This document shows, one piece after another, positions 1-64,000 of a stretch of DNA of 64,000 nt. A model generated the notes under the pieces. The model ran no database searches and was not told the origin of the DNA. It worked only from the letters and a program-made list of their open reading frames with translations. This stretch comes from Bacteroidales bacterium MB20-C3-3. GTDB lineage: Bacteria; Bacteroidota; Bacteroidia; Bacteroidales; UBA932. Position 1 is the stretch's first letter. Every line of letters begins with the position of its first letter. A program made the position numbers and the translations under genes. The stretch is from the NCBI GenBank assembly GCA_035609245.1, contig CP141202.1, positions 930,001 through 994,000 on the forward strand, written 5' to 3'.

Positions 1-62
1 TTGTTTGAATTGCAGGATACAACCAGAAATGCTGTAAACGCTATCAGGAGAATCTTTCTCAT
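1..62 (-). CDS. Lipoprotein, N-terminal fragment (cut by window edge)
   Basis: A minus-strand ATG at 62-60 opens a frame that stays open to base 1. It encodes a classic lipoprotein signal peptide: Met-Arg-Lys, a hydrophobic run (ILLIAFTAFL) and the lipobox VVSC with Cys at residue 17, followed by Asn-Ser-Asn. It begins 8 bases after the stop of the HIT-hydrolase gene, so it is probably the next gene of the greA-HIT operon. Only about 20 codons are inside the window and the mature function cannot be told. Confidence 0.6.
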   Translation of the reverse strand, partial: MRKILLIAFTAFLVVSCNSN

Positions 63-70
63 ATTGTTTT

Positions 71-469
71 TCAAAGTTGAATTTTTGATGCGATTGCTTT
101 TGCTATGCTCTCCATAGTCTCTTTATCCAGACTAAGCTTAGGCTTTCTAAAGTCAATGTCCGATTCTGAATTTATTGGAACCAGGTGTATATGTGCGTGA
201 GGTACCTCAAGCCCGATAACTGCTACCCCTACTCTTTTGCATGGTATGGCTTCACCAATCCCTTTTGCCACCTTCTGAGCAAATGCAAAGAGTCCTTTTA
301 GCTCCGCCTCTTCAATGTCAAATATGTAATCTGTCTCTCTTCTGGGTATTACAAGTGTATGCCCCTGAGCAAGCGGATTTATATCAAGAAATGCATAGAA
401 ATCTTTATCCTCAGCAATCTTGTATGAAGGGATTTCGCCGGATGCAATTTTAGAGAATATTGATGACAT
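71..469 (-). CDS. HIT family hydrolase (HinT-like)
   Basis: A small protein of 132 residues from the chosen start (MSSIFSKI). It belongs to the histidine-triad superfamily, whose bacterial HinT members hydrolyse phosphoramidate or acyl-AMP bonds on purine nucleotides. The triad HAHIHLVP is near the C-terminus, and the family pattern IPSYK...LDINPLAQGHTLVIP is in the N-terminal half. A Met six codons further upstream is possible but would overlap the end of greA by 17 bases. The chosen start sits one base after the greA stop, so the two genes are very likely co-transcribed. Length and motifs are normal for the family; the substrate is unknown. Confidence 0.9.
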   Translation of the reverse strand: MSSIFSKIASGEIPSYKIAEDKDFYAFLDINPLAQGHTLVIPRRETDYIFDIEEAELKGLFAFAQKVAKGIGEAIPCKRVGVAVIGLEVPHAHIHLVPINSESDIDFRKPKLSLDKETMESIAKAIASKIQL

Positions 470-470
470 C

Positions 471-944
471 TTACTTTGAAATTTCAAGAATTTGAAATTT
501 TACAACTCCTGATGGAACCATTACCTCAACCACATCTCCCTTGCTTTTTCCAATCAGGGCTTTTCCAATTGGCGTTGCTGCCGCAAGCTTCCCCTCTCTG
601 AGATTAGCCTCGGTCTCCCCAACTAAAGTATAAACCACCTCGGTATTATTTGAAAGATTTTTAAGTTTTACCTTGTTCATAATCTGAACATGGGTTGTGT
701 TAATTTTGGATTCATCTATAATTCGCGCATTGGCAATCATATCCTCAAGTTTTGAAATCTTGAGCTCCAAAAGACCCTGTGCCTCTTTAGCAGCATCGTA
801 CTCTGCATTCTCAGACAGGTCCCCCTTGTCCCGGGCTTCAGCTATCTGTCTTGAAATTGCTGGTCTCTCAACAGAGACCAGTTGCTGGTATTCCGCCTTA
901 AGTTTCTCCAGCCCCTCTGAAGTTAAATAATGAATTTTTGACAT
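471..944 (-). CDS. greA: Transcription elongation factor GreA
   Basis: 157 residues, the normal GreA length. The N-terminal half is the antiparallel coiled coil that enters the RNA polymerase secondary channel, with the acidic tip and the pattern ISRQIAEARDKGDLSENAEY at about residues 30-49. The C-terminal FKBP-like domain carries the family pattern ATPIGKALIGKSKGDVVEV. GreA rescues backtracked polymerase by stimulating transcript cleavage. The start MSKIHYLT is the only reasonable one. The upstream region holds both a Bacteroidota-type promoter and a terminator-like hairpin between promoter and start codon (listed separately). The HIT-hydrolase gene follows directly. Confidence 0.96.
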   Translation of the reverse strand: MSKIHYLTSEGLEKLKAEYQQLVSVERPAISRQIAEARDKGDLSENAEYDAAKEAQGLLELKISKLEDMIANARIIDESKINTTHVQIMNKVKLKNLSNNTEVVYTLVGETEANLREGKLAAATPIGKALIGKSKGDVVEVMVPSGVVKFQILEISK

Positions 945-950
945 AACTTA

Positions 951-986
951 AAAAATTAAAAAAGAATCCAGCAGGACTGGACTCTT
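951..986 (-). terminator. Intrinsic terminator or attenuator hairpin in greA leader
   Basis: On the minus strand a 10-bp stem (986-977 with 971-962, one G-U pair) encloses a 5-base loop. It is followed by a T-rich run of six T, two A and five T at 963-951. It may terminate the ribF/small-protein transcript, or act as an attenuator inside the greA leader, because a promoter box lies just upstream at 999-992. Confidence 0.65.
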
Positions 987-991
987 TGTTA

Positions 992-999
992 CAAAGATA
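992..999 (-). promoter_or_regulatory. Probable greA promoter, -7 box TATCTTTG
   Basis: A perfect match to the Bacteroidota -7 consensus TAnnTTTG on the minus strand, 47 bases before the greA start codon. No clear -33 TTTG is seen. The predicted transcript would start at about 985, right at the foot of the terminator-like hairpin. Confidence 0.5.
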
Positions 1000-1022
1000 A
1001 AAAATTTTCTTTAATAATAAAA

Positions 1023-1412
1023 TTACTCTCTGAATTTTGGAGCCATAATTTCCGAGTAGAGAACTAGATTGCGGGGGTCAATCGCAAACACCGGTCCATC
1101 TTTAGCCTCTTCCTGTTCAGGTGCCTCATTAACCGAATGTTTGAAAGAACTTATCCCCTCTTCTGACTCTGAAGAGAGAGGAATATCTATCATCTGATAT
1201 TCCGAATGCCTAACAGTATCTGACAATGGTGGTAAGAGGCTCTCTGATGAAGGCTCTTCGTGAAAATCCATCTCTTCATGGAAACCAATCTCTTCATGAA
1301 AAGACTCCTCTCTCCTCTGCTTAACCTGTTCCTTCTTTTTCTTCTCCATATATCCCTGCAGAATAAGTGCTCCAAGGCCGAGAATTATGTATATTATTGT
1401 ACTGGCATCCAT
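1023..1412 (-). CDS. Small membrane-anchored acidic protein, unknown function
   Basis: 129 residues that I do not assign to a named family. Residues 6-21 form one membrane segment (IIYIILGLGALILQG). It is followed by a basic stretch YMEKKKKEQVKQRREE, which predicts N-out/C-in topology, and then an acidic, Ser/Glu-rich low-complexity tail. Residues 37-54 hold three copies of a six-residue unit (SFHEEI, GFHEEM, DFHEEP). The C-terminus (about 105-129, containing AIDPRNLVLYSEIMAPKF) looks more conserved and may be a docking motif. It begins one base after the ribF stop, so it is the last gene of that operon. A scaffold or envelope-associated role would be a guess. Confidence 0.7.
   Translation of the reverse strand: MDASTIIYIILGLGALILQGYMEKKKKEQVKQRREESFHEEIGFHEEMDFHEEPSSESLLPPLSDTVRHSEYQMIDIPLSSESEEGISSFKHSVNEAPEQEEAKDGPVFAIDPRNLVLYSEIMAPKFRE
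1251..1304 (-). repeat. Three tandem 18-bp coding repeats (xFHEEx)
   Basis: Three in-frame copies of an 18-base unit encode a hexapeptide of form x-Phe-His-Glu-Glu-x in the small membrane protein. The copies are near-identical at DNA level, so copy number could vary between strains. Confidence 0.7.
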
Positions 1413-1413
1413 A

Positions 1414-2328
1414 TTATCTCATTGTGATGTTATTCTCAGGGAGGTAAAGATAGGAATTTTCCCTGTCTTTGTGAAGCTGAGCCTTGAGATCATCAAGAGA
1501 GGAGAATGTTACTTCATCTCTCATCTTTGCAACAAACTCAAGCTTAATACTTAACCCGTAAATATCCTCATCAAAATCCAGAATATGGGTCTCGATTGTC
1601 CTTTCATTATTAATTCCAACTGTTGGCCTGATACCAATATTTGTTATTCCTCTGTATGTCTTTCCGGAGGTCTGTACCCAAACTGCATAAACGCCATCTG
1701 AGGGCAGTACCTTTAGTGGCTCATAGAGTCTCATATTGGCTGTGGGAAAGCCGATGCCCCTGCCTATCTTCATCCCCTCGACAACTACCCCCTCTACACC
1801 ATAACGGTAACCCAGCAGGTTGTTTGCTGTTCCCATATCACCGGCCAGAAGCATCTCCCTGATTTTTGTTGAACTTATAATAAGGCCTGATTCATTTTCG
1901 GTATACTCATCAACCCTTACCGGATTAATTCCAAGATTTCGTGCAATTGCCATCATCTCATCCTGTGTCTGGTTGATATCACTACCAACCCTGTGATCGT
2001 ATCCTATCACAAGAGTCCTTACATTTAGCCTTCTGATGAGATAATCCCGGAAATACTCCTCAGTGGTTTGTGAAGCAAACTCCTTGTCAAACTTTAAAGT
2101 GAAGACCTCGTCTATACCAAAGGATTTAATAAGTGAAATCTTCTCCTCAAGCGAGTTTAGAAGTCTGAACTTTGCGGCATCTTGTTGTAGTACTGTTCTT
2201 GGGTGTGGCCATAATGTGATGACTGCAGAGGTATCTCCCTGCTCTTTTGCAAGAGCGGAAATTTTTTCCAGTACTGCACGGTGTCCTCTGTGAACACCAT
2301 CAAAAAACCCTGTAGCTGCTACAACCAT
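1414..2328 (-). CDS. ribF: Bifunctional riboflavin kinase / FAD synthetase
   Basis: 304 residues. It converts riboflavin to FMN and then FAD in the cytoplasm. The N-terminal nucleotidyltransferase domain shows the adenylylation motif FFDGVHRGH near residues 8-16 and ISSTKIREML around residue 150. The C-terminal riboflavin-kinase domain starts at about 175 and carries GRGIGFPTANM. Length is typical of the bifunctional enzyme. Its first 10 bases overlap the end of the GT3/GT35 fusion gene, indicating translational coupling at the 3' end of the glycogen operon. The link to glycogen is probably only positional. Confidence 0.95.
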   Translation of the reverse strand: MVVAATGFFDGVHRGHRAVLEKISALAKEQGDTSAVITLWPHPRTVLQQDAAKFRLLNSLEEKISLIKSFGIDEVFTLKFDKEFASQTTEEYFRDYLIRRLNVRTLVIGYDHRVGSDINQTQDEMMAIARNLGINPVRVDEYTENESGLIISSTKIREMLLAGDMGTANNLLGYRYGVEGVVVEGMKIGRGIGFPTANMRLYEPLKVLPSDGVYAVWVQTSGKTYRGITNIGIRPTVGINNERTIETHILDFDEDIYGLSIKLEFVAKMRDEVTFSSLDDLKAQLHKDRENSYLYLPENNITMR

Positions 2329-5300
2329 CTTACTAAATCAAAATCTTGCCTGTGAGGAAGGTTAGGATGCTTTGCAAACATTCTTACAGCAACGCTGTAA
2401 GCACCTGCCTTCTCCGGAAGCATATTGCATATGTACCTTACATCTCCCCCCTCTGTTTTTTCAGGTGAAAACTCGTGCCTCTCTGCAATAACCATCCTCT
2501 TCTGAACCTGATCGAATGTAGCAAGGACAAATTCCACCCCTATCTCTTCAGCTGTAAGAGAGCCTAAGGATAGAACAACCTCAGCATGATATTTATTGCC
2601 AATTGAAAGGTTTAGTCTTGTATTATCAGGTTTGTTTATACTTCTTACCTCTATATTAGGCCACTCTGTTCGCATCTTTCTTTTCCAGAATGCCATCTCT
2701 CTTGCAAATGAGTAATCATCTGCCACTGCTTTTGTATGCCTGATTGCCAAAGGCTTGTAGTATTGCTCTACATAATCTGTTATCATCCTGTTTGTAGTGA
2801 AATTACCGGCTACTTTGGCTATGGTATTCTTAATAATATTAACCCAGTATCTCGGGATACCTGTCTCTTTATCATTGTCGTAAAATACCGGGGCAATTTC
2901 GTTCTCCAGCATATTATAAATTGTGGCAGCATCAAGCTGATCCTGGTAGTTTTGATTTTCGTAGGTCTTCTCCATTGGGAGTGCCCAGCCCGCTCCCTCT
3001 TTATAACCTTCAACCCACCATCCGTCAAGTACTGAAAAGTGCATTACACCATTCATAACTGCCTTTTCTCCGCTTGTACCGGAGGCCTCGAGTGGCCTTG
3101 TAGGAGTATTCATCCATATATCCACTCCCTGAACCAGCCTCTTGGCAATTGTCATATCGTATCCAGGAACAAAGAGAATTTTTCCGATAAACTGAGGCAT
3201 AAGCGACACCTCAACAATATGTCTTATCAGGTCTTGTCCTGCTTTGTCTGCAGGGTGAGCTTTTCCGGCAAAAATAAATTGTACCGGCTGTTTTGGATTG
3301 TTTACAATTTTATCCAGTCTTACAAGATCTGTAAATAGAAGGTGAGCCCTTTTATAAGTGGCAAACCTTCTTGCAAATCCTATTGTAAGTATATCATCTC
3401 TTAAACTCTCTTTGATTTGTACAATTTGCTGAGGTGTATAATGAGCTGTAGAAACAGGATTTGAAAGGGTATCTTTTATTTTGTCAATTAATCTTCTGCG
3501 AAGTTTATTTCTAAGTGACCAAATTCTTTGGTCATCAACAGAATATATTCCTTCAAAGCAACTCTTGTCATAGTTATGAGACTGAAAATCATCTCCAAAA
3601 ACCTCCGAATGTATCTGCTTCCATTCGCTGGATGTCCAGGTTGGATAGTGAACTCCATTAGTAACATGACCAACATGAAGCTCTTCAGGTAAATATCCGG
3701 GCCAAAGCGGAGCGAGTATATCCCGGCTTACTTTTCCGTGCAACCAGCTAACGCCGTTTATCTCTTGTGAGAGATTACAGGCAAGATTACTCATTGAAAA
3801 TTTTTCTCCTGTGTTTGACGGGTCAATCTTTCCCAAGGACATCATCATCTCCCAGGAGATCTTTAGTCTTGACGGATAGTGTGACATATATCCCCTGAGA
3901 AGATCCTCCGGGAAGGCATCGTGTCCGGCAGGAACAGGTGTGTGTGTTGTGAAAAGAGATGATGCACGCACTATCTCAAGTGCCTCCCCGTACGAGAGAT
4001 TTTTATCGTTAATGTATTCCCTTAATCTCTCAAGACCAGTAAATGCAGCATGCCCCTCATTGCAATGATATACATCTGTCTCAACTCCCAACATTCTTAG
4101 GGCTCGTATACCTCCTATTCCAAGAAGCATCTCCTGCTTTAGTCTGTTTTCCAAATCACCTCCGTAAAGATGGTGGGTTATGGACCTGTCCTCCCAGGTA
4201 TTGTCTTCAAAATCTGTATCTAAAAGATAGAGGGGAGTTCTGCCTACATCGGCTCTCCACAACCTGGCTTTCAGAACCCTTCCCGGCATAGCTACACTTA
4301 CTATCAGCCAATTTCCCTCACTATCACGCATTGGGCTGACTGGCAGTTTAGTAAAATCCTGGGCCTCGTAATCGGCTACCTGGTCACCGGATGAAGATAG
4401 TTTCTGAGTAAAGTATCCATATCTGTAAAGTAAGCCCACACCTACAATTGGAACTAGTTTATCACTTGACTCTTTAAGATAGTCTCCCGCAAGTATCCCC
4501 AAACCTCCTGAGTAAATTTTAAGTGACTGATCCAATCCGTACTCCATACTGAAATATGAAATTGTCGGATGTTCAGGGTCTGGTTTAGCAGAAACATACT
4601 CCTGGAAATTGGAGTAAACCGAGTCAAGTTTTCTCAGAAATTTTGTGTCTTTTTCAAGTTCTCTTGCTTTACTGAGGGTAACAGCATCCAACATCATAAT
4701 AGGGTTTCCGTGACTTGCTCTCCAAAGCTCCAGATCAACCATTTTAAATAGTTCAATGGCCTCTTCATTCCAGCTCCACCAAAGGTTTTTTGAAATGATG
4801 TCGAGCGCTTGTATCCTCTCCGGAAGCTGCTTGTTAATTATGATTGACGACCAGTTGGGAGAGTTTGCCACATTAACCTTGAAGCTTAGCTTATCTCTCT
4901 CATCCTGGATTTGTACGAATCCGCTGTTATTTCCTGATATATTTTCCAATGCCATTGAATATGCTTTTGTGTATTTATCTATTTGATTTTTCCATAAGGC
5001 CGTCTCTGATGCTTTTTTTGCTCCGGCTCTTCGCTTTTCTCTATCCTGCCGGGAATCGCCAATCATATCCTCAATAAGAGTGGCGATCTTATCAGCAGCC
5101 TCTGTGTAGTTGTTATCGTCTCTCTCAACAATCTCAACTCCGGGGTGCCCCTCTCTCATATGATCCTTTATCCACAAGCCAAATCCAGCCAGATTTGTGG
5201 TAATTGCAGGAACGGAGAAAGCAAGGCTCTCAAGCGGAGTATAGCCCCACGGCTCATAATATGAGGGGAATAGTGAGAGATCAAGTGCAGATAAGAGGTC

Positions 5301-6557
5301 GTAATATTTTTTATTAAAAATGCCATCGGTTCCGTTAAGGTATGATGGGACAAAAAGCACTATAACCTTATCTTCCGGACTATTATTTAATCTTAGTTCC
5401 CTAACTCGTTTAACAATTGGATCCCACTCCGGTTCACTAAGTGTATGTGAAATATTTGTCTTATAATCTCCCCCATTTTCCAGTTTTGCCAGAAGTTCTT
5501 TGTTTGGACCGTTGTTTCCTGCAGGAACAAATATAAAGGCAACTACCTCTTTTGATGGTTTTCTGTCTCTTAGAATTGCAAGAGAATCAAGGAAAAGATC
5601 CAGCCCTTTATTCCTGAATTCATATCTGCCGCTGGTTCCAATAATTTCTGCATCGTTGCCGATAGCCCTGCCCGTCATTGACTGAGCAATCTTAAGCAGA
5701 AGCTCTCTTGAATCTTTTCTTAGATTATTTAAATCCTCTCCCTGCGGAGCTATTTGGGGATCAAATCCATTTGGCGTTACTATATCGGGCTCTCTGTCCA
5801 GAAAGTGTTTACACTCCATGGCAGTAAGGTCACTTACTGTTGTAAATACATCAGCTTCTCTGGCAGATATCTTTTCGAGTGAGTGTTTGGCCGTAACATT
5901 TAACTCCTTTGCGGTTTGATCCGGGTTACCCCACTTCCCGTTTTCATAGAGATGAAGATTATTTCCCGCAATAGATCTTCCAACTGTTGTTGCATGAGTT
6001 GTAAAGAGTGTCGCTACGGAAAGTTTGCTCTCTTTAAGATGAAGCAATCCTGCTCCGGTCATCCATTCATGAAAATGGGCTGCAATTTTATGCGACGGAG
6101 ATAAATTGTATTTTATAAAACTCTCAATTGCTCTGCCTGCCGCGTAACCAAAAAGAGCGCTCTCTATATAGTCCCAGTGGCCGGTAAGCGAATCAAGACC
6201 AAATCTCTTCCAAAAATTTGTAAGTATTTCATCTTTTCTTGTAATAAGCGGACTGAAATCCACCAATATTGAGAGAGGACTCCCCGGTATATTCCATCTT
6301 CCTGTCCTTACCCTGATCCCCTCCTCTAAAGCTTTTGCTTTCCAGGATCTAAAAAGATTCTGATCTTCTGAGAACTCAGGATTGTTTGCAGTCTCCCGCC
6401 ATACATCCGGCCCAATGTAAATATGATTCCCCTCCTTTATTCCGGAGAGATAGGGTGCCTTGGTCGCGATAACCGTATGTATTCCGCCCACCTTATTGCA
6501 CACCTCCCAACTCACCTCAAAGAGATAGTCGGGGTGCATTATCTTTTTTTCTGACAT
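2319..6557 (-). CDS. Glycogen synthase (GT3) fused to alpha-glucan phosphorylase (GT35)
   Basis: One uninterrupted 1412-residue frame joins two enzymes. Residues 1 to about 550 are a GT3-type (eukaryote-like) glycogen synthase, with the nucleotide-sugar loop KVGGIHTV at 22-29 and the E-x7-E motif at Glu435/Glu443 within YYEPWGYTPLE. Residues from about 575 are an alpha-glucan phosphorylase of the short DUF3417-containing type. It begins ISKNLWWSWN, then ISYFSMEYGL and YSGGLGILAGD, and has the pyridoxal-phosphate site GTSGEKAVMNG with Lys1165. The two halves catalyse opposite steps, chain elongation and phosphorolysis to glucose-1-phosphate. No stop or frameshift separates them. Glu replaces the usual Met next to the PLP lysine. 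It lies downstream of GH57, GT4, debranching and branching genes. Fusion is certain from the frame; how the two activities are balanced is unknown. Confidence 0.93.
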   Translation of the reverse strand: MSEKKIMHPDYLFEVSWEVCNKVGGIHTVIATKAPYLSGIKEGNHIYIGPDVWRETANNPEFSEDQNLFRSWKAKALEEGIRVRTGRWNIPGSPLSILVDFSPLITRKDEILTNFWKRFGLDSLTGHWDYIESALFGYAAGRAIESFIKYNLSPSHKIAAHFHEWMTGAGLLHLKESKLSVATLFTTHATTVGRSIAGNNLHLYENGKWGNPDQTAKELNVTAKHSLEKISAREADVFTTVSDLTAMECKHFLDREPDIVTPNGFDPQIAPQGEDLNNLRKDSRELLLKIAQSMTGRAIGNDAEIIGTSGRYEFRNKGLDLFLDSLAILRDRKPSKEVVAFIFVPAGNNGPNKELLAKLENGGDYKTNISHTLSEPEWDPIVKRVRELRLNNSPEDKVIVLFVPSYLNGTDGIFNKKYYDLLSALDLSLFPSYYEPWGYTPLESLAFSVPAITTNLAGFGLWIKDHMREGHPGVEIVERDDNNYTEAADKIATLIEDMIGDSRQDREKRRAGAKKASETALWKNQIDKYTKAYSMALENISGNNSGFVQIQDERDKLSFKVNVANSPNWSSIIINKQLPERIQALDIISKNLWWSWNEEAIELFKMVDLELWRASHGNPIMMLDAVTLSKARELEKDTKFLRKLDSVYSNFQEYVSAKPDPEHPTISYFSMEYGLDQSLKIYSGGLGILAGDYLKESSDKLVPIVGVGLLYRYGYFTQKLSSSGDQVADYEAQDFTKLPVSPMRDSEGNWLIVSVAMPGRVLKARLWRADVGRTPLYLLDTDFEDNTWEDRSITHHLYGGDLENRLKQEMLLGIGGIRALRMLGVETDVYHCNEGHAAFTGLERLREYINDKNLSYGEALEIVRASSLFTTHTPVPAGHDAFPEDLLRGYMSHYPSRLKISWEMMMSLGKIDPSNTGEKFSMSNLACNLSQEINGVSWLHGKVSRDILAPLWPGYLPEELHVGHVTNGVHYPTWTSSEWKQIHSEVFGDDFQSHNYDKSCFEGIYSVDDQRIWSLRNKLRRRLIDKIKDTLSNPVSTAHYTPQQIVQIKESLRDDILTIGFARRFATYKRAHLLFTDLVRLDKIVNNPKQPVQFIFAGKAHPADKAGQDLIRHIVEVSLMPQFIGKILFVPGYDMTIAKRLVQGVDIWMNTPTRPLEASGTSGEKAVMNGVMHFSVLDGWWVEGYKEGAGWALPMEKTYENQNYQDQLDAATIYNMLENEIAPVFYDNDKETGIPRYWVNIIKNTIAKVAGNFTTNRMITDYVEQYYKPLAIRHTKAVADDYSFAREMAFWKRKMRTEWPNIEVRSINKPDNTRLNLSIGNKYHAEVVLSLGSLTAEEIGVEFVLATFDQVQKRMVIAERHEFSPEKTEGGDVRYICNMLPEKAGAYSVAVRMFAKHPNLPHRQDFDLVRWL

Positions 6558-6578
6558 AACTGTTTATCTGCCTTTTAA

Positions 6579-7823
6579 CTATTTTGAGCCCTTTTTAGCT
6601 GCAATTTTTGTTCCACTTTTTACCCTGACTGCAAGTGAGCGTTTTTGAACTCTAACAAGAAAATCACTCAAGACATTCATATAGTTAATAAAGGCCTCAT
6701 ATGGAGTCTCATAGGGGTTAAAGTACTTATGTACTGCTCCGTCTGAGAAGAATTTTGTACACATATAATAAAAGTGATCGCTCTCCTGAAGTTTAAGAAA
6801 GTCTGCCGAGAGAGTGTCGTCTGCCGCCTCTTTTACAAGCTCCCTCACTTCGTATAATTTACTGAAGGCCTCGTTTTGCAGTTCATTTCCTAACCATGCA
6901 CTGGTATCCCGCTCCTCATCTGCCCAGGAGATTGGGTATGGAACATGTAATGGTGCCACAGGCTGATGCTTTTTACAGGCCTCGGAAGGTGTTAAAAATT
7001 CAAAATTTGTTTGTGATAAAACGGCTGATGGTAAATGTTTAAGGAAATCAAATATTCCTGTGGTTTCGTGCTGATGCTCTCCAAAAGTTTCGTAATCCAT
7101 AAAGAGATTAACAATCTCCTCTTTCTCCAGAGATCTGGACAGCCAGGTAACATATTTATCTGCAGTGAGCGGCCAGTTGCTCCATGATCTGTCAGAAAAC
7201 CTAAATGCTATATCGTCGCTGAGCTGAAAATTTTTAAGAAGTAATTTGAGTCTTGGGTTAAGAGCATTTGTGTATAAATAGTTGGGGCTCTTCCAGGCCA
7301 GAACATGTTTTGCCCCCTCAGTGAGCATACCTTTAAATCCTAAATCAGCAACAACAGAGCCTATTGAATCTGAATATATTAACTCTGTATTTCTGAATAT
7401 AACAGGTTTTTTACCAAAGAGTTGCTCAATTTTTTCCGAGTGCATTTTAACCTGCCCGGTAAATTCGTCTTCATTGATAAGTGAAGATAGAGAGTGTGCA
7501 TATGTTTCAGCTAAAAATTCAACACAGCCTGTTCTTGCCAGCTCTTTAAAACTCTCAATAACTTGAGGTGCATATTTTTCAAACTGATCGAGTGCCACTC
7601 CTGAAATTGAGTAGGCAAGCTTAAACGCCCCCTTGTGCTCTTTTATAAGATTAAGAATTATCTTATTTGCTGGCAGATAACATTTCTCTGCTACCCTTTG
7701 AAGAATTGTCCTGTTATTAAAATCGTCATAGTACCAGGACTCTTTACCTATATCAAAAAATCTGTAAAGTCTTAATCTGTCTGGTTGGTGTACCTGGAAG
7801 TATATGCAAATGCTCTTTTTCAT
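6579..7823 (-). CDS. GH57 family alpha-amylase/glucanotransferase
   Basis: 414 residues, a glycoside hydrolase family 57 (beta/alpha)7-barrel enzyme acting on alpha-1,4-glucans. Visible family motifs are YFQVHQPDRLRLYRF at about 8-22, a histidine-containing block AETYAHSLSSL near 104-114, FRNTELIYSD around 143-152, and DYETFGEHQ near 242-250. No signal peptide is present, so it acts on intracellular glucan. The C-terminus is Lys-rich (GTKIAAKKGSK). It sits 6 bases after the GT4 gene. This GT4-GH57-debranching arrangement recurs in Bacteroidota genomes and supports a role in glycogen trimming. Hydrolase versus 4-alpha-glucanotransferase cannot be decided from motifs alone. Confidence 0.9.
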   Translation of the reverse strand: MKKSICIYFQVHQPDRLRLYRFFDIGKESWYYDDFNNRTILQRVAEKCYLPANKIILNLIKEHKGAFKLAYSISGVALDQFEKYAPQVIESFKELARTGCVEFLAETYAHSLSSLINEDEFTGQVKMHSEKIEQLFGKKPVIFRNTELIYSDSIGSVVADLGFKGMLTEGAKHVLAWKSPNYLYTNALNPRLKLLLKNFQLSDDIAFRFSDRSWSNWPLTADKYVTWLSRSLEKEEIVNLFMDYETFGEHQHETTGIFDFLKHLPSAVLSQTNFEFLTPSEACKKHQPVAPLHVPYPISWADEERDTSAWLGNELQNEAFSKLYEVRELVKEAADDTLSADFLKLQESDHFYYMCTKFFSDGAVHKYFNPYETPYEAFINYMNVLSDFLVRVQKRSLAVRVKSGTKIAAKKGSK

Positions 7824-7829
7824 AACAGC

Positions 7830-9113
7830 TTATTTTTTCGACAATTGAGTGTAAATCTCTTTAATTTTAAATGCGGCGTTGTCCCATCTCAGGGCATTAA
7901 CCTCGTTCAGTCCGTTTTTTACTGCCGTTGAACTTAAAGCAGGGTAAGCCAGAAGACCATATATTGAGTCAGCCAGTGCATCAATGTCCCAGAAATCAAC
8001 TTTAATGGCATGATGAAGAACCTCAGCCACTCCACTCTGTTTTGAAATGATTGTTGGCACATTTGATCTCATTGCCTCTAACGGAGAAATTCCAAATGGC
8101 TCTGATACAGAAGGCATTACATAAACATCTGAAAAAGCAAACATTCTTTTCACATCCTCTCCCCGCAAAAAGCCGGTAAAGTGAAATTTTGTTGCAATCC
8201 CCAGCTTTGCCACCCGTCTGATAGATCTGTTAAGGAGATCTCCGCTTCCAGCCATAACAAATCTTACATTGGGATATCTTTTCAGAACCTTGGCAGCTGC
8301 CTCAATAAAATATTCAGGCCCCTTCTGGTATGTTATCCTGCCAAGAAATGTAACTATCTTCTCGTCAATTCTGCTGTCAATCTCCATCTGTTCGAATCCG
8401 TCAAAATCAACAGCATTATGCACTGTTACAACTTTTGAGGGGTGAATTCCGTATTTGCTTATAACAATATTTCTGGTAAGGTTACTTACAGCAATTACCA
8501 TATCGGCCTCCTTCATACCCCTCTTCTCCAGATCGTAAACCAGTGTGTTGATATTCTCTCCGCTTCTGTCAAACTCAGTCGCGTGGACATGTACTACAAG
8601 GGGTTTTCCGGTTAGTTTTTTTGCAGCTATCCCGGCAAGGTATGTAAGCCAGTCGTGAGCGTGAATTACATCAAATTCCTGAGTCTTGGCAATCTCTGCT
8701 GCAACCATTGCATATCTGGATACCTCTTCCATAAGGTTTGAGCCATACTTTCCGGAGAACTTATACTTCTGACCAAGAAAACTTTTATAACTCTTAACCT
8801 GACCCTTCTTACTCTTCTCCACCATTTCAGTAAACTGTTCAGGATCTAGATAAGGAACCATATTTGTCCCCACTCTTAAAAACTGCACATTTTCCAGAAA
8901 GGTTTTTACATCTCCCACATTATGTGATATCTCAATATCGCTGGCATTAATAATTTTCACAGATTTCTGATCTTCGTCTCCCGAGGCTGATGGCATAACA
9001 AAAAGAACCTCCACATCCATATTTGAGAGCCCCTTTGTAAGTCCAAAACAGGCTGTACCCAAACCTCCGGAAATGTGTGGCGGGAATTCCCATCCAAACA
9101 TCAGTACTTTCAT
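7830..9113 (-). CDS. GT4/GT5-like glycosyltransferase, glycogen-synthase-like
   Basis: 427 residues, GT-B fold. The N-terminal loop FGWEFPPHISGGLGTACFGL (about 6-25) is the acceptor/nucleotide binding glycine loop. HVHATEFDRSGE follows around residue 180. The C-terminal donor half contains VTFLGRITYQKGPEYFIEAA and the E-x7-E region SVSEPFGISPLEAM. Enzymes of this kind in Bacteroidota glycogen operons are usually annotated as glycogen or starch synthase-like, and several also resemble maltose-forming synthases. It overlaps the debranching gene start by 4 bases (9110-9113). With the GT3 fusion the operon has two candidate chain-elongating enzymes. The donor sugar nucleotide is not evident. Confidence 0.88.
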   Translation of the reverse strand: MKVLMFGWEFPPHISGGLGTACFGLTKGLSNMDVEVLFVMPSASGDEDQKSVKIINASDIEISHNVGDVKTFLENVQFLRVGTNMVPYLDPEQFTEMVEKSKKGQVKSYKSFLGQKYKFSGKYGSNLMEEVSRYAMVAAEIAKTQEFDVIHAHDWLTYLAGIAAKKLTGKPLVVHVHATEFDRSGENINTLVYDLEKRGMKEADMVIAVSNLTRNIVISKYGIHPSKVVTVHNAVDFDGFEQMEIDSRIDEKIVTFLGRITYQKGPEYFIEAAAKVLKRYPNVRFVMAGSGDLLNRSIRRVAKLGIATKFHFTGFLRGEDVKRMFAFSDVYVMPSVSEPFGISPLEAMRSNVPTIISKQSGVAEVLHHAIKVDFWDIDALADSIYGLLAYPALSSTAVKNGLNEVNALRWDNAAFKIKEIYTQLSKK

Positions 9114-11044
9114 ATCTTTTTGTTTTTATGGTTCAAAACAAGTCTCATTGACCAAAGCAGGGATGCAACACTTATTGAATACGAGGTGCACCCGTGAGGC
9201 TGATGAGGCGGATCACCATCATACACCTCTGATACAGAGCCAATACAGTGAATCTGCACATCCTCCTCAAAAGCAGATATTAAATCCTCTGCTCTCTGGA
9301 TAAATGAATCTCCGTGCAATTTAAGATTTGCATCAATGTAAAATCCAAGCAGCCAGGGTCTGGCTGTACCCATATGATAGGCTGAGTTTCTGCTGAACTC
9401 ATCTCCATCATACTCCCCTTTATAATGCGGGCTTTGGGGAGAGAGTGTCCTTATCCCCCTCTCTGTAAGTAACTCCTGCTGAATTCTCTTAAGAACCTTT
9501 GATTTCTGTACATCTGTAATGGGAGAGTAAGGGAATGAACAGGTAAATAGTTGATTTGGCCTGACACACTTGTTTTGTCCTTCGTGACCAACATAATCTG
9601 CCAGGTAATCACCCTGCTCAATCCAAAAAGCTTTGTTAAAACTCTTAGCAATCAGTTTCTGAACAGGCTCCCACTCATCAACAAATGCTTTGTCTCTTGA
9701 TCCCCTTGCCAGTTCTATTGCAAATGAGACTGCATTATACCAAAGAGAATTAAGCTCCACCTGATAACCCTCTCTCTCTGTAACCGGTTTTCCGTTTACA
9801 TACGCGTCCATCCAGCTCAGAGCGGTACCTTTTTTCTCTGCCCACAAAAGTCCGTTACCGTGTAAAACTACAGAGTCCCCCTCCTTTGTGTTTTTATAGT
9901 GATTAAGAATTGCCTTTATTGTTTCCGCACTCTCTTTCCATACAGTGGTCTTACTTCTCTTATAAATAGTCAGTTGCTGAATATTCCATATTAACCAAAG
10001 GGGAACATCCGGCTTGGACCCTCCGGAGTCCGGGATAAATCCCTCTCTTTTAACAAAATCTTCAAGAACTTTTCTAAATCTTTTTTTATCATCAAGGCCA
10101 GACAGTGTAATGCCTGGAAGAGCCAGGAGCGTCTCTCTGGAATTTTTATCAAGCCAAGGATATCCTGCATAGATAGACATACTCTCTCCATCAGATATCA
10201 AAAACTGTTTGGAAGCAATTTTAAGACAACTTTCAAAGCTATCCCTTGCGCTTCTTGCTTCAAGATAATTTTCAAACTTGGTATTGAGGCCAGCAGGAGA
10301 CTCTGCATTGGTTGATGCCGAGAAAACTACTGACTGACCCTTCTTAAGAGGGAACTCAAAATATCCGGGAACAAACAGATCCTCTGCAGATTCGTAAGCC
10401 CTTCTCCTCTCCTCTTTATACTCAATATTGTAGTACCAATCAGGGTTAGAGACATAATCTGCCTTTACTGAGAGTTGCAGGTTGAGTTCAGGAAATCCTT
10501 CATACATTTTAAAGGCTCGTCCCCCCTGAATCTCAATGGCAGACCTATCTGCATTAAGATTTGATTTTGAAAGGGAGTGGATATGCCTGAAAGCAAGAAA
10601 AGGTTTTAGCTGAAGAGTTGTTGGAGAGTTAGCCTCAAGAAGTGTGTATCTGGCAAAGTACTGACCTTTGTTATGAGCAAGCATCATCTCTTTTTTTAAA
10701 ACCATACCCCCAACTCTGTAGGTAATAGAGACACACTTGTCAATTTCAAATTCTCTAATGTACTTGTGGCCTCTGGGTTCGTATATATCTCCATATCTGT
10801 GTATACCCAGATTAAATGCCTTGCCGTGCTGAATCAGAGACTCATCAAGTGATGAGAGTAGTACAAATTTTTCATTATTGAAGTTAGCAACGGGGAGTAC
10901 CAGAAGGCCATGATACTTTCTGGTATTACAGCAAACAATGGTTGTGTTCATATAGCCGCCGGCGTGGTTTGTGGAGAGGAGCTCACGCTTAAGCGAGTAT
11001 TCCAGATTCACCAGCTCTCCCTTGTTGAATTTTAAATAGGCCAT
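9110..11044 (-). CDS. Glycogen debranching enzyme (amylo-alpha-1,6-glucosidase)
   Basis: 644 residues. The N-terminal domain is the archaeal/bacterial GDE N-terminal type, with the signature LLSTNHAGGYMNTTIVCCNTRKYHGLLV near residues 19-46. The C-terminal (alpha/alpha)6 barrel includes FIPDSGGSKPDVPLWLIW around 333-350, SWMDAYVNGKPVTEREGYQVELNSLWYNA near 410-438, and RPNQLF. It removes alpha-1,6-linked branches so that phosphorylase can continue. No secretion signal is present. It is separated from glgB by 52 bases containing only an AT-rich short inverted repeat (TTAACA/TGTTAA). Operon neighbours make glycogen the likely substrate. Confidence 0.93.
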   Translation of the reverse strand: MAYLKFNKGELVNLEYSLKRELLSTNHAGGYMNTTIVCCNTRKYHGLLVLPVANFNNEKFVLLSSLDESLIQHGKAFNLGIHRYGDIYEPRGHKYIREFEIDKCVSITYRVGGMVLKKEMMLAHNKGQYFARYTLLEANSPTTLQLKPFLAFRHIHSLSKSNLNADRSAIEIQGGRAFKMYEGFPELNLQLSVKADYVSNPDWYYNIEYKEERRRAYESAEDLFVPGYFEFPLKKGQSVVFSASTNAESPAGLNTKFENYLEARSARDSFESCLKIASKQFLISDGESMSIYAGYPWLDKNSRETLLALPGITLSGLDDKKRFRKVLEDFVKREGFIPDSGGSKPDVPLWLIWNIQQLTIYKRSKTTVWKESAETIKAILNHYKNTKEGDSVVLHGNGLLWAEKKGTALSWMDAYVNGKPVTEREGYQVELNSLWYNAVSFAIELARGSRDKAFVDEWEPVQKLIAKSFNKAFWIEQGDYLADYVGHEGQNKCVRPNQLFTCSFPYSPITDVQKSKVLKRIQQELLTERGIRTLSPQSPHYKGEYDGDEFSRNSAYHMGTARPWLLGFYIDANLKLHGDSFIQRAEDLISAFEEDVQIHCIGSVSEVYDGDPPHQPHGCTSYSISVASLLWSMRLVLNHKNKKI

Positions 11045-11096
11045 AGGGTTAATATTTATCTGTGCAATTTAACAAAAAAAATGTTAAGAATCAGTT

Positions 11097-13079
11097 TCAT
11101 CTGACCTTTTTGAAAACAATTCCGCACCGTGAAGGGAGGTATATCTTTATGAAATTTGAATCCCCCTCTTGCATTGAAAAATGAACGCACCCCTTTTCTA
11201 CTCTTCCATATCCTCCGAAAATTTTCATATCAGTATCAATAAGATGTTTATATTCTCCCGCAGGAGCATCAACTCTCAGGTCTGTATATGAATTTAAGGG
11301 GCTGAAATTGAATGCAAACAGGTAATCGCCCCTTAAATAGGCTATAAGCTGTCGCTCGTTGTGCTGAAGCACCTTAGTGGGCCTCTTTCCAAAAAGAGAG
11401 CCTCTCTTAAGAAGAGACAACATCTCCTTTTCAAATTCAAGAAGCCACGAATATTTTAGCCTTTTATCAAATGCCAGATTCCACTGCCTTCTGGCGTAAT
11501 GGTAGGACCAACCGTTTCCCTCTCTTGGGAAATCAATCCACTCAGGATGGCCGAATTCATTACCCATGAAGGTTAAATATCCATTCCCTGCTGTAGATGA
11601 TGTTATAAGTCTTATCATTTTATGAAGGGCTATACCTCTGTCAAGTGTAATACTTCTCGTCTCTCTCTCCATTGATGTGTACATCTCAGCATCAAGAAGC
11701 CTGAATATAATTGTCTTATCACCAACCATTGCCTGATCGTGACACTCGGCATAACTAACAGTTTTCTCATCATCTCTTTTACTGGTTAGCTCGTGATAGA
11801 GCTCTTCCATGTTCCAGTCTTCGTCTCGTCTCTCCTTTATCAGCTTAATCCAGAGATCAGCTATACCCATACTCATTCTGTAATCAAATCCCACTCCCCC
11901 TGCTGTAAATGGTGCTCCCAGCCCCGGAAGTCCGCTAACATCTTCAGCAATTGTTATTGCTGAAGGATTGCACTCTTTTATCACTCTGTTTGCCAATACC
12001 AGGTATATAAAAGCATCGTTGTCTATGTTGCCTGAGAAGTAACTGGAGTAGTCTGTGAAGCTCTTTCCTAGTCCATGATCATAGTAAAGCATACTGGTTA
12101 TACCGTCAAAGCGGAATCCGTCAAAATTAAATTCCTCGAGCCAGTATTTACAGTTTGACAGCAAAAACCTAATAACCTGGTCTTTCCCGTAATTGAAGCA
12201 TCTTGAGCCCCAGGCAGGATGATCTCCTCTCTCACCTGAGTGAAAATAGAGATCTCTTGTCCCGTCAATTTCAGACAACCCCTCCAGTGTGTTGCTTACT
12301 GAATGGGAGTGTACAATATCAAGAATAACAGATATCCCGTAGCCGTGAGCTTCATCTATCAGCATTTTAAGTTCATCAGGAGTTCCAAATCTTGAACTGG
12401 GAGCATAAAAGCTGGAAACCTGGTAGCCAAATGAACCATAATACGGATGCTCCTGGATAGCCATCAGCTGTATTGTATTGTATCCTGTTTTAGCTATATA
12501 TGGGAGAATATTCTCTCTGAAATGATTGTAAGAGCCAACACCTGACTCTTCTGTGCTCATCCCGATATGAGCTTCATAAATCAAAGGTGTTTCACTCTGA
12601 ACAGGCCTCCTGTTTTTCCATTTATAATCTCCTGTATCCCATACCTGAGCTGCAAACAATTTAGTGTCAGGATCCTGCACAACTCTTGTTGCATAAGCCG
12701 GTATTCTCTCTCCCTCCCCTCCATTCCACTGGACAAGCCATTTATAATTATCTCCGTGAGCTAACAAGTCTGCATCCAATCTAAGCTCCCAGTTTCCATC
12801 TCCAACGGAGTTAAATAAAAAAGCAGAATCTTTTTTCCATCCGTTTTTATCACAAAGCAGGTATATGGCAGAGGCATTTGGTGCCCACTCTCTGAAAATT
12901 CTCTTGCTACCCTCCAGATATGTGCAATAATACAAATGATTGTTTATTGCATCGGCAAGCCTGAGCTCTCCCTGAGACATCTCGGCCATCCTTATCGCTG
13001 CAATTTCGTGCCTGCTCCAGATGTCTCTTTTCCAGGGTTCAAGCCACGGGTCATCCCTCCATAGTTTTAACTCTTCCAT
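11097..13079 (-). CDS. glgB: 1,4-alpha-glucan branching enzyme (GH13)
   Basis: 660 residues. An N-terminal CBM48-like domain (about 60-160, REWAPNASAIYLLCD) is followed by a GH13 barrel with all four conserved regions: DIVHSHS, GFRFDGITS with nucleophile Asp325, TIAEDVSG and ECHDQAM. The sequence resembles the eukaryote-like GH13_8 branching enzymes more than the classical bacterial GlgB, which fits the GT3 synthase in the same operon. It transfers alpha-1,4 segments to make alpha-1,6 branches. The gene starts 1 base after the xseB stop. Confidence 0.95.
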   Translation of the reverse strand: MEELKLWRDDPWLEPWKRDIWSRHEIAAIRMAEMSQGELRLADAINNHLYYCTYLEGSKRIFREWAPNASAIYLLCDKNGWKKDSAFLFNSVGDGNWELRLDADLLAHGDNYKWLVQWNGGEGERIPAYATRVVQDPDTKLFAAQVWDTGDYKWKNRRPVQSETPLIYEAHIGMSTEESGVGSYNHFRENILPYIAKTGYNTIQLMAIQEHPYYGSFGYQVSSFYAPSSRFGTPDELKMLIDEAHGYGISVILDIVHSHSVSNTLEGLSEIDGTRDLYFHSGERGDHPAWGSRCFNYGKDQVIRFLLSNCKYWLEEFNFDGFRFDGITSMLYYDHGLGKSFTDYSSYFSGNIDNDAFIYLVLANRVIKECNPSAITIAEDVSGLPGLGAPFTAGGVGFDYRMSMGIADLWIKLIKERRDEDWNMEELYHELTSKRDDEKTVSYAECHDQAMVGDKTIIFRLLDAEMYTSMERETRSITLDRGIALHKMIRLITSSTAGNGYLTFMGNEFGHPEWIDFPREGNGWSYHYARRQWNLAFDKRLKYSWLLEFEKEMLSLLKRGSLFGKRPTKVLQHNERQLIAYLRGDYLFAFNFSPLNSYTDLRVDAPAGEYKHLIDTDMKIFGGYGRVEKGCVHFSMQEGDSNFIKIYLPSRCGIVFKKVR

Positions 13080-13080
13080 A

Positions 13081-13290
13081 TTACTTGTTTTGAAGCTTAT
13101 CTATATCCTCTCCGTATTTCCTAAGTTCCTCCCTGCATATACCTGCCAGTTCAAGAGATCTTTTTACCATAGGTGCAATATCCTCAATTTTTGTAGAGGG
13201 ATCCTCAATTTTTGCAACAAGCAACTCCAGCTCTGCCAAAGCCTCCCTGTAACCGGGAAGAGCTTCGTTTTCACTATTTCTCCTCTTCAT
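13081..13290 (-). CDS. xseB: Exodeoxyribonuclease VII small subunit
   Basis: 69 residues, typical XseB length. The family pattern YREALAELELLVAKIEDP is followed by a helical repeat with LELAGICREELRKYGEDIDKL. Several XseB copies bind XseA to form the ssDNA exonuclease VII. It overlaps the 3' end of xseA by 17 bases, the usual coupled arrangement, and is followed at once by glgB. Confidence 0.92.
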   Translation of the reverse strand: MKRRNSENEALPGYREALAELELLVAKIEDPSTKIEDIAPMVKRSLELAGICREELRKYGEDIDKLQNK

Positions 13291-14473
13291 ATTTATATAT
13301 TTTTACTATTTTACTTTCTACTATTCCATCTGCTAAAATAATCCTGATGGAATCATCTTCTTTGAGGCCTTTAACGCTGTTTATCCTTCTGTTATTGAAA
13401 GCAGGTATTGCATAACCTCTCTCAAGAAGAAGCAGCGGATTTCCTGAATTTATCCGTTGAATAAACAGTTCAACCTTATGATATTCTGCCGTTATTCTCT
13501 CTCTGGCTTTTGAAATAATCTTTGCTTCAATTTTGTCAATCAGAGCAGTCTCCTCTGCATTTCTTCCCCTTACAGCAAGATTAAGTCTCTGTATAAGATA
13601 AGAGAGACGCTGCTCCTCTGAGGCAAAAATATCAATAATAAAATCAGCTACGGCAGTAGGTGTTTTAAGACCGGCAAATGCAACCATATCGGCCACATGG
13701 ACATCGTGGTCGTGGCCAATACCTGTTATTACAGGGAGAGGAAACTGAGCAATGTTGGCAGCTAATTCGTAATCATCAAAACAGGATAAATCCTGAACAG
13801 AGCCTCCTCCCCTGACAATGACGACAAGATCAAATTCATCTGCTCTGAGAGCTACTCTTTCGAGTGCTGCTATGATCTCAGCAGAAGCCGCAACACCTTG
13901 CATGGAGGAGGAGAAGAGTTCTGCAGTGAATTTGAATCCATAATCGTTATTATGAAGATGCTTTATAAAATCTCTGTATCCGGCAGCTCCCTCTGATGAT
14001 ACTACAGCTATCCGGCCGGGCAAGTCTGCCAGTTCAAGAGTACTGTTCATATCAAACATCCCCTCATCTCTCAGCCTCTGAATTGTCTTCTGTCTCTTAA
14101 GCTCCTGCTCTCCTACTGTGTATGAAGGATCAATATCAGATATAATAAGGGAGAGTCCGTAGAGTGGAGTGTACTGTACCTGGGCTTTGATCAGAATCAT
14201 CATTCCTCTTGTAAGCTCCTCTCCTGTTGTGGTTGAAAAATAGGGTCTCAGAATTCTGTAGGTAGAGGACCAAATTATTGCCTGTGCTCTTGCTGATATT
14301 CCCTCTTCACCCGGCCTTTTTTCTACAAGCTCAAGATAGCAGTGTCCGGTTGATTGATGCTTAATTTCACTAATCTCTGCTCTGATCCAGTAACTTCTCT
14401 GAAGTGCTCTCTCCAAAGCTCCCCCTATCTCCTCCTGCATCTCCAGCAGCCCTATGCTACTCCCTTCTCTCAT
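13274..14473 (-). CDS. xseA: Exodeoxyribonuclease VII large subunit
   Basis: 399 residues. The N-terminal OB fold (SYWIRAEISEIKHQSTGHCYLELVEK) is followed by the catalytic core with RIAVVSSEGAAGYRDF, VVIVRGGGSVQDLSCFDDYELA and FPLPVITGIGHDHDVHVADMVA, then a coiled-coil tail. It is somewhat shorter than E. coli XseA (about 456). It degrades ssDNA in both directions and is membership-conserved with XseB. It is the first gene of the long minus-strand unit running into the glycogen genes and is divergent from engB. Confidence 0.95.
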   Translation of the reverse strand: MREGSSIGLLEMQEEIGGALERALQRSYWIRAEISEIKHQSTGHCYLELVEKRPGEEGISARAQAIIWSSTYRILRPYFSTTTGEELTRGMMILIKAQVQYTPLYGLSLIISDIDPSYTVGEQELKRQKTIQRLRDEGMFDMNSTLELADLPGRIAVVSSEGAAGYRDFIKHLHNNDYGFKFTAELFSSSMQGVAASAEIIAALERVALRADEFDLVVIVRGGGSVQDLSCFDDYELAANIAQFPLPVITGIGHDHDVHVADMVAFAGLKTPTAVADFIIDIFASEEQRLSYLIQRLNLAVRGRNAEETALIDKIEAKIISKARERITAEYHKVELFIQRINSGNPLLLLERGYAIPAFNNRRINSVKGLKEDDSIRIILADGIVESKIVKIYKYEEEK

Positions 14474-14503
14474 ACTATCTTGGATTTTTTATTGGTCACC
14501 ATA

Positions 14504-14511
14504 CAAATATA
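14504..14511 (-). promoter_or_regulatory. Probable xseA/glycogen operon promoter, -7 box TATATTTG
   Basis: Minus-strand match to TAnnTTTG, 30 bases upstream of the xseA start. Because the following genes abut or overlap down to about 1023, it may drive most of the glycogen genes. A further promoter inside the 52-base gap before the debranching gene cannot be excluded. Confidence 0.45.
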
Positions 14512-14523
14512 AGCATAAAATTG

Positions 14524-14531
14524 TACCTTTG
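14524..14531 (+). promoter_or_regulatory. Probable engB promoter, -7 box TACCTTTG
   Basis: Plus-strand match to TAnnTTTG, 17 bases before the engB start. It faces the xseA box with only 12 bases between the two, so the promoters overlap back to back. Confidence 0.5.
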
Positions 14532-14548
14532 CGGCATAATTCCAGAGT

Positions 14549-15145
14549 ATGAAAATAAGCAAAGCGGTATTTTCCGGCAGCTCCGGGAGAGTGAGTGAAA
14601 AACCCTCCCTTAGGTTGCCTGAGTTTGCATTCATTGGCAGGTCCAATGTAGGCAAATCATCGCTTATCAATGCGTTGTGTATGCAGGGAAAGCTTGCACA
14701 CACCTCTTCCACCCCCGGAAAAACACAATTGGTAAACCACTTTTTGATTAACGACTCCTGGTACCTGGTGGATTTGCCCGGCTACGGCTACGCAAAGCTA
14801 TCCAAGAGTATAAGAGCCAAGCTAAGCGAGATTGTAACTAATTACATCAACGAATCTGAAGAGCTCCGGTTCTTGTTTGTACTGCTTGATTGCAGACACG
14901 CTATTCAGAAAATTGATCTTAGTTTCCTTATTGAGCTTGGTAAAGCCGAGGTCCCTTTTGCCATAATATACACAAAGGCAGATAAACTCGGCAAAGTTGC
15001 TCTGCAAAACAGACTTGAGGAGAACTCAAAAGTTTTGCTGGAGTACTGGGAAGAGCTTCCAATGACTTTTGCCTCCTCAGCCGAGAGCGGGCTGGGAAGA
15101 GAGGAGATCCTCTCCTGTATTGCAACAATTTTGGACAGAAAATAA
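14549..15145 (+). CDS. engB: Ribosome biogenesis GTP-binding protein EngB/YsxC
   Basis: 198 residues, single G domain. G1 is GRSNVGKSSLINAL (about 29-42), G2 TPGKTQ, G3 DLPGYGYAKL, G4 TKADKLGK and G5 SSAESGLG. It is needed for late assembly of the large ribosomal subunit. It heads a plus-strand cluster with prs, nadE and der, another 50S-assembly GTPase. There is no Shine-Dalgarno sequence, and the predicted promoter leaves a leader of about 12 bases. Confidence 0.95.
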   Translation: MKISKAVFSGSSGRVSEKPSLRLPEFAFIGRSNVGKSSLINALCMQGKLAHTSSTPGKTQLVNHFLINDSWYLVDLPGYGYAKLSKSIRAKLSEIVTNYINESEELRFLFVLLDCRHAIQKIDLSFLIELGKAEVPFAIIYTKADKLGKVALQNRLEENSKVLLEYWEELPMTFASSAESGLGREEILSCIATILDRK

Positions 15146-15155
15146 AAACAGAATA

Positions 15156-16106
15156 ATGGATCATCAACATCAGATTAAGATTTTCGCCTGCAGAAGCTCC
15201 AGATACCTTGCAGAGAAAATTGCCAGTTCCCTGGGACTTGAACTGGGAAGGTCATCAGTAACAGTATTCAGCGACGGAGAGTTTCAGCCGGCTCTTGAAG
15301 AGAGCGTAAGGGGGGCAACCGTTTTCATTGTTCAGAGCACCATCCCGCCTGTAGAGAATATTTTTGAATTACTCCTTATGATAGATGCTGCAAAGAGAGC
15401 ATCGGCATATAAGGTAATAGCAGTAATGCCTTACTTTGGATGGGCAAGGCAGGACCGTAAAGACAGGCCAAGAGTTCCGATAGGGGCAAAAATGGTTGCA
15501 AATCTTTTGGAGGCTGCCGGTTGTGACAGGGTTATGACTGCCGATCTTCATGCAGATCAGATACAGGGATTTTTTGATATCCCTGTAGATCACATATATG
15601 CCAGTTCAATTTTCCTTCCTTACCTGAGAGATCTCAAACTTGATAATATGTCAATAGCAGCTCCTGATATGGGTGGAGCTAAAAGAGCAAATGCTTACTC
15701 AAGAATACTGGGATGCCCTCTGATTATTTGCCACAAATCCAGGGAGAAGGCCAATGTTGTTGGCTCAATGACTGCGATTGGAGATGTAGAGGGAAAAAAT
15801 ATTATCATAATTGATGATATGATTGATACGGCAGGAACAATAACAAAGGCTGCCGATATGTTAATGGAGAAAGGAGCGTTAAGCGTAAGAGCCCTTGCAA
15901 CTCACGCAGTATTATCCGGTCCGGCATTCGAAAGAATAGAGGGCAGTGCGCTTAAAGAGGTCATTATATCTGATACAATTCCTTTAACACTTCGTCCGGA
16001 CCAGGAGGCTTCAAAAATCAGAGTGCTTTCAGTAGCTGAAATATTTGCAGATGTTATTGACAAAGTATATAACTACAAATCAATTAGCACAAGCTTTATA
16101 TTCTGA
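15156..16106 (+). CDS. prs: Ribose-phosphate pyrophosphokinase (PRPP synthase)
   Basis: 316 residues from the ATG at 15156; an upstream extension would overlap engB in another frame. It makes PRPP from ribose-5-phosphate and ATP for nucleotide and NAD synthesis. Seen are FSDGEFQPALEESVRG, the ATP-binding flexible loop YFGWARQDRKDRPRVPI, the divalent-cation site DLHADQIQGFF and the PRPP loop IIIIDDMIDTAGT. The tail YNYKSISTSFIF is characteristic of Bacteroidota Prs. It lies 10 bases after engB and 2 bases before nadE, so PRPP and NAD supply genes are in one unit. Confidence 0.96.
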   Translation: MDHQHQIKIFACRSSRYLAEKIASSLGLELGRSSVTVFSDGEFQPALEESVRGATVFIVQSTIPPVENIFELLLMIDAAKRASAYKVIAVMPYFGWARQDRKDRPRVPIGAKMVANLLEAAGCDRVMTADLHADQIQGFFDIPVDHIYASSIFLPYLRDLKLDNMSIAAPDMGGAKRANAYSRILGCPLIICHKSREKANVVGSMTAIGDVEGKNIIIIDDMIDTAGTITKAADMLMEKGALSVRALATHAVLSGPAFERIEGSALKEVIISDTIPLTLRPDQEASKIRVLSVAEIFADVIDKVYNYKSISTSFIF

Positions 16107-16108
16107 TT

Positions 16109-16954
16109 ATGATAAATCTTAATCCCAAACCTCTTCACGACAGAATTGTCAGCTCCATTAAATTATTTTTCAGGGAAGCAGGCAGAGAGTGTGCTGTTCT
16201 TGGACTTTCAGGCGGTATTGACTCCGCACTGGTTGCTGCACTTGCTGTTGAGGCTCTTGGGAAAGAGAATGTCCATGGAATTCTGATGCCATCACCATTC
16301 TCTACTCTTCACTCAGTTACTGACGCTGTTGAGTTGGCTGATAATCTCGGAATTTCATACGGGGTTTTACCCATAGAGGATATATATGAGAGGTTCCATT
16401 CTGAACTTAAAGAGTTGTTTGAAGAGGAGCCTAAAAGGATTGTTCTGGAGAATCTTCAGGCGAGAATCAGAGGCGTTGCATTGATGGCATGGACAAACCA
16501 AAATGGCTCTCTTTTGTTAAATACTTCAAACAAGAGTGAGATTGCCATGGGGTACGGAACTTTGTACGGAGACCTTACCGGAGCACTTATGGTGCTGGCT
16601 GATCTTTATAAGTTACAGGTATACTCTGTTGCTCGTTATATTAACAGAGACAAAACTATTATCCCGGAGTCTATACTTGTTAAAGAGCCCTCTGCGGAGC
16701 TGAGTATAAATCAGAAAGACAGCGACACTCTTCCTGAGTACTCTGTACTGGACCCAATTCTTCACTCTCTCATTGAGGAGAAGAGAAGTGGTTCTGACCT
16801 TATAGAGGATGGCTGCGACATAAGCCTTGTAAACAGGATTATGCATTTAATGAATGTATCCTCTTTTAAGGCTCATCAGCTTCCTCCTATGATTCAGATT
16901 GGAGATTCACCTCTTCTTCCTGACTATAAATGTATTTTTTATAAAATTGATTAA
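16109..16954 (+). CDS. nadE: NAD+ synthetase, ammonia-dependent single-domain type
   Basis: 281 residues. The PP-loop GLSGGIDSALVAAL (about 33-46) binds ATP for adenylation of nicotinate adenine dinucleotide. LLNTSNKSEIAMGYGTLYGD contains the conserved substrate/Mg site. There is no N-terminal glutaminase (CN-hydrolase) domain, so nitrogen should come from free ammonia or a separate amidotransferase. Many Bacteroidota instead carry a long glutamine-dependent NadE. The gene follows prs with a 2-base gap. Confidence 0.93.
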   Translation: MINLNPKPLHDRIVSSIKLFFREAGRECAVLGLSGGIDSALVAALAVEALGKENVHGILMPSPFSTLHSVTDAVELADNLGISYGVLPIEDIYERFHSELKELFEEEPKRIVLENLQARIRGVALMAWTNQNGSLLLNTSNKSEIAMGYGTLYGDLTGALMVLADLYKLQVYSVARYINRDKTIIPESILVKEPSAELSINQKDSDTLPEYSVLDPILHSLIEEKRSGSDLIEDGCDISLVNRIMHLMNVSSFKAHQLPPMIQIGDSPLLPDYKCIFYKID

Positions 16955-16959
16955 ACAAG

Positions 16960-17226
16960 ATGACAGTAATACTTTTTTCACTTCTGCTCGTTGGGCTGGC
17001 TGTGTTCCTGCTCTCTTTCAATATAATTTTCAGAAAAAACGGCAAGTTCCCTCAGTCTGAAATTGGTGCCAACAAAGAGTTGCGCAAAAAAGGGCTTATG
17101 TGTGCAAAATCTGAAGAGAAGATTCTTTGGAAACAGAAGAACACAGGCATAAAAACAAATATTAAATATGACCCTCTATCTGATGGTTGCGGAGGTTGCT
17201 CCTGCGGCTCAGACGGGTGTCAATAA
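16960..17226 (+). CDS. Small Cys-rich single-pass membrane protein, unknown
   Basis: 88 residues. Residues 1-25 form one transmembrane helix ([20 protein letters not shown]). It is followed by a basic region with a Cys in LMCAKSEE and a C-terminal cluster [11 protein letters not shown] (four cysteines). The layout, one membrane helix plus Cys-rich tail, resembles small metal-cluster or redox maturation proteins such as NqrM, but sequence identity to any of them is not claimed. It starts 5 bases after nadE and ends 8 bases before der, so it is a genuine operon member. Confidence 0.75.
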
Positions 17227-17234
17227 GGATTAAA

Positions 17235-18545
17235 ATGAGTATAGTAGCCATAGTAGGACGCCCGAATGTGGGCAAATCAACTCTCTTCAACCGTTTGGTT
17301 GGGATGAGGAAGGCCATAGTAGACGAAATCTCAGGAGTTACCAGAGATCGTCACTACGGAAAGTGCGAATGGACCGGGAGAGAGTTCTCGGTAATAGACA
17401 CAGGAGGATATGCAATTAATTCGGAAGATGTCTTTGAGGCTGAAATTCGCAAACAGGTTCTTCTTGCAATTGACGAGAGTGACCTTGTTCTCTTTCTTTG
17501 TGATGTGGGAACAGGTATAACCGATTATGATGAGGTTATCGCAGATATTCTGAGAAGAAGTAAAAAACCTATTATACTTGTTGCAAACAAAGTGGATACT
17601 GGAGATAAAATGTTTGACAGCCATATCTTCAACTCTTTCGGCCTTGGGGAACCATTCTGTATATCATCAGCGAGTGGAAGCGGTACGGGAGATCTGCTTG
17701 ACAAGGTACTGGAACTTCTCCCTCCTGAAGAGGAGGTTAAGGAAGAGGATAAGGTGATACCCCATATTGCAATTGTTGGAAGGCCAAATGTTGGCAAGTC
17801 CTCTCTTACAAATGCTCTTCTTGGTGAAGAGAGAAATATTGTAACACCTGTAGCAGGCACCACCCGTGACTCAATTTCTACATATTACAATAAGTTTGGT
17901 CACGAATTTATCCTGGTTGATACTGCCGGATTACGGAGAAAAACAAAGGTTAAAGAGGATCTTGAGTTTTACTCTGTGATGCGTTCAATAAGGGCTATAG
18001 AGGCTGCGGATGTATGTATTCTTATGATTGATGCATCTCTGGGAGTTGAGGGTCAGGATATGAACATTTTTAACCTTATTATCCGTAATAAAAAGGGGTG
18101 TGTTCTTGTAGTAAACAAATGGGACGCTATTGAAGGAAAGAGCGCCAATACAATGAAAGACTTTACCAAGGAGATTAGGGAAAAGACTGCTCCATTTGTA
18201 GATATTCCAATCATATTCACTTCAGTAATTAATAAACAGAGAATCCTTGATGTACTTGACTCGGCAGCAAAAGTTTATGCAAACCGCTCAAAAAAAATAT
18301 CAACTTCAAAGCTTAACGAGGTAATGTTAGAGGAGATATCAAACTATCCACCTCCGGCAACTAAGGGAAAATATATCAAAATCAAGTATATAACTCAACT
18401 GCCTACACCGGCTCCCTCATTTGCATTTTTCTGTAATTTGCCACAGTATGTAAGGGAGGATTATAAGAGGTTTCTTGAGAATAAACTCAGAAAGCACTTT
18501 GACTTTACCGGTGTACCTATACAGATTTTTCTGAGGCAGAAATAA
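17235..18545 (+). CDS. der: Ribosome-associated GTPase Der (EngA)
   Basis: 436 residues from the ATG at 17235. Two tandem G domains start with [14 protein letters not shown] (about 7-20) and [14 protein letters not shown] (about 181-194). Each has its own DTGG/DTAG switch and NKVD/NKWD motif. A C-terminal KH-like domain ([20 protein letters not shown]) follows. Der acts in 50S subunit maturation. The last 29 bases overlap, tail to tail, the end of the histidine-kinase gene on the other strand, with no visible terminator between them. Confidence 0.96.
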
Positions 18546-21500
18546 GAGGAATTCTTACTGTAAAGTTTGCCCCTCCAAGCTCTGTTGATCTGGTGTATGA
18601 TATCAGACCGTGACTTTGGTCCAGTATGCTTTTGCATATTGCAAGTCCGAGTCCTGTTCCGCTGCTTTTAGTGGTAAAATTAGGCTTAAACAGTCTGTGA
18701 GTTAGGTTATCCGGAACGCCGGGACCATCATCCTCTACCGATGTAACATATTGATCCCCCTCTCTGCCTAGAGTTACCACAACACTACCCCCCTGTTGTG
18801 GCTCTATGGCCTGCAGGGCGTTTGACAGCAGATTGACAAATACCCGTGTAATCTGAGTCTTCCTTACAGCAACCATAGCCTCTTTCAACTCACTTTTAAA
18901 TTTGATGGTAATGTCATCCCTGGTATTAAACAAGACAATCTGCTCCCTTATAAGTTTATTAAGATCAACTACTGTTATCTCCTCAGAGTAGAACCTGGAG
19001 AAACTTGAGAATTCACTGGCAACATCTGAAAGAATATCAATTTGTTCAATAAGCGAATTGGCCAGCCTCTCAAATTTCTCCTGCCATCCGTCAACATTCT
19101 GCTGTTTGAGCCTTACAAGATGCTGAATACTAAGCCTCATAGGGGTCAGTGGGTTCTTAATTTCGTGGGCAATCTGTCGGGCCATCTCTCTCCATGCCTG
19201 CTCCCTCTCTCCCTGAGCCAGCCTGTTTGTGCTCGATTCCAGGTCATCAACCATCTTATTGTAAGCTGCAACAAGAATACCCAGTTCATCTTTGTTGTTA
19301 TAATCAATGTGTTCCGGATGCTGAGAGATGTCCAGCAATTGCATTTTTCTGCTAATCTCTGCAAGTGGTTTGGAGAGTGAGTTTGAAAGTGCAAAACCAC
19401 CAAATACAGCACCAATAAGCAATAAGAGGTATATATTAATAATTGCTGCGATAATGCTTGATGCATCTGCTCTAAGTTCTGATTGTCTTGAAAAGTATGG
19501 TATGTTTGCAATGGCAATCATATTACCATCTGCGTTAAAGAGCGGGGCGTAGAGTGAAAAATAGTCAAGATTCGCAATTTTCTCCTTGTTTACAAACTGC
19601 TTCTTTTTATTGTAAACAATCTCGTTGTAGGCAACAGGATGCATCCTTGAACCAAGAATGTAATTATCATATATTTCCGGCTGAGTAGTTCTTAACAACT
19701 GACCATCAGGCCTGTAAATATTAATATCTATCTGGGTATTGTCTGATAACCTGTTCATAGCCTCAAACAACCTTATGTTATTGAACTGAGGATCATTGTA
19801 TCTTTTTGCCAGCCTGCTGTAATATGAGAGAGTTGATTGAACCGATTGCATCTTCTCCTCCATTTGCATTCTGTTTGTCTCATCAAAATAGTTAAGTGAA
19901 AACCAAATGCTTCCTGCTCCCATAAAGAAGAGGGCAAAAACGAGAGATGCAATTATAAGAATGGTAATTTTCCATCTGAAAGAGTTTCTCGGCATTTTTG
20001 GAAGGATCCCCTTGTGCCTTGTCCTTACAATAGAAAATGTAACGAGTGAGAAGAAGAGCATAATATATGAGAATGTTACTATATATGGAAAGGGACTCCT
20101 CTCAGGTCTGCTTATCATAATTACATTTTCCCCGGACAATTTGTTTACAAAATGAATCTGACCATCCTCTCTTACTGCCTTATAGCCTATTTCATAATTA
20201 TCTTCAAGCACTGTTGGGTAGTTATACCTGCCGGAGTAGGAGATCATTCTGTTATTCAAATACTTAGCAAATGAATAACTTGATCCCAAATTAATTGTTC
20301 CGGCATTTTTATGATCAAGCAACAGCTCCGTATAACCTGCATTTGCTCTCATAAACTTTGAATCCAGTTCGATATAGAGATTTCTGTTTCCTCCAAAACC
20401 TTGGTAAATAAAGTATCCAAGATAACTGATTCTTCCGTTGTAGTTATTCATGAAGAAGAAGTGGGAGTTGGAGTAGAGCGGAATTCCATACCTCATTATT
20501 TCATTGTCAAAAAAGGCTCCGCAGGGCTGAGGCTGAGATTCACTGTCAACAAGCAGAGCATCATCTCTCCTGCATACAGTTATTTTAATGTCATACTTTT
20601 GAAGAATACTCCAAAAATATTGTTCAGTCAGAATACTGTTAATCATCTCCTCCCCCTGTTCCACCTGTACCCACAGTGAGAGCAGCGGATCTGTCTCAAT
20701 CATTCTTTCAGCTCCTCTTAATAACAACTCAATGTCAAGATCTCGCTCAACTGACATTTTGGTTGTAAGAACTCTGTTTGTTTCAAACTCTTTACTGTAT
20801 CCGTATCTGCTTACTGAAACAAGTGAATATAATGAGATTAAGAATATAAAAATCAATAGATTCCTTGGTTTCAAAAATGAGAATCCCCCTTTGAGCCTGA
20901 GAAGAGGTCTCAGCATTTGCAGAGAGAAAAGAAGAGAGACAAAAAGAAGAGAGTAGATAACATATGCAAGAACAGTATATGCCGATATCTCATCAATCAT
21001 ATATAGCTCAAGTACAATACTCGAGTTCATGGCAAGTGACTCCAGAGTAATATGAATATAGAGAATCAGTAGAAGAGGAATAAGAAACAAAATTGATTTC
21101 AGCAAGAATCTTTTAGCTCTGCTGCCTCTTAGAAATGCAAGTGCAAGACTTTTTCTAACTGAAAAAAGTGCCAGGATAACAAGAAATATATAGAGGTGGC
21201 ATATTATCATATCAGCCAGTGAGCCGAATAGTCCAAAATCTGCATAGAGAGATGGCGAGAAGAGTTTGGAATTGCCGGAAGTGTACTCAGCCATATAGAG
21301 TGAGAGAATCAGGACTATTGTCAGACCACCCCAGGCCAGGAAAAACTGTTTTATTCTTTTTCTTCTTGCAAGGTCACTGAATAGTGCTGCTATAGCAAAA
21401 AGCATTGACAGGAGTCTGAGGGTTTTGCCCGCATCTCCTCTCTCAGTTGGAAGATTTTTCAAAACAGAAAACAGAATCTCCCCATTGAGCCCTTTGACAA

Positions 21501-22092
21501 TATATGACTCGTCATGAGTTACAGGTACAATTGAAAGCCTTTTGCTCAGAGAGAGATTTGGATTTATTTCACTCCTGAGAACAGAGTTTTCTGAATTATA
21601 ATCTGTCTGGATAAGCAGAGCTGCAACTACGGATACATTACTCTTAAAATATGTGCTGACGATATACCATCCCGATCCCAGGTTAACATACTGCTCGCTG
21701 GCAGTAAGGTAGGCAAGAGGTGTATTAGTAATCCCTCTGCTTGTAAGGTGATTTAATGTATAACCAAATGGGAAGAAATCAATGTCATCGTTTGATACTG
21801 GAAGTTGATTAACCCAGGACTGAAGAGTATCTGCACAGTACCTGTATATAACCATATCAGACGGAAGTCTGGGAAAACTAAGGAATACAGAATCCGGCTC
21901 CTCCAGAGCCTTTTCTGCGTACTGTGCCATTACCTGCTGACGCTTGTGAATTGTCTCCTCAAGACTCTCCACCTCTCTGTCCATTGAATTGGGAGAGGAG
22001 AACTCCATAAATGAAGAGATGGCCATAAGTACCATCAGTACCCACAATATTGTAGTCCTCCAGGCTATCAGCTTTTCCGTAAGTTCGTTCAT
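18517..22092 (-). CDS. Large NtrY-like membrane sensor histidine kinase
   Basis: 1191 residues. The N-terminal helix (about 10-28) leads into an extracytoplasmic region. A block of roughly six membrane helices follows at about 225-425, then a second extracytoplasmic region. Helices near 700 and 735, a third extracytoplasmic sensor loop (about 765-880) and a last helix near 895-918 complete the sensor. The cytoplasmic part has a HAMP domain, the phospho-acceptor [12 protein letters not shown] with His976, and an ATPase domain with [18 protein letters not shown] and GTGLGLAI. The kinase core resembles NtrY. It starts 4 bases inside the rlmH end (operon). The likely partner is the NtrC-type regulator at 23129, about 1 kb away. 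The signal sensed is unknown. Confidence 0.92.
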
Positions 22093-22565
22093 CCTCCGTG
22101 GTGATAGGGCTCTCCCCTGATTATGGTAAATGCTCTGTATAATTGCTCAAGGAACAAAAGTCTTGCCAGCTGATGAGAGAAGGTCATTGGGGAGAGTGAG
22201 AGTTTAAAATCTGCTCTCGCATAAACTTCTTCAGAAAAGCCATATGCCCCCCCTACTACAAAAACAAGATTTCTTGCTCCATAAACACCTCTCTTCTCAA
22301 TAAAAGTGGCAAACTCTTCAGATGTCTGGCAACGGGCTGCCACATCCAGCAACACTACCTGATCCTGTTGCTTAATATGCTTAAGAATAATCTCTCCCTC
22401 TCTCTGTTTTATCTCCTCCTTACTAAGGGAGGCCACTTTTTTAAGCTCAGGTATCTCTATTCTTGAATAGGCAGAGTATCTCCTGATCCTCTCCTCATAG
22501 ATCTCCATCTCTTTAATTAGAGACAAACTCTCTGTTTTGCCTGTCAGCAGAAAAGATATCTTCAT
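22089..22565 (-). CDS. rlmH: 23S rRNA (pseudouridine1915-N3)-methyltransferase RlmH
   Basis: 158 residues, a SPOUT-class methyltransferase that modifies pseudouridine 1915 in helix 69 of 23S rRNA. Family patterns are EEIKQREGEIILKHI, the SAM-binding knot VFVVGGAYGFSEEVYARADFKLSLSPMTFSHQLARLLFLEQLYRA and the ending IIRGEPYHH. Length and tail are canonical. The kinase gene overlaps its 3' end by 4 bases. Confidence 0.96.
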   Translation of the reverse strand: MKISFLLTGKTESLSLIKEMEIYEERIRRYSAYSRIEIPELKKVASLSKEEIKQREGEIILKHIKQQDQVVLLDVAARCQTSEEFATFIEKRGVYGARNLVFVVGGAYGFSEEVYARADFKLSLSPMTFSHQLARLLFLEQLYRAFTIIRGEPYHHGG

Positions 22566-22570
22566 TGCTA

Positions 22571-22578
22571 CAAAAATA
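22571..22578 (-). promoter_or_regulatory. Probable rlmH promoter, -7 box TATTTTTG
   Basis: A perfect TAnnTTTG box on the minus strand ends only 5 bases before the rlmH start codon. If used, the transcript would be leaderless or nearly so. Confidence 0.4.
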
Positions 22579-22659
22579 AGATAATTTTAGGAGCAAGGCA
22601 ATTTCTTTATGGCTTGATTTTTGCTTGAATTATTTGCATTGGATAACAAGAAGAGAGAT

Positions 22660-23052
22660 ATGAGATTGTTTCTTATTTCATTATTTACGTTTTTAGCCAC
22701 TACTCTTCAGGGTCAGGCGAAGGTGGAGCAGGATGTTTTTGTCCCAATTGCAAAGTATATGCAGGCGGGAGATTCTGAAAAGCTATCTGCCTGGTTTGCT
22801 CAGAATCTGGAGCTGGATGTGATGGGATCTGTAAATGTATGCAGCAAAGCACAGGCAAGGCAAATTCTTAAAGAGTTCTTTACGAACTACACCCCCAGGA
22901 GTTTCAACATTGCTTACCGCAGCGGCAAGGCACCTATGAAATATGCCATTGGCAATCTCAACGCAGGGGGAGAAAAGTTTAGGGTTACATTGTTTGTTAA
23001 AACCCAGGAGGATGGAAATTTCATCCAGCAACTCAGAATCGAGAGAGAGTAA
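22660..23052 (+). CDS. DUF4783 secreted protein
   Basis: 130 residues from the ATG at 22660, chosen because it gives a proper signal peptide (MRLFLISLFTFLATTLQGQA). A TTG 39 bases upstream would spoil it. The mature part, DVFVPIAKYMQAGDSEKLSAWFAQNLELDVMG and later YRSGKAPMKYAIGNL, matches DUF4783, a small NTF2-like periplasmic family common in Bacteroidota near kinase/rlmH genes. It is a single gene between two divergent minus-strand units and is followed by a strong terminator. Function unknown. Confidence 0.85.
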   Translation: MRLFLISLFTFLATTLQGQAKVEQDVFVPIAKYMQAGDSEKLSAWFAQNLELDVMGSVNVCSKAQARQILKEFFTNYTPRSFNIAYRSGKAPMKYAIGNLNAGGEKFRVTLFVKTQEDGNFIQQLRIERE

Positions 23053-23087
23053 ATCTTTCGATTTAGCAATCCTGGCTTAATTCACCA

Positions 23088-23123
23088 GGGCCGGCCGGTA
23101 TCTACCAGCCGGCCCTTTTTTTT
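23088..23123 (+). terminator. Rho-independent terminator after DUF4783 gene
   Basis: An 8-bp perfect GC stem (23088-23095 with 23108-23115) is extended by an inner GGT/ACC pairing and followed by eight T. It is oriented for the plus strand, 35 bases after the DUF4783 stop and just before the facing response-regulator gene ends. Confidence 0.9.
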
Positions 23124-23128
23124 GGATG

Positions 23129-24292
23129 CTATCTGAATATCGGCTTAGCAAAGGCAACCACATCAGATTTAGTTATCTTGTTATTCCCTAAAATAAGCAA
23201 TCTCTCAATAACATTCCTGAGCTCCCTAATATTGCCTGTCCATGGATAAGTAGCCAGTTCCTCCAGAGCATCTCTCTCAATCTCCCTTGGAACCATTCCA
23301 CTCTCATCACATATTTGTCCAATGAAGTGATTTGCAAGAAGAGGAATATCCTCCTTTCTCTCAGAGAGAGGGGGCACATTTATTACAATTACACTAAGTC
23401 TGTGGTATAAATCTTCTCTGAAAGCACCTTTGGAAATCTCTTCCGTCAGGTTTTTATTTGTTGCTGCAACAACTCTTACCCTTACATTAATATCCTTATC
23501 GCTTCCCACACGGCTTATTTTATTCTCCTGAAGCACTCTCAGTACCTTTGCCTGAGCAGCAAGGCTCATATCTCCAATCTCATCCAGAAAAAGGGTTCCC
23601 CCATCTGCCTGCTCAAACTTGCCTTTATGCTGTTTTACTGCCGATGTAAACGCCCCTTTCTCATGACCGAATAATTCACTTTCAATTAGCTCCCCGGGAA
23701 TTGCAGCACAGTTGACCTCTACAAAAGGCATTTCATTACGAGAGCTTTTTTCGTGAAGCCATCTTGCAACCAGCTCTTTTCCTGTTCCATTGGATCCTGT
23801 TATCAGAACTCTTGCTTCAGTAGGTGCTACTCTGTCAATCATCTGTTTAATTCTGGAAATCGCCGGAGAGACACCAACAATTTCCGGAATTTTTGAGACC
23901 TTCTTTTTTAAAATTCTGGTCTCCTTAACCAGTATGGTTTTGTCCGTGGCATTTCTAAGAGTTATCAATATTCTGTTAAGATCAAGCGGCTTCTGGATAA
24001 AATCAAATGCCCCCTTTTTAATACACTCAACAGCTGTATCAATAGAGCCGTGACCTGAGATCATAACAACAGAGGAGTCAATATTAGCCTCTGAAAGTTT
24101 ATCCAGAAGCTCCATTCCATCCATATTAGGCATTTTGATATCTGAAAATATGACTTCGTAATTGTCTGAAGTTGCCATCGCAAGCCCCTCAACCCCATCA
24201 GAAGCAAGGTGTACCTCGTGCCCTTCGAATTCAAGTATATCCTTCAATGTGTTTCTGATACTCTTTTCGTCGTCAATTATAAGAAGTTTCAT
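23129..24292 (-). CDS. NtrC-type sigma-54 response regulator lacking a DNA-binding domain
   Basis: 387 residues. The receiver domain has acidic pocket DD at 7-8 and phospho-acceptor Asp51 in FSDIKMPNMDG. The AAA+ sigma-54 interaction domain has Walker A GSNGTGKE, the sigma-54 loop GAFTSA at 213-218 (consensus GAFTGA), Walker B GGTLFLDEIGD and the arginine-finger region FREDLYHRLSV. The protein ends at AKPIFR, shortly after the AAA+ lid (NIRELRNVIERLLIL). The Fis-type helix-turn-helix of NtrC/NtrX is absent, and the 76 bases downstream do not encode one. It lies 4 bases after ppx in an operon. Likely partner: the NtrY-like kinase at 18517. Targets are unknown. Confidence 0.92.
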   Translation of the reverse strand: MKLLIIDDEKSIRNTLKDILEFEGHEVHLASDGVEGLAMATSDNYEVIFSDIKMPNMDGMELLDKLSEANIDSSVVMISGHGSIDTAVECIKKGAFDFIQKPLDLNRILITLRNATDKTILVKETRILKKKVSKIPEIVGVSPAISRIKQMIDRVAPTEARVLITGSNGTGKELVARWLHEKSSRNEMPFVEVNCAAIPGELIESELFGHEKGAFTSAVKQHKGKFEQADGGTLFLDEIGDMSLAAQAKVLRVLQENKISRVGSDKDINVRVRVVAATNKNLTEEISKGAFREDLYHRLSVIVINVPPLSERKEDIPLLANHFIGQICDESGMVPREIERDALEELATYPWTGNIRELRNVIERLLILGNNKITKSDVVAFAKPIFR

Positions 24293-24296
24293 GTTT

Positions 24297-25220
24297 TTAA
24301 TTTTTCATTTTAAGCGATTCATATATCTCTGCCATACACCCCTCCTTTAAAGAGTATGAACTTTGACATATCTCCTGCGGATTTAACTCAGAGATTACCA
24401 GGTTAACAAGAATTGAGCCAATAACAATATAATCAACTCTTATCGGAGACATTCCCTTCATTGCTGCCCTCTCCTCTCTGCTGGATCTAAGAAGGGTTTG
24501 ATGCAGAGAGAGCATTTTCTCACTATCCATTGTTAGTGAAGGTATTGAAAAGTCATCTTCCGGGTAAATTAACTCCCTGAGGGTATCAAAAGAGCCGGAG
24601 CAACCTATAAGGAGTGTTGGTTTAAAGTGAGCCAGTGCCTTCCATAGGCTCTTCATCCCATCTCTGTAATAATTCTCTAAAAAGAGTGCTTCCGATTCCG
24701 TTACCGGCTCAGATAGTGTATAGCTCTCTCTTACCCTTACAACTCCCATATCAAAACTCTCTTTCCAGAAAATTCTGTTTTTATCGGCAATTATAAATTC
24801 ATTACTCCCTCCACCAATATCCATTATCAGAAAAACCTCGTCATAGAGCAACATAGATTCGCGAACTCCTTTGTATATAAGCTCTGCCTCCCTCTCTCCC
24901 TTAATAATTTCAACATTAAAGCCTCTCCCCTCTGCAATCTTAACAAAGTCCGATGAGTTTGCCGCACCCCTTACTGCGCTTGTTGCAATAGCCAGTCGTC
25001 TCTCCACTCCTCCTATCCTCATTATTATTTCTTCAACCCTCTCCATAGCATTCGCTGCAGATTGGAATGCCTCTTCAGTAAGAACCCCTTTTGTTATCCC
25101 CCCCTCTCCAATTTTTGAGGGGATTTTTTCTACATCAAGTATCTCATATCCCTCCTCGTTTACACGGGCAATAAGAAGACTGAACACATTGGTGCCCATA
25201 TCAAGAATGGCTAATCTCAT
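24297..25220 (-). CDS. ppx: Ppx/GppA family exopolyphosphatase
   Basis: 307 residues, ASKHA fold. The N-terminal phosphate loop AILDMGTNVFSLLIARV is present. The adenosine/phosphate loop IMDIGGGSNEFIIADK is near 135-150. GCSGSFDTL follows around residue 207. It corresponds to the two-domain short form without the C-terminal HD domain of E. coli Ppx. It hydrolyses polyphosphate or pppGpp; the two cannot be separated here. It is co-transcribed with the sigma-54 regulator. Confidence 0.9.
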   Translation of the reverse strand: MRLAILDMGTNVFSLLIARVNEEGYEILDVEKIPSKIGEGGITKGVLTEEAFQSAANAMERVEEIIMRIGGVERRLAIATSAVRGAANSSDFVKIAEGRGFNVEIIKGEREAELIYKGVRESMLLYDEVFLIMDIGGGSNEFIIADKNRIFWKESFDMGVVRVRESYTLSEPVTESEALFLENYYRDGMKSLWKALAHFKPTLLIGCSGSFDTLRELIYPEDDFSIPSLTMDSEKMLSLHQTLLRSSREERAAMKGMSPIRVDYIVIGSILVNLVISELNPQEICQSSYSLKEGCMAEIYESLKMKN

Positions 25221-25234
25221 CTGTACATTTTTTA

Positions 25235-25242
25235 CAAAGATA
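25235..25242 (-). promoter_or_regulatory. Probable ppx promoter, -7 box TATCTTTG
   Basis: Perfect TAnnTTTG on the minus strand, 14 bases before the ppx start. It sits in the 58-base gap to the divergent cmk gene. Confidence 0.5.
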
Positions 25243-25278
25243 AACTATTTTTTGCGTATGTTTGTTGATGATATGACT

Positions 25279-25968
25279 ATGATAAAAGAGAGAACAATCA
25301 TTGCGGTAGACGGTCATTCATCAACCGGAAAAAGCACATTTGCAAAGCTTATAGCCTCCAGATACGGGCTCATTTATGTTGATACCGGAGCTCTTTACAG
25401 GGGGGTCACTCTCTTTGCAATCAAAAATTCGATAATAGACTCAGAAAATAGAATTGACACTAAGGCTTTGAGTGAAAAACTCCCGAGTCTTGAACTCGTT
25501 TTCCGCCCCACCGGAGCGGGTGGAGCGACAGAACTCTATATGGAGAACGAGAATATTGAGAGGATAATCAGAGGTCTTGAAGTCTCATCAAAGGTAAGCT
25601 TTATAGCAGCTCTTCCTTTAGTAAGGGATTATGTGGATTCCAAGCTTCAGCGATACGGAACTGAGGGAGGTGTTATTATGGATGGAAGAGACATTGGAAC
25701 TGTGGTTTTTCCAAATGCTGACATTAAAATTTTTATGACAGCTTCAGCAGAGGTGAGGGCTAAAAGGCGATTTAAAGAGATGATTTCAAGGGGTGAAAAT
25801 CCTGATTTTGAGAGCGTCCTTGCAAATGTCAAAGAGAGGGACTTTATTGACGAGAACAGGGAGGCAGCACCTCTGAAGAGAGCAAAAGAGGCATTTTTAC
25901 TGGATAACAGCAATATGACGGTAGATGATCAGCTCAGGTGGTTTGAAGAACTTATTGCAAAAAAATGA
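25279..25968 (+). CDS. cmk: Cytidylate kinase
   Basis: 229 residues from the ATG at 25279 (MIKERTIIAVDGHSS). In-frame ATGs at 25273 and 25258 are alternatives that add 2 or 7 residues. The P-loop is DGHSSTGKSTFAK. The NMP-binding part has YVDTGALYRGVTLF, and the lid region is MDGRDIGTVVFPNADIKIFMTAS. It phosphorylates CMP/dCMP. It overlaps ispH by 4 bases; cmk-ispH pairing is common in Bacteroidales. A much longer plus-strand frame runs upstream through ppx antisense and is not coding. Confidence 0.94.
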   Translation: MIKERTIIAVDGHSSTGKSTFAKLIASRYGLIYVDTGALYRGVTLFAIKNSIIDSENRIDTKALSEKLPSLELVFRPTGAGGATELYMENENIERIIRGLEVSSKVSFIAALPLVRDYVDSKLQRYGTEGGVIMDGRDIGTVVFPNADIKIFMTASAEVRAKRRFKEMISRGENPDFESVLANVKERDFIDENREAAPLKRAKEAFLLDNSNMTVDDQLRWFEELIAKK

Positions 25969-26846
25969 AACTAAAGATTGATATAGATACCCACTCCGGC
26001 TTCTGCTATGGAGTCGTAAGGGCAATTGAACAGGCGGAAAAATATCTGGAGAAGAACAGCGAACTGCACTCTCTGGGCTCCATTGTTCATAACAGCACTG
26101 AGATCTCCCGGCTGAAGGAGAAGGGGCTCAACACAATAAATTATGATGAACTATCTCGGATGAGGGATAGCGTAGTGTTCATAAGGGCTCACGGAGAGCC
26201 ACCCTCAAGCTATAAAACAGCCCGAGAGAACAATCTTACAGTAATAGACTGTACCTGTCCTGTTGTTCTTAAACTACAGGAGAGGGTAAAAAATAATTAC
26301 AAAGAGCTTAAAAAGGTCAACGGCCAGCTTGTGATATTCGGAAAAGTGGGACATGCAGAGGTAAACGGATTAATAGGACAGGTAGAGGGAGACGCTGTGA
26401 TAATTGAAAAGATGAAGGATATTGAAGTTTTGGATTTCAAAAGGCCCATTTACATTTTTTCTCAGACAACCAAGGATCCTGAAATTTACAAACAGGTCTG
26501 CGATGCCATAAAGGAGAGAGTCGCATCAGTGGAAGGTCCTGTTGAAAGTTTTAAGGCATTTAACACTACTTGTGGTCAGGTATCTTCCAGACACCCTCAT
26601 CTAAAAGAGTTTTCCAAGAGCCACTCTGTTATCATATTTGTTAGCGGTAAAGAGAGCTCTAACGGGAAAATACTGTACGATGTTTGCCTTAAAGAGAACC
26701 CCAGAAGTTATAAGATTGAATCAAAAGATGAGATAGATCCATCCTGGTTCCGTGATGGAGATAGTATCGGAATTTGCGGTGCTACATCAACACCTAAATG
26801 GTTACTTGAAGAGATTGGCGAACATCTGAGACAATTCTCATCCTGA
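25965..26846 (+). CDS. ispH: 4-hydroxy-3-methylbut-2-enyl diphosphate reductase
   Basis: 293 residues. It performs the last step of the MEP isoprenoid pathway, giving IPP and DMAPP. The three cluster cysteines are in GFCYGV (about residue 14), DCTCPVV and NTTCGQVS. Substrate-binding histidines and the Glu are in SIVHN, RAHGEPP and GHAEVNG. STPKWLLEEI is the usual C-terminal pattern. The start overlaps the cmk end and the stop abuts priA. Confidence 0.96.
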   Translation: MKLKIDIDTHSGFCYGVVRAIEQAEKYLEKNSELHSLGSIVHNSTEISRLKEKGLNTINYDELSRMRDSVVFIRAHGEPPSSYKTARENNLTVIDCTCPVVLKLQERVKNNYKELKKVNGQLVIFGKVGHAEVNGLIGQVEGDAVIIEKMKDIEVLDFKRPIYIFSQTTKDPEIYKQVCDAIKERVASVEGPVESFKAFNTTCGQVSSRHPHLKEFSKSHSVIIFVSGKESSNGKILYDVCLKENPRSYKIESKDEIDPSWFRDGDSIGICGATSTPKWLLEEIGEHLRQFSS

Positions 26847-28841
26847 ATGGAGATAGAAAATCAAATATTTGTTACTGTTATTCTGCCTCTAAGGCTGAGG
26901 ATGGAGATTTCATACTCGGTCCCTCAAGAGTATATTAATGTTATAACCAGGGGAAGCCGGGTAAAAGTGCTGTTTTCAGGAAGAGAGTATATAGCTGTAG
27001 TCTATTCACTGAAGAAGAATTGCGGAGATTACAGGGGGAGAGTACTGGATATTTCAGGATTAGCTGATGGTCCTAAGGTAACAGAGGAGCAGCTTAGTTT
27101 CTGGGAGTGGATATCCCAATACTACATGTGCTCAATAGGAGAGGTTTACAAAGCAACCTACACTGCTGCAGGAGAGGTTCCGGCAACCGGAACAAGAGCC
27201 AGGAAAACAGGCAAGGAAGAGGAGAGAAAATTTATCCTCTCTGATGCTCAGCAGAGGGCAAAGGATGAAATCAGAGATAGTTTCAGTGAGTCTAAACCGG
27301 CCCTTCTTGCGGGAATTACCGGTTCAGGCAAAACAGAAATATATATGAGTATTGCAAAGGATGAGATTGCCTCAGGAGGAGTTGTATTATATATGGTTCC
27401 GGAAATTGCCTTAAGCAGGCAACTGGAGGAGAGGTTACATCAGGTTTTTGGAGAGAGACTGGTGACTTTTCACTCGGCCCTGACCCCCGCAAAAAGAAGA
27501 GATACAAGTCATAGAATATCCGGCATTAAAGATGGTGAGGGATTAGTTGTTCTTGGACTAAGGTCATCAATCCTACTCCCTTTTAAAAGACTGAGTCTTA
27601 TAATAATTGATGAGGAGCACGACCCATCTTACAAGCAGAACGAACCTGCTCCAAGGTACAGTGCCAGGGACGCGGCAATCGTACTTGCAAATATTTACAA
27701 AGCCAATGTCCTTTTAGGAAGTGCAACACCATCGTTTGAATCAATTTACAACTCAAAATCGGGCAGATATAATATTGTTTATCTGAAAGAGCGCTATTTT
27801 GGAGCAGGAGAGCCTGAAATTGAGATAATTGATATGATAAAGGAGAGAAAAGCAAGAAGGGTAAACGGAATCTTCTCTGTTAAAACTCTCAGTGAAATAG
27901 ATGAGAGGATATCTCGGGGAGAACAGATACTTATATTCAGAAACAGAAGATCTTACTCACCAATGGTTCAATGCAGTGAGTGCGGATATATTCCTCTTTG
28001 CAGCCATTGTAACACATCTCTGAGCTACCACAAAAACCGACGCGAGTTGTGCTGCCATTACTGCGATTTTCATATCCGCTTCACTCCCGTTTGCCCGCAA
28101 TGTGGCAAGGGTACATTAACAGAGAGAGGGACAGGAACAGAGCTGATTGCTGAAAAAATTTCTGAACACTTTCCAAACGCTAAGGTTGAAAGATTTGATG
28201 CAGAGACTACAACCAGGAAGAGCGAAGAGAAAAGGATGCTTAAAGATTTTGCAGCAGGGAAAACCGATATACTGGTTGGAACTCAGATGATAAGCAAAGG
28301 CTTTGATTTTAAGGGATTATCTCTGGTCGTTATTATTCATGCAGACTCAATGCTTGCTTTGGATGATTTCAGAGCTAACGAGAGAGCATTTCAGCTTCTG
28401 GAACAATTATCCGGCAGAACAGGGAGAGGCTCCTGTAAAGGGAAAATAATAGTACAGACAGCCCTTGGAGAGCACCCTGTATATGAATCATTTTCCGGAA
28501 GAAACAATCTTCTTTACGAACAGCTCAGTGAACGGAGAGATTTTGGATATCCTCCGTTTGTAAGGATGTTAAAACTAACAGTCAGAAGCAAAGAGAGAAG
28601 TATTGTGTCAATTGCATCTCAATACCTCGGTGAGAGATTGCGTATGATAAATGGTGTTGAGAGCAGCGGGCCATTCACTCCTGTTGTTGATAAGATAAGA
28701 GGTGAGTATATCTCTTACTTCTGGATAAAATTACCAAGAGCAGGTAATAACAAAGAGAAAAGAGGTATTGAAGAGATAGTCTCTGAAACAGAAAAAAAAT
28801 TCTCCGGTGTGACTCTCATACCGGATGTAGATCCTCAATAG
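26847..28841 (+). CDS. priA: Primosomal helicase PriA, compact form
   Basis: 664 residues. An N-terminal 3'-DNA-end-binding domain (about 1-105: VILPLRLRMEISYSVP and FWEWISQYYMCSIGEVYKA) is followed by a superfamily 2 helicase. Walker A is GITGSGKTEIY (Lys162), box II DEEHD, then LLGSATPSFES. Zinc sites are CSECGYIPLCSHC and CHYCDF/CPQCG, and a C-terminal domain completes it. It restarts stalled replication forks. The Walker lysine lies about 70 residues earlier than in E. coli PriA (Lys230). The winged-helix domain between the 3'-binding domain and the helicase appears to be missing, replaced by a short Lys/Arg/Glu linker. It starts directly at the ispH stop. Confidence 0.93.
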   Translation: MEIENQIFVTVILPLRLRMEISYSVPQEYINVITRGSRVKVLFSGREYIAVVYSLKKNCGDYRGRVLDISGLADGPKVTEEQLSFWEWISQYYMCSIGEVYKATYTAAGEVPATGTRARKTGKEEERKFILSDAQQRAKDEIRDSFSESKPALLAGITGSGKTEIYMSIAKDEIASGGVVLYMVPEIALSRQLEERLHQVFGERLVTFHSALTPAKRRDTSHRISGIKDGEGLVVLGLRSSILLPFKRLSLIIIDEEHDPSYKQNEPAPRYSARDAAIVLANIYKANVLLGSATPSFESIYNSKSGRYNIVYLKERYFGAGEPEIEIIDMIKERKARRVNGIFSVKTLSEIDERISRGEQILIFRNRRSYSPMVQCSECGYIPLCSHCNTSLSYHKNRRELCCHYCDFHIRFTPVCPQCGKGTLTERGTGTELIAEKISEHFPNAKVERFDAETTTRKSEEKRMLKDFAAGKTDILVGTQMISKGFDFKGLSLVVIIHADSMLALDDFRANERAFQLLEQLSGRTGRGSCKGKIIVQTALGEHPVYESFSGRNNLLYEQLSERRDFGYPPFVRMLKLTVRSKERSIVSIASQYLGERLRMINGVESSGPFTPVVDKIRGEYISYFWIKLPRAGNNKEKRGIEEIVSETEKKFSGVTLIPDVDPQ

Positions 28842-28858
28842 AAATAAAAAAGATTTTG

Positions 28859-28866
28859 TAGATTTG
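28859..28866 (+). promoter_or_regulatory. Probable parA operon promoter, -7 box TAGATTTG
   Basis: Plus-strand TAnnTTTG match in the 59-base gap between priA and parA, 34 bases before the parA ATG. Confidence 0.5.
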
Positions 28867-28900
28867 CAGTTTGAGGAAAAGGCATTCAGATAGTACATAT

Positions 28901-29671
28901 ATGGGAAAAATAATAGCAATAGCAAACCAGAAGGGTGGAGTAGGAAAAACCACGACAGCAATTAATCTTGCAGCATCACTTGCTGTTCTTGAAAAAAGGG
29001 CACTTCTTGTTGATGCGGACCCTCAGGCGAACTCAACTTCAGGACTTAACTTTGATCCTGATTCAAGTTCCAAGAAGACCCTTTACGAGGTTCTTATTGG
29101 TAAAGAGGAGATTGCATCTATATCACTTGAAACAGCTATTCCTGGTCTGAAGCTTGTTCCCTCGCATATTAACCTTGTTGGTGCAGAGATTGAAATTTTA
29201 AATGTGCCTGACAGAGAGCTGGTTTTGAAAAAATCTCTTGAAAGGGTCAAAGATGATTATGATTATATAATCATAGACTGCTCACCATCGCTTGGTGTAA
29301 TAACCATAAACGCTTTAAGCGCTGCAGACTCTGTTCTCATCCCTGTACAATGTGAATATTTTGCACTTGAGGGGCTGGGAAAGCTTCTCAATACAATTAA
29401 ACTTGTTCAGAACAGACTAAACACACAACTTCAGATTGAGGGATTTCTGCTTACTATGTTCGATGGCCGTCTGAGACACGCAAACCAAGTGGCAGACGAG
29501 GTAAGAAATCACTTTGGAGAGATGGTTTTTGGAACTGTTATACAAAGAAATGTAAGATTACAGGAGGCTCCGTCATTTGGGAAGCCGGTTATTCTTCACG
29601 ACGCTATATCGGCCGGTGCTAATAACTACCTTAATCTTGCCAAAGAGATTGTTAAGAAGAACTCAAGGTAA
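28901..29671 (+). CDS. parA: Chromosome partitioning ATPase ParA (Soj)
   Basis: 256 residues from the ATG at 28901. The deviant Walker A is [18 protein letters not shown], Walker A' [14 protein letters not shown] and Walker [18 protein letters not shown]. There is no N-terminal helix-turn-helix, so it is the chromosomal Soj type. It moves origin regions together with ParB, whose gene follows 5 bases later. A start further upstream (TTG) would fall on the predicted promoter. Confidence 0.95.
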
Positions 29672-29676
29672 ATAAA

Positions 29677-30576
29677 ATGAAGAAATCTGCCCTAGGAAGA
29701 GGACTCGGTGCTCTGATATCTGACGCAAATAGCCTGAATCTCGGCAGGCAGCATACAGGAGAGGGAGAGCCCGGCTTTGCCTCTATATCAGAAATTTCTA
29801 TAGGAAAAATTGTTGCAAACCCTTACCAGCCAAGGAGCTCTTTTGATAAAGAGGCTCTTGATGAACTTGCCGACTCAATTAAGACACTTGGATTAATTCA
29901 ACCTATAACAGTAAGGCAAATAGAAGACGGCACATTTCAGATAATTAGCGGTGAGAGAAGATTCAGAGCTTCTCAACTTGCTGGTCTTACTACTATCCCT
30001 GCGTATATAAGGAAAGCAGACGATCAGGGAATGCTTGAAATGGCTATTGTTGAGAATATACAAAGGGAGAATCTGGATTCTATTGAGATAGCGCTTAGTT
30101 TTCAGAGGCTAATTGAGGAGTGTAGCCTTACCCAGGAGGAGATGGCAGATAGAGTTGGGAAAAAAAGAGCAACAATAACCAACTATCTTAGACTTCTGAA
30201 ATTACCTGCAGAGATACAACTTGCAATCAGGGCCGGAAAGATTACAATGGGCCACGCAAAAGCCCTTTTATCACTGGATACTCCTTCAAAGCAGCTCAAA
30301 ATTTGCAGTACAATAATTGAGAAGGATTTGTCTGTAAGGGATGTTGAAGAGAGGGTCAAAAAGTTGGGAATGGCTAAAGAGGAGAAAAAATCTTCTGAGT
30401 CAGCCGAGGAGTTGAGCGAATCCTATTTCAGGGTTTTGGAGATTGTTGGCAAATACTTCAACAATAATATTTCGCTGAAAAAAGATGTAAAAGGTGGCGG
30501 CTCTTTAACTGTAAGATTTGGAAGTGACAAAGAGATAGAGGAGTTTAGAGAGGCTCTGGAGAAGATTAACCAATAG
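29677..30576 (+). CDS. parB: Chromosome partitioning protein ParB (Spo0J)
   Basis: 299 residues. The N-terminal CTPase/ParB domain has NPYQPRSSFD, the arginine patch ISGERRFRASQLAG and MAIVENIQRENL. The helix-turn-helix LTQEEMADRVGKKRATITNYLRLLKLP binds parS. The C-terminal dimerisation domain follows after a Glu/Ser-rich linker. No parS-like palindrome was recognised by eye in the window. Confidence 0.95.
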   Translation: MKKSALGRGLGALISDANSLNLGRQHTGEGEPGFASISEISIGKIVANPYQPRSSFDKEALDELADSIKTLGLIQPITVRQIEDGTFQIISGERRFRASQLAGLTTIPAYIRKADDQGMLEMAIVENIQRENLDSIEIALSFQRLIEECSLTQEEMADRVGKKRATITNYLRLLKLPAEIQLAIRAGKITMGHAKALLSLDTPSKQLKICSTIIEKDLSVRDVEERVKKLGMAKEEKKSSESAEELSESYFRVLEIVGKYFNNNISLKKDVKGGGSLTVRFGSDKEIEEFREALEKINQ

Positions 30577-30587
30577 AGAATTGTCCT

Positions 30588-31502
30588 GTGCGAAAATTTG
30601 CTGCAATCATATTATTCTTGATGTTATCTCTGTATGCACAGGGTCAGTTTGTAGGTAATATGTCAAGAACAGGTCCTCCGGGCAGCTCTCAGTCAAACCA
30701 GAACGAACAGAAGGATGAGGAGGGAAAATACAGGCCTCCTGAATATACTCTTAAGAGGTATTTCAGAAGTATCGCCGGAAAAGATTCTATAAATCTCTCA
30801 AGATTATGGATAGGCTCTTTGATTCTGCCGGGAACTGCCCAGATCTACAACAGAGATTACTGGAAGCTCCCTGTACTTTATGGAGGAATTGCTGGCTTTA
30901 CATACGGAGCAATCCACAGCAATAAAATGTTTCAGGAGAGTGGAGATAGCAAATATAAAACGCAAAGAGGTCTCTTTTACGCGGCCGCTGCAATAACCTG
31001 GTGGGGTGGAGTCCTTGATGGTGCGGTATCTTTCAAATATAACAAACCGGTACTTCCCGCCAGAGCATCAATATATTCAGCTATGCTGCCAGGGCTGGGG
31101 CAGGCTTACAATGGAGACTACTGGAAAATTCCAATTATTTATGGAGGTTTTATAACAGTCGGTTATTTTATTTCAAGTAACAACTACCAATACAGATATT
31201 ACAAGGACCTGCACAACCAGGCTACAACTCCGGGCTCTGGATACAGTGGAACAGCAAGTGCAGAGACATTAAAATACTACAGAGATGAATACAGGCGCTT
31301 CCGTGACTACTCCCTCCTTGCAGGGGTAATCGTTTATGCTCTGAATATTATTGACGCAAATGTTTTTGCTCATCTTCAGGATTTTGACATGAGTGATGAC
31401 ATTACTGCATCTCTTCTTCCAACTGTAATTGAGCCTCTTGATTACAAATTTACCAAAAACACGACTCCCTCTTTGGGTTTGTCACTTAACATCAGATTCT
31501 AA
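30588..31502 (+). CDS. DUF5683 membrane/secreted protein
   Basis: 304 residues with a GTG start and a signal peptide (FAAIILFLMLSLYAQGQ). The domain has two internally similar halves built on the same pattern: SLILPGTAQIYNRDYWKLPVLYGG (about 82-105) and SAMLPGLGQAYNGDYWKIPIIYGG (about 163-186). Each is followed by hydrophobic segments. This repeated PG-x-QxYN-DYWK-P motif is typical of DUF5683, a Bacteroidota envelope family often found between parB and mltD. The biochemical role is unknown; the location suggests envelope or cell-wall work. Confidence 0.85.
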   Translation: MRKFAAIILFLMLSLYAQGQFVGNMSRTGPPGSSQSNQNEQKDEEGKYRPPEYTLKRYFRSIAGKDSINLSRLWIGSLILPGTAQIYNRDYWKLPVLYGGIAGFTYGAIHSNKMFQESGDSKYKTQRGLFYAAAAITWWGGVLDGAVSFKYNKPVLPARASIYSAMLPGLGQAYNGDYWKIPIIYGGFITVGYFISSNNYQYRYYKDLHNQATTPGSGYSGTASAETLKYYRDEYRRFRDYSLLAGVIVYALNIIDANVFAHLQDFDMSDDITASLLPTVIEPLDYKFTKNTTPSLGLSLNIRF

Positions 31503-31503
31503 A

Positions 31504-33129
31504 ATGAAAATCAAACACAGACTCAAATCTATAGCTATATCGGCTTTATTGACAAGTTCGCTATTGCTTTCACCCCTTCAATCTGAAGCTCAGTGGTTTA
31601 AAAAAAAGAGGCCAAGCCGTGAATCTATGGAGCAAGAGATTGAGACTCTACGCTTCAGAGTTGATTCTCTTAAAAGGGAGATTGAGCAAAACTCCATCCC
31701 ATTTTCTGACACATTAAGTGAAAATGACACTATAAATCCGGGGGGACTCAGTTTCTTTGAAACAGAAGACCTGCTTGACCCATCAGCCAACACGGACTCC
31801 TTGCTGAATCTCTGGTATGTTCAGCGCAGCCTTACACTTGATGAAGGGATATCTGTTAACCTTGAGACTGAAAATCTAACTTCAGACACTCCTGACTCAA
31901 TTCTCATAAAGAGATTAAAGGCCATAAATTCGTTTATACCTCTTCCGTACAACAATATTATAAAGAATCACATAATATATTATACACAAAGAATCCCCAA
32001 TAAAATTGACCTGATTCTTGGACTTTCAAGTTACTATCTTCCAATTTTTGAGGAGATTTTTGACCAGTATGACATGCCTAAAGAGCTGAAGGCTATGGCA
32101 ATTATTGAATCTGCATTAAATCCGGTGGCCACCTCAAGAGTAAATGCCAGGGGCATCTGGCAATTTATGTACAGAACAGCCAGACAATACAATCTTGAAA
32201 TTAACACCTATGTTGATGAGAGGCTTGATCCTGTGGCATCTTCACACGCAGCGGCAAAATATCTGAAGGATGCGTATACAATATTTGGAGACTGGTCGCT
32301 GGCAATAGCATCATACAACTGCGGAGCAGGAAATGTAAACAAAGCAATACGCAGAGCCGGCGGATCAAGAGATTTCTGGACAATATACCCATATCTTCCG
32401 AGAGAGACCCGTGGCTATGTTCCCTCTTTCGTAGCTGCTCTGTACACACTTGCATACTACAAAGATCACGGAATTACCCCCAGAGCAATTGCAATGCCTG
32501 CTCATGTTGATACATTTGAAATAAGAAGGCCCCTTCATTTTGGACAGATTTCTGAACTAATCGGAATTACAAAAGAGGAGATTGCAGATCTCAATCCGCA
32601 ATATGTAAAAGAGATTATACCAGGAACTGAAAACAAAACATATCTACTTAAATTACCATTCAACTACACTGCCCAGTTTGTTGATCACGAAAAGGAGATC
32701 TACTCTTTTAAAGACTCAGTATTCTTTAATCCAATTGTGCTCAATGATGCTAAAAGCGTTCAGACACAGAGCACAACATATCACACAGTCAGAAGAGGTG
32801 AAACACTGGGAAGAATTGCACAAAGATATGGTGTTAGACTCTCTGATCTTCAGAGATGGAATGGAGTTAAAAGCAACATACGAATTGGTCAGAGACTCAC
32901 TATTCATAAAAACGGTGCTCCTGCAGCATCTGCTAAAGCCTCTTCGGCTTTAGCTTCAACTTCCAGAGCGGGTGAATATTTGATGTATACTGTTAAAAAG
33001 GGAGACACCCTATGGGAAATCTCCAGAAAATTTGAAGGGGTGAGCTTGAATGACATAATGAAGCTCAACGGATTCTCAAAGAAAAGTAAGATTATGCCCG
33101 GTAAAAAAATCAAAATTAAACCTTTGTAA
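31504..33129 (+). CDS. mltD: Membrane-bound lytic transglycosylase D with two LysM domains
   Basis: 541 residues from the ATG at 31504, 1 base after the DUF5683 stop. A signal peptide (IAISALLTSSLLLSPLQSEA) leads to a coiled-coil stretch and then the GH23 transglycosylase domain. The catalytic Glu is in AIIESALNPVATSR, followed by ARGIWQFMYRTAR and SYNCGAGNVNKAIRRAGG. The C-terminus has two LysM peptidoglycan-binding modules, YHTVRRGETLGRIAQRYGV and MYTVKKGDTLWEISRKFEG. It cleaves glycan strands in the periplasm. It ends 8 bases from the facing HhH gene. Confidence 0.94.
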   Translation: MKIKHRLKSIAISALLTSSLLLSPLQSEAQWFKKKRPSRESMEQEIETLRFRVDSLKREIEQNSIPFSDTLSENDTINPGGLSFFETEDLLDPSANTDSLLNLWYVQRSLTLDEGISVNLETENLTSDTPDSILIKRLKAINSFIPLPYNNIIKNHIIYYTQRIPNKIDLILGLSSYYLPIFEEIFDQYDMPKELKAMAIIESALNPVATSRVNARGIWQFMYRTARQYNLEINTYVDERLDPVASSHAAAKYLKDAYTIFGDWSLAIASYNCGAGNVNKAIRRAGGSRDFWTIYPYLPRETRGYVPSFVAALYTLAYYKDHGITPRAIAMPAHVDTFEIRRPLHFGQISELIGITKEEIADLNPQYVKEIIPGTENKTYLLKLPFNYTAQFVDHEKEIYSFKDSVFFNPIVLNDAKSVQTQSTTYHTVRRGETLGRIAQRYGVRLSDLQRWNGVKSNIRIGQRLTIHKNGAPAASAKASSALASTSRAGEYLMYTVKKGDTLWEISRKFEGVSLNDIMKLNGFSKKSKIMPGKKIKIKPL

Positions 33130-33137
33130 ACTACCGA

Positions 33138-35066
33138 TCAGAATCTAAGTCTTACTTCCCCTTTAATTTCTACCGATGAGGGTCCCTCCATTTTAGTGGG
33201 ACCCTCTCCTGTACTCTCCCTGTCAAGATAATGCCACATTGACCCTTTAAGCCAAATATCCATCCATTTAAATATCTGGAAGTGCATATTCAAATAACAT
33301 CGGAATCCTTTTCCGTAAAGGGCAGGGATTGAAAACCCGTATAGCAAATCCCTCTCATATGCATAAATACGGTTATCCCATTTTGGAGTAGAAAAGAATG
33401 CAATCCTTGCCGAACCATTCACAAATCCGGATGACTCTCTTGCAAAAAGCTCCGAGTACACCATCCAACCCGTTGTTAAATCCTTACCAAACCCTGCCAG
33501 AGTACCCTCTCCCCTGGTTGAAAAAGTAACAGCCCCTCCGTTTGACCAGTCAACCTGAAGCCTTAGTGCACCCCTCTCCTCCCTTATATCAGATTTAATT
33601 TTAATTTTAAATGAGTTTCCGGCAGGCAACTCAGCCTCGGCCCCGATCCTTGGAAAATTCATTCCATAAATCCAGGATATCCATCCTCTTATTTTAGACT
33701 CCCCCTTTCCTCTCCAGTTTACAACAAAATCGGCCCCCTCCTCATTCCGCATGTTTCCGCTTTTGGATATAGCACCTCCAAAAGGAGAGAGATGAAAGGG
33801 AGAATAATATCTCCCGGCAACAGAAAAATCTAGATTGTAACCCCTCCGCCACAAAACTCCTGCAAGTAATGCAGGATGAAAACCAATATCTGAAGAAATC
33901 TCACCAAAGAGTCTGAAATTACCTGCAATGGCATATATGTCCGCTCCAAAGTTACCTCCAAAGTTACCGAATCTCATTTGGCGATTAATCTGAACGGAAT
34001 CCCTCCCTGCATAGGGAGAGGAGTATCTGTACACGGCAAGAGTCAATCCTGTTTTGATTTTGTCTGCTCCATATGATATATTCAGACCTGCTAAGGATAA
34101 ATTAAGATTTCTCCTTCTCTCCCTGGTAGTAACAGTATTATGGAGTCCGGTATTCAGAAGGGAGGTAAATCCGTCATTTACAATTCTGGCGTCAATTTTT
34201 CTGGATGAGGCAATTAAAGATATACTTATTCTCCCTTTTCCAGTTGTTATTCCAACCCCACGGAAAGCTCTGTTTTCGTCGGTTGATGAATAGGAGGAGA
34301 TTCCAAACTCCTGCTTTATAAGTGATGATGAGCCCGATGATGAAAATAGCGAAGGTGCATTCCACAGAACCAGCCCCTGTCCAAATCTTGCTGTAAAATC
34401 TCCAGCAATAATCTTAACTATTGGTCCCAGACCCTCTGCCTGAAGAGAGAGACCAGCATAATCCCCAATCTTTTCACCCGGATCTTTCTCTGTTGTAGCA
34501 GAGAACCTGATAACTCCCGGCACCTCAAATTTATACTGAGCATAGACCCTTCCCGGTGGCCCAAGATATCTGCTGTTTGGCCTCTTCTTCCACTCCTCGG
34601 CAGAAATCGGCAAAAACCCCTCCTGCCTTTTTGTATAGGCCGATCCCCTTATAAGTAATTGAGATCTGCCCCCCTTCAGCATCTTTGACAGTTCTCCAAT
34701 CCGCAGCCTTCTCTTTTCAGAGAGGTCGAGAAAAGGGGCCAAAGCCTCAGCCACCTCTTTATTAAAGCCAGGTACCGCAGACAACTCGTAGAGTGAAAGA
34801 ACAGCGCCATTCCTCTTTATATAATCGTAGAGAGAGGCGGCCATAAATCTTGTAAAAAGAGGGAACTCCTCCAATCGTGAAAGAGCAACCTCATTAATTC
34901 TTAAGGGATTATCCAGCAAATCATCAAAGACCTCCTCTCCAAGCCCCTCTTCCATGTTCTCAATCCTTCCCTGCAGTATTCTCTCCGGATCAAATACCTT
35001 TTGTGCATAGCACAAGTTTAACCTGCCACACAATATGCACAGCAGGACAAAAATCCATCTCCTCAT
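33138..35066 (-). CDS. Secreted HhH-domain protein with beta-rich (barrel-like) C-terminus
   Basis: 642 residues. A signal peptide (FVLLCILCGRLNLCYA) precedes a ComEA-type helix-hairpin-helix region (about 50-115) with NPLRINEVALSRLEEFPLF and LSLYELSAVPGFNKEVAEALAPFL. The remaining 500 residues alternate Gly/aromatic beta-strand patterns and end in EVRLRF, with a terminal Phe as in outer-membrane barrels. This architecture is a known but uncharacterised Bacteroidota family. The HhH part looks like a DNA-binding fold, yet the protein is exported. It is downstream of purE, with only an A/T-rich 33-base gap. A purine-rich AGGGGGAG precedes the start. Confidence 0.78.
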   Translation of the reverse strand: MRRWIFVLLCILCGRLNLCYAQKVFDPERILQGRIENMEEGLGEEVFDDLLDNPLRINEVALSRLEEFPLFTRFMAASLYDYIKRNGAVLSLYELSAVPGFNKEVAEALAPFLDLSEKRRLRIGELSKMLKGGRSQLLIRGSAYTKRQEGFLPISAEEWKKRPNSRYLGPPGRVYAQYKFEVPGVIRFSATTEKDPGEKIGDYAGLSLQAEGLGPIVKIIAGDFTARFGQGLVLWNAPSLFSSSGSSSLIKQEFGISSYSSTDENRAFRGVGITTGKGRISISLIASSRKIDARIVNDGFTSLLNTGLHNTVTTRERRRNLNLSLAGLNISYGADKIKTGLTLAVYRYSSPYAGRDSVQINRQMRFGNFGGNFGADIYAIAGNFRLFGEISSDIGFHPALLAGVLWRRGYNLDFSVAGRYYSPFHLSPFGGAISKSGNMRNEEGADFVVNWRGKGESKIRGWISWIYGMNFPRIGAEAELPAGNSFKIKIKSDIREERGALRLQVDWSNGGAVTFSTRGEGTLAGFGKDLTTGWMVYSELFARESSGFVNGSARIAFFSTPKWDNRIYAYERDLLYGFSIPALYGKGFRCYLNMHFQIFKWMDIWLKGSMWHYLDRESTGEGPTKMEGPSSVEIKGEVRLRF

Positions 35067-35099
35067 ATCTCCCCCTCATTTTAAAAAATTATGATTTAT

Positions 35100-35618
35100 T
35101 TATCCCCTGGGAACCTTAAAGCTATACTTTATCTGGTCCAGTTCTTCGTTTGCCTTTACAATCTTTTTTGCAAGTTCGTTTTTAAAATTAACCATTTGCT
35201 CCATTCTCTTTTCATCCCCTGTTGCCAGAATTTGTAAAGCCAGGATAGCTGCATTTCTTGCACCATCAAGGGCTACCGTAGCAACTGGTATGCCTGCAGG
35301 CATCTGGAGTATTGACAAGATTGAATCCCACCCGTCAATTGAGTTAGATGAATTAACCGGAACACCAATAACAGGTAATGGTGTAATAGCTGCTACTACA
35401 CCGGGAAGGTGGGCTGCTCCTCCCGCACCGGCAATAATAACCTTAACTCCTCTTGAAGCAGCATTGTTTGCAAAAGCCATAACCTGCTGAGGGACTCTGT
35501 GGGCAGAAAGGGCATTTATTTCAAATGGAATCTCCATCTCATTAAGAAAATCTGCAGCCTGTTTCATTACACCCATATCAGAGGTGCTTCCCATAATAAT
35601 GCTAACTAATGGATTCAT
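35100..35618 (-). CDS. purE: N5-carboxyaminoimidazole ribonucleotide mutase PurE
   Basis: 172 residues, class I PurE of purine biosynthesis, converting N5-CAIR to CAIR. Seen are IIMGSTSDMGVMKQA (substrate phosphate loop), SAHRVPQQVMAFA, IIAGAGGAAHLPGVVAA and VPVNSSNSIDGWDSILSILQMPAGIPVATVAL. A PurK partner is not in the window. Divergent from hpt. Confidence 0.95.
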   Translation of the reverse strand: MNPLVSIIMGSTSDMGVMKQAADFLNEMEIPFEINALSAHRVPQQVMAFANNAASRGVKVIIAGAGGAAHLPGVVAAITPLPVIGVPVNSSNSIDGWDSILSILQMPAGIPVATVALDGARNAAILALQILATGDEKRMEQMVNFKNELAKKIVKANEELDQIKYSFKVPRG

Positions 35619-35659
35619 TGTATATTTGAGTAAAATTGGTTAATGACAAAATTAATACT

Positions 35660-35667
35660 TAATTTCG
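35660..35667 (+). promoter_or_regulatory. Possible hpt operon promoter, -7 box TAATTTCG
   Basis: One mismatch to TAnnTTTG, 21 bases before the hpt start. It probably drives hpt-adk-obg-PAP2-lplA. Confidence 0.35.
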
Positions 35668-35688
35668 CGGGCACAAATATTTTTTGAA

Positions 35689-36240
35689 ATGGAACGCATA
35701 GACCTACACGACAAGTCTTTCCGTATTTTTATCCCTCACGATAAGATTCAAAAGAGCATTGAGGAGCTTGCGGTTAAATTGAACAACGATTTCAAAGGTG
35801 TTCATAAACCTCTGTTCCTATCCGTACTGAACGGCTCCTTTATGTTTACTTCTGACTTGCTTAAAAATCTTAATTTTCAATGCGAGCTTTCGTTTATAAA
35901 GGTCTCTTCATACTCAGGAACAGAGTCAACCGGTGAGTTGAAACAGATAATAGGACTCGGCACAGAGGTAAAGGGTCGTACTGTTGTCCTTGTTGAAGAT
36001 ATAGTAGACACCGGGGCAACAATTGTGGAACTTCATAAAATGCTTACAGATGCAGGAGCAGACAGAGTTATTGTATGCACTCTTCTTCTTAAACCAGATG
36101 CATACAAAAGAGATATTCCAATAGAGTATGTTGCGATGGAGATTCCCAACGACTTTATTGTAGGATATGGACTTGATTACGATGAACTTGGAAGACAGTA
36201 CAAGGACATTTATGTATTGGATACACCTTCAAATCAGTAA
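35689..36240 (+). CDS. hpt: Hypoxanthine phosphoribosyltransferase
   Basis: 183 residues, type I PRTase salvaging hypoxanthine/guanine with PRPP. The PRPP loop VVLVEDIVDTGATI is at about residues 102-115, and the flexible loop IKVSSYSGTESTGELK near 66-81. PNDFIVGYGLDYDELGRQ near the end closes over the purine. It overlaps adk by one base. The hpt-adk-obg order is conserved in Bacteroidales. Confidence 0.95.
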   Translation: MERIDLHDKSFRIFIPHDKIQKSIEELAVKLNNDFKGVHKPLFLSVLNGSFMFTSDLLKNLNFQCELSFIKVSSYSGTESTGELKQIIGLGTEVKGRTVVLVEDIVDTGATIVELHKMLTDAGADRVIVCTLLLKPDAYKRDIPIEYVAMEIPNDFIVGYGLDYDELGRQYKDIYVLDTPSNQ

Positions 36241-36824
36241 TGAAATACTTTTTAATATTCGGCCCTCCGGGCGCAGGAAAGGGTACCCAATCTACCCTGA
36301 TAGCCAAAAGATATAATTTTAGGCACATCTCAACCGGTGAGCTTCTCAGAAACGAAATTGCCAAAAAGAGCGAAATTGGTAAAATTGCAGCAGAGCTAAT
36401 TGAAAAAGGAGAATTTGTTCCTGACCAATTAGTAATTGGTATTGTCCGAGAGGAGATTTGCAATCCGGAAACCCAAGCTAAGGGATATATCCTGGATGGA
36501 TTTCCAAGAAATACTGTTCAGGCAATTGCTTTAGACACAATGCTGGAGGAGTTTGGATACAAAGTAGACGCTGTTTTATCACTTGAGACAACAGATAGCG
36601 TTAACATCAAAAGGATTCAACACAGAGCTAACATTGAGGGCAGAAAGGATGATGCTGATTTTGAGACAATCCGCACAAGAATAAAGACATACCATAAGGT
36701 CACCGAACCTCTTATAAGTTATTATAAAAACCAAAGCAAATATATGCCTGTAAATGGCGATCAGTCTGTTGAGGAGAACTTTGTGGATATTTGCAAAATC
36801 ATAGATAAAACATTAGATGAGTAA
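36240..36824 (+). CDS. adk: Adenylate kinase
   Basis: 194 residues, short-lid type. The P-loop [11 protein letters not shown] (about 7-17), the AMP-binding [12 protein letters not shown] and the conserved [12 protein letters not shown] are present. No Cys zinc site is present in the lid. It equilibrates ATP, ADP and AMP. The stop lies 8 bases inside the obg gene. Confidence 0.96.
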
Positions 36825-37815
36825 TTCAAACTTCGTAGATTATGTAAGGCTTTTTTGCGCCTCCGGAAACGGTGGAAAGGGCTCTATGCATCTCCACAGA
36901 GAGAAATTTGTGGCTAAAGGCGGACCCGACGGAGGCAATGGAGGCAGAGGCGGCCACATAATTTTACGGGGCAACTCTCAGTACTGGACACTGATCCATT
37001 TGAAATACAGAAAACATATCAAGGCAGACCACGGCGGAGCCGGAAGCGGCGCCCTTTGTACAGGAGCAGATGGAGAAGATATAATCCTGGATGTACCGCT
37101 GGGGACAGTTGCTAAAGTAGCAGATACCCAGGAGGTGCTTTTTGAGATAACAGAAGAGGGAGAGGAGAAGATAATTGTGAAGGGTGGCAGAGGAGGAATG
37201 GGTAACGCCTTTTTTAAAACCTCAACCAACCAGACACCAAGATATGCACAACCGGGAGAGCCCGGAGAGGAGAACTGGTTTGTACTTGAACTTAAGATTC
37301 TTGCAGATGTAGGTCTCGTAGGATTTCCAAATGCCGGGAAGTCAACACTTCTCTCTGTTGTATCTGCAGCCAGACCTAAGATTGCAGACTATGCATTTAC
37401 AACCCTGGAGCCAAATTTAGGAATCGTTGAGTGCCGTGACCATAAATCTTTTGTGATGGCTGACATTCCGGGTATTATTGAAGGGGCTCACGAGGGTAGA
37501 GGTTTGGGATTGCGATTTTTACGGCACATTGAAAGAAATTCAATGCTTCTGTTTATGATTCCAGCAGACAGCAATGATATCAAACAAGAGTACAAAATTC
37601 TCCTTAACGAACTTAAGCAGTACAACCCGGAGCTTCTTGATAAAGAGCGTGTTCTGGCAATATCAAAATCTGATATGCTGGATGATGAACTCATTAAAGA
37701 GATAAAAAGAACTCTTCCCAGAAAAATTCCACATATTTTTATATCTTCGGTGACCGGAAAGGGCATAGTTCAATTAAAGGATATGCTCTGGGAAATGCTC
37801 AACAGAGAGCTGTAA
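36817..37815 (+). CDS. obg: GTPase Obg (ObgE/CgtA)
   Basis: 332 residues. The glycine-rich Obg fold (about 1-158: [40 protein letters not shown]) precedes a G domain with [26 protein letters not shown] and [25 protein letters not shown]. There is no long C-terminal extension. It functions in 50S assembly and the stringent response. Confidence 0.96.
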
Positions 37816-37827
37816 TTAACCTAAACG

Positions 37828-38457
37828 ATGCTTGACAAGATAGAGGAACTGGACAGGAACCTCTTCCTGTTTTTCAATAATCTTCACTCGGCATTTTTTG
37901 ACTGGGTGATGACTCTTTTCTCTTCCCGTCTGCCATGGCTCCCTCTGTATATAGCAATTATATTTTGTATTATTTGGTCCTGCAATTTTAATAAAGAGCT
38001 TGACGAATCTGGTAATTACAGGCGTAAAATCAATTTCCATAAGAGAGATACAAGGACCGTACTTATTATCATTTTTGCAATAATTGCAACTTTTGTTGTT
38101 ACAGATTACTTCTCAAATCAGATTAAATATTTTGTAAGCAGACTAAGGCCGGGATGGGACCCATTTACATGTAATCTTGCCAGGGTCATTGAGGACAACA
38201 GGTTCAGCTATGGATTTGTTTCAGGTCACGCTTCAAATGTATTTGGCCTGGCAATGCTTACATCTGCAATTTTTAAGAGAAGATGGTATACAATACTGAT
38301 CTTTTCCTGGGCAACAATTGTTTCATATAGCAGAATATATGTGGGGAGACATTTTCCTGGAGATGTTCTTTTTGGAGCTCTTTTTGGGATAGCAGTAGGG
38401 TATTTGACATACAAGATTTTACAACTTATTTTTCAAAAAAATGTACTTCGTAATTGA
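37828..38457 (+). CDS. PAP2-family membrane phosphatase
   Basis: 209 residues with about five to six membrane helices. The three phosphatase motifs are KYFVSRLRPGWDP, YGFVSGHASNVFG and YSRIYVGRHFPGDVLFG (general K-x6-RP, SGH, SR-x5-H-x3-D). The active site faces the periplasm in this family. Substrates may be undecaprenyl diphosphate, phosphatidylglycerol phosphate or lipid A. It lies 12 bases after obg and overlaps lplA by 17 bases. Confidence 0.88.
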   Translation: MLDKIEELDRNLFLFFNNLHSAFFDWVMTLFSSRLPWLPLYIAIIFCIIWSCNFNKELDESGNYRRKINFHKRDTRTVLIIIFAIIATFVVTDYFSNQIKYFVSRLRPGWDPFTCNLARVIEDNRFSYGFVSGHASNVFGLAMLTSAIFKRRWYTILIFSWATIVSYSRIYVGRHFPGDVLFGALFGIAVGYLTYKILQLIFQKNVLRN

Positions 38458-39430
38458 CAATAATACAGATCCCTGGTGGAATCTGGCAGCTGAAGAGTAT
38501 CTATTTAAAAATATTGACAAACCGATTTTCAGATTGTGGCAAAATGATAATGCAATCATTATTGGCAACCATCAGAATGCATATGCAGAGATTAATACAG
38601 ACTATGTAAGAGAGAGAGGGATAAAAGTTGTCAGGCGTCTTACCGGTGGAGGTGCAGTTTTCCACGACCTTGGTAATGTAAACTTTACCTTCATAGATAA
38701 TGCAGAGGCGAATGAGGAGAGTGCCGTTATGTTTGCAAGATTTACAAAGCCAATTATTGATGCATTGAAGTCAATAGGAGTCGATGCCTATCTGGAGGGA
38801 AGAAACGATTTACTTATTGACGGAAGAAAGTTCTCAGGAAATGCTGTTGCCAGATATAAGAACAGGTTACTTCAGCATGGTACTCTTCTCTTTTCTGCCT
38901 CAATGGCAGATCTCTCAAATGCACTTGCCGCCAGATCAGAGAAATTCACAGGAAAATCTGTGCAATCTAACAGAAGCCGGGTAACAAACATTACAGAGCA
39001 CCTTAAAACACCTCTCTCTATTAAAGAGTTTATTGATTTTCTTCACAACTTTGTTGCAGGATCCGGTTCAGGCTACAGCCGGTACGAATATTCCAAAGAT
39101 GATATTGAGGCAATAACTAAGCTTAAAGAGACTAAATACTCTCTTGACAGCTGGAATTACGGGAAATCCCCCTCATATACATATTCCAAGGTAAAGAAAT
39201 TCCCGGCCGGGCTAATAGAGATCTATCTTCAGGTTGAGAAGGGTAAAATTGAGGAGATTAAAATTTTTGGAGATTATTTTTTCAACAAGGAGACAGAGGA
39301 GCTGGAAAATTTAATCAAAGGTTGTAATCACTCACATAACCAATTAACTGAAAGAGTAGAAAAGATAAACCTCTCTGACTATATATCAAATATAGAGAGA
39401 GAGGAGTTTCTGTCATTATTCTGGGAGTAA
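38441..39430 (+). CDS. lplA: Lipoate-protein ligase A
   Basis: 329 residues. The catalytic domain contains WWNLAAEEYLFKN, the lipoate-binding RRLTGGGAVFHDLGNVNFTFI (about 63-83), GRNDLLIDGRKFSGNA with the reactive Lys, and HGTLLFSASM. The accessory C-terminal domain (WNYGKSPSYTYSKVKKFP) is fused, as in E. coli LplA. It activates lipoate with ATP and loads it on E2/GcvH proteins. The translation start overlaps the PAP2 gene end. Confidence 0.94.
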   Translation: MYFVIDNNTDPWWNLAAEEYLFKNIDKPIFRLWQNDNAIIIGNHQNAYAEINTDYVRERGIKVVRRLTGGGAVFHDLGNVNFTFIDNAEANEESAVMFARFTKPIIDALKSIGVDAYLEGRNDLLIDGRKFSGNAVARYKNRLLQHGTLLFSASMADLSNALAARSEKFTGKSVQSNRSRVTNITEHLKTPLSIKEFIDFLHNFVAGSGSGYSRYEYSKDDIEAITKLKETKYSLDSWNYGKSPSYTYSKVKKFPAGLIEIYLQVEKGKIEEIKIFGDYFFNKETEELENLIKGCNHSHNQLTERVEKINLSDYISNIEREEFLSLFWE

Positions 39431-39438
39431 GAGAGAGG

Positions 39439-39732
39439 CTATGGCTCTTTTCTCTTCTCCTTGGCTTTAACGAGAAGGTCCTTCAAGACATCAACGCAAT
39501 CTACTGCAGCGTTCTCAAATGTTTTAGAGTGCCTCTCCACTAGTATCTGGTTGCCCGGCACCTCTACCATTACCTTTACATTTTTGTTTTCGTGATCAGG
39601 AAGAAGGCTGAGAACAATCTCAACATTTGAAATTTCGTCATAGAACTTTGGTAGTTTGGAAAATTTCTTCTCAATGAAGTCGATTAATTTCTGATCTGCG
39701 TCAAACTTTAGTGACTGAATCCTGATGTCCAT
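39439..39732 (-). CDS. hpf: Ribosome hibernation promoting factor, short form
   Basis: 97 residues, a RaiA/HPF-fold protein (MDIRIQSLKFDADQKLIDFIEKK, then LPDHENKNVKVMVEVPGNQI). It lacks the C-terminal dimerisation domain of long HPF. It binds the 30S decoding region in starvation. It starts one base after the xerC stop, and a strong Shine-Dalgarno sequence overlaps the last codons of xerC. Its neighbours rpsU and xerC are the usual ones in Bacteroidales. Confidence 0.92.
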   Translation of the reverse strand: MDIRIQSLKFDADQKLIDFIEKKFSKLPKFYDEISNVEIVLSLLPDHENKNVKVMVEVPGNQILVERHSKTFENAAVDCVDVLKDLLVKAKEKRKEP

Positions 39733-39733
39733 A

Positions 39734-40633
39734 TTATCCTCCTTTTTTTGCTCTTGGATGAGCGGTTAGAAATATCTTTTTCATTTGCTCGAACGAGTTG
39801 TGAGTATAAACCTGCGTGGCAGCCAGTGAGGAGTGTCCGAGCACCTCCTTTATGCTATTAAGGTCAGCTCCGTTGTTCAGAAGATGGGTTGCAATTGAAT
39901 GCCTCAGAACATGGGGCGACTTCTTTCCGGTAAACCCCTTAACTGAACTAAGCTCTCTTTTTACTACTTTATTAACAAACGAGAGATATAAAGGTTGCCC
40001 CGAGTCAGTAAGAAAAAGTTTGTCAGATCTATTCTCTGAATAAAACTCTTTCATCTCTGCTTCATAAATTTTAAGCGCTTTATCCAACTCCTCTGTAACA
40101 GGAATCTCCCGCTCTTTATCACCTTTCCCGCTAACCCTGATAACTCTCCTCTCTTTATCCCACTGACTGATATTCATAGAGGCCAGTTCTGCCCTTCTTA
40201 TTCCTGTGGTGTACAACAATAGTACCATTGTTCTATCCCTCAGAGAGAGGAAATTTCCTTTCTCTACCTCATTACTAAGATAATTTGCAAGTGAATTTTC
40301 AGTATAAAAAAGAGGTAATCTTGCAGATGACTTAGGCCTGTGAACCTTTTTCACAGGATTTGCCTCAATTTTCCCTGCCCTTTGTAGATAATTACAAAAA
40401 CTACTGATCGCTGATAATTTAAGATTTACTGTTCTGCTGCTCAGCCCTGATTCAAGACCTGCAGATATAAACCCTCTTATGACCTGTGGTTTAAGCTCAC
40501 CCAAAAACTCATCATCTCCTTCAGGAGAAATGAATTCTCTAAGCTCTTTTACATAATCACTATAGAGATGAAGAGTCCTCTTTGAGTATCTCTTTTGAAT
40601 TCCTATGTAATCAATGAATTCCTCCACCACCAT
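39734..40633 (-). CDS. xerC: Tyrosine recombinase, XerC/XerD-like
   Basis: 299 residues. The N-terminal SAM-like DNA-binding domain begins FIDYIGIQKRYSKRTLHLYSDYV. The catalytic domain carries the Arg in TTGIRRAELASM, a Lys in SGKGDKEREIPV, HxxR in SPHVLRHSIATHLLNNG, the second His in LGHSSLAATQVY, and the nucleophile Tyr of VYTHNS. Length and lack of phage genes nearby argue for chromosome-dimer resolution rather than an integrase. XerC versus XerD cannot be assigned firmly. It lies between rpsU (after a terminator) and hpf. Confidence 0.9.
   Translation of the reverse strand: MVVEEFIDYIGIQKRYSKRTLHLYSDYVKELREFISPEGDDEFLGELKPQVIRGFISAGLESGLSSRTVNLKLSAISSFCNYLQRAGKIEANPVKKVHRPKSSARLPLFYTENSLANYLSNEVEKGNFLSLRDRTMVLLLYTTGIRRAELASMNISQWDKERRVIRVSGKGDKEREIPVTEELDKALKIYEAEMKEFYSENRSDKLFLTDSGQPLYLSFVNKVVKRELSSVKGFTGKKSPHVLRHSIATHLLNNGADLNSIKEVLGHSSLAATQVYTHNSFEQMKKIFLTAHPRAKKGG
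39738..39744 (-). promoter_or_regulatory. Strong Shine-Dalgarno before hpf (AAGGAGG)
   Basis: Minus-strand AAGGAGG, 5 bases before the hpf ATG, lying within the codons for the last Lys-Gly-Gly of XerC. Such a sequence is rare at starts in this window. Confidence 0.75.
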
Positions 40634-40683
40634 CTTCTCATAATTTGCACCTAATTTACAAAAAAGAGATTAATAATCCAAGT

Positions 40684-40721
40684 AAAAAAAAGATGTACAG
40701 GGAGTAAAATCCCTATACATC
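40684..40721 (-). terminator. Terminator between rpsU and xerC
   Basis: A 12-bp stem (40721-40710 with 40703-40692, one G-U pair), a 6-base loop, then eight T on the minus strand. It should end most rpsU transcripts and make xerC-hpf depend on readthrough or an unrecognised promoter. Confidence 0.9.
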
Positions 40722-40762
40722 TCTCTAACTGTCCGAATCTACGGCAGGGGTGTTAACGGGGA

Positions 40763-40954
40763 TTACTCCTCGTTTATCCTCAGCGACTGAACATAGATGG
40801 CTTTCTTCACCTCATCGCGACGCCTCACAGAATTTTTAACAAAAGTCTTTCTGCTTCTTAGTTCACGAATCGTTCCTGTCTTTTCGAATTTACGCTTGAA
40901 TTTCTTCAGCGCCCGTTCAATATTTTCGCCCTCCTTAATTGGTACTATAATCAC
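40763..40954 (-). CDS. rpsU: Small ribosomal subunit protein bS21
   Basis: 63 residues with a GTG start (MIIVPIKEGENIERALKKFKRKFEKTGTIRELR). The basic helical protein of the 30S platform, normal length. In Bacteroidia bS21 helps hide the anti-Shine-Dalgarno tail of 16S rRNA. Here rpsU itself has an AGGAGGTG 7 bases before the start codon and its own canonical promoter. A strong terminator follows. Confidence 0.96.
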   Translation of the reverse strand: MIIVPIKEGENIERALKKFKRKFEKTGTIRELRSRKTFVKNSVRRRDEVKKAIYVQSLRINEE

Positions 40955-40961
40955 GCTAAAA

Positions 40962-40982
40962 CACCTCCTTTTTTAAGAGGTG
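40962..40982 (-). promoter_or_regulatory. rpsU Shine-Dalgarno with possible sequestering hairpin
   Basis: AGGAGGTG at 40969-40962 (minus) is preceded by CACCTC at 40982-40977, which can pair with its GAGGTG across a 9-base A-rich loop. Whether the first arm is transcribed depends on the exact start, because it directly follows the -7 box. Confidence 0.55.
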
Positions 40983-41014
40983 CAAAAGTAGGGATAATTT
41001 TCATAAACGACAAA
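40983..41014 (-). promoter_or_regulatory. rpsU promoter, -33 TTTG and -7 TACTTTTG
   Basis: On the minus strand TTTG (41014-41011), 20 bases, then TACTTTTG (40990-40983). This is the full Bacteroidota primary-sigma consensus with ideal spacing and the best promoter in the window. Confidence 0.75.
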
Positions 41015-41032
41015 TCAACAGCCCTTTTTTTA

Positions 41033-41040
41033 TAACTTTG
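41033..41040 (+). promoter_or_regulatory. Probable hutU promoter, -7 box TAACTTTG
   Basis: Plus-strand TAnnTTTG match 20 bases before the hutU ATG. It is divergent from the rpsU promoter. Confidence 0.5.
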
Positions 41041-41060
41041 TAAAAACAACAAAATCAAAT

Positions 41061-43100
41061 ATGAGTCTAACAGAGTTTCAGAAGTCAATACTGGATGGGA
41101 TTCCGGCAACCCTTCCGGACAACCTCCCTTATGATCCGGAGGTTAACCACGCACCCAGAAGAAAGGATATTCTCTCCAGGGAGGAGAAAATTCTGGCAAT
41201 TAAAAATGCTTTGAGGTACTTTCCTGAAAGGCATCACGCTCTCTTAGCAGAGGAATTTGCCGGGGAGCTTGTTGAATATGGCAGGATATATATGCACAGA
41301 TTAAGACCCAGATATGAGATTAAGGCAAGAAGTATAAATGACTATCCTCACAAATCAAAACAGGCTGCAGCAATAATGCTTATGCTAAGCAACAATCTTG
41401 ACCACGCCGTTGCTCAGCATCCTCATGAACTAATTACCTACGGGGGAAATGGTGCAGTTTTTCAAAACTGGGCTCAGTACCTCCTTACAATGCAATATTT
41501 GGCAACAATGACGGACGAGCAAACACTCGTGCTCTATTCCGGGCATCCTATGGGGCTTTACCCCTCTCACAAGGAGGCTCCAAGGGTAATAGTAACCAAT
41601 GGAATGGTTATACCCAATTACTCCACAAAAGATCACTGGGAAAAGTTCAATGCACTCGGAGTATCTCAATATGGCCAGATGACAGCAGGATCATTTATGT
41701 ACATAGGCCCTCAGGGAATCGTTCATGGCACAACAATAACAGTTCTCAATGCCGCTAGAATGAGGCTGAGGCCGGGAGAAACTGATTTAAGAGGAAAAGT
41801 TTTTGTAAGCTCAGGTCTTGGCGGGATGTCAGGTGCACAGCCAAAAGCAGCTGTTATTGCCGGTGTAATTGGAGTTGTTGCTGAGATTAATCCCAAGGCA
41901 GTCCATACTCGCCACTCTCAGGGGTGGGTTGACGAAGTGTATACAGACCTGGATTTGCTTATGCAAAGAATTGTTAAGGCAAAGGAGAATAAAGAGGCTG
42001 TCTCAATTGCTTACCAGGGGAATATAGTAGATCTATGGGAGAAATTTATTGAATCCGGCATTGACCCTGATCTGGGCAGCGACCAGACATCTCTTCACAA
42101 TCCCTGGGCAGGCGGATACTACCCTGCCGGAATTAGTTTTGAAGAGTCAAACAGGATGATGGCAGATGAGCCTGAAAGATTCAGGAGAGAGGTGCAGACA
42201 ACACTGGTCAGACATGCTGAGGCAATAAATAAGCTCTCTTCAAGAGGCATGTATTTCTTTGATTATGGTAATGCATTTCTTCTGGAGGCATCCAGAGCTG
42301 GTGCAGACATTCTCCGCGAGGATGGCACTTTTGTATATCCTTCCTATGTTCAGGATATAATGGGTCCTCTCTTTTTCGATTACGGATTCGGCCCATACAG
42401 GTGGGTATGTACATCCTCTAATGCCGATGACCTTGCCGTCACAGATCAGATTGCAGCAAGTGTCCTGGAAGAGATAGCCACGAGTGCCCCGGAAGAGATT
42501 AAGAATCAACTCCTGGATAACATTCACTGGATAAAGGAGGCCGGTGCCAACAAGCTGGTAGTGGGTTCACAGGCCAGAATACTTTATGCCGATTCTGAGG
42601 GAAGGATAAAAATTGCCCTCGAGATGAACCGGGCTATAAGGGAGGGCAGGGTATCTGCTCCAATTGTACTTGGCAGGGATCATCACGATGTCTCAGGAAC
42701 AGACTCTCCATACAGAGAGACCTCAAATATATACGACGGCTCATCCTTTACAGCCGACATGGCAATTCAGAATGTAATAGGAGACTCTTTCCGCGGTGCT
42801 ACATGGGTATCAATACATAACGGAGGAGGTGTTGGCTGGGGAGAGGTTATCAACGGAGGTTTCGGGATGGTAATAGACGGAAGCGAAGAGGCAGACAGAA
42901 GAATAAAAAACATGCTTCACTGGGATGTAAATAACGGAATCTCAAGAAGAGCCTGGGCAAGAAACAGCGGGGCTATTTTTGCAATAAAGAGGGAGATGGA
43001 GAGAACACCTGAACTCAGGGTCACTATTCCCAATATTGCAGATGACTATTTAGTCCGCAAGGCCGCTGACCATATTTTCGACAGCATACCCAAGGCTTGA
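41061..43100 (+). CDS. hutU: Urocanate hydratase, long form
   Basis: 679 residues, longer than classical bacterial urocanase (about 555) and similar in size to the eukaryotic enzyme. It converts urocanate to imidazolone propionate using tightly bound NAD+. Family motifs are ELITYGGNGAVFQNWAQY, YSGHPMGLYPSH, the NAD loop SSGLGGMSGAQPKAAVIAG, the HSQGW block and FGPYRWVCTSS with the conserved Cys. No hutH, hutI or formimidoyl-transfer gene is adjacent. Its last 51 bases overlap, antisense, the end of a lipocalin gene. Confidence 0.95.
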   Translation: MSLTEFQKSILDGIPATLPDNLPYDPEVNHAPRRKDILSREEKILAIKNALRYFPERHHALLAEEFAGELVEYGRIYMHRLRPRYEIKARSINDYPHKSKQAAAIMLMLSNNLDHAVAQHPHELITYGGNGAVFQNWAQYLLTMQYLATMTDEQTLVLYSGHPMGLYPSHKEAPRVIVTNGMVIPNYSTKDHWEKFNALGVSQYGQMTAGSFMYIGPQGIVHGTTITVLNAARMRLRPGETDLRGKVFVSSGLGGMSGAQPKAAVIAGVIGVVAEINPKAVHTRHSQGWVDEVYTDLDLLMQRIVKAKENKEAVSIAYQGNIVDLWEKFIESGIDPDLGSDQTSLHNPWAGGYYPAGISFEESNRMMADEPERFRREVQTTLVRHAEAINKLSSRGMYFFDYGNAFLLEASRAGADILREDGTFVYPSYVQDIMGPLFFDYGFGPYRWVCTSSNADDLAVTDQIAASVLEEIATSAPEEIKNQLLDNIHWIKEAGANKLVVGSQARILYADSEGRIKIALEMNRAIREGRVSAPIVLGRDHHDVSGTDSPYRETSNIYDGSSFTADMAIQNVIGDSFRGATWVSIHNGGGVGWGEVINGGFGMVIDGSEEADRRIKNMLHWDVNNGISRRAWARNSGAIFAIKREMERTPELRVTIPNIADDYLVRKAADHIFDSIPKA

Positions 43101-43565
43101 GGCGTAAGCCTTCAGTTCACTCACTACCTTTGGATCAGGGTCTCTTTCGCGAGCCAGGATCCAGAGGTATTCTCTTGATGGATCTCCAACAAGCGCTATT
43201 GAGTAATCCCGGTCTACTCTGAGCACCCAGTAGTCTCCGGCAAAGGGCCAAAAGAAACTCACCTTTAGCTTGGATGGTTCGTTTGCATCCGGAATCCATG
43301 CCCTACCTTTAACCTCTTTATACCGGCTTTTATCGGCAACTACTCTTCCCTGATTTATTACAGTCACATCCCCGTTCTCTCTAAGTTCATAAAAAGCAGT
43401 ATTCTCCTCTAGTCCCTCTTCAAAGCTATTTGGCAATCTGGCAATTTCGTACCATTTGCCCATATATTTCTTTATATCAAAAGACTCCTGTGGTTCAAGA
43501 GCAATATGCGGGGCAGCACAGGAAAAGCCTAAAAAGGAGAGAAAAAGGGACAAATATTTTTTCAT
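43050..43565 (-). CDS. Lipocalin-family outer-membrane lipoprotein (Blc-like)
   Basis: 171 residues. The signal peptide ends in a lipobox (LGFSC, Cys about 16). The lipocalin first motif GKWYEIARLPNSFEEGLEENTAFYEL is followed by KGRAWIPDANEPSKLKVSFFWPFAGDYWVL and the last motif REYLWILARERDP. It binds small hydrophobic ligands in Blc-like proteins. The 3' end overlaps hutU tail to tail; the overlapping residues (SLGYAVENMVSGLAD) extend past the normal last strand. Confidence 0.92.
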   Translation of the reverse strand: MKKYLSLFLSFLGFSCAAPHIALEPQESFDIKKYMGKWYEIARLPNSFEEGLEENTAFYELRENGDVTVINQGRVVADKSRYKEVKGRAWIPDANEPSKLKVSFFWPFAGDYWVLRVDRDYSIALVGDPSREYLWILARERDPDPKVVSELKAYASSLGYAVENMVSGLAD

Positions 43566-43612
43566 TTGTTACAATTGTTTCAAATATCACACTTTTAGCA
43601 AAAATTGCAAGC

Positions 43613-43620
43613 TATTTTTG
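43613..43620 (+). promoter_or_regulatory. Probable ferredoxin-gene promoter, -7 box TATTTTTG
   Basis: Plus-strand TAnnTTTG match 24 bases before the ATG at 43645. Confidence 0.5.
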
Positions 43621-43644
43621 CACCATTAAAATTAACTAAAAAAA

Positions 43645-44544
43645 ATGAAAAGAACAGTAATTAAAATAGATGAAGAGCTTTGCAACGGTTGCGGAAATTG
43701 TGTGGAGGGGTGTCATGAAGGTGCATTACAGCTTATTGACGGTAAGGCGGTGATGATAAGCGACCTCTATTGCGATGGTCTTGGAGCATGTATTGGTGAT
43801 TGCCCTGTTGGGGCAATTGAGCTTATTGAGAAAGAGACTGAACCATATAATGAGATTGCTGTAATGGAGAGAATACATGTAAAGGGTGAAAAAGTAGTTC
43901 TTGCTCATCTTCAGCATCTCAAAAATCACGGAGAGATGGAGTGGTTCAATCAGGGCGTTGAGTGGTGCCGGAAAAATAATCTCTCAATAGATTTATCAAA
44001 AATTACCGGTCCCGATAAACCAGCAACAACCGAACACAAAATCCCTGTTTCTACAGAGGGTAAAGGAATGGCTTGCGGATGCCCGGGATCAATGGAGAGA
44101 GATTTCAGAAGCATAGCACCTGCTGCTCCTTCCACTGTCACCTTCCAGCCCTCCGGAAATGTAAGTGAACTTAAACAGTGGCCTGTACAGTTACATCTGC
44201 TTAATCCTTCAGCCGGATACTTTCAGGGAAGCGATGTATTACTTGCATCTGACTGCTCATCCTTTACTCACGGATCTTTTCATCAAACTTTTCTGAAAAA
44301 CAAGACACTTGCTATAGCTTGTCCTAAACTGGACAGTAATCTTAACAGCTATGTTGAGAAACTAGTCTCTATGATTGATCAGTCAAAAATAAATACCCTT
44401 ACGGTTCTGATTATGGAGGTTCCTTGCTGCGGAGGACTTCTTCAAATCGCAAAGAGGGCAAAAGAGATGGCATCAAGGAACATCCCGCTGAAATTACTTG
44501 TGATGTCAATCAAAGGAGAGATAATAAAGGAAGAGTGGGTCTGA
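43645..44544 (+). CDS. 4Fe-4S ferredoxin-type protein with C-terminal redox domain
   Basis: 299 residues. The first cluster motif is Cys13, 16, 19, 23 (CNGCGNCVEGC). The second keeps Cys43, 49, 53 (CDGLGACIGDCP), but position 46, normally Cys, is Leu. A linker of about 100 residues contains further Cys (ACGCPG near 140-145). The C-terminal half has repeated Cys motifs: LLASDCSSFTHG, IACPKLDSNLN and EVPCCGGLLQI. The family is widespread in anaerobes as a putative electron-transfer or coenzyme-binding protein, without a firm function. It is the first gene of the thiol-redox neighbourhood and converges on doxX across a shared terminator. Confidence 0.82.
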   Translation: MKRTVIKIDEELCNGCGNCVEGCHEGALQLIDGKAVMISDLYCDGLGACIGDCPVGAIELIEKETEPYNEIAVMERIHVKGEKVVLAHLQHLKNHGEMEWFNQGVEWCRKNNLSIDLSKITGPDKPATTEHKIPVSTEGKGMACGCPGSMERDFRSIAPAAPSTVTFQPSGNVSELKQWPVQLHLLNPSAGYFQGSDVLLASDCSSFTHGSFHQTFLKNKTLAIACPKLDSNLNSYVEKLVSMIDQSKINTLTVLIMEVPCCGGLLQIAKRAKEMASRNIPLKLLVMSIKGEIIKEEWV

Positions 44545-44560
44545 ACCCCACTCTTATTTA
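44531..44560. terminator. Bidirectional terminator between ferredoxin and doxX genes
   Basis: A perfect 9-bp stem AAGAGTGGG/CCCACTCTT (44531-44539 with 44547-44555) overlaps the stop codons of both converging genes. It is followed on the plus strand by an ATTTATTT run. The T-tract is imperfect on both sides. Confidence 0.6.
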
Positions 44561-44982
44561 TTTCTGAAAAGTATTGAATCAAGAGAGTATTTGCCTGCTC
44601 CGGTTATCATCAATGATGCAAAAATTGTCAGATATATCAGAGAAAGCTCTTTTACCTGTAAAGGGTCTGATGCGTGTGCAACAAATGCAGCAACGCTCAT
44701 TGCCACAATAAGAGGAACAGCAGAGAGTCTTGTAAGCAAACCCAGAACTATGAACAGTGCAGCAATAAACTCGGCACCAATCAGCATAACAACTGAGAGG
44801 GTGGCACCCATTCCAACAGGGTCAAAACCACTCTCTACCATACCTTCAAAATTCTGAATTTTTGACCATCCGTGTGTCATCATCAAAACCCCGGCTGCAA
44901 CTCTGAGAATCAGCAAACCTAAAGATGCCGTACCCTCACCGGTTGACTTTCCAAAAAGAAAAAAATTAAGTAATTTTTTCAT
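44554..44982 (-). CDS. DoxX family membrane protein
   Basis: 142 residues from ATG 44982; an ATG two codons upstream at 44988 is equally possible. Four membrane helices are visible. The DoxX pattern is LGLLILRVAAGVLMMTHGWSKIQNF, followed by GAEFIAALFIVLGLLTRLSAVPLIVAM and the terminal FASLMITGAGKYSLDSIL. DoxX proteins relate to the small subunit of thiosulfate:quinone oxidoreductase and to redox-stress membrane complexes. The start is next to the DUF302 stop, so it is the last gene of the thioredoxin-MarR-DUF302-DoxX operon. Confidence 0.9.
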   Translation of the reverse strand: MKKLLNFFLFGKSTGEGTASLGLLILRVAAGVLMMTHGWSKIQNFEGMVESGFDPVGMGATLSVVMLIGAEFIAALFIVLGLLTRLSAVPLIVAMSVAAFVAHASDPLQVKELSLIYLTIFASLMITGAGKYSLDSILFRNK

Positions 44983-44989
44983 AATCATT

Positions 44990-45382
44990 TTATTTAATTA
45001 TTGGAGCCAGTATCTTTTCTATTTCATTAAATGCTATTGTCATTACCTCCTGTGTTATACCCCCTGCCTCTCGGGCAACTGATCCCGAATTCATTCTGGA
45101 TATCCATGTTTTACCGTCTGATGTCTCATACAGTGAAATTCTGCAAGGCATCAGAGATGAAAACAATCGTTCATCATCAAGAGATAACATTTTAACTGAA
45201 TACTCCGGGCGACAAACCTCCATAACGACCACAGGAAGAACATCAAATCCGTGATTTTTCAGAGAGTTATGAAGATGATGCGTGTGCATAATTTTCCAGT
45301 TAGCCTCAAGAAGCGACTTCTCAATTATTTCTACAGTATCTGTAAGGTTGTGATTACTCTCATTTTTTATAAACATATCCAT
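44990..45382 (-). CDS. DUF302 domain protein
   Basis: 130 residues. The region LPVVVMEVCRPEYSVKMLSLDDERLFSSLMPCRISLYE matches DUF302, a small alpha/beta family whose members often sit near thioredoxins, DoxX or c-type cytochromes. Both conserved family cysteines (EVC and MPC) are present. It is preceded by a 6-base gap from marR and followed at once by doxX. Function unknown; the context suggests thiol or sulfane-sulfur handling. Confidence 0.85.
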   Translation of the reverse strand: MDMFIKNESNHNLTDTVEIIEKSLLEANWKIMHTHHLHNSLKNHGFDVLPVVVMEVCRPEYSVKMLSLDDERLFSSLMPCRISLYETSDGKTWISRMNSGSVAREAGGITQEVMTIAFNEIEKILAPIIK

Positions 45383-45388
45383 AATAAA

Positions 45389-45745
45389 TCAAATTAAAGG
45401 TTTAATCATTGAGTTGAGAGGCTCTGAAAGTTGAATATTATCGTGTTCAATCTTTTCAAGCTTCTCCATCCCCGTTTTTGTAAGTTCAAAATACATCTGC
45501 CTTTTATCTCTCTCTCCAAGCACCCTGCTTATATACCCCTTCTCCTCAACAGATCTGAGCAATTTTGATGTGTTAGAACAAGTTAGATTTATTTCATCTG
45601 CTATTTCACCTGAAGATAGCCTCTTATCCCTTAAACAGCAAAGCACCATACCCTCGTTAAGGCATATTGAATGCTCATTATGAAACTTATGCTCGTAATC
45701 TGTTAGTGAGCGGAGGAGATCTCTAATGGCGCACAGTTTCTTCAT
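45389..45745 (-). CDS. MarR-type winged-helix regulator (copy A)
   Basis: 118 residues. The winged helix is LSSGEIADEINLTCSNTSKLLRSVEEKGYISRVLGERDKRQMYFELTKTG, with the DKRQM wing typical of MarR. Cysteines lie at 5, 28, 36, 37 and in NLTCSNT. Cys5 and Cys36 are shared with the divergent paralogue at 46378. It overlaps the thioredoxin gene by 4 bases. It probably represses its own operon through the palindrome at 46297-46313. Confidence 0.88.
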   Translation of the reverse strand: MKKLCAIRDLLRSLTDYEHKFHNEHSICLNEGMVLCCLRDKRLSSGEIADEINLTCSNTSKLLRSVEEKGYISRVLGERDKRQMYFELTKTGMEKLEKIEHDNIQLSEPLNSMIKPLI

Positions 45746-46239
45746 AACTTAAGCAGCGTTTTATTTATAGCATCTTTTATTACATTCTTTGGAAGTGCCC
45801 CCTGAGCTACCTGTGGATCCTCCCCCATCGGGATAAAGATCATTGTAGGAATGCTTCTTATTCCAAATGCTGATGCAAGTTCTCTCTCTGCCTCTGTATC
45901 TACTTTATATATGTATATCTTACCCTCATATTCAGCTGCAAGCTGCTCCAGGACAGGGGCCAGAGTTTTGCATGGTCCACACCAGTCTGCATAAAAATCT
46001 ACTATTGCCGGTTTATCTCCAAGATATTTCCATTCGTTAGGGTTCTCCTCATAGTTTACTACGAGTTTTAAAAACTCTGCCTTTGTAAGTTTAATAGTTT
46101 TTGTTTTTGAGTTTATAGCTGCCTCTGCAGAATTTAAACTATTGCTGACTTTAACATCTTCTCCCCCTTTTCCTGATCCGCAAGCAGGCAAAGTCATTAT
46201 AAGAAGCAGAAGTATTATTGAGAGACTCTTTATTTTCAT
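45742..46239 (-). CDS. Thioredoxin-fold lipoprotein
   Basis: 165 residues. The lipoprotein signal (LSIILLLLIMTLPAC, Cys about 20) is followed by a Gly/Ser/Glu linker. A complete thioredoxin domain has active site WCGPC in VDFYADWCGPCKTLAPVLEQLA and the cis-Pro in RSIPTMIFIP. It should reduce or shuttle disulfides at the periplasmic side of a membrane. First gene of its operon, divergent from the second MarR gene. Confidence 0.93.
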   Translation of the reverse strand: MKIKSLSIILLLLIMTLPACGSGKGGEDVKVSNSLNSAEAAINSKTKTIKLTKAEFLKLVVNYEENPNEWKYLGDKPAIVDFYADWCGPCKTLAPVLEQLAAEYEGKIYIYKVDTEAERELASAFGIRSIPTMIFIPMGEDPQVAQGALPKNVIKDAINKTLLKL

Positions 46240-46267
46240 ATCTTTTATATTAAAATTATTTCACATG

Positions 46268-46275
46268 CAAAAATA
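46268..46275 (-). promoter_or_regulatory. Probable promoter of the thioredoxin-MarR-DUF302-DoxX operon
   Basis: TATTTTTG on the minus strand (TAnnTTTG), 28 bases before the thioredoxin-lipoprotein start. The palindrome at 46297-46313 covers its -33 region. Confidence 0.55.
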
Positions 46276-46296
46276 ATAATTATTTCCATTAAAACA

Positions 46297-46313
46297 AATT
46301 TCCATTGGAAATT
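46297..46313. promoter_or_regulatory. MarR-type palindromic operator candidate
   Basis: A perfect 17-bp palindrome AATTTCCATTGGAAATT (8-bp arms about a single T) lies between the two divergent MarR operons. A second ATTTCCATT half-site lies at 46282-46290. The palindrome occupies the -33 region of the leftward promoter and the spacer of the rightward one, so one bound dimer could block both. Confidence 0.65.
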
Positions 46314-46314
46314 A

Positions 46315-46322
46315 TATTTTTG
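46315..46322 (+). promoter_or_regulatory. Probable promoter of the MarR-CoA-disulfide-reductase operon
   Basis: TATTTTTG on the plus strand, one base after the palindrome and 55 bases before the MarR ATG at 46378. Confidence 0.5.
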
Positions 46323-46377
46323 TTAAATCTGTAAATTTTGTATTATTTTGTAAGATTATTTATAATAGCAAATAATT

Positions 46378-46731
46378 ATGGAGGAGATTTGTAAAATTAA
46401 AGATCTGTACAGGACCTTGTACCTCTTTGAAAGAGAGTTCCAGACAAAGAATGATATTACAATTAACGAGGCTATGCTGCTGTGTGCTCTAAAGGACGAC
46501 ACCCCAAGAAGCGCTAACGATATTTGTGAATTTATTGGTCTTTCCAGCTCACGAGGCTCCAGAATAATAAATACTACAGAGCAGAAAGGATTTATTACCA
46601 GAACAATGGGAAAAGAGGACAAAAGACAGATGATCTTTACACTTACAGAGGAGGGCAAGGCAAAAATAACAGAGATGAGCAGCAAAAGTTTGGGAATTGG
46701 AAAGGAGCTGCAAAACCTATTAAATTTGTAA
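46378..46731 (+). CDS. MarR-type winged-helix regulator (copy B)
   Basis: 117 residues, clearly paralogous to the protein at 45389 (shared I-x-DL-x-R, INEAMLLCALKD versus LNEGMVLCCLRD, DKRQM). The winged helix is RSANDICEFIGLSSSRGSRIINTTEQKGFITRTMGKEDKRQMIFTLTEEG. Cys5 and Cys36 are conserved with copy A; Cys50 is its own. It lies 3 bases before the CoA-disulfide reductase gene, so it likely regulates that gene and itself. The ligand or oxidant sensed is unknown. Confidence 0.88.
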   Translation: MEEICKIKDLYRTLYLFEREFQTKNDITINEAMLLCALKDDTPRSANDICEFIGLSSSRGSRIINTTEQKGFITRTMGKEDKRQMIFTLTEEGKAKITEMSSKSLGIGKELQNLLNL

Positions 46732-46734
46732 TAA

Positions 46735-48441
46735 ATGAAGTATGTAATTATCGGAGGGGTAGCAGGAGGTGCTACCGTAGCTGCAAGAATAAGAAGAGTT
46801 GACGAAAAGGCTCAAATTGTATTATTTGAAAGAGGAGATTATATATCATATGCAAATTGCGGTTTACCCTACTACATAGGGAATATAATCCCTGAAAGAG
46901 AGCAACTTTTTGTTCAGACAGTTCAGGGAATAACAAGCAGGTATGATATAGACATAAGAGTAAGAAGCGAAGTAATCTCAATTAACAGGGAGACCCGGAG
47001 AGTTGAGGTTAAGGATAATCTAAACGGAGCAATATACTCTGAAAGTTATGACAAGCTTGTTCTTTCACCGGGTGCGGAGCCCTTAAAGCCACCTCTTCCC
47101 GGGCTGGACAATCCACGTCTCTTTACAATGAGAAATGTTCCAGATACTGACAAAATTAAAGAGCATATAAAGAGTAACAGTATAAGAAGTGCAATTATTG
47201 TCGGAGGAGGTTTTATTGGTCTTGAGATGGCTGAAAACCTCAGACATTTAGGGATTAAAGTTAATCTGATTGAGATGGCACCTCAGGTAATGGCTCATCT
47301 CGATTTTTCAATGGCCTCTATTGTTCACCTTGAGCTAAAAGCAAAAGGAGTTAAGCTACATCTCTCTAAAAGTGTTAAAGAGTTTAAAGATAGTGGTTCA
47401 TACATTGAAGCTCTTCTCGACGACGGTACAAGTATTTTTGCAGATATGGCAATATGGAGCATCGGGGTAAGGCCGGAAGTGAGCCTGGCTAGGGAGGCTG
47501 GTCTTGAAATTGGAACTACCGGAGGTATAAAAATCAATAAATATCTCCAAACATCTGATGAGAGCATATATGCTATTGGCGACGCAGTTGAGGTTACTCA
47601 CCTTGTAAGCGGCAAGCCTGTACTTATACCTCTTGCAGGTCCTGCCAATAAAATGGGGAGGATTGCTGCAGATAATATGGTATTCGGAAACAGGTCAGAG
47701 TACAAAGGATCAATAGGCACAGGAATAGCTAAAGTATTTGATCTTACTGTGGCATCCACAGGTATGAGTGGAAAGTGGCTGGAAAAAGAGGGTATTAAAC
47801 ATATTGACTCATATACCCACTCTGCCTCACACGCAGGTTACTATCCAAATGCTCTGCCTCTTTCTGTAAAAATTACATTTGCTCCCGATACCGGAAAGCT
47901 CCTTGGTGCTCAGGTTGTAGGTTTTGAGGGTGTTGATAAGAGAATTGAGATGTTTGCATCTGTACTCGGCAGAGGTGGCTCTGTTTATGACCTTATGGAG
48001 CTTGAACACGCCTACGCCCCACCATTTTCATCTGCAAAAGATCCGGTAAATATGGCCGGATTTGTTGCTGACAATATACTCTCCGGTAAAGTTAAAATTA
48101 CTACCTGGAGAGAAATTGAATACCTAAATCCTGAGAGAGATATACTTATTGATGTAAGGACTGCTGAGGAGCACATGGAGTCAGCCATACCCGGATCTGT
48201 TAACATCCCTCTTGATGAGATCAGATTAAGACTGGATGAGATACCTGCTGACAAAAGAGTAGTAATATACTGTGCCGTTGGTTTAAGAGGCTATCTGGCT
48301 GCAAGAATTCTGTCACAGAACGGATTTAAGAATGTTTTCAACCTCAGTGGAGGATACAAGACATATTCAGTTGCAACCGGACAAGAGTCAGCTTACAAAT
48401 ATTTCTCAGTAAGAATAACTTCCGGAGACGAGATAGAATAA
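46735..48441 (+). CDS. CoA-disulfide/CoA-persulfide reductase with C-terminal rhodanese domain
   Basis: 568 residues. The pyridine nucleotide-disulfide oxidoreductase core has FAD loop GGVAGGATVAARIRR, the single catalytic Cys42 in SYANCGLPYYIG, the NAD(P)H loop IIVGGGFIGLEMAENL, FAD motif YAIGDAVE and a dimerisation domain (KITFAPDTGKLLGAQVVG). Residues from about 462 are a rhodanese domain, with ILIDVRTAEEH and active Cys in YCAVGLRGY. Fusions of this type reduce CoA disulfide, CoA persulfide or polysulfide. It follows the MarR gene and precedes an acyltransferase gene by 6 bases. Confidence 0.93.
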   Translation: MKYVIIGGVAGGATVAARIRRVDEKAQIVLFERGDYISYANCGLPYYIGNIIPEREQLFVQTVQGITSRYDIDIRVRSEVISINRETRRVEVKDNLNGAIYSESYDKLVLSPGAEPLKPPLPGLDNPRLFTMRNVPDTDKIKEHIKSNSIRSAIIVGGGFIGLEMAENLRHLGIKVNLIEMAPQVMAHLDFSMASIVHLELKAKGVKLHLSKSVKEFKDSGSYIEALLDDGTSIFADMAIWSIGVRPEVSLAREAGLEIGTTGGIKINKYLQTSDESIYAIGDAVEVTHLVSGKPVLIPLAGPANKMGRIAADNMVFGNRSEYKGSIGTGIAKVFDLTVASTGMSGKWLEKEGIKHIDSYTHSASHAGYYPNALPLSVKITFAPDTGKLLGAQVVGFEGVDKRIEMFASVLGRGGSVYDLMELEHAYAPPFSSAKDPVNMAGFVADNILSGKVKITTWREIEYLNPERDILIDVRTAEEHMESAIPGSVNIPLDEIRLRLDEIPADKRVVIYCAVGLRGYLAARILSQNGFKNVFNLSGGYKTYSVATGQESAYKYFSVRITSGDEIE

Positions 48442-48447
48442 ACAGAA

Positions 48448-49008
48448 ATGCAAAAATTTTACAAATTTCTATTAAAAGTAATGGGATGGAAGGTGATGGA
48501 ACCTCCTGTTCCTGAGCCTAAGTGCATCATTTTGGGCGTGCCTCATACCTCTGTATGGGATTTTATAATCTCTCTGCTTTACTATAACTCAGAAGGGCAC
48601 AAAGCCTATATCATGGTTAAAGAGAGTTTTTTTAAATGGCCGTTTGGCAAATTTCTTAGATCTGTGGGTGGAATTCCTGTAAAACAGGGCAAAGGGGCAA
48701 ATCTGGTTCTTCAGGTAATCAAAGAGTTCCAGACAAGAGAGGTTCTCCATTTAGCCATTGCTCCCGAGGGAACCAGAAGTGCAACAGAGAGATGGAAAAC
48801 CGGCTTCCATACCATAGCTAAGGCAGCAAATGTTCCTGTCTATTTAGGATACTTTGACTGGAAGAGAAAAGAGGTGGGAAGAGGCGTTAAGTTTGAACTT
48901 ACCGATGATGTTCAGGCAGATTTAAAGAGAATTCGTCAATGGTATAAAGATAAAGGTGTAGAGGGAAAATTTCCTGAGAAATTTACAGTTGGTAAAGATT
49001 TGGAATGA
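48448..49008 (+). CDS. 1-acyl-glycerol-phosphate acyltransferase-like protein
   Basis: 186 residues. The acyltransferase motifs are HTSVWDF (H-x4-D, near residue 32) and APEGTRS (near 108), spaced as in PlsC. The N-terminus and the rest resemble the short Bacteroidota acyltransferases annotated as lysophospholipid acyltransferase family. It has no obvious membrane helix beyond a weak N-terminal one. It sits between CoA-disulfide reductase and acyl-CoA ligase, both CoA enzymes, so an operon handling acyl-CoA is plausible. Confidence 0.87.
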   Translation: MQKFYKFLLKVMGWKVMEPPVPEPKCIILGVPHTSVWDFIISLLYYNSEGHKAYIMVKESFFKWPFGKFLRSVGGIPVKQGKGANLVLQVIKEFQTREVLHLAIAPEGTRSATERWKTGFHTIAKAANVPVYLGYFDWKRKEVGRGVKFELTDDVQADLKRIRQWYKDKGVEGKFPEKFTVGKDLE

Positions 49009-49044
49009 TTCTTGTTGTATTACACCCGTACATTAAAAAAGCAG

Positions 49045-50739
49045 ATGGATAATATCAGGGAATTTGAAACATTAAAAGACCTATTTAACTACAGTATAGA
49101 TAAATACAAGGACAACAAAGCATTCGCATACATAGACGGTCTTAATTACACTTATAAAGAATTTGGAGAACAAACTAATAAATTAAATAACACTTTACTC
49201 AGTTCCGGAGTAGGAGATAATGAAAAAGTAGCAATTCTAGGCCAGAATATGCCAAACTGGCCTGTAGCTTATTTTGCTGCTGTTGCATTTAATCGTATTG
49301 CAGTACCTGTTCTTCCTGACTTTTCGGAGGCAGAAATAGAGAATGTGCTGGAGCACTCAGAGAGCACTGCTTTACTGATTTCATCCAGGTTAACTTCCAA
49401 AATTTCTGCTGAGAGAATCTCAAAACTTAAAGTGGTTATTAATCTTGACACTCTTGAAGTGATTCAATCACAGAGTTTTGCTTCAGTGGAAAACACAAAT
49501 CCTCCTGTAAGAGAAGAGCTTGCTGCCATTATATATACATCGGGCACAACCGGCAATTCCAAAGGGGTGATGCTCAGTCACCGAAATCTGTGCACACATC
49601 TCTATGCAGCTTATAAGCTCAGGCCAAGTTTTGAGTGGGATGTGTGGCTATCAGTTCTTCCACTCTCTCATACAATGGAGAATAGTCTTAGTATGATGCT
49701 TCCTATGATGAGTGGTGCATCAGTATACTATATGGAGAAGGCTCCCACACCATCCCTGCTTGTTCAGGCTCTTGCTAAGGTAAGGCCGACAACAATGCTT
49801 AGTGTCCCTTTGATCATTGAAAAGATATACAAGAACAGTGTCCTTCCTAAATTTACATCATCCAGCCTTATGAGGTCTATTTACGGCACATCTGCGGGAA
49901 GAAAACTTCTTCACAAGGTTGCCGGTAAAAAACTGATGAAAACATTTGGTGGAAGGATAAGATTTTTTGGAATAGGTGGAGCAAAACTTGACGGAACTGT
50001 AGAGAGGTTCCTTCTTGAGGGGAAGTTTCCTTATGCAATTGGATATGGACTTACCGAGTCCGCCCCGCTTCTGGCAGGCGCAGTGGGAAAATGGGTAAAG
50101 TGGCAATCCACAGGACCTGCTATACACGGAGTTACACTGAGAATCGACAATCCAAATCCGGAAAACGGAGAGGGAGAGATTGTCGCAAAAGGGCCTAACA
50201 TAATGATGGGTTACTATAAAAACCCCGAGGCAACTGAACAGGTATTTACAGAAGATGGTTATTTCCGCACAAAGGACTTAGGGATTGTTGACAAGAAAGG
50301 AAGACTCTACATTAAGGGAAGGTTAAACAATATGATTCTTGGCCCAAGCGGAGAGAACATTTATCCGGAAGAGATAGAGTCTGTTATCAACGCTCACCCT
50401 ATGGTTTCTGAGTCGATAGTAACATCTTACAAAGGAAAATTAGTAGCACTCGTCCACTTTAATCCTGATAAGATTAAAGCACTCCAGGACATTAAAGAGG
50501 AGGCTATCGCAATGTATTACGAGAAAAAAGACATCCTTATTAATTCATACGAGGAGACAAAAGATGAGGCAACCAAAATCTTTAACGAGAAGATGGAGCA
50601 TCTTAAAAAAGAGGTATCCGAATATGTGAACTCAAGGGTAAATAAATTCTCCAGGATTGCTCTTATAAAGGATACGCCTCAACAGTTTGAAAAAACTGCT
50701 ACACAGAAAATTAAAAGATACCTCTACATAAAGAAGTAG
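49045..50739 (+). CDS. Long-chain fatty-acid-CoA ligase (AMP-binding)
   Basis: 564 residues from the ATG at 49045; a TTG 33 bases upstream is an alternative. ANL-superfamily motifs are IIYTSGTTGNSKGVMLSHRN (AMP binding), GIGGAKLDG, the A5 motif GYGLTESAP, YFRTKDLG and KGRLNNMILGPSGENIYPEEIE. It activates fatty acids with ATP and CoA, and is similar to the long-chain acyl-CoA synthetases of Bacteroidota. The last codons also form the left arm of the operon terminator. Confidence 0.92.
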   Translation: MDNIREFETLKDLFNYSIDKYKDNKAFAYIDGLNYTYKEFGEQTNKLNNTLLSSGVGDNEKVAILGQNMPNWPVAYFAAVAFNRIAVPVLPDFSEAEIENVLEHSESTALLISSRLTSKISAERISKLKVVINLDTLEVIQSQSFASVENTNPPVREELAAIIYTSGTTGNSKGVMLSHRNLCTHLYAAYKLRPSFEWDVWLSVLPLSHTMENSLSMMLPMMSGASVYYMEKAPTPSLLVQALAKVRPTTMLSVPLIIEKIYKNSVLPKFTSSSLMRSIYGTSAGRKLLHKVAGKKLMKTFGGRIRFFGIGGAKLDGTVERFLLEGKFPYAIGYGLTESAPLLAGAVGKWVKWQSTGPAIHGVTLRIDNPNPENGEGEIVAKGPNIMMGYYKNPEATEQVFTEDGYFRTKDLGIVDKKGRLYIKGRLNNMILGPSGENIYPEEIESVINAHPMVSESIVTSYKGKLVALVHFNPDKIKALQDIKEEAIAMYYEKKDILINSYEETKDEATKIFNEKMEHLKKEVSEYVNSRVNKFSRIALIKDTPQQFEKTATQKIKRYLYIKK

Positions 50740-50752
50740 AGGTATCTTTTAA
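50713..50752 (+). terminator. Terminator overlapping the acyl-CoA ligase stop codon
   Basis: A perfect 15-bp stem (50713-50727 with 50736-50750) with an 8-base loop ends in TTTT followed by an AATTTAAATTT stretch. The stop codon is in the right arm. The symmetric A/T flanks mean it can also end transcription of the facing metallophosphatase gene. Confidence 0.85.
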
Positions 50753-50771
50753 TTTAAATTTAATTAATTCT

Positions 50772-51614
50772 TTAATTAGGGAATGTAATACCAATCCTTC
50801 CTACAAATACACCGGCAGCTCCTGTCTGGTTTATTATCATACCCTTTCCATCCCTGTTAATTACTCTCTCCGGACTCTCCATAAATGTGTGAGAGTGGCC
50901 TCCGATAATTATATCCACATTTGAAGTAAGTGCAGCCAGCTCCTTATCTGCAGGTTTTTCAGGGGTACCACCATCATATCCAAGATGGCTTACAACAATT
51001 ATCAGGTCACAGCCCTTTTTGTTTCTCAGCATCTCAGCCAGCTCGTTTACTATTGGAACAGGATTTTTATACTTGATTCCCTTACGAGAATTTTCTGCTA
51101 CATAGCCTTTTAAATCGAGCATTACACCAATTATTCCTATCTTCTTACCTCCCCTTTTGATTATAGTGTATGGTTTAATTATCCCGGCCAGAGGAGTACC
51201 TTTAAAATCGTAATTTGCACATAGAGTGGCGTATTTTGCTTTCTTCAGTCTGTTTGCCAGATGATCTACTCCGTTGTCAAATTCATGATTACCAAGCGAA
51301 ACAGCATCATAACCCATTGCATTATTGAGCTCTATCTCAACCTCTCCTCCAAAAAGAGTGAAATATGGAGTTCCCTGGTTATAGTCGCCTGCATCAAGCA
51401 GCAATACATTTTTATTTTCAGCTCTTACTGAAGCTATGTAATTAGCTCTTCTCTGGACTCCACCCAAACCGGCATTTCTTCCTGATGTAAGAGGTTCAAT
51501 ATTACTGTGTGTATCATTCGTGTGGAGTATTACCAAATTCTGCGCCTCAACTCCACAGGAGGTTGAGAGCATAAGAGCAGCGACAAATATTGATATTAAA
51601 GTTCTAGTCTTCAT
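50772..51614 (-). CDS. Secreted 5'-nucleotidase-type metallophosphatase (catalytic half)
   Basis: 280 residues. A signal peptide with a possible lipobox (ISIFVAALMLSTSC) precedes a calcineurin-like phosphoesterase domain. Metal-binding motifs are LVILHTNDTHSNIEPL, LLDAGDYNQGT, LGNHEFDNGVDHL, VVSHLGYDGG and IIGGHSHTF. It equals the N-terminal catalytic domain of UshA-like nucleotidases and ends where the C-terminal domain would begin. The upstream gene encodes that missing domain as a separate protein. The start overlaps it by 11 bases, and a GGGAGGG lies before the ATG. Confidence 0.9.
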   Translation of the reverse strand: MKTRTLISIFVAALMLSTSCGVEAQNLVILHTNDTHSNIEPLTSGRNAGLGGVQRRANYIASVRAENKNVLLLDAGDYNQGTPYFTLFGGEVEIELNNAMGYDAVSLGNHEFDNGVDHLANRLKKAKYATLCANYDFKGTPLAGIIKPYTIIKRGGKKIGIIGVMLDLKGYVAENSRKGIKYKNPVPIVNELAEMLRNKKGCDLIIVVSHLGYDGGTPEKPADKELAALTSNVDIIIGGHSHTFMESPERVINRDGKGMIINQTGAAGVFVGRIGITFPN

Positions 51615-52371
51615 ATTTAACCCTCCCTGTAATTGATGAAGAGATCTTCTCCCCTTTTTCAGTCTGTTTCTTTATCTTTTCAATAATGGCATCCCTTATT
51701 AATGCACCGGTCTCCTCAATCTTAACAGCATCTTTAAGAGCTACAACATTATCTCCTCCGCTAAGCAGAAAATCTATTGTTGCCACTCTGTAAACAGCAT
51801 CTTTATCTATCTCCTTGCCATTAATAAGCAACTGCTCAATCTCTCCATCCTCCTTATCAATTACAAGCCTTACGCTGTCAGAGAATGCCTCAACCCTGTT
51901 TCTTGCAAAGGAGGCAAATAACTTTAACACACTTTTGCCATCCATATCCAGAATTACTATATAATTTTCAAAGGGGAATATTGAGAAAACATCATACAGC
52001 CTTACATTGCCTCCTGGCAAAGATGCTCTTATACCACCAAAATTTGTTACTGCAAAATCAACCCTTCCTTCGCTTTTGCTTTGTGCGAATTCAAACAAAG
52101 CATCAACTGCAAAATTTGAAAGCAGAGACTCAGGCCTCCCGGATCTCATCTCTGCCTCTGATACACCTATTACCTCCTGCATCTTTGCATCAAGAGATGG
52201 TTTGTATTTTGAGATTATTGCCTTGACCTTTGGCTCTTCCGGATAGTTAAGAGTACTATCCATTGCGACTCTGCTACCGCTCCATTCAAATCTCATCTCC
52301 TGAGCAAAAGAGAGGGAGCTTGAAAGGGCGGTGATTGCCAAAACTATAATAAATTTTGATAAAGTCTTCAT
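51604..52371 (-). CDS. Secreted 5'-nucleotidase C-terminal-domain protein
   Basis: 255 residues from the ATG at 52371. A signal peptide (FIIVLAITALSSSLSFA) is present. The nucleotide-binding C-terminal domain of UshA is seen in ESLLSNFAVDALFEFAQSK, FAVTNFGGIRASLPGGNVRLYDVFSIFPFENYIVIL and YRVATIDFLLSGGDNVVALKD. The catalytic domain is in the next gene, so substrate specificity and catalysis are split between two exported proteins. The gene order is reversed relative to the domain order of UshA. Confidence 0.9.
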   Translation of the reverse strand: MKTLSKFIIVLAITALSSSLSFAQEMRFEWSGSRVAMDSTLNYPEEPKVKAIISKYKPSLDAKMQEVIGVSEAEMRSGRPESLLSNFAVDALFEFAQSKSEGRVDFAVTNFGGIRASLPGGNVRLYDVFSIFPFENYIVILDMDGKSVLKLFASFARNRVEAFSDSVRLVIDKEDGEIEQLLINGKEIDKDAVYRVATIDFLLSGGDNVVALKDAVKIEETGALIRDAIIEKIKKQTEKGEKISSSITGRVKYED

Positions 52372-52376
52372 TTCTG

Positions 52377-53729
52377 TTAGTATTTCAACCACTTAATAAT
52401 TTCTTTCCAACTAGGCTTCTTACCATACATAAGTATACCGACTCTGTAGATTTTTGCCGAAACATATGTCATAAAGAGGAAGGTTCCCAGGAGGAGAGCA
52501 AGTGAAAGCGCAAGCTCCCATAGAGGCACATCTCCAAAAGGGATTCTGGCCATCATAACCATAGGAGATGTAAACGGAATCATCGAGCCCCAGAATGAGA
52601 GAGAGCTTCCCGGATGCTGGAATGTATGCATCATAAGAAAGAGTCCAATAATTAGAGGCAGTGTTACCGGAAGAACAAGCTGCTGAGTATCTGCCTCGTT
52701 ATCAACTGCTGAACCTACTGCTGCAAAGAGAGCAGCATAGAGCAGGTAGCCGAGAATAAAATATGCAAGAAAAGATAAAATAACTTCAACAAAGTTTACA
52801 CTTCCAAGAGCACTCATAATCTCTTGAAAAGGGGTTGAGTCTTCAGAAATAGCCATTGTTACATTATCCAAATCTGTCACCTGTGATCCTGCTATCGTTT
52901 GAGTCATCTGAGCAGTTGATGCGAGGCTATCTTCTCCTAAAAAAGTTTGCGCTACAGAAACAATACCTACAGATAGTAATATCCATATTGTAAACTGAAG
53001 AAGGGCAACTGATCCTACTCCCAGAATCTTCCCCAGCATCAGTTCAAATGGTTTAACAGAAGAGACAATTACTTCAATAATTCTTGTAGTCTTCTCCTCT
53101 ATTACACCCCTCATAACCATAGACCCAAACATAAATATAAACATATAGATCAGCAGACTCGCTACATAAGCTATAACCATGTATATCTCAACCATTGATC
53201 TCTTCTCACCCCCCTCTTTGTCCAGAGTGAAGGTTTTGACAGATACATTGGTGTTTAAATCCTTAATAATCTCATTGAGATTTTCAATATTATACCTTTG
53301 AAGTTTCTTTTTCTCAATTGCATCTTCCACTCCCTTCTCAATAGCCTCGATGGCATCTACATTGAGTTGTTTGGAGGAGTAGGCAGAGACACTGACATTA
53401 AAAAGAGAATCCGGAGATGAGATATCTACTAGTGCAATAAAACCCATTCCGGAAAAAGTTTTCTTAAGGTCATCTACTGGGGTATCGTTATCATAAGACC
53501 AGATAAACTCTTCATTATCTGCAAAAAAGCCCTCTGTTACGCCACTTTTATCGGATATAATAATTTTCTGGCCCTTCTCACCCTCTGACATCATCATTAT
53601 GGCAGTTGGAAGAATCATCAGGGAGGCAAAGAAGATAGGAGTAAGCAGTGTAAGAAATATAAATGATTTCTTTTTAACTCTGATTAAAAACTCCCGTGAT
53701 ATAATAAGAAATAATTTGTCCATTTTCAT
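52377..53729 (-). CDS. ABC-2 type exporter permease (NatB-like)
   Basis: 450 residues. An N-terminal helix (about 20-45, FIFLTLLTPIFFASLMILPTAI) is followed by an extracytoplasmic region of about 150 residues. Five to six further helices follow, including YMVIAYVASLLIYMFIFMFGSMVMRGVIEEKTTRIIEVIVSS, the signature region of ABC-2/NatB permeases. It pairs with the ATPase 9 bases upstream. The exported substrate (Na+, drug or other) is not evident. Confidence 0.9.
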   Translation of the reverse strand: MKMDKLFLIISREFLIRVKKKSFIFLTLLTPIFFASLMILPTAIMMMSEGEKGQKIIISDKSGVTEGFFADNEEFIWSYDNDTPVDDLKKTFSGMGFIALVDISSPDSLFNVSVSAYSSKQLNVDAIEAIEKGVEDAIEKKKLQRYNIENLNEIIKDLNTNVSVKTFTLDKEGGEKRSMVEIYMVIAYVASLLIYMFIFMFGSMVMRGVIEEKTTRIIEVIVSSVKPFELMLGKILGVGSVALLQFTIWILLSVGIVSVAQTFLGEDSLASTAQMTQTIAGSQVTDLDNVTMAISEDSTPFQEIMSALGSVNFVEVILSFLAYFILGYLLYAALFAAVGSAVDNEADTQQLVLPVTLPLIIGLFLMMHTFQHPGSSLSFWGSMIPFTSPMVMMARIPFGDVPLWELALSLALLLGTFLFMTYVSAKIYRVGILMYGKKPSWKEIIKWLKY

Positions 53730-53738
53730 AGTTTTGCT

Positions 53739-54644
53739 CTAGCTTACAAGTTTGATAAATATGTCATTCATCCTTGGGATTAACTCTTTATAAGAGACAA
53801 TATCTGCCCCCTTAATAAGCTCTCCAAGTACTGCTGCAGAGACAACATCTCTGTTAACCTCCAGAACGGCTCTCCTCTCCCCCTTATTCTCCTCGTCAGA
53901 TACTATTTTGTAAAGCGAATCCATTTGAGCAATTGAATCTCTCTCTCCTCTGTATATAACCTCAACCTCATTTTTCCCATGCTCTCTCCTTATCTGATCA
54001 AGCGCTCCTGTTAGTATCAGTTTTGATTTGTTTATCAGTGCTATATTATCACAAAGCTCTTCAACAGATTCCATATTATGGGTAGAGAGTATTATAGTAG
54101 TTCCGTTTGCCTTCATGTTCAGAATCTCATTTCTTATAATCTGAACATTAACCGGATCAAAACCGCTGAATGGTTCGTCCAGTATAAGCAATGATGGTTT
54201 GTGAAGTACTGTTATTATAAACTGTACCTTCTGAGCCATACCCTTTGAGAGCTCTTCAACCTTTTTATTCCACCAGGCTTGTATCCCAAATTTAACAAAC
54301 CACTGTTTAAGCTCCCTGGAGGCATCGGCGTGGCTCATTCCTTTCAGTCTGGCCAGATACATTGCCTGATCACCCACCTTCATTTTTTTATACAATCCCC
54401 TCTCCTCAGGAAGATAGCCGATATACGCAATGTCACTAGGTTGAATAGCTTTACCCCTGAAGAGAACCTCTCCGCTATCCGGTACAGTAATCTGATTAAT
54501 TATCCTGATCAGTGTTGTCTTTCCTGCCCCGTTGGGACCAAGAAGTCCAAAGATTGATGCTTCTGGGACATCAATGGAAACACTGTCAAGTGCGGTAAAC
54601 TGGTTAAATCTCTTAACCACATTGTTACATTTGACAATACTCAT
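53739..54644 (-). CDS. ABC transporter ATP-binding protein (NatA-like)
   Basis: 301 residues from MSIVKCNN at 54644; an in-frame ATG 33 bases upstream is less likely. Walker A is GPNGAGKTTLIR, the Q-loop region YIGYLPEERGLYKKM, signature ELSKGMAQKVQ, Walker B LLILDEPFSG and the H-loop LSTHNMESVEE. A C-terminal DUF4162-like extension (about 220-300) is typical of this exporter class. Works with the permease encoded next. Confidence 0.93.
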   Translation of the reverse strand: MSIVKCNNVVKRFNQFTALDSVSIDVPEASIFGLLGPNGAGKTTLIRIINQITVPDSGEVLFRGKAIQPSDIAYIGYLPEERGLYKKMKVGDQAMYLARLKGMSHADASRELKQWFVKFGIQAWWNKKVEELSKGMAQKVQFIITVLHKPSLLILDEPFSGFDPVNVQIIRNEILNMKANGTTIILSTHNMESVEELCDNIALINKSKLILTGALDQIRREHGKNEVEVIYRGERDSIAQMDSLYKIVSDEENKGERRAVLEVNRDVVSAAVLGELIKGADIVSYKELIPRMNDIFIKLVS

Positions 54645-54694
54645 TAAAATGAAGATTTTTTGGTTAGTTGGTGACAAAGATATTAAATCCTTGA

Positions 54695-55450
54695 TTACTC
54701 AAAATAATATTTAAGTATTTTCACCAATTCTGCCTTTATTATTCTGTTGGCAACCAGCGCTGCAAGTGTAGCTGCTCCTGACCCCTCAATCTCACGGAAC
54801 TTAATAATCGCCCTCGCTGCATAAGAGCCTATATAAGGATTTTCCGATAGTTCATCCTGAGTAGCCTCAGATAGATTAATCCTGGAAATGAGAGTGGTGT
54901 CGGCCCAAACCCTATCCCCAAAAACAGAGAAACGCTCCCTGTCTATACCATAAACCTCCATCAGCTGCTCCTTGAAAGCAAATCCCCCTAGCCTCCGCCT
55001 GTAATCCAATATTTTTGACGCAAAAAAGGGTCCAATTCCAGGAAGGGATACAAGGTCCGATGAATCGGCTGAGTTTAATTCCAGCTTAGCTCTTGATGAT
55101 ATTGACTTCAGGTCTATTGGAACATAGACATCAGAATGGGAACTCTTTTCAGGTTTCTGCTCTTCTCTAATCTCCTCAGGTTTTGTTGAAACATATGCCT
55201 CATTTCTGCGTTTTGGCTGATAGGCAGAACTATTTTTAACAGGATTAGCTGTTTCTGACACTTCCGGTTTTTCCGCCTTATCGGACTCAGGTGATAGTGC
55301 ACCTGAGACACTTTCACCTTGCAAAACTACTGTTTTGGTATTTTCATAGCTCTTAATAGTAAAAATTGCCACTTGTACCGCGAGTACAAAAAAAATCAAG
55401 GTCACTACGCCCCTGGCATAAGACCTCGTCTTTCTAACATCCCTGCTCAT
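54695..55450 (-). CDS. Membrane-anchored ComEA-like helix-hairpin-helix protein
   Basis: 251 residues. One N-terminal membrane helix (about 15-33) is followed by a disordered Pro/Glu/Lys-rich linker to about residue 110. Two HhH modules follow: ELNSADSSDLVSLPGIGPFFASKILDYRRRLGGF, and INLSEATQDELSENPYIGSYAARAIIKFREIEG. ComEA-type proteins bind incoming DNA at the outer face of the inner membrane. The full Shine-Dalgarno AAGGAGGTG before the start is exceptional here. Confidence 0.9.
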   Translation of the reverse strand: MSRDVRKTRSYARGVVTLIFFVLAVQVAIFTIKSYENTKTVVLQGESVSGALSPESDKAEKPEVSETANPVKNSSAYQPKRRNEAYVSTKPEEIREEQKPEKSSHSDVYVPIDLKSISSRAKLELNSADSSDLVSLPGIGPFFASKILDYRRRLGGFAFKEQLMEVYGIDRERFSVFGDRVWADTTLISRINLSEATQDELSENPYIGSYAARAIIKFREIEGSGAATLAALVANRIIKAELVKILKYYFE

Positions 55451-55454
55451 CTCT

Positions 55455-55463
55455 CACCTCCTT
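55455..55463 (-). promoter_or_regulatory. Strong Shine-Dalgarno before the ComEA-like gene
   Basis: Minus-strand AAGGAGGTG, 4 bases before the ATG at 55450 (GGAGG to ATG spacing 6). It matches the anti-Shine-Dalgarno over its whole length. Confidence 0.75.
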
Positions 55464-55486
55464 AATAATTTGTTATTAATTCCTGT

Positions 55487-56161
55487 TCACTTTAATCCCT
55501 CAACCACCAAAACAATTTCACCCTTTGGCTCTTTAACAGTATACCACTTCGCAAGCTCCTCCAGAGTCCCCCTTCTGTTCTCTTCGTGAATTTTTGTAAG
55601 TTCTCGTGACACTGAAGCCATTCTCTCTGACCCAAGATACTCTCCAAGTTGAGTGAGTGTCTTTACCAATCTGTATGGTGATTCATAAAAAATCATAGTC
55701 CTGCTCTCCTCAGAAAGCTCCTTTAGCCTTGTCTGTCTTCCCTTCTTCAGTGGAAGAAAACCCTCAAAACAGAATCGATCCATAGGCATTGCTGAGTTTA
55801 CAAGTGCCGGCACAAACGCTGTAGGTCCGGGAAGAGTCTCGACATCAATACCTCTCTCTTTGCATATTCTAGACAACAGAAATCCGGGATCAGAAATACC
55901 TGGTGTACCTGCATCTGAAATAAGAGCAATAGTGAGCCCCCCTTCTATTCTGTCAGCTACTGACGATATGGTTTTATGTTCATTGAACTTATGATGGGAC
56001 TCCATTCTTGTTGTAATAGAGTATCTTTTTAAGAGTACAGAGCTTGTCCTTGTATCCTCCGCAAGTATAAGATCTGCCTCCTGCAAAACCCTCACGGCCC
56101 TGAAGGTCATATCTTCAAGATTTCCAATAGGAGTTGGTACTATATAAAGTTTAGGCATCAA
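55487..56161 (-). CDS. rsmI: 16S rRNA (cytidine1402-2'-O)-methyltransferase RsmI
   Basis: 224 residues, a tetrapyrrole-methylase fold. YIVPTPIGNLEDMTFRAVRVLQEADLILAEDTRTS at the N-terminus and LISDAGTPGISDPGF are RsmI signatures, with ETLPGPTAFVPALVNSAMP and MIFYESPYRLVKTL following. It methylates the ribose of C1402 in the decoding centre. It overlaps the upstream coiled-coil gene by 11 bases. Confidence 0.95.
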   Translation of the reverse strand: MMPKLYIVPTPIGNLEDMTFRAVRVLQEADLILAEDTRTSSVLLKRYSITTRMESHHKFNEHKTISSVADRIEGGLTIALISDAGTPGISDPGFLLSRICKERGIDVETLPGPTAFVPALVNSAMPMDRFCFEGFLPLKKGRQTRLKELSEESRTMIFYESPYRLVKTLTQLGEYLGSERMASVSRELTKIHEENRRGTLEELAKWYTVKEPKGEIVLVVEGLK

Positions 56162-56843
56162 ATCTTCTTCTTAGAATCATAAGGAACCTGTAAACACTTG
56201 GAGAATCTTCATCCCACTCCGGGAATGCTCCTCTGATATAATCCACCGCCTCTTCCAGATTTCTCATTTCGTTTATTCTTTCTATACTTAGTCTGTACTG
56301 CTCCTCATCATCATTGAAGAGCTCTTTTATGTAGAAAAGCTTATCGTTAAGAGTAATGGCATGCTTAATGTCATCCACATGGCTCCCCGGCAAATCTGTC
56401 CTCCACGAGTGCTTTGAAGAACGGGCAGAGTCCAGTATACTCGTTGTATCATCATCAGTAAAGAGCTCTATCTCCTCACCTTCATCTTCAAACAATACTG
56501 AGTTTGGCTTCTCTGTAAAATCTTCAGATTTTTTATGGCTGGAAGAGGGTACGGGTATTACAGACTTTGATATATTAAGCTGAACATCAGAAAATGCTCT
56601 TTTAAGTTCAGCAAAAGATTGAACTAACCTCTTTGTCTCCTCTGCCGCAGAGATTTTCTCAATCATCTCCCTAAGCTCCCTGCTTCTTAATGTAACAAGT
56701 TTCTCTCTTATTATATCAGCCTGAATCATTAGCTCTTCCCACTTTGATTCAGGAATCTGAGCTCCTTTTTCTATCTGTTCAAGGCTCTTAAGCATAGCGG
56801 AAACTGTTGCTTTAATTTCCGATACTTTTTCAATATTTTGCAT
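56151..56843 (-). CDS. Bacteroidota-conserved helical protein, unknown function
   Basis: 230 residues, no signal peptide. Residues 1-95 are a predicted coiled coil. The middle is acidic and disordered ([19 protein letters not shown]). The C-terminal 80 residues ([39 protein letters not shown] and [30 protein letters not shown]) form a module I recognise as conserved in Bacteroidetes hypothetical proteins. It is upstream of rsmI and divergent from tdk. No function is known to me. Confidence 0.78.
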
Positions 56844-56852
56844 CCTTCTTAC

Positions 56853-56860
56853 TATCTTTG
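56853..56860 (+). promoter_or_regulatory. Probable tdk promoter, -7 box TATCTTTG
   Basis: Plus-strand TAnnTTTG match 22 bases before the tdk ATG at 56883. It argues for that start over the upstream in-frame Met at 56838. Confidence 0.55.
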
Positions 56861-56868
56861 TATAGTCA

Positions 56869-56876
56869 CAAAAGTA
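56869..56876 (-). promoter_or_regulatory. Probable promoter of helical protein-rsmI operon, -7 box TACTTTTG
   Basis: Minus-strand TAnnTTTG match 25 bases before the start at 56843. It interlocks with the tdk promoter, so the two RNA polymerases could not occupy both at once. Confidence 0.5.
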
Positions 56877-56882
56877 AGCAAA

Positions 56883-57449
56883 ATGTTTTTAGAAAGTGCA
56901 AAAAAAGCGGGCTGGATAGAGGTAGTCTGTGGCTCTATGTTCAGTGGTAAAACCGAGGAGCTTATAAGGCGTCTTAAGAGGGCCAAATTCGCAAATCAGA
57001 GGGTTGAAATTTTCAAACCCATGATTGATGTACGCTATTCAGAATCTGAAGTTGTATCGCACGATTCTAATGCAATAAGATCTACTCCTGTTGATTCTCC
57101 TGCCAGCATTTTGCTTTATTCGGCAGATGTTGAGGTAGTAGGAATTGATGAGGCGCAGTTTTTTGATAACTCAATAGTTGAGGTGTGCCAGCAATTGGCA
57201 TCAAACGGAGTAAGGGTAATCATTGCCGGGCTTGATATGGATTATCTTGGCAACCCTTTTGGGCCGATGCCTTCATTAATGGCAGTAGCTGAGTATGTAA
57301 CCAAAGTTCACGCTATCTGCGTAAGGTGTGGGAATCTGGCTCACCATTCACACAGGACAAAAAAAAGCGACAAATTGGTTGTACTTGGTGAAAAAGACAC
57401 CTACGAACCAATTTGTCGCCACTGCTTCAATGCAATAGCTAAAGGCTAG
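56883..57449 (+). CDS. tdk: Thymidine kinase, type II
   Basis: 188 residues from ATG 56883. The P-loop [15 protein letters not shown], the IDEAQFF Walker B, the substrate lasso region and the zinc cysteines CVRCGN and CRHC show a tetrameric TK1-type enzyme. It phosphorylates thymidine/deoxyuridine in salvage. The codons for [18 protein letters not shown] contain a long inverted repeat that forms an intrinsic terminator on the opposite strand. Confidence 0.95.
57359..57419 (-). terminator. Intrinsic terminator for the facing lipoprotein gene, inside tdk
   Basis: A perfect 14-bp stem (57419-57406 with 57380-57367 on the minus strand), with an inner GGTG/CACC pairing, is followed by eight T at 57366-57359. 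It starts 34 bases after the minus-strand lipoprotein stop codon and lies wholly within the tdk coding sequence. Confidence 0.85.
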
Positions 57450-57452
57450 TGA

Positions 57453-57914
57453 TTACTGAACAGGAGCAGCCTCAACAACTTTGCGAACTACAAGAGCTTT
57501 ACCTTCGTGAGTAATGCCAGCTTCAGTGTTAACACCTGTGTAGTTAAGAACAAGAGTGTCTTTTCCTTGAAGAGTCAATGTACCAGATACCTCAAGAGTT
57601 TGAGCGCAAGTCATGCTTCCGGTAAAGTTTACAAGAGCATCAGCTACAGTAGCAACTGCACCTAGAGCAACATTTGTGCTGTCATTTACCATAACAACAG
57701 CTGTGAATGTGCTGTCTGCAAGGTATTCAAGCTCAATTGGAGCTTCCATAGTCTGAGTCATTGGAGTTCCGGTTGAATCAAGAACTGTAACAGTTATTGC
57801 ATCCATTCCGGTCCACTGACCAACTAGTTGTTCTGATACAGGAGCCTCTTTGGTTCCACAAGAAACAAGAGCTACGCTAAGGGCAGCAATTGCGAAAAAT
57901 GATTTTACTTTCAT
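57453..57914 (-). CDS. Small lipoprotein, lipocalin-like beta protein
   Basis: 153 residues. The lipoprotein signal (FFAIAALSVALVSC, Cys about 19) is followed by beta-strand-rich sequence. LVGQWTGMDAITVTVLDSTG at the start of the mature part resembles the G-x-W motif of lipocalin-like Bacteroidota families. Alternating Thr/Val strands run to ALVVRKVV. Unusually Thr/Val/Ala-rich with regular codons, which suggests high expression. It has its own promoter and terminator, so it is a single-gene unit. Function unknown. Confidence 0.82.
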   Translation of the reverse strand: MKVKSFFAIAALSVALVSCGTKEAPVSEQLVGQWTGMDAITVTVLDSTGTPMTQTMEAPIELEYLADSTFTAVVMVNDSTNVALGAVATVADALVNFTGSMTCAQTLEVSGTLTLQGKDTLVLNYTGVNTEAGITHEGKALVVRKVVEAAPVQ

Positions 57915-57952
57915 TTTATAAAATGTTTTAGGTTTGTTTGTTAATTCGGCCG

Positions 57953-57960
57953 CAAATGTA
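57953..57960 (-). promoter_or_regulatory. Probable promoter of the lipoprotein gene, -7 box TACATTTG
   Basis: Minus-strand TAnnTTTG match 38 bases before the lipoprotein start. Confidence 0.5.
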
Positions 57961-58001
57961 GAAAGTTTTTTGATAATTGAAACTTTTTTTTAAACATTTT
58001 A

Positions 58002-58009
58002 TAACTTTG
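58002..58009 (+). promoter_or_regulatory. Probable alr promoter, -7 box TAACTTTG
   Basis: Plus-strand TAnnTTTG match 19 bases before the alr ATG. Confidence 0.5.
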
Positions 58010-58028
58010 CAACTGAAATTTTTTTCCA

Positions 58029-59123
58029 ATGCATCATTCTACCCTCAGAATTAGCAGAACAAACCTGCTTCACAACTACAACTACTATCATTCAAAACTC
58101 TCAGAATCAACTAAATTACTAATCCTTGTCAAAGCAAATGCTTACGGACACGGCGATGTTGAAATTGCACGGCTTGTCGAGGAATTTGGAGCCGATTATT
58201 TGGGCGTAGCCTTCCCTTGTGAGGGTATAAAACTTAAAAAAGCAGGAATTAAGTTACCAATTATAATCCTAACACCCGGAACAGGTGGTTTTGAAGAGAT
58301 AATAGAGCATGGCCTTGAACCTAGCTTAGCCTCATTTGAAACGGCTTCTGAGTTTGTTGAGGCAGTTAAAAAGTCAGGAAAAACCAACTATCCTGTTCAT
58401 ATAAAGATAGATACCGGGATGAGCAGGGTTGGATTCACCTCTTTGCAAATTCCTTTGCTTACAGATTTCCTTAAAGGGACAAACACAATTTCTGTTAAAT
58501 CTGTATTCTCACACCTCTCTTCTGCCGAGTATATAATCCATGATACATTTACCTTTAATCAGATTGACGAGTTCTCATCAGCTTACAAATTGATTTCAGA
58601 AGGAATCGGATACAAACCAATTAAACATATCCTTAATTCCTCCGGTATACTAAGGTATCCTCAATACCAGTTTGATATGGTCAGACTGGGAATCGGTCTT
58701 TATGGCTCCTCTTATGTGGATGGAAGCAGCTACCTTATGCCGGCAGCAGAACTAAAGGCTCCGGTAATCAATGTAAGCAAAATTCACAATAGGAGCGTTG
58801 GTTATGGCAGATATGGCCGGATAGGTGATCAGGAGAGAGAGATAGCCACAATACCTCTGGGATATGCAGACGGGATAAACAGACACCTTGGAAGAGGAAA
58901 CATATCATTCAGTATAAATGGACATATGGCCCCTACTATTGGAAATATATGTATGGATATGTTTATGATGGATGTAACCGGATGTAATGTAAAAGTAGGC
59001 GATATAGTAACTATATTTGGAGAGAACCCATCTGCCATTTCTCTGGCAAACTCTCTGGATACAATTACCTATGAAATCTTTACATCTGTATCTTCAAGGG
59101 TTAAGAGAGAAGTTTGCGATTAA
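58029..59123 (+). CDS. alr: Alanine racemase
   Basis: 364 residues. The PLP lysine is in LILVKANAYGHGD (about 31-43), the barrel segment HIKIDTGMSRVGF near 125-137, and the C-terminal domain has VGYGRYGRI and the catalytic Tyr region. GNICMDMFMMDVTG carries the conserved MCMD-like loop. It supplies D-alanine for peptidoglycan. No murF fusion, unlike many Bacteroidota in which MurF and Alr are one protein. It overlaps holA by 4 bases tail to tail. Confidence 0.94.
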   Translation: MHHSTLRISRTNLLHNYNYYHSKLSESTKLLILVKANAYGHGDVEIARLVEEFGADYLGVAFPCEGIKLKKAGIKLPIIILTPGTGGFEEIIEHGLEPSLASFETASEFVEAVKKSGKTNYPVHIKIDTGMSRVGFTSLQIPLLTDFLKGTNTISVKSVFSHLSSAEYIIHDTFTFNQIDEFSSAYKLISEGIGYKPIKHILNSSGILRYPQYQFDMVRLGIGLYGSSYVDGSSYLMPAAELKAPVINVSKIHNRSVGYGRYGRIGDQEREIATIPLGYADGINRHLGRGNISFSINGHMAPTIGNICMDMFMMDVTGCNVKVGDIVTIFGENPSAISLANSLDTITYEIFTSVSSRVKREVCD

Positions 59124-60169
59124 ACAAGGATTCTGGCAACCATCTCCTGAAGAAGTTCACCGTCAGAAGCCTCCCCCCTTTCGTTGCTTTTGCCCATTTG
59201 ATCATACCTCCTGATAATTGCCATTATTGACATACATCTTTTTAACGGATAATTTTGTGCGGCTGTCTCAAACTCTCTGAGAGCGAATTTGTATATCCCA
59301 ATTTTCATAGCCTCAAATTCACTTACTCTTCCGTTTCCGGTCAATGCAATAGAGTGGTATTTGAGCAATCTTGAGAAATGGCTGAATAGGCCTGCCAATA
59401 TCATAACAAGAGGGTATTGTTTTTCGTTAAGCGCAAAGTGTTTGACGATTTTAAATGCCTTCTCTCTGTTCTTTACAGATATGGCTCCGTTAAGTTCAAA
59501 CACATTGTAATCTCTGCTTATACCAACATCTCTTTCTACATCTTCAGAAGTAATATTGGTAACACCTTCTCCAACATTGAGCAAAATTTTGTCCAGTTGT
59601 ACTGTAAGTTTTCTAAGTTCAGCTCCGCTGTACTCTGCAAGCATGGCTGCAGCTCTGCTCTCTATTGTCAGATTTCTCCCTGCCAGGTAGTTAACTATCC
59701 AGCCGGGCACCTCATAATCTCTCAGCTGAACAGACTCCAGCAGATAACCATCTCTGGAAGAGGTTGCGCTTTTATAAAACCGGGTTCTCTTATCAAGTTG
59801 CTTGCCGGTAAACAGCAGCACAAGAATAGTTGAGGGAAGCGGCTGCTGGATATACATCTCAATAGGGTCAAGATTTTTAAGTAGCTGAGCCTCGCGTACT
59901 ACAACAAGTTGTCTTTGTGCCATCATTGGGTATCTTCTGGCAGCCTCTGCGACCTGCCTGGAATCTGTATCATTCCCGTAAAGAAGAAGCTGATTAAATC
60001 CCTGTTCTTCCGGAGTAAGTGCTCTGTCCATTATCTCCTTTGATATGATATCTCCATAATAGGGTTCATCCCCTGAGAGAACATAGAAATATCTGAACTT
60101 TCCCGCTTTTATTTCAGACAATATCTTGCTGAAACTATCTGAAACAGATTGTGCTGATGATTTTGCCAT
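59120..60169 (-). CDS. holA: DNA polymerase III delta subunit
   Basis: 349 residues from MAKSSAQSVSDSF at 60169; a Met 48 bases upstream is less likely. The pattern RYFYVLSGDEPYYGDIISKEIMDR is the HolA N-terminus. VVVREAQLLKNLDPIEMYIQQPLPSTILVLLFTGKQLDKRTRFYK and the three-domain clamp-loader layout follow (AAA+-like domains 1-2, collar to the end). It opens the beta clamp. Adjacent to the HsdR-N gene, an arrangement seen in other Bacteroidales. Confidence 0.93.
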   Translation of the reverse strand: MAKSSAQSVSDSFSKILSEIKAGKFRYFYVLSGDEPYYGDIISKEIMDRALTPEEQGFNQLLLYGNDTDSRQVAEAARRYPMMAQRQLVVVREAQLLKNLDPIEMYIQQPLPSTILVLLFTGKQLDKRTRFYKSATSSRDGYLLESVQLRDYEVPGWIVNYLAGRNLTIESRAAAMLAEYSGAELRKLTVQLDKILLNVGEGVTNITSEDVERDVGISRDYNVFELNGAISVKNREKAFKIVKHFALNEKQYPLVMILAGLFSHFSRLLKYHSIALTGNGRVSEFEAMKIGIYKFALREFETAAQNYPLKRCMSIMAIIRRYDQMGKSNERGEASDGELLQEMVARILV

Positions 60170-60223
60170 ATGGATGTATGAATTGATAAAAATAGTCAAA
60201 AAGGGTATAATGGGCAAATTTTA

Positions 60224-60231
60224 TATCTTTG
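60224..60231 (+). promoter_or_regulatory. Probable promoter of the HsdR-N gene, -7 box TATCTTTG
   Basis: Plus-strand TAnnTTTG match 23 bases before the ATG at 60255. It places the start there rather than at the Mets further upstream that overlap holA antisense. Confidence 0.5.
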
Positions 60232-60254
60232 TCCCGGTAAGCAGCAACCTGATA

Positions 60255-60656
60255 ATGAGAGCAACATTTTTTGATCCGGTAAGAAAAAAGAGAGTAGTTC
60301 TTACTCCGGAAGAGGATGTAAGACAGCAGTTAATCCGGATGTTATCAGAGCATAAAGGATACCCGGTATCACTTATGAGTTGTGAGTTTTCTATCTCTCT
60401 TAATGGTAATAAATACAGGGGTGACCTTGTAATACACGGAAGAGACGGAACCCCTTTACTGCTGGCAGAGTGTAAAGCTCCCTCAGTAAAGATTGGCAAG
60501 GATGTTTTTGATCAGATTCTGACCTACAATTCATCTTTGGGAGTAAAGCACATACTGCTTACTAACGGCCCGGAGACATATTTTGCTTCTTTGAATGAAG
60601 CTTCCGGCAAATATGAATATAAAACGGAGATCCCCTGTTACAATGAACTTTCTTAA
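60255..60656 (+). CDS. Orphan HsdR N-terminal-type nuclease-fold protein
   Basis: 133 residues from MRATFFDPVRKKRV. It has the N-terminal module of type I restriction subunit R. VVLTPEEDVRQQLIRMLSEHKGYP and the PD-(D/E)xK-like core RGDLVIHGRDGTPLLLAECKAP are visible (Asp...Glu-Cys-Lys). No helicase domain, hsdM or hsdS is nearby, so it is not a restriction system. Such single-domain proteins are conserved next to holA in Bacteroidales. It overlaps the nucleotidyltransferase gene by 14 bases. Substrate unknown. Confidence 0.85.
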   Translation: MRATFFDPVRKKRVVLTPEEDVRQQLIRMLSEHKGYPVSLMSCEFSISLNGNKYRGDLVIHGRDGTPLLLAECKAPSVKIGKDVFDQILTYNSSLGVKHILLTNGPETYFASLNEASGKYEYKTEIPCYNELS

Positions 60657-62043
60657 GAATAAAATATTTAAAACGGTAAGTGAGGAGGCCGCGCTGAGTG
60701 GAGTGAGAGCCTTTGTTATTGGTGGTTTTGTAAGGGATTCACTACTGGGAAGGGATAGTAAAGATATCGATATTGTGGTTGAGGGAAGTGGGATTGAACT
60801 AGCAGAAAAAGTTGCAAAACGGCTGAATGTGAATGTAACAATATTTAAGAGTTTTGGCACTGCTATGCTTAGAAGCGGTAGTAAAGAAGTTGAGTTTGTT
60901 GGTGCAAGAAAGGAGTCATACAGAGCTGATTCAAGAAAACCGATTGTTGAAGATGGCACCCTGGAGGAGGATCAGAAAAGGCGTGATTTTACTATCAATG
61001 CACTGGCATTTAGCCTACAAAAAGAGGACTTCGGGAATTTAATTGACCCCTTCACGGGAGTAAAAGATCTTCAAAATGGATTAATAAGAACCCCCCTTGA
61101 TCCTGATCAGACATACTCGGATGACCCCCTGAGAATGATTCGTGCAATCAGATTCGCATCACAATTATCATTTCATATAGTAGAGGAGTCTCTCTCTTCT
61201 ATTAAAAGGAACAGAGATAGAATAAGCATTCTTTCTAAAGAGAGGATAGCAGAGGAGCTGAATAAAATACTCCTTTCGCCAAAACCATCCGTAGGCTTTT
61301 ACCTGCTTGACCAGACAGGGCTGCTTGAACTCATACTGCCTCAAGTTGTCAAGTTAAAGGGGGCAGAGTCTGTCGAGGGCAATGGTCATAAGGAGAACTT
61401 TTCCCACACATTACAAGTTCTGGATAATCTCTCTGAAAAGAGCGATGACTTATGGCTTCGGTGGAGCGCTCTTCTCCACGATATAGCAAAGCCGGCCACC
61501 AAAAATTATGAGCCAGGTGTAGGATGGACTTTTCATGGTCACGATTTTCTGGGAGGGAAGATGATTCCGGGAATATTCAAGCAGCTAAAGCTACCTCTTA
61601 ACGAAAAGATGAAGTATGTTCAAAAGATGGTTCAGTTACATTTAAGGCCAATAGCTCTTGTTCAGGAGGAGGTCACAGATTCTGCTGTAAGAAGGCTCCT
61701 TTTTGACGCCGGTGATGATATTGAAGATCTTATGACACTTTGCGAGGCCGATATTACATCTAAAAATGACAGGATTGTAAAGAAGCACCGATCCAATTTT
61801 GAGATGGTCAGAAGAAAACTTGTTGAGGTTGAAGAGAAGGATGCTGTCAGAAATTTCCAGAATCCTGTAACGGGTGAATTGATAATGGAGATATACGGAA
61901 TATCCCCTGGCAAAGAGATTGGAATTATTAAGGAGTTTATAAAAAATGCCATTCTTGATGGCAAAATCGGCAATAATATAGATGAGGCCAAAGCTCTGAT
62001 GGAGGATAAGGCATCAGAACTTGGCCTCTCTAAGAGGAGCTAA
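60643..62043 (+). CDS. tRNA nucleotidyltransferase (CCA-adding type) with HD domain
   Basis: 466 residues from MNFLKNKIF at 60643. The polymerase-beta head has FVIGGFVRDSLLGRDSKDIDIVV (catalytic Asp pair) and RRDFTINALAFSL. DPDQTYSDDPLRMIRAIRFASQLSF is the RNA-binding/NTP-template motif of class II CCA/poly(A) enzymes. The HD phosphohydrolase domain is in WSALLHDIAKPATKNY and FHGHDFLGGK. It adds or repairs the tRNA 3' CCA end. It lacks a partner A-adding enzyme in the window, so full CCA activity is the simplest reading. Confidence 0.92.
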   Translation: MNFLKNKIFKTVSEEAALSGVRAFVIGGFVRDSLLGRDSKDIDIVVEGSGIELAEKVAKRLNVNVTIFKSFGTAMLRSGSKEVEFVGARKESYRADSRKPIVEDGTLEEDQKRRDFTINALAFSLQKEDFGNLIDPFTGVKDLQNGLIRTPLDPDQTYSDDPLRMIRAIRFASQLSFHIVEESLSSIKRNRDRISILSKERIAEELNKILLSPKPSVGFYLLDQTGLLELILPQVVKLKGAESVEGNGHKENFSHTLQVLDNLSEKSDDLWLRWSALLHDIAKPATKNYEPGVGWTFHGHDFLGGKMIPGIFKQLKLPLNEKMKYVQKMVQLHLRPIALVQEEVTDSAVRRLLFDAGDDIEDLMTLCEADITSKNDRIVKKHRSNFEMVRRKLVEVEEKDAVRNFQNPVTGELIMEIYGISPGKEIGIIKEFIKNAILDGKIGNNIDEAKALMEDKASELGLSKRS

Positions 62044-62058
62044 CCCTTTTTATAATTA

Positions 62059-63558
62059 CTAATAACTGGTCTGCTGAGGATTAAAATTGGCCCATCCTGC
62101 AATCCAGTTATCTGCCTGACTATCACTTCTGAAGGCTCCAATAAAATCTACTTTGTCAAAAAATGTTGATGCAAGAAGAGTCTCACTGAAAAGTCCTGAT
62201 TTTCCTGTTAAAGGAGAGCCTGCCACCGGGCCCCAGTTTGGATTACCCGATATAGAGACTGGCTGTTTAAGTCCAAGCTGACTCTGCGATGAGAATATCT
62301 GATTTTTATTTGCCGCAAGTTTAAAGAAGGAAGAAGAGAATGATTCGGCTGCACTCTTGTCAAATGTCGATGAATTTGTTGACAGAGAATCTTTAAAAGA
62401 TGCATCTTTATCGCTGCCCAAAATACCGGCCTGTGCTATGATATTATTTTTAAAGCCGATTCTTCCGTCCGATGCTGCACTCTGTGTCTGGGATCCCTTG
62501 TCATTACATATCATAAGCCCAACAGGAAATCCGGATATTACTGAATTGTAGATATGAAGATTCGAGCCCCTTCTTATTTGTATACCGGCCTGATGTTGTC
62601 CAAGCTTGGATCCGTTATTGGGATTATAAACCCCTCCGTCAATATATGCTGTAGTGTTTAAAAACTGTGGATCCTGGCCTGTTGCACCAATTAAGGTAAT
62701 GTTTGAGAATACCGGTCTTGTTATTGGTAGTTGATTAGGCGCGTCACTGTTATTATCCGATTCAAATCCATTGGATATAGATTTATCTGCAATTTTTGGA
62801 TTTCTCACAATAAGGCCAAACTGAACATTTCCTCTAAAACCTGAATCGGTATCAAAGTCATCGTCCCATCCATGATAGGAGATGAGATATTTTGCATTGA
62901 CTGTACCTCCAAACCACTCAAACGAATCATCGTTTGAGTATGAGACTTGAATATGGTCAATCTTTGTACCGCTTCCAACTGAACCAAGTGTCAAACCATT
63001 AATTTCCTGGTCTGCTTTAAATGGATATCCCGCAAACTCAATCCTTACATAAGACAATACCCCTGAATTATCTGCATCATCACTCCCTCCATGCTTTGAT
63101 CTTGGACCACCTTCAATAATCATCTCATTTTTATTATTGGATGCTTTTCCACAAACTATCAAACCACCCCAATCCCCCGGCTTTCTTGAACCAGCAGGCT
63201 GAGCTGAGGTGAAGACTATAGGAAGATCTTTTGTCCCCTGAGCAATTATCTTGGCTCCCCTCTCAATAATAAGTGCTGCTTTTGTATCCTTATCTCCCTT
63301 AATAATAGTCCCTGGTTCAATCGTAAGTGTTGCACCGGAAGTAACATATACCCATCCCTTAAGAAGATATGTTCCCTTTTTGATGGTGTTGCTCTTTGTG
63401 ATTTCAAATTCCTGAATTCCGCTGCCAATCTGGTTTCCACTAAAGATAATCTGCTCCTCTTCCGGTTTTACAACCGGAGGAACTACCGGATCTTTGTCAC
63501 AGGCTGTAGCCGTAACAATAAGCGCAAATGCTGATAAAATTAGATTTTTTGTTTTCAT
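62059..63558 (-). CDS. Secreted beta-helix-like lipoprotein paired with a TonB receptor
   Basis: 499 residues. The signal peptide and lipobox LIVTATAC (Cys about 20) are followed by a Pro/Val linker. A large domain with repeated GTxIKG, GAKIIAQGTKDLPIVFTS, GDWGGLIVCG, SYVRIEFAGYPF, EWFGGTVNAKYLISYHGWDDDFDTDSGFRG and GIQIRRGSNLHIYNS is rich in Gly/Asn/Asp, as in right-handed parallel beta-helices. Such proteins are conserved in Bacteroidota directly downstream of TonB-dependent receptors and may bind the ligand or metal at the cell surface. The 28-base gap to the receptor indicates one operon. The ligand is unknown. Confidence 0.85.
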   Translation of the reverse strand: MKTKNLILSAFALIVTATACDKDPVVPPVVKPEEEQIIFSGNQIGSGIQEFEITKSNTIKKGTYLLKGWVYVTSGATLTIEPGTIIKGDKDTKAALIIERGAKIIAQGTKDLPIVFTSAQPAGSRKPGDWGGLIVCGKASNNKNEMIIEGGPRSKHGGSDDADNSGVLSYVRIEFAGYPFKADQEINGLTLGSVGSGTKIDHIQVSYSNDDSFEWFGGTVNAKYLISYHGWDDDFDTDSGFRGNVQFGLIVRNPKIADKSISNGFESDNNSDAPNQLPITRPVFSNITLIGATGQDPQFLNTTAYIDGGVYNPNNGSKLGQHQAGIQIRRGSNLHIYNSVISGFPVGLMICNDKGSQTQSAASDGRIGFKNNIIAQAGILGSDKDASFKDSLSTNSSTFDKSAAESFSSSFFKLAANKNQIFSSQSQLGLKQPVSISGNPNWGPVAGSPLTGKSGLFSETLLASTFFDKVDFIGAFRSDSQADNWIAGWANFNPQQTSY

Positions 63559-63586
63559 CTCTCTTTAAATTATAATTATTTAAATG

Positions 63587-64000
63587 TTAGAATTTACATA
63601 GTACTCCAAGGAATATTCCTGCTCCCGGATTAAAGCTTTTTGCAACCTGTCTTCTGTTCTGAATCACACCGTTGCCATCAATGTATCTTGGATATTGTTC
63701 AAAGATCACAGGTTGATTAAGCAGATCTCTCAGACTTAATTTTACCTCAATATTTCTCCCAATGCTTTTTGTTGCAACAAGGTCAACAACATCTCTTGGT
63801 AACTCATATGTATCCGGCACATCATTATTTATGCTTGCACCTGATCCGGTATCTACTCTTCCAATACCTACAATCCTCCTTCCTATTCTGTTGTAGAGCA
63901 GACCCAGGCTTAAACCAATATTTGAATTGTCGTAGTAGAGTGTTGAGTTTACTATATATGGCGACTGACCCTGCATAGCCCTGTCCTTTTCAAGTGAGTA
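63587..64000 (-). CDS. TonB-dependent outer-membrane receptor, C-terminal part (cut by window edge)
   Basis: The minus-strand frame is open to the right edge (138 codons visible). It begins YSLEKDRAMQGQSPYIVNSTLYY, a characteristic C-terminal barrel pattern. LPRDVVDLVATKSIGRNIEVKLSLRDLLNQPVIFEQY follows, and it ends with an aromatic residue (FLGVLCKF), as in outer-membrane barrels. The plug and most of the barrel lie outside the window. The lipoprotein gene follows in the same orientation. Confidence 0.88.
   Translation of the reverse strand, partial: YSLEKDRAMQGQSPYIVNSTLYYDNSNIGLSLGLLYNRIGRRIVGIGRVDTGSGASINNDVPDTYELPRDVVDLVATKSIGRNIEVKLSLRDLLNQPVIFEQYPRYIDGNGVIQNRRQVAKSFNPGAGIFLGVLCKF

Follow-up and report, generated by a model that had tools for sequence, protein, structure and literature searches.

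A doubled, divergent variant of the BmoR switch in a Bacteroidales bacterium with a probable role in thiol and persulfide stress

Introduction

In Bacteroides fragilis, the MarR-family regulator BmoR represses a gene encoding a CoA-disulfide/persulfide reductase-rhodanese (CoADR-rhodanese) by binding directly to its promoter, in which TTTCC inverted repeats have been described (PMC6158253). A bmoR/0572 double mutant is sensitive to diamide, whereas the bmoR single mutant resists diamide like the wild type, and oxygen survival is unchanged (PMC6158253). BmoR gave no shift of the trxP promoter, and the connection reported between it and an exported thioredoxin, which goes with a DoxD-type membrane protein, is indirect (PMC6158253). 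In Enterococcus faecalis, the CoA-persulfide reductase EfCoAPR (solved structure 8a56) needs two cysteines, C42 and C508, for its function (PMC9405070). Sulfane sulfur sensing via cysteines has been reported for four MarR proteins.

Here we describe a locus in a 64 kb stretch of Bacteroidales DNA (the window) in which a thioredoxin operon and a CoADR-rhodanese operon, each with one of two MarR paralogues, diverge from each other. An earlier note on this DNA had put the locus forward as a candidate undescribed system, a reading that has to be given up, since the paper on B. fragilis BmoR already describes its core (PMC6158253). The doubled form with two MarR proteins was not found in the literature searched, which also held nothing on the window locus itself. 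Our reading, which we regard as probable, is that the locus works as a BmoR-type switch for thiol/persulfide stress, doubled and arranged divergently.

Results

The six ORFs at 44554-48441 are all open, form two divergent operons separated by an intergenic region of 138 bp at 46240-46377, and each have a Pfam match (Table 1), in agreement with the layout given in the earlier note. The thioredoxin and MarR-A genes overlap by 4 nt, and the CoADR gene starts 3 nt after the end of MarR-B.

Table 1. Genes and candidate regulatory elements of the locus, in window coordinates
Feature	Position	Strand	Details
DoxX-family membrane protein, 144 aa	44554..44988	-	PF07681 69.6 bits; last gene of thioredoxin operon
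DUF302 protein, 130 aa	44990..45382	-	PF03625 44.6 bits; Cys57 and Cys80
MarR-A, short MarR/HTH_27 regulator, 118 aa	45389..45745	-	PF13463/PF01047; Cys5/28/36/37/56
Thioredoxin lipoprotein, 165 aa	45742..46239	-	PF00085 93.7 bits; first gene of leftward operon
TATTTTTG, -7-like element of thioredoxin promoter	46268..46275	-	28 nt before start codon
TTTCCATTAAAAC, second, half-matching operator site (candidate)	46283..46295	.	16 bp from palindrome, thioredoxin side
TTTG, -33-like element of thioredoxin promoter	46295..46298	-	directly abuts palindrome
TTTCCATTGGAAA, main operator (A-type, candidate)	46299..46311	.	TTTCC-N3-GGAAA palindrome; divergent intergenic region
TTATTTATAATAGCAAATA, B-type operator-like site	46356..46374	+	3 nt before MarR-B start codon
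MarR-B, short MarR/HTH_27 regulator, 117 aa	46378..46731	+	PF13463/PF01047; Cys5/36/50
CoA-disulfide/persulfide reductase-rhodanese (CoADR), 568 aa	46735..48441	+	PF07992 205.2 bits, PF00581 63.8 bits

The thioredoxin lipoprotein scores above the cut-off of TIGR01068 (109.7 against 96.8 bits), has an LPAC stretch up to Cys20 that is lipobox-like by eye, and carries a CGPC active site at residues 87-90. The DoxX protein also has a weak DoxD match (PF04173, 29.2 bits against a cut-off of 22.7), contains no cysteine, and falls below the cut-off of the NCBIfam thiosulfate:quinone oxidoreductase model NF041179 (22.4 against 300 bits). The description of all non-regulator genes as redox-active or sulfur-linked is loose, given a DoxX protein free of cysteine and DUF302, a family without assigned function.

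The reductase is a pyridine nucleotide-disulfide reductase with a C-terminal rhodanese domain that matches solved CoADR-RHD members over nearly its full length, its nearest relatives among solved structures being 3icr (E 2.4e-174, residues 2-548), 3nta and 8a56. Its two cysteines Cys42 (SYANCGLPY) and Cys513 (VVIYCAVGL) are the counterparts of EfCoAPR C42 and C508 by number and domain, the residue-level alignment being to 3icr only. Against the CoA-disulfide reductase equivalog TIGR03385 it scores 485.2 bits, under the cut-off of 578.8. A Pfam search found neither TusA nor DsrE, domains that are C-terminal in longer relatives, in the window protein; 65 of the 67 reductases from non-genus relatives have at least 750 aa (the other two have 464 and 699), and that of locus L065, the sole relative for which both domains were shown, carries the two.

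The two regulators share 35% identity over 115 aa (E 8e-28) and have Cys5 and Cys36 in common, with Cys28, Cys37 and Cys56 extra in MarR-A and Cys50 in MarR-B. Cys36 is conserved in 119/119 MarR relatives and Cys5 in 117/119, so that the proposal of clear paralogues that keep both cysteines holds. The best matches of the pair to profiles of solved structures are 5hlg, 5hlh and 5hli, with SarZ, MgrA and OhrR matching too, and an ungapped extension of the alignment places Cys5 one residue off an N-terminal cysteine of 5hlg. The protein of 5hlg and 5hli is one that we take to be AbfR, presumably with a redox role. Against the OhrR family model NF052638 the pair scores 20.3 and 20.6 bits, under a cut-off of 200. 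The conserved cysteines may be structural instead of sensing.

A tree of the MarR relatives places MarR-A and MarR-B on two separate branches, one mostly thioredoxin-linked and the other mostly CoADR-linked. Twelve Bacteroides proteins encoded in CoADR>MarR order fall on the MarR-A side (96/93), away from MarR-B, in this tree built without BmoR's own sequence; the MarR of L032 (B. finegoldii) lies on the other side from these twelve, on a long branch.

The sample of relatives included the best 80 of 281, from which nine loci (L100, L102, L103, L107, L128, L150, L163, L167 and L169) were dropped as copies of other loci or of the window. Wide regions covered the 17 best places outside the window's genome, from 15 of the 30 other genomes with a match, weaker places (E 4e-9 to 1e-5) lying outside these 17; a further fetch took 20 stretches from 19 of 35 other genomes with a match, and from another set three of four records were taken. 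A CoADR-rhodanese gene, a thioredoxin gene or both adjoin 109/119 MarR relatives, and the linkage was seen in 14 of the 17 fetched loci of the gene-order sample. A CoADR match within the cut-off was found for 76/119, and two more, counted as having both genes, show no more than a short rhodanese-type match next to a thioredoxin. Among the fetched loci, DUF302 was matched only in those taken as the window's genus, and DoxX only in genus-like loci and in L070, from the same family; a whole-genome search found DUF302 in 9 of 119 family genomes, eight of the window's genus and one of another. DUF302 and DoxX are thus accessories of the genus, DUF302 mainly found there, and co-occurrence of all six families is not supported. 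The lack of co-occurrence that the earlier note named as a refutation did not arise for MarR with CoADR or thioredoxin. One fixed system of six families was rejected on these grounds.

The window has one perfect copy of TTTCCNNNGGAAA, at the main candidate operator, and 9/10 matches at four other places. The element TATTTTTG is one that we take to be a Bacteroidota-type -7 promoter element, and over the 12 loci examined the promoter geometry is operator, TTTG, 19 nt and TAnnTTTG. An offset of +16 from the palindrome, where the second candidate site lies, gives the top mean operator score besides +1 and -1. The B-type site outscores every other place in the 64 kb window on its matrix (17.9; next 11.6) and is similar to sites in Dysgonomonas-group MarR-B promoters; a looser B-type pattern occurs at six places in the genome against three for a control pattern. 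A clean split into A-type and B-type operators was rejected, as the B-type matrix gives 17.3 for an A-type site in L065.

Across 112 related loci (1.37 Mb), 29 of 35 perfect copies of the palindrome lie upstream of these operons, in stretches that make up 3.4% of the DNA. TTTCCNNNGGAAA is matched at 9/10 or more positions in 67/119 promoter stretches, counts that are not independent because many loci are close relatives, and in which L036 and L038 were scored as site-less after a rhodanese-only match misplaced the operon start. The reversed control gave 0/119, and 200 rounds of shuffling over the 119 stretches gave a mean of 1.4 and a maximum of 5. Bacteroides CoADR>MarR operons have perfect sites in L032, L164-L166, L170-L173, L175 and L177-L179 and a 9/10 site in L162. 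The palindrome shared by the two operons supports their co-regulation and, together with the linkage to CoADR or thioredoxin, sustains the idea of a thiol/persulfide-linked divergent locus.

The distribution of sites and regulators bears on whether both paralogues take part. Four genomes of the genus (G246, G257, G157 and G176) have a single such MarR, with MarR-B absent at the locus. In these, the thioredoxin-MarR-A genes and CoADR still point away from each other, and the A-type site matches 8 to 10 of 10 positions. No CoADR match follows MarR-B in L063 (G223), L101 or L106. Of six other loci in which the B-type site was scored, five give values from 8 to 13.5, and L101 has lost the site. 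Perfect palindromes occur in 21/46 promoters of MarR-A-side regulators versus 6/65 non-genus promoters of the other side, five of these six coming from rows that are not in the 66-row MarR-B clade; because perfect copies are rare on its side and mostly outside its clade, MarR-B may not bind the palindrome. All this would fit a scheme, in our view somewhat unlikely, in which MarR-A alone controls both arms via the central palindrome and MarR-B is a later arrival, mainly repressing itself via the B-type site and otherwise redundant or decaying. MarR-B, however, is an open frame with Cys5 and Cys36 kept in the eight de-duplicated genus-like loci that carry it, and so seems to be under constraint.

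Two other perfect copies of TTTCCNNNGGAAA exist in the genome, one of them in front of a second thioredoxin operon, where the operator is present in six of nine genus genomes, the window's included. This operon encodes an HMA (heavy-metal-associated) protein and adjoins genes that look arsenic-related by eye; in L044, the operator stands ahead of an operon, by eye of outer-membrane/RND efflux type, that ends in a MarR gene. Such neighbours could indicate that the regulators sense metals or toxic compounds (arsenite, mercury, copper or an electrophile) that the thiols of Cys5 and Cys36 bind, but the linked core consists of CoADR-rhodanese and thioredoxin and the B. fragilis double mutant has a diamide phenotype (PMC6158253), which makes this signal quite unlikely.

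The palindrome is not enriched genome-wide: three perfect copies of TTTCCNNNGGAAA compare with four of a control pattern in the genome, and 55 with 45 over the nine genus genomes, so a large genome-wide regulon was rejected. Eleven further stretches around it, part of all sites found in the nine genomes, comprise five second thioredoxin operons and six places inside ORFs (L200, L201, L203, L205, L206 and L207). The lack of enrichment would suit an unrelated regulator's site or a promoter element with the MarR genes as passengers, but the site tracks MarR operons across the fetched loci (median position -71 relative to the start codon) and BmoR binds a promoter reported with TTTCC inverted repeats (PMC6158253), leaving this account very improbable. 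The chance that the locus is a mere neighbourhood of unrelated redox genes is negligible, being already contradicted by the 109/119 linkage and by an arrangement that is syntenic within the genus and hence not due to chance.

Discussion

In the BmoR-type switch that we favour, the MarR pair probably occupies the short DNA between two thiol-repair operons and silences them as long as cellular sulfur chemistry is undisturbed. We infer DNA binding at the window locus: MarR-A, and probably MarR-B too, would bind TTTCCATTGGAAA as a dimer between the operons. Bound there, it would overlap the thioredoxin promoter and stand upstream of that for MarR-B/CoADR, so that the two operons, regulator genes included, would be repressed. 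At a further remove, we infer the inducer, the cysteine switch and the assignment of paralogues to sites: thiol oxidation or persulfidation may modify Cys5, with Cys36 as a possible partner, and so release the repressors. Homology predicts repression and the enzyme activities. The envelope arm, made up of the lipoprotein thioredoxin, the DoxX membrane protein and perhaps DUF302, would reduce extracytoplasmic disulfides or persulfides. In the cytoplasmic arm, CoADR-rhodanese would use NAD(P)H to reduce the persulfide or disulfide of CoA. On the return of reduced thiols, regulators made from the operons would switch the system off.

We also entertain, tentatively, a two-sensor form of this switch, in which long-diverged paralogues (five versus three cysteines) act in one 138-bp region with two kinds of operator. 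The envelope and cytoplasmic arms might then be released stepwise, each at another degree or kind of thiol oxidation or persulfidation. On this view, one sub-branch of the genus would have gained MarR-B, together with an operator type of its own, by insertion between CoADR and a thioredoxin/MarR-A operon that was already complete.

From these findings come a concrete operator candidate, TTTCC-N3-GGAAA plus a second half-site at a distance of 16 bp, and a pair of cysteines as candidate sensors in a thiol-stress regulon that is spread through the Bacteroidales and has one published member, in which the thioredoxin link was left indirect. If our reading is correct, thioredoxin operons in many Bacteroidales would be direct targets, the sensing step would come within reach of tests on a 138-bp fragment and the two small regulators, and the divergent pair would show a second sensor being added to an existing switch.

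Among known systems, the cysteine-sensing MarR proteins OhrR, SarZ, MgrA and the 5hlg/5hli protein resemble the pair in profile matches, with an N-terminal cysteine of 5hlg near Cys5 by ungapped extension, whereas the window proteins are short (117-118 aa), belong to a group that keeps Cys36 throughout, and are CoADR/thioredoxin-linked. CstR of Enterococcus faecalis is, to our knowledge, not of the MarR family. The CstR/CoAPR pair offers a likeness in its CoADR-rhodanese with two catalytic cysteines, whose repressor responds to reactive sulfur species (PMC9405070). The closest likeness is to BmoR/BF638R_0572, with a MarR gene beside CoADR-rhodanese, a TTTCC inverted repeat, a tie to a DoxD-type protein and an exported thioredoxin, and a thiol/disulfide theme, seen as a phenotype in B. 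fragilis. B. fragilis has one MarR with CoADR upstream in the same operon and a reductase with TusA and DsrE, whereas the window has two divergent MarR paralogues and a reductase lacking both domains. The B. fragilis trxP operon lies elsewhere and is not shifted by BmoR, whereas the window's thioredoxin operon is adjacent, has a perfect palindrome and includes DUF302 as an extra gene. The locus is a variant of the BmoR switch, its core known and the doubled, divergent form added.

A divergent thiol-redox locus with two paralogous MarR regulators

All six genes of the locus that the earlier note had described, in a leftward thioredoxin arm and a rightward CoA-disulfide/persulfide reductase-rhodanese (CoADR) arm, were recovered where it had placed them, with consistent Pfam assignments throughout. 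MarR-A and MarR-B share 35% identity (E 8e-28). The source genome is a single contig of 2.38 Mb, and the flanks of the locus, which encode a 4Fe-4S protein, a lipocalin, an acyltransferase and an AMP ligase, are largely syntenic among genus relatives. The first of these neighbors (299 aa, 14 cysteines in total) has a 4Fe-4S dicluster-type Pfam match, is convergent with DoxX and keeps its position in genus relatives. The locus is real, conserved and functionally coherent; rather than the undescribed system that had been proposed, it is a variant of the switch governed by BmoR, a MarR repressor of Bacteroides fragilis.

Positions of genes and sites in the window and elsewhere in its genome (G000, contig C1)
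Feature	Position	Strand	Basis
Thioredoxin lipoprotein	leftward from 46239	-	ORF + Pfam
MarR-A	leftward, 4-nt overlap with thioredoxin lipoprotein	-	ORF + Pfam
DUF302, then DoxX	leftward after MarR-A	-	ORF + Pfam
MarR-B	rightward from 46378	+	ORF + Pfam
CoADR-rhodanese, 568 aa	3 nt after MarR-B	+	ORF + Pfam
4Fe-4S dicluster-type protein	43645-44544	+	Pfam
Central palindrome TTTCCATTGGAAA	46299-46311		
B-type site	46356-46374, 3 nt upstream of MarR-B start		
Second operator-bearing operon region	L088 3687-8738 = G000:C1:763.7-768.7 kb		
Other perfect palindromes	C1:914037; C1:767782		
Separate TusA and DsrE_2 genes	C1:60.3-61.2 kb		
Row of genes around TusA and DsrE_2	G000:C1:54000-67500 (L218 1531-7239)		

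Linkage to CoADR or thioredoxin among relatives

Relatives were collected from genome searches at the order level (31 of 149 genomes at E <= 1e-5) and the family level (a match in 36 of 119), our own genome being counted in each, from a tblastn search of plasmid records (four records, regions fetched for three) and from a related-locus search of which the best 80 of 281 relatives were taken; after removal of nine copies, the final set comprised 112 loci with 119 MarR genes. A MarR gene was scored as linked if it had a same-strand CoADR match no more than 1.3 kb away or a thioredoxin no more than 0.7 kb away, which was so for 109 of the 119: 76 with CoADR, 31 with thioredoxin and two with both (in these, thioredoxin plus a rhodanese-only match), leaving ten with neither. 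Linkage was present at 14 of 17 loci of the order sample (15 genomes) and for 22 of 23 MarR genes of the family sample. MarR relatives without a directly adjoining CoADR or thioredoxin include L176 of Bacteroides pyogenes and L044 8075-14761 (genome G059).

The search tool assigned the genomes of loci L062-L069 to the window's genus; L100, L101 and L104-L106, labelled only Bacteroidales or Bacteroidetes bacteria, were considered genus-like on synteny and similarity. The complete divergent set including MarR-B is present in the window, its near-copy L100, L062, L064 and L105; in L104, MarR-B and CoADR alone are visible at a contig end. MarR-B occurs without a CoADR match in L101, L063 and L106. 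MarR-B is missing from L065, L067, L068 and L069, where CoADR is divergent from the thioredoxin operon, and both genes are missing from L066. DUF302 has no match at the locus in L067 and L068. Because gene presence varies in this way, thioredoxin-MarR-A, usually with CoADR, is the stable core, and MarR-B, DUF302 and DoxX are variable. At DUF302's usual place between MarR-A and DoxX, L067 (G157) carries a 387-aa transposase-like ORF (8479-9642), and a genus member without DUF302 in its thioredoxin operon has the gene elsewhere (L219 3966-4397, G257:C32).

A palindromic candidate operator

The 138-bp inter-arm region holds the central palindrome (A-type, TTTCC-N3-GGAAA). Of 119 promoter stretches of at most 400 bp, 67 match TTTCCNNNGGAAA at no fewer than nine of ten fixed positions and 35 match it perfectly, a count that takes both strands of seven divergent regions; the reversed TTTCCNNNGGAAA control reaches nine in 0 of 119, and shuffled stretches (200 rounds) gave a mean of 1.4 and a maximum of five with at least nine matches. 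Counted by sites, which is stricter, there are 35 perfect matches in 1,371,993 bp, 29 of them within 46,305 bp of promoter stretch and from 28 loci; many loci are closely related, so the events in these counts are not independent. Two of the six sites outside promoter stretches (L038) are, by eye, some 400 bp upstream of a row of rhodanese, thioredoxin and MarR genes. Another, in L044, has TTTCCTAAGGAAA about 50 bp before an outer-membrane/RND efflux-like operon closed by its MarR gene (by eye), an arrangement which suggests that the regulon may have an efflux branch.

Relative to the start codon, the best site (at least nine of ten) lies at a median of -71, with 61 of 67 between -95 and -20. 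A weaker second site is favored 16 bp downstream (mean score 5.6/10, vs 2.8 on average for offsets of at least 8 bp; 65 regions). In each of 12 loci examined (the window, L062-L069, L101, L105 and L106), TTTG abuts the palindrome (8 to 10 of 10) on its downstream side, and a 19-nt spacer then leads to TAnnTTTG; this arrangement is that of a Bacteroidota promoter, with its -33 and -7 elements. A dimer on the palindrome would contact the thioredoxin promoter at its -33 element. L070, from another genus of the same family, is not in this set and has its site placed differently, at -38.

The perfect palindrome occurs three times in the genome. Besides the central locus, one copy (C1:914037) is upstream of an 82-aa ORF with no evident redox role and the other (C1:767782) is immediately 5' of an operon of DUF6132, HMA and a thioredoxin whose identity to the core of the window's thioredoxin lipoprotein is 74%. 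Counting perfect sites only, orthologous second operons in G235, G223, G194, G210 and G257 bring the tally to six of nine genus genomes, our own included; that of G210 has no HMA match, and its site falls within an overlapping long frame taken as spurious. The genome has five thioredoxin-family matches; the operator stands in front of two of the three strong ones (E <= 9e-27). The second operon adjoins ArsR-, phosphatase- and arsenite-pump-like genes (by eye) and a DsbD_2 protein, and in some relatives contains a methyltransferase.

Origin of MarR-B and its operator-like site

A maximum-likelihood tree of the 119 MarR proteins (120 columns), in which many forks are unresolved and several branches are long, separates a 46-row MarR-A side from a 73-row MarR-B side (support 96/93). 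The former has 27 thioredoxin-linked rows, 14 CoADR-linked (12 of them Bacteroides), two with both and three with neither; the latter has 62 CoADR-linked, four thioredoxin-linked and seven with neither. Genus CoADRs form a single group (99, FastTree) with or without MarR-B, and genus MarR-B joins 21 Dysgonomonas-rich rows (29 rows in all, 99/83), because of which CoADR looks inherited and MarR-B inserted. MarR-B may instead have been present ancestrally, with later losses.

Perfect palindromes precede 21 of 46 MarR-A-side genes and all eight genus-like MarR-B genes, which have the site in common with the thioredoxin operon (in L104 a contig end removes the operon that would share it), as well as six of the 65 remaining MarR-B-side genes, five of the six from rows that do not belong to the 66-row MarR-B clade. 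In the Dysgonomonas group, MarR-B promoters contain TATTTnnTAnTAGCAAATA about 25 nt upstream of the start. A matrix built on 21 of these promoters gives its top score in the 64-kb window at the B-type site (17.9; next 11.6). At -21/-22 in six other MarR-B loci, scores are 13.5, 13.5, 11.1, 10.6 and 8.0 (L062), the site being lost in L101; in four relatives with CoADR and no MarR-B, the top score lies elsewhere than at the CoADR start. A looser B-type pattern is not rare genome-wide (six places vs three for a control). A clean division into A- and B-type sites was rejected, as the A-type site of L065 scores 17.3 on the B-type matrix.

Comparison with known regulators and reductases

Cys36 is conserved in 119 of 119 MarR relatives and Cys5 in 117, and both are among 13 invariant columns of a 26-row alignment. 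The top solved-structure matches of the MarR profile are 5hlg, 5hlh, 5hli and 4hbl, with SarZ, MgrA and OhrR lower. The 5hlg alignment begins at profile position 8 (5hlg residue 19); extended without gaps, it places Cys5 at residue 16, next to the Cys at residue 15. MarR, MexR, OhrR and MgrA are four MarR proteins reported as cysteine-based sulfane sulfur sensors (PMC11211675).

TusA and DsrE domains, a feature of longer relatives (shown for L065), are absent from the window's reductase. At least 750 aa are found in 65 of 67 non-genus proteins, and the short form (556-571 aa) in seven of nine genus-like reductases, irrespective of MarR-B. TusA and DsrE_2 are separate genes in the window's genome; the stand-alone proteins (86 and 195 aa) are encoded alongside Hdr/Qmo-like genes (by eye). 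The CoA persulfide reductase of E. faecalis, whose substrate is CoA persulfide, requires C42 and C508 (PMC9405070).

No title among the matches listed from openly licensed PMC papers points to a form with two MarR regulators or an operator of a thioredoxin operon in Bacteroidales. A 2025 review names BmoR merely as a thiol/disulfide regulator (PMC12632263), and the main text of the BmoR study does not contain the word 'persulfide' (PMC6158253). In that study, a bmoR/0572 double mutant was diamide-sensitive and the bmoR single mutant was not, oxygen survival was unaffected, and the trxP operon (membrane protein, DoxDA, TrxP) was up in the bmoR mutant with no gel shift (PMC6158253). By binding directly to a promoter that contains TTTCC inverted repeats, BmoR represses BF638R_0572, a CoADR-rhodanese-TusA-DsrE protein (PMC6158253).
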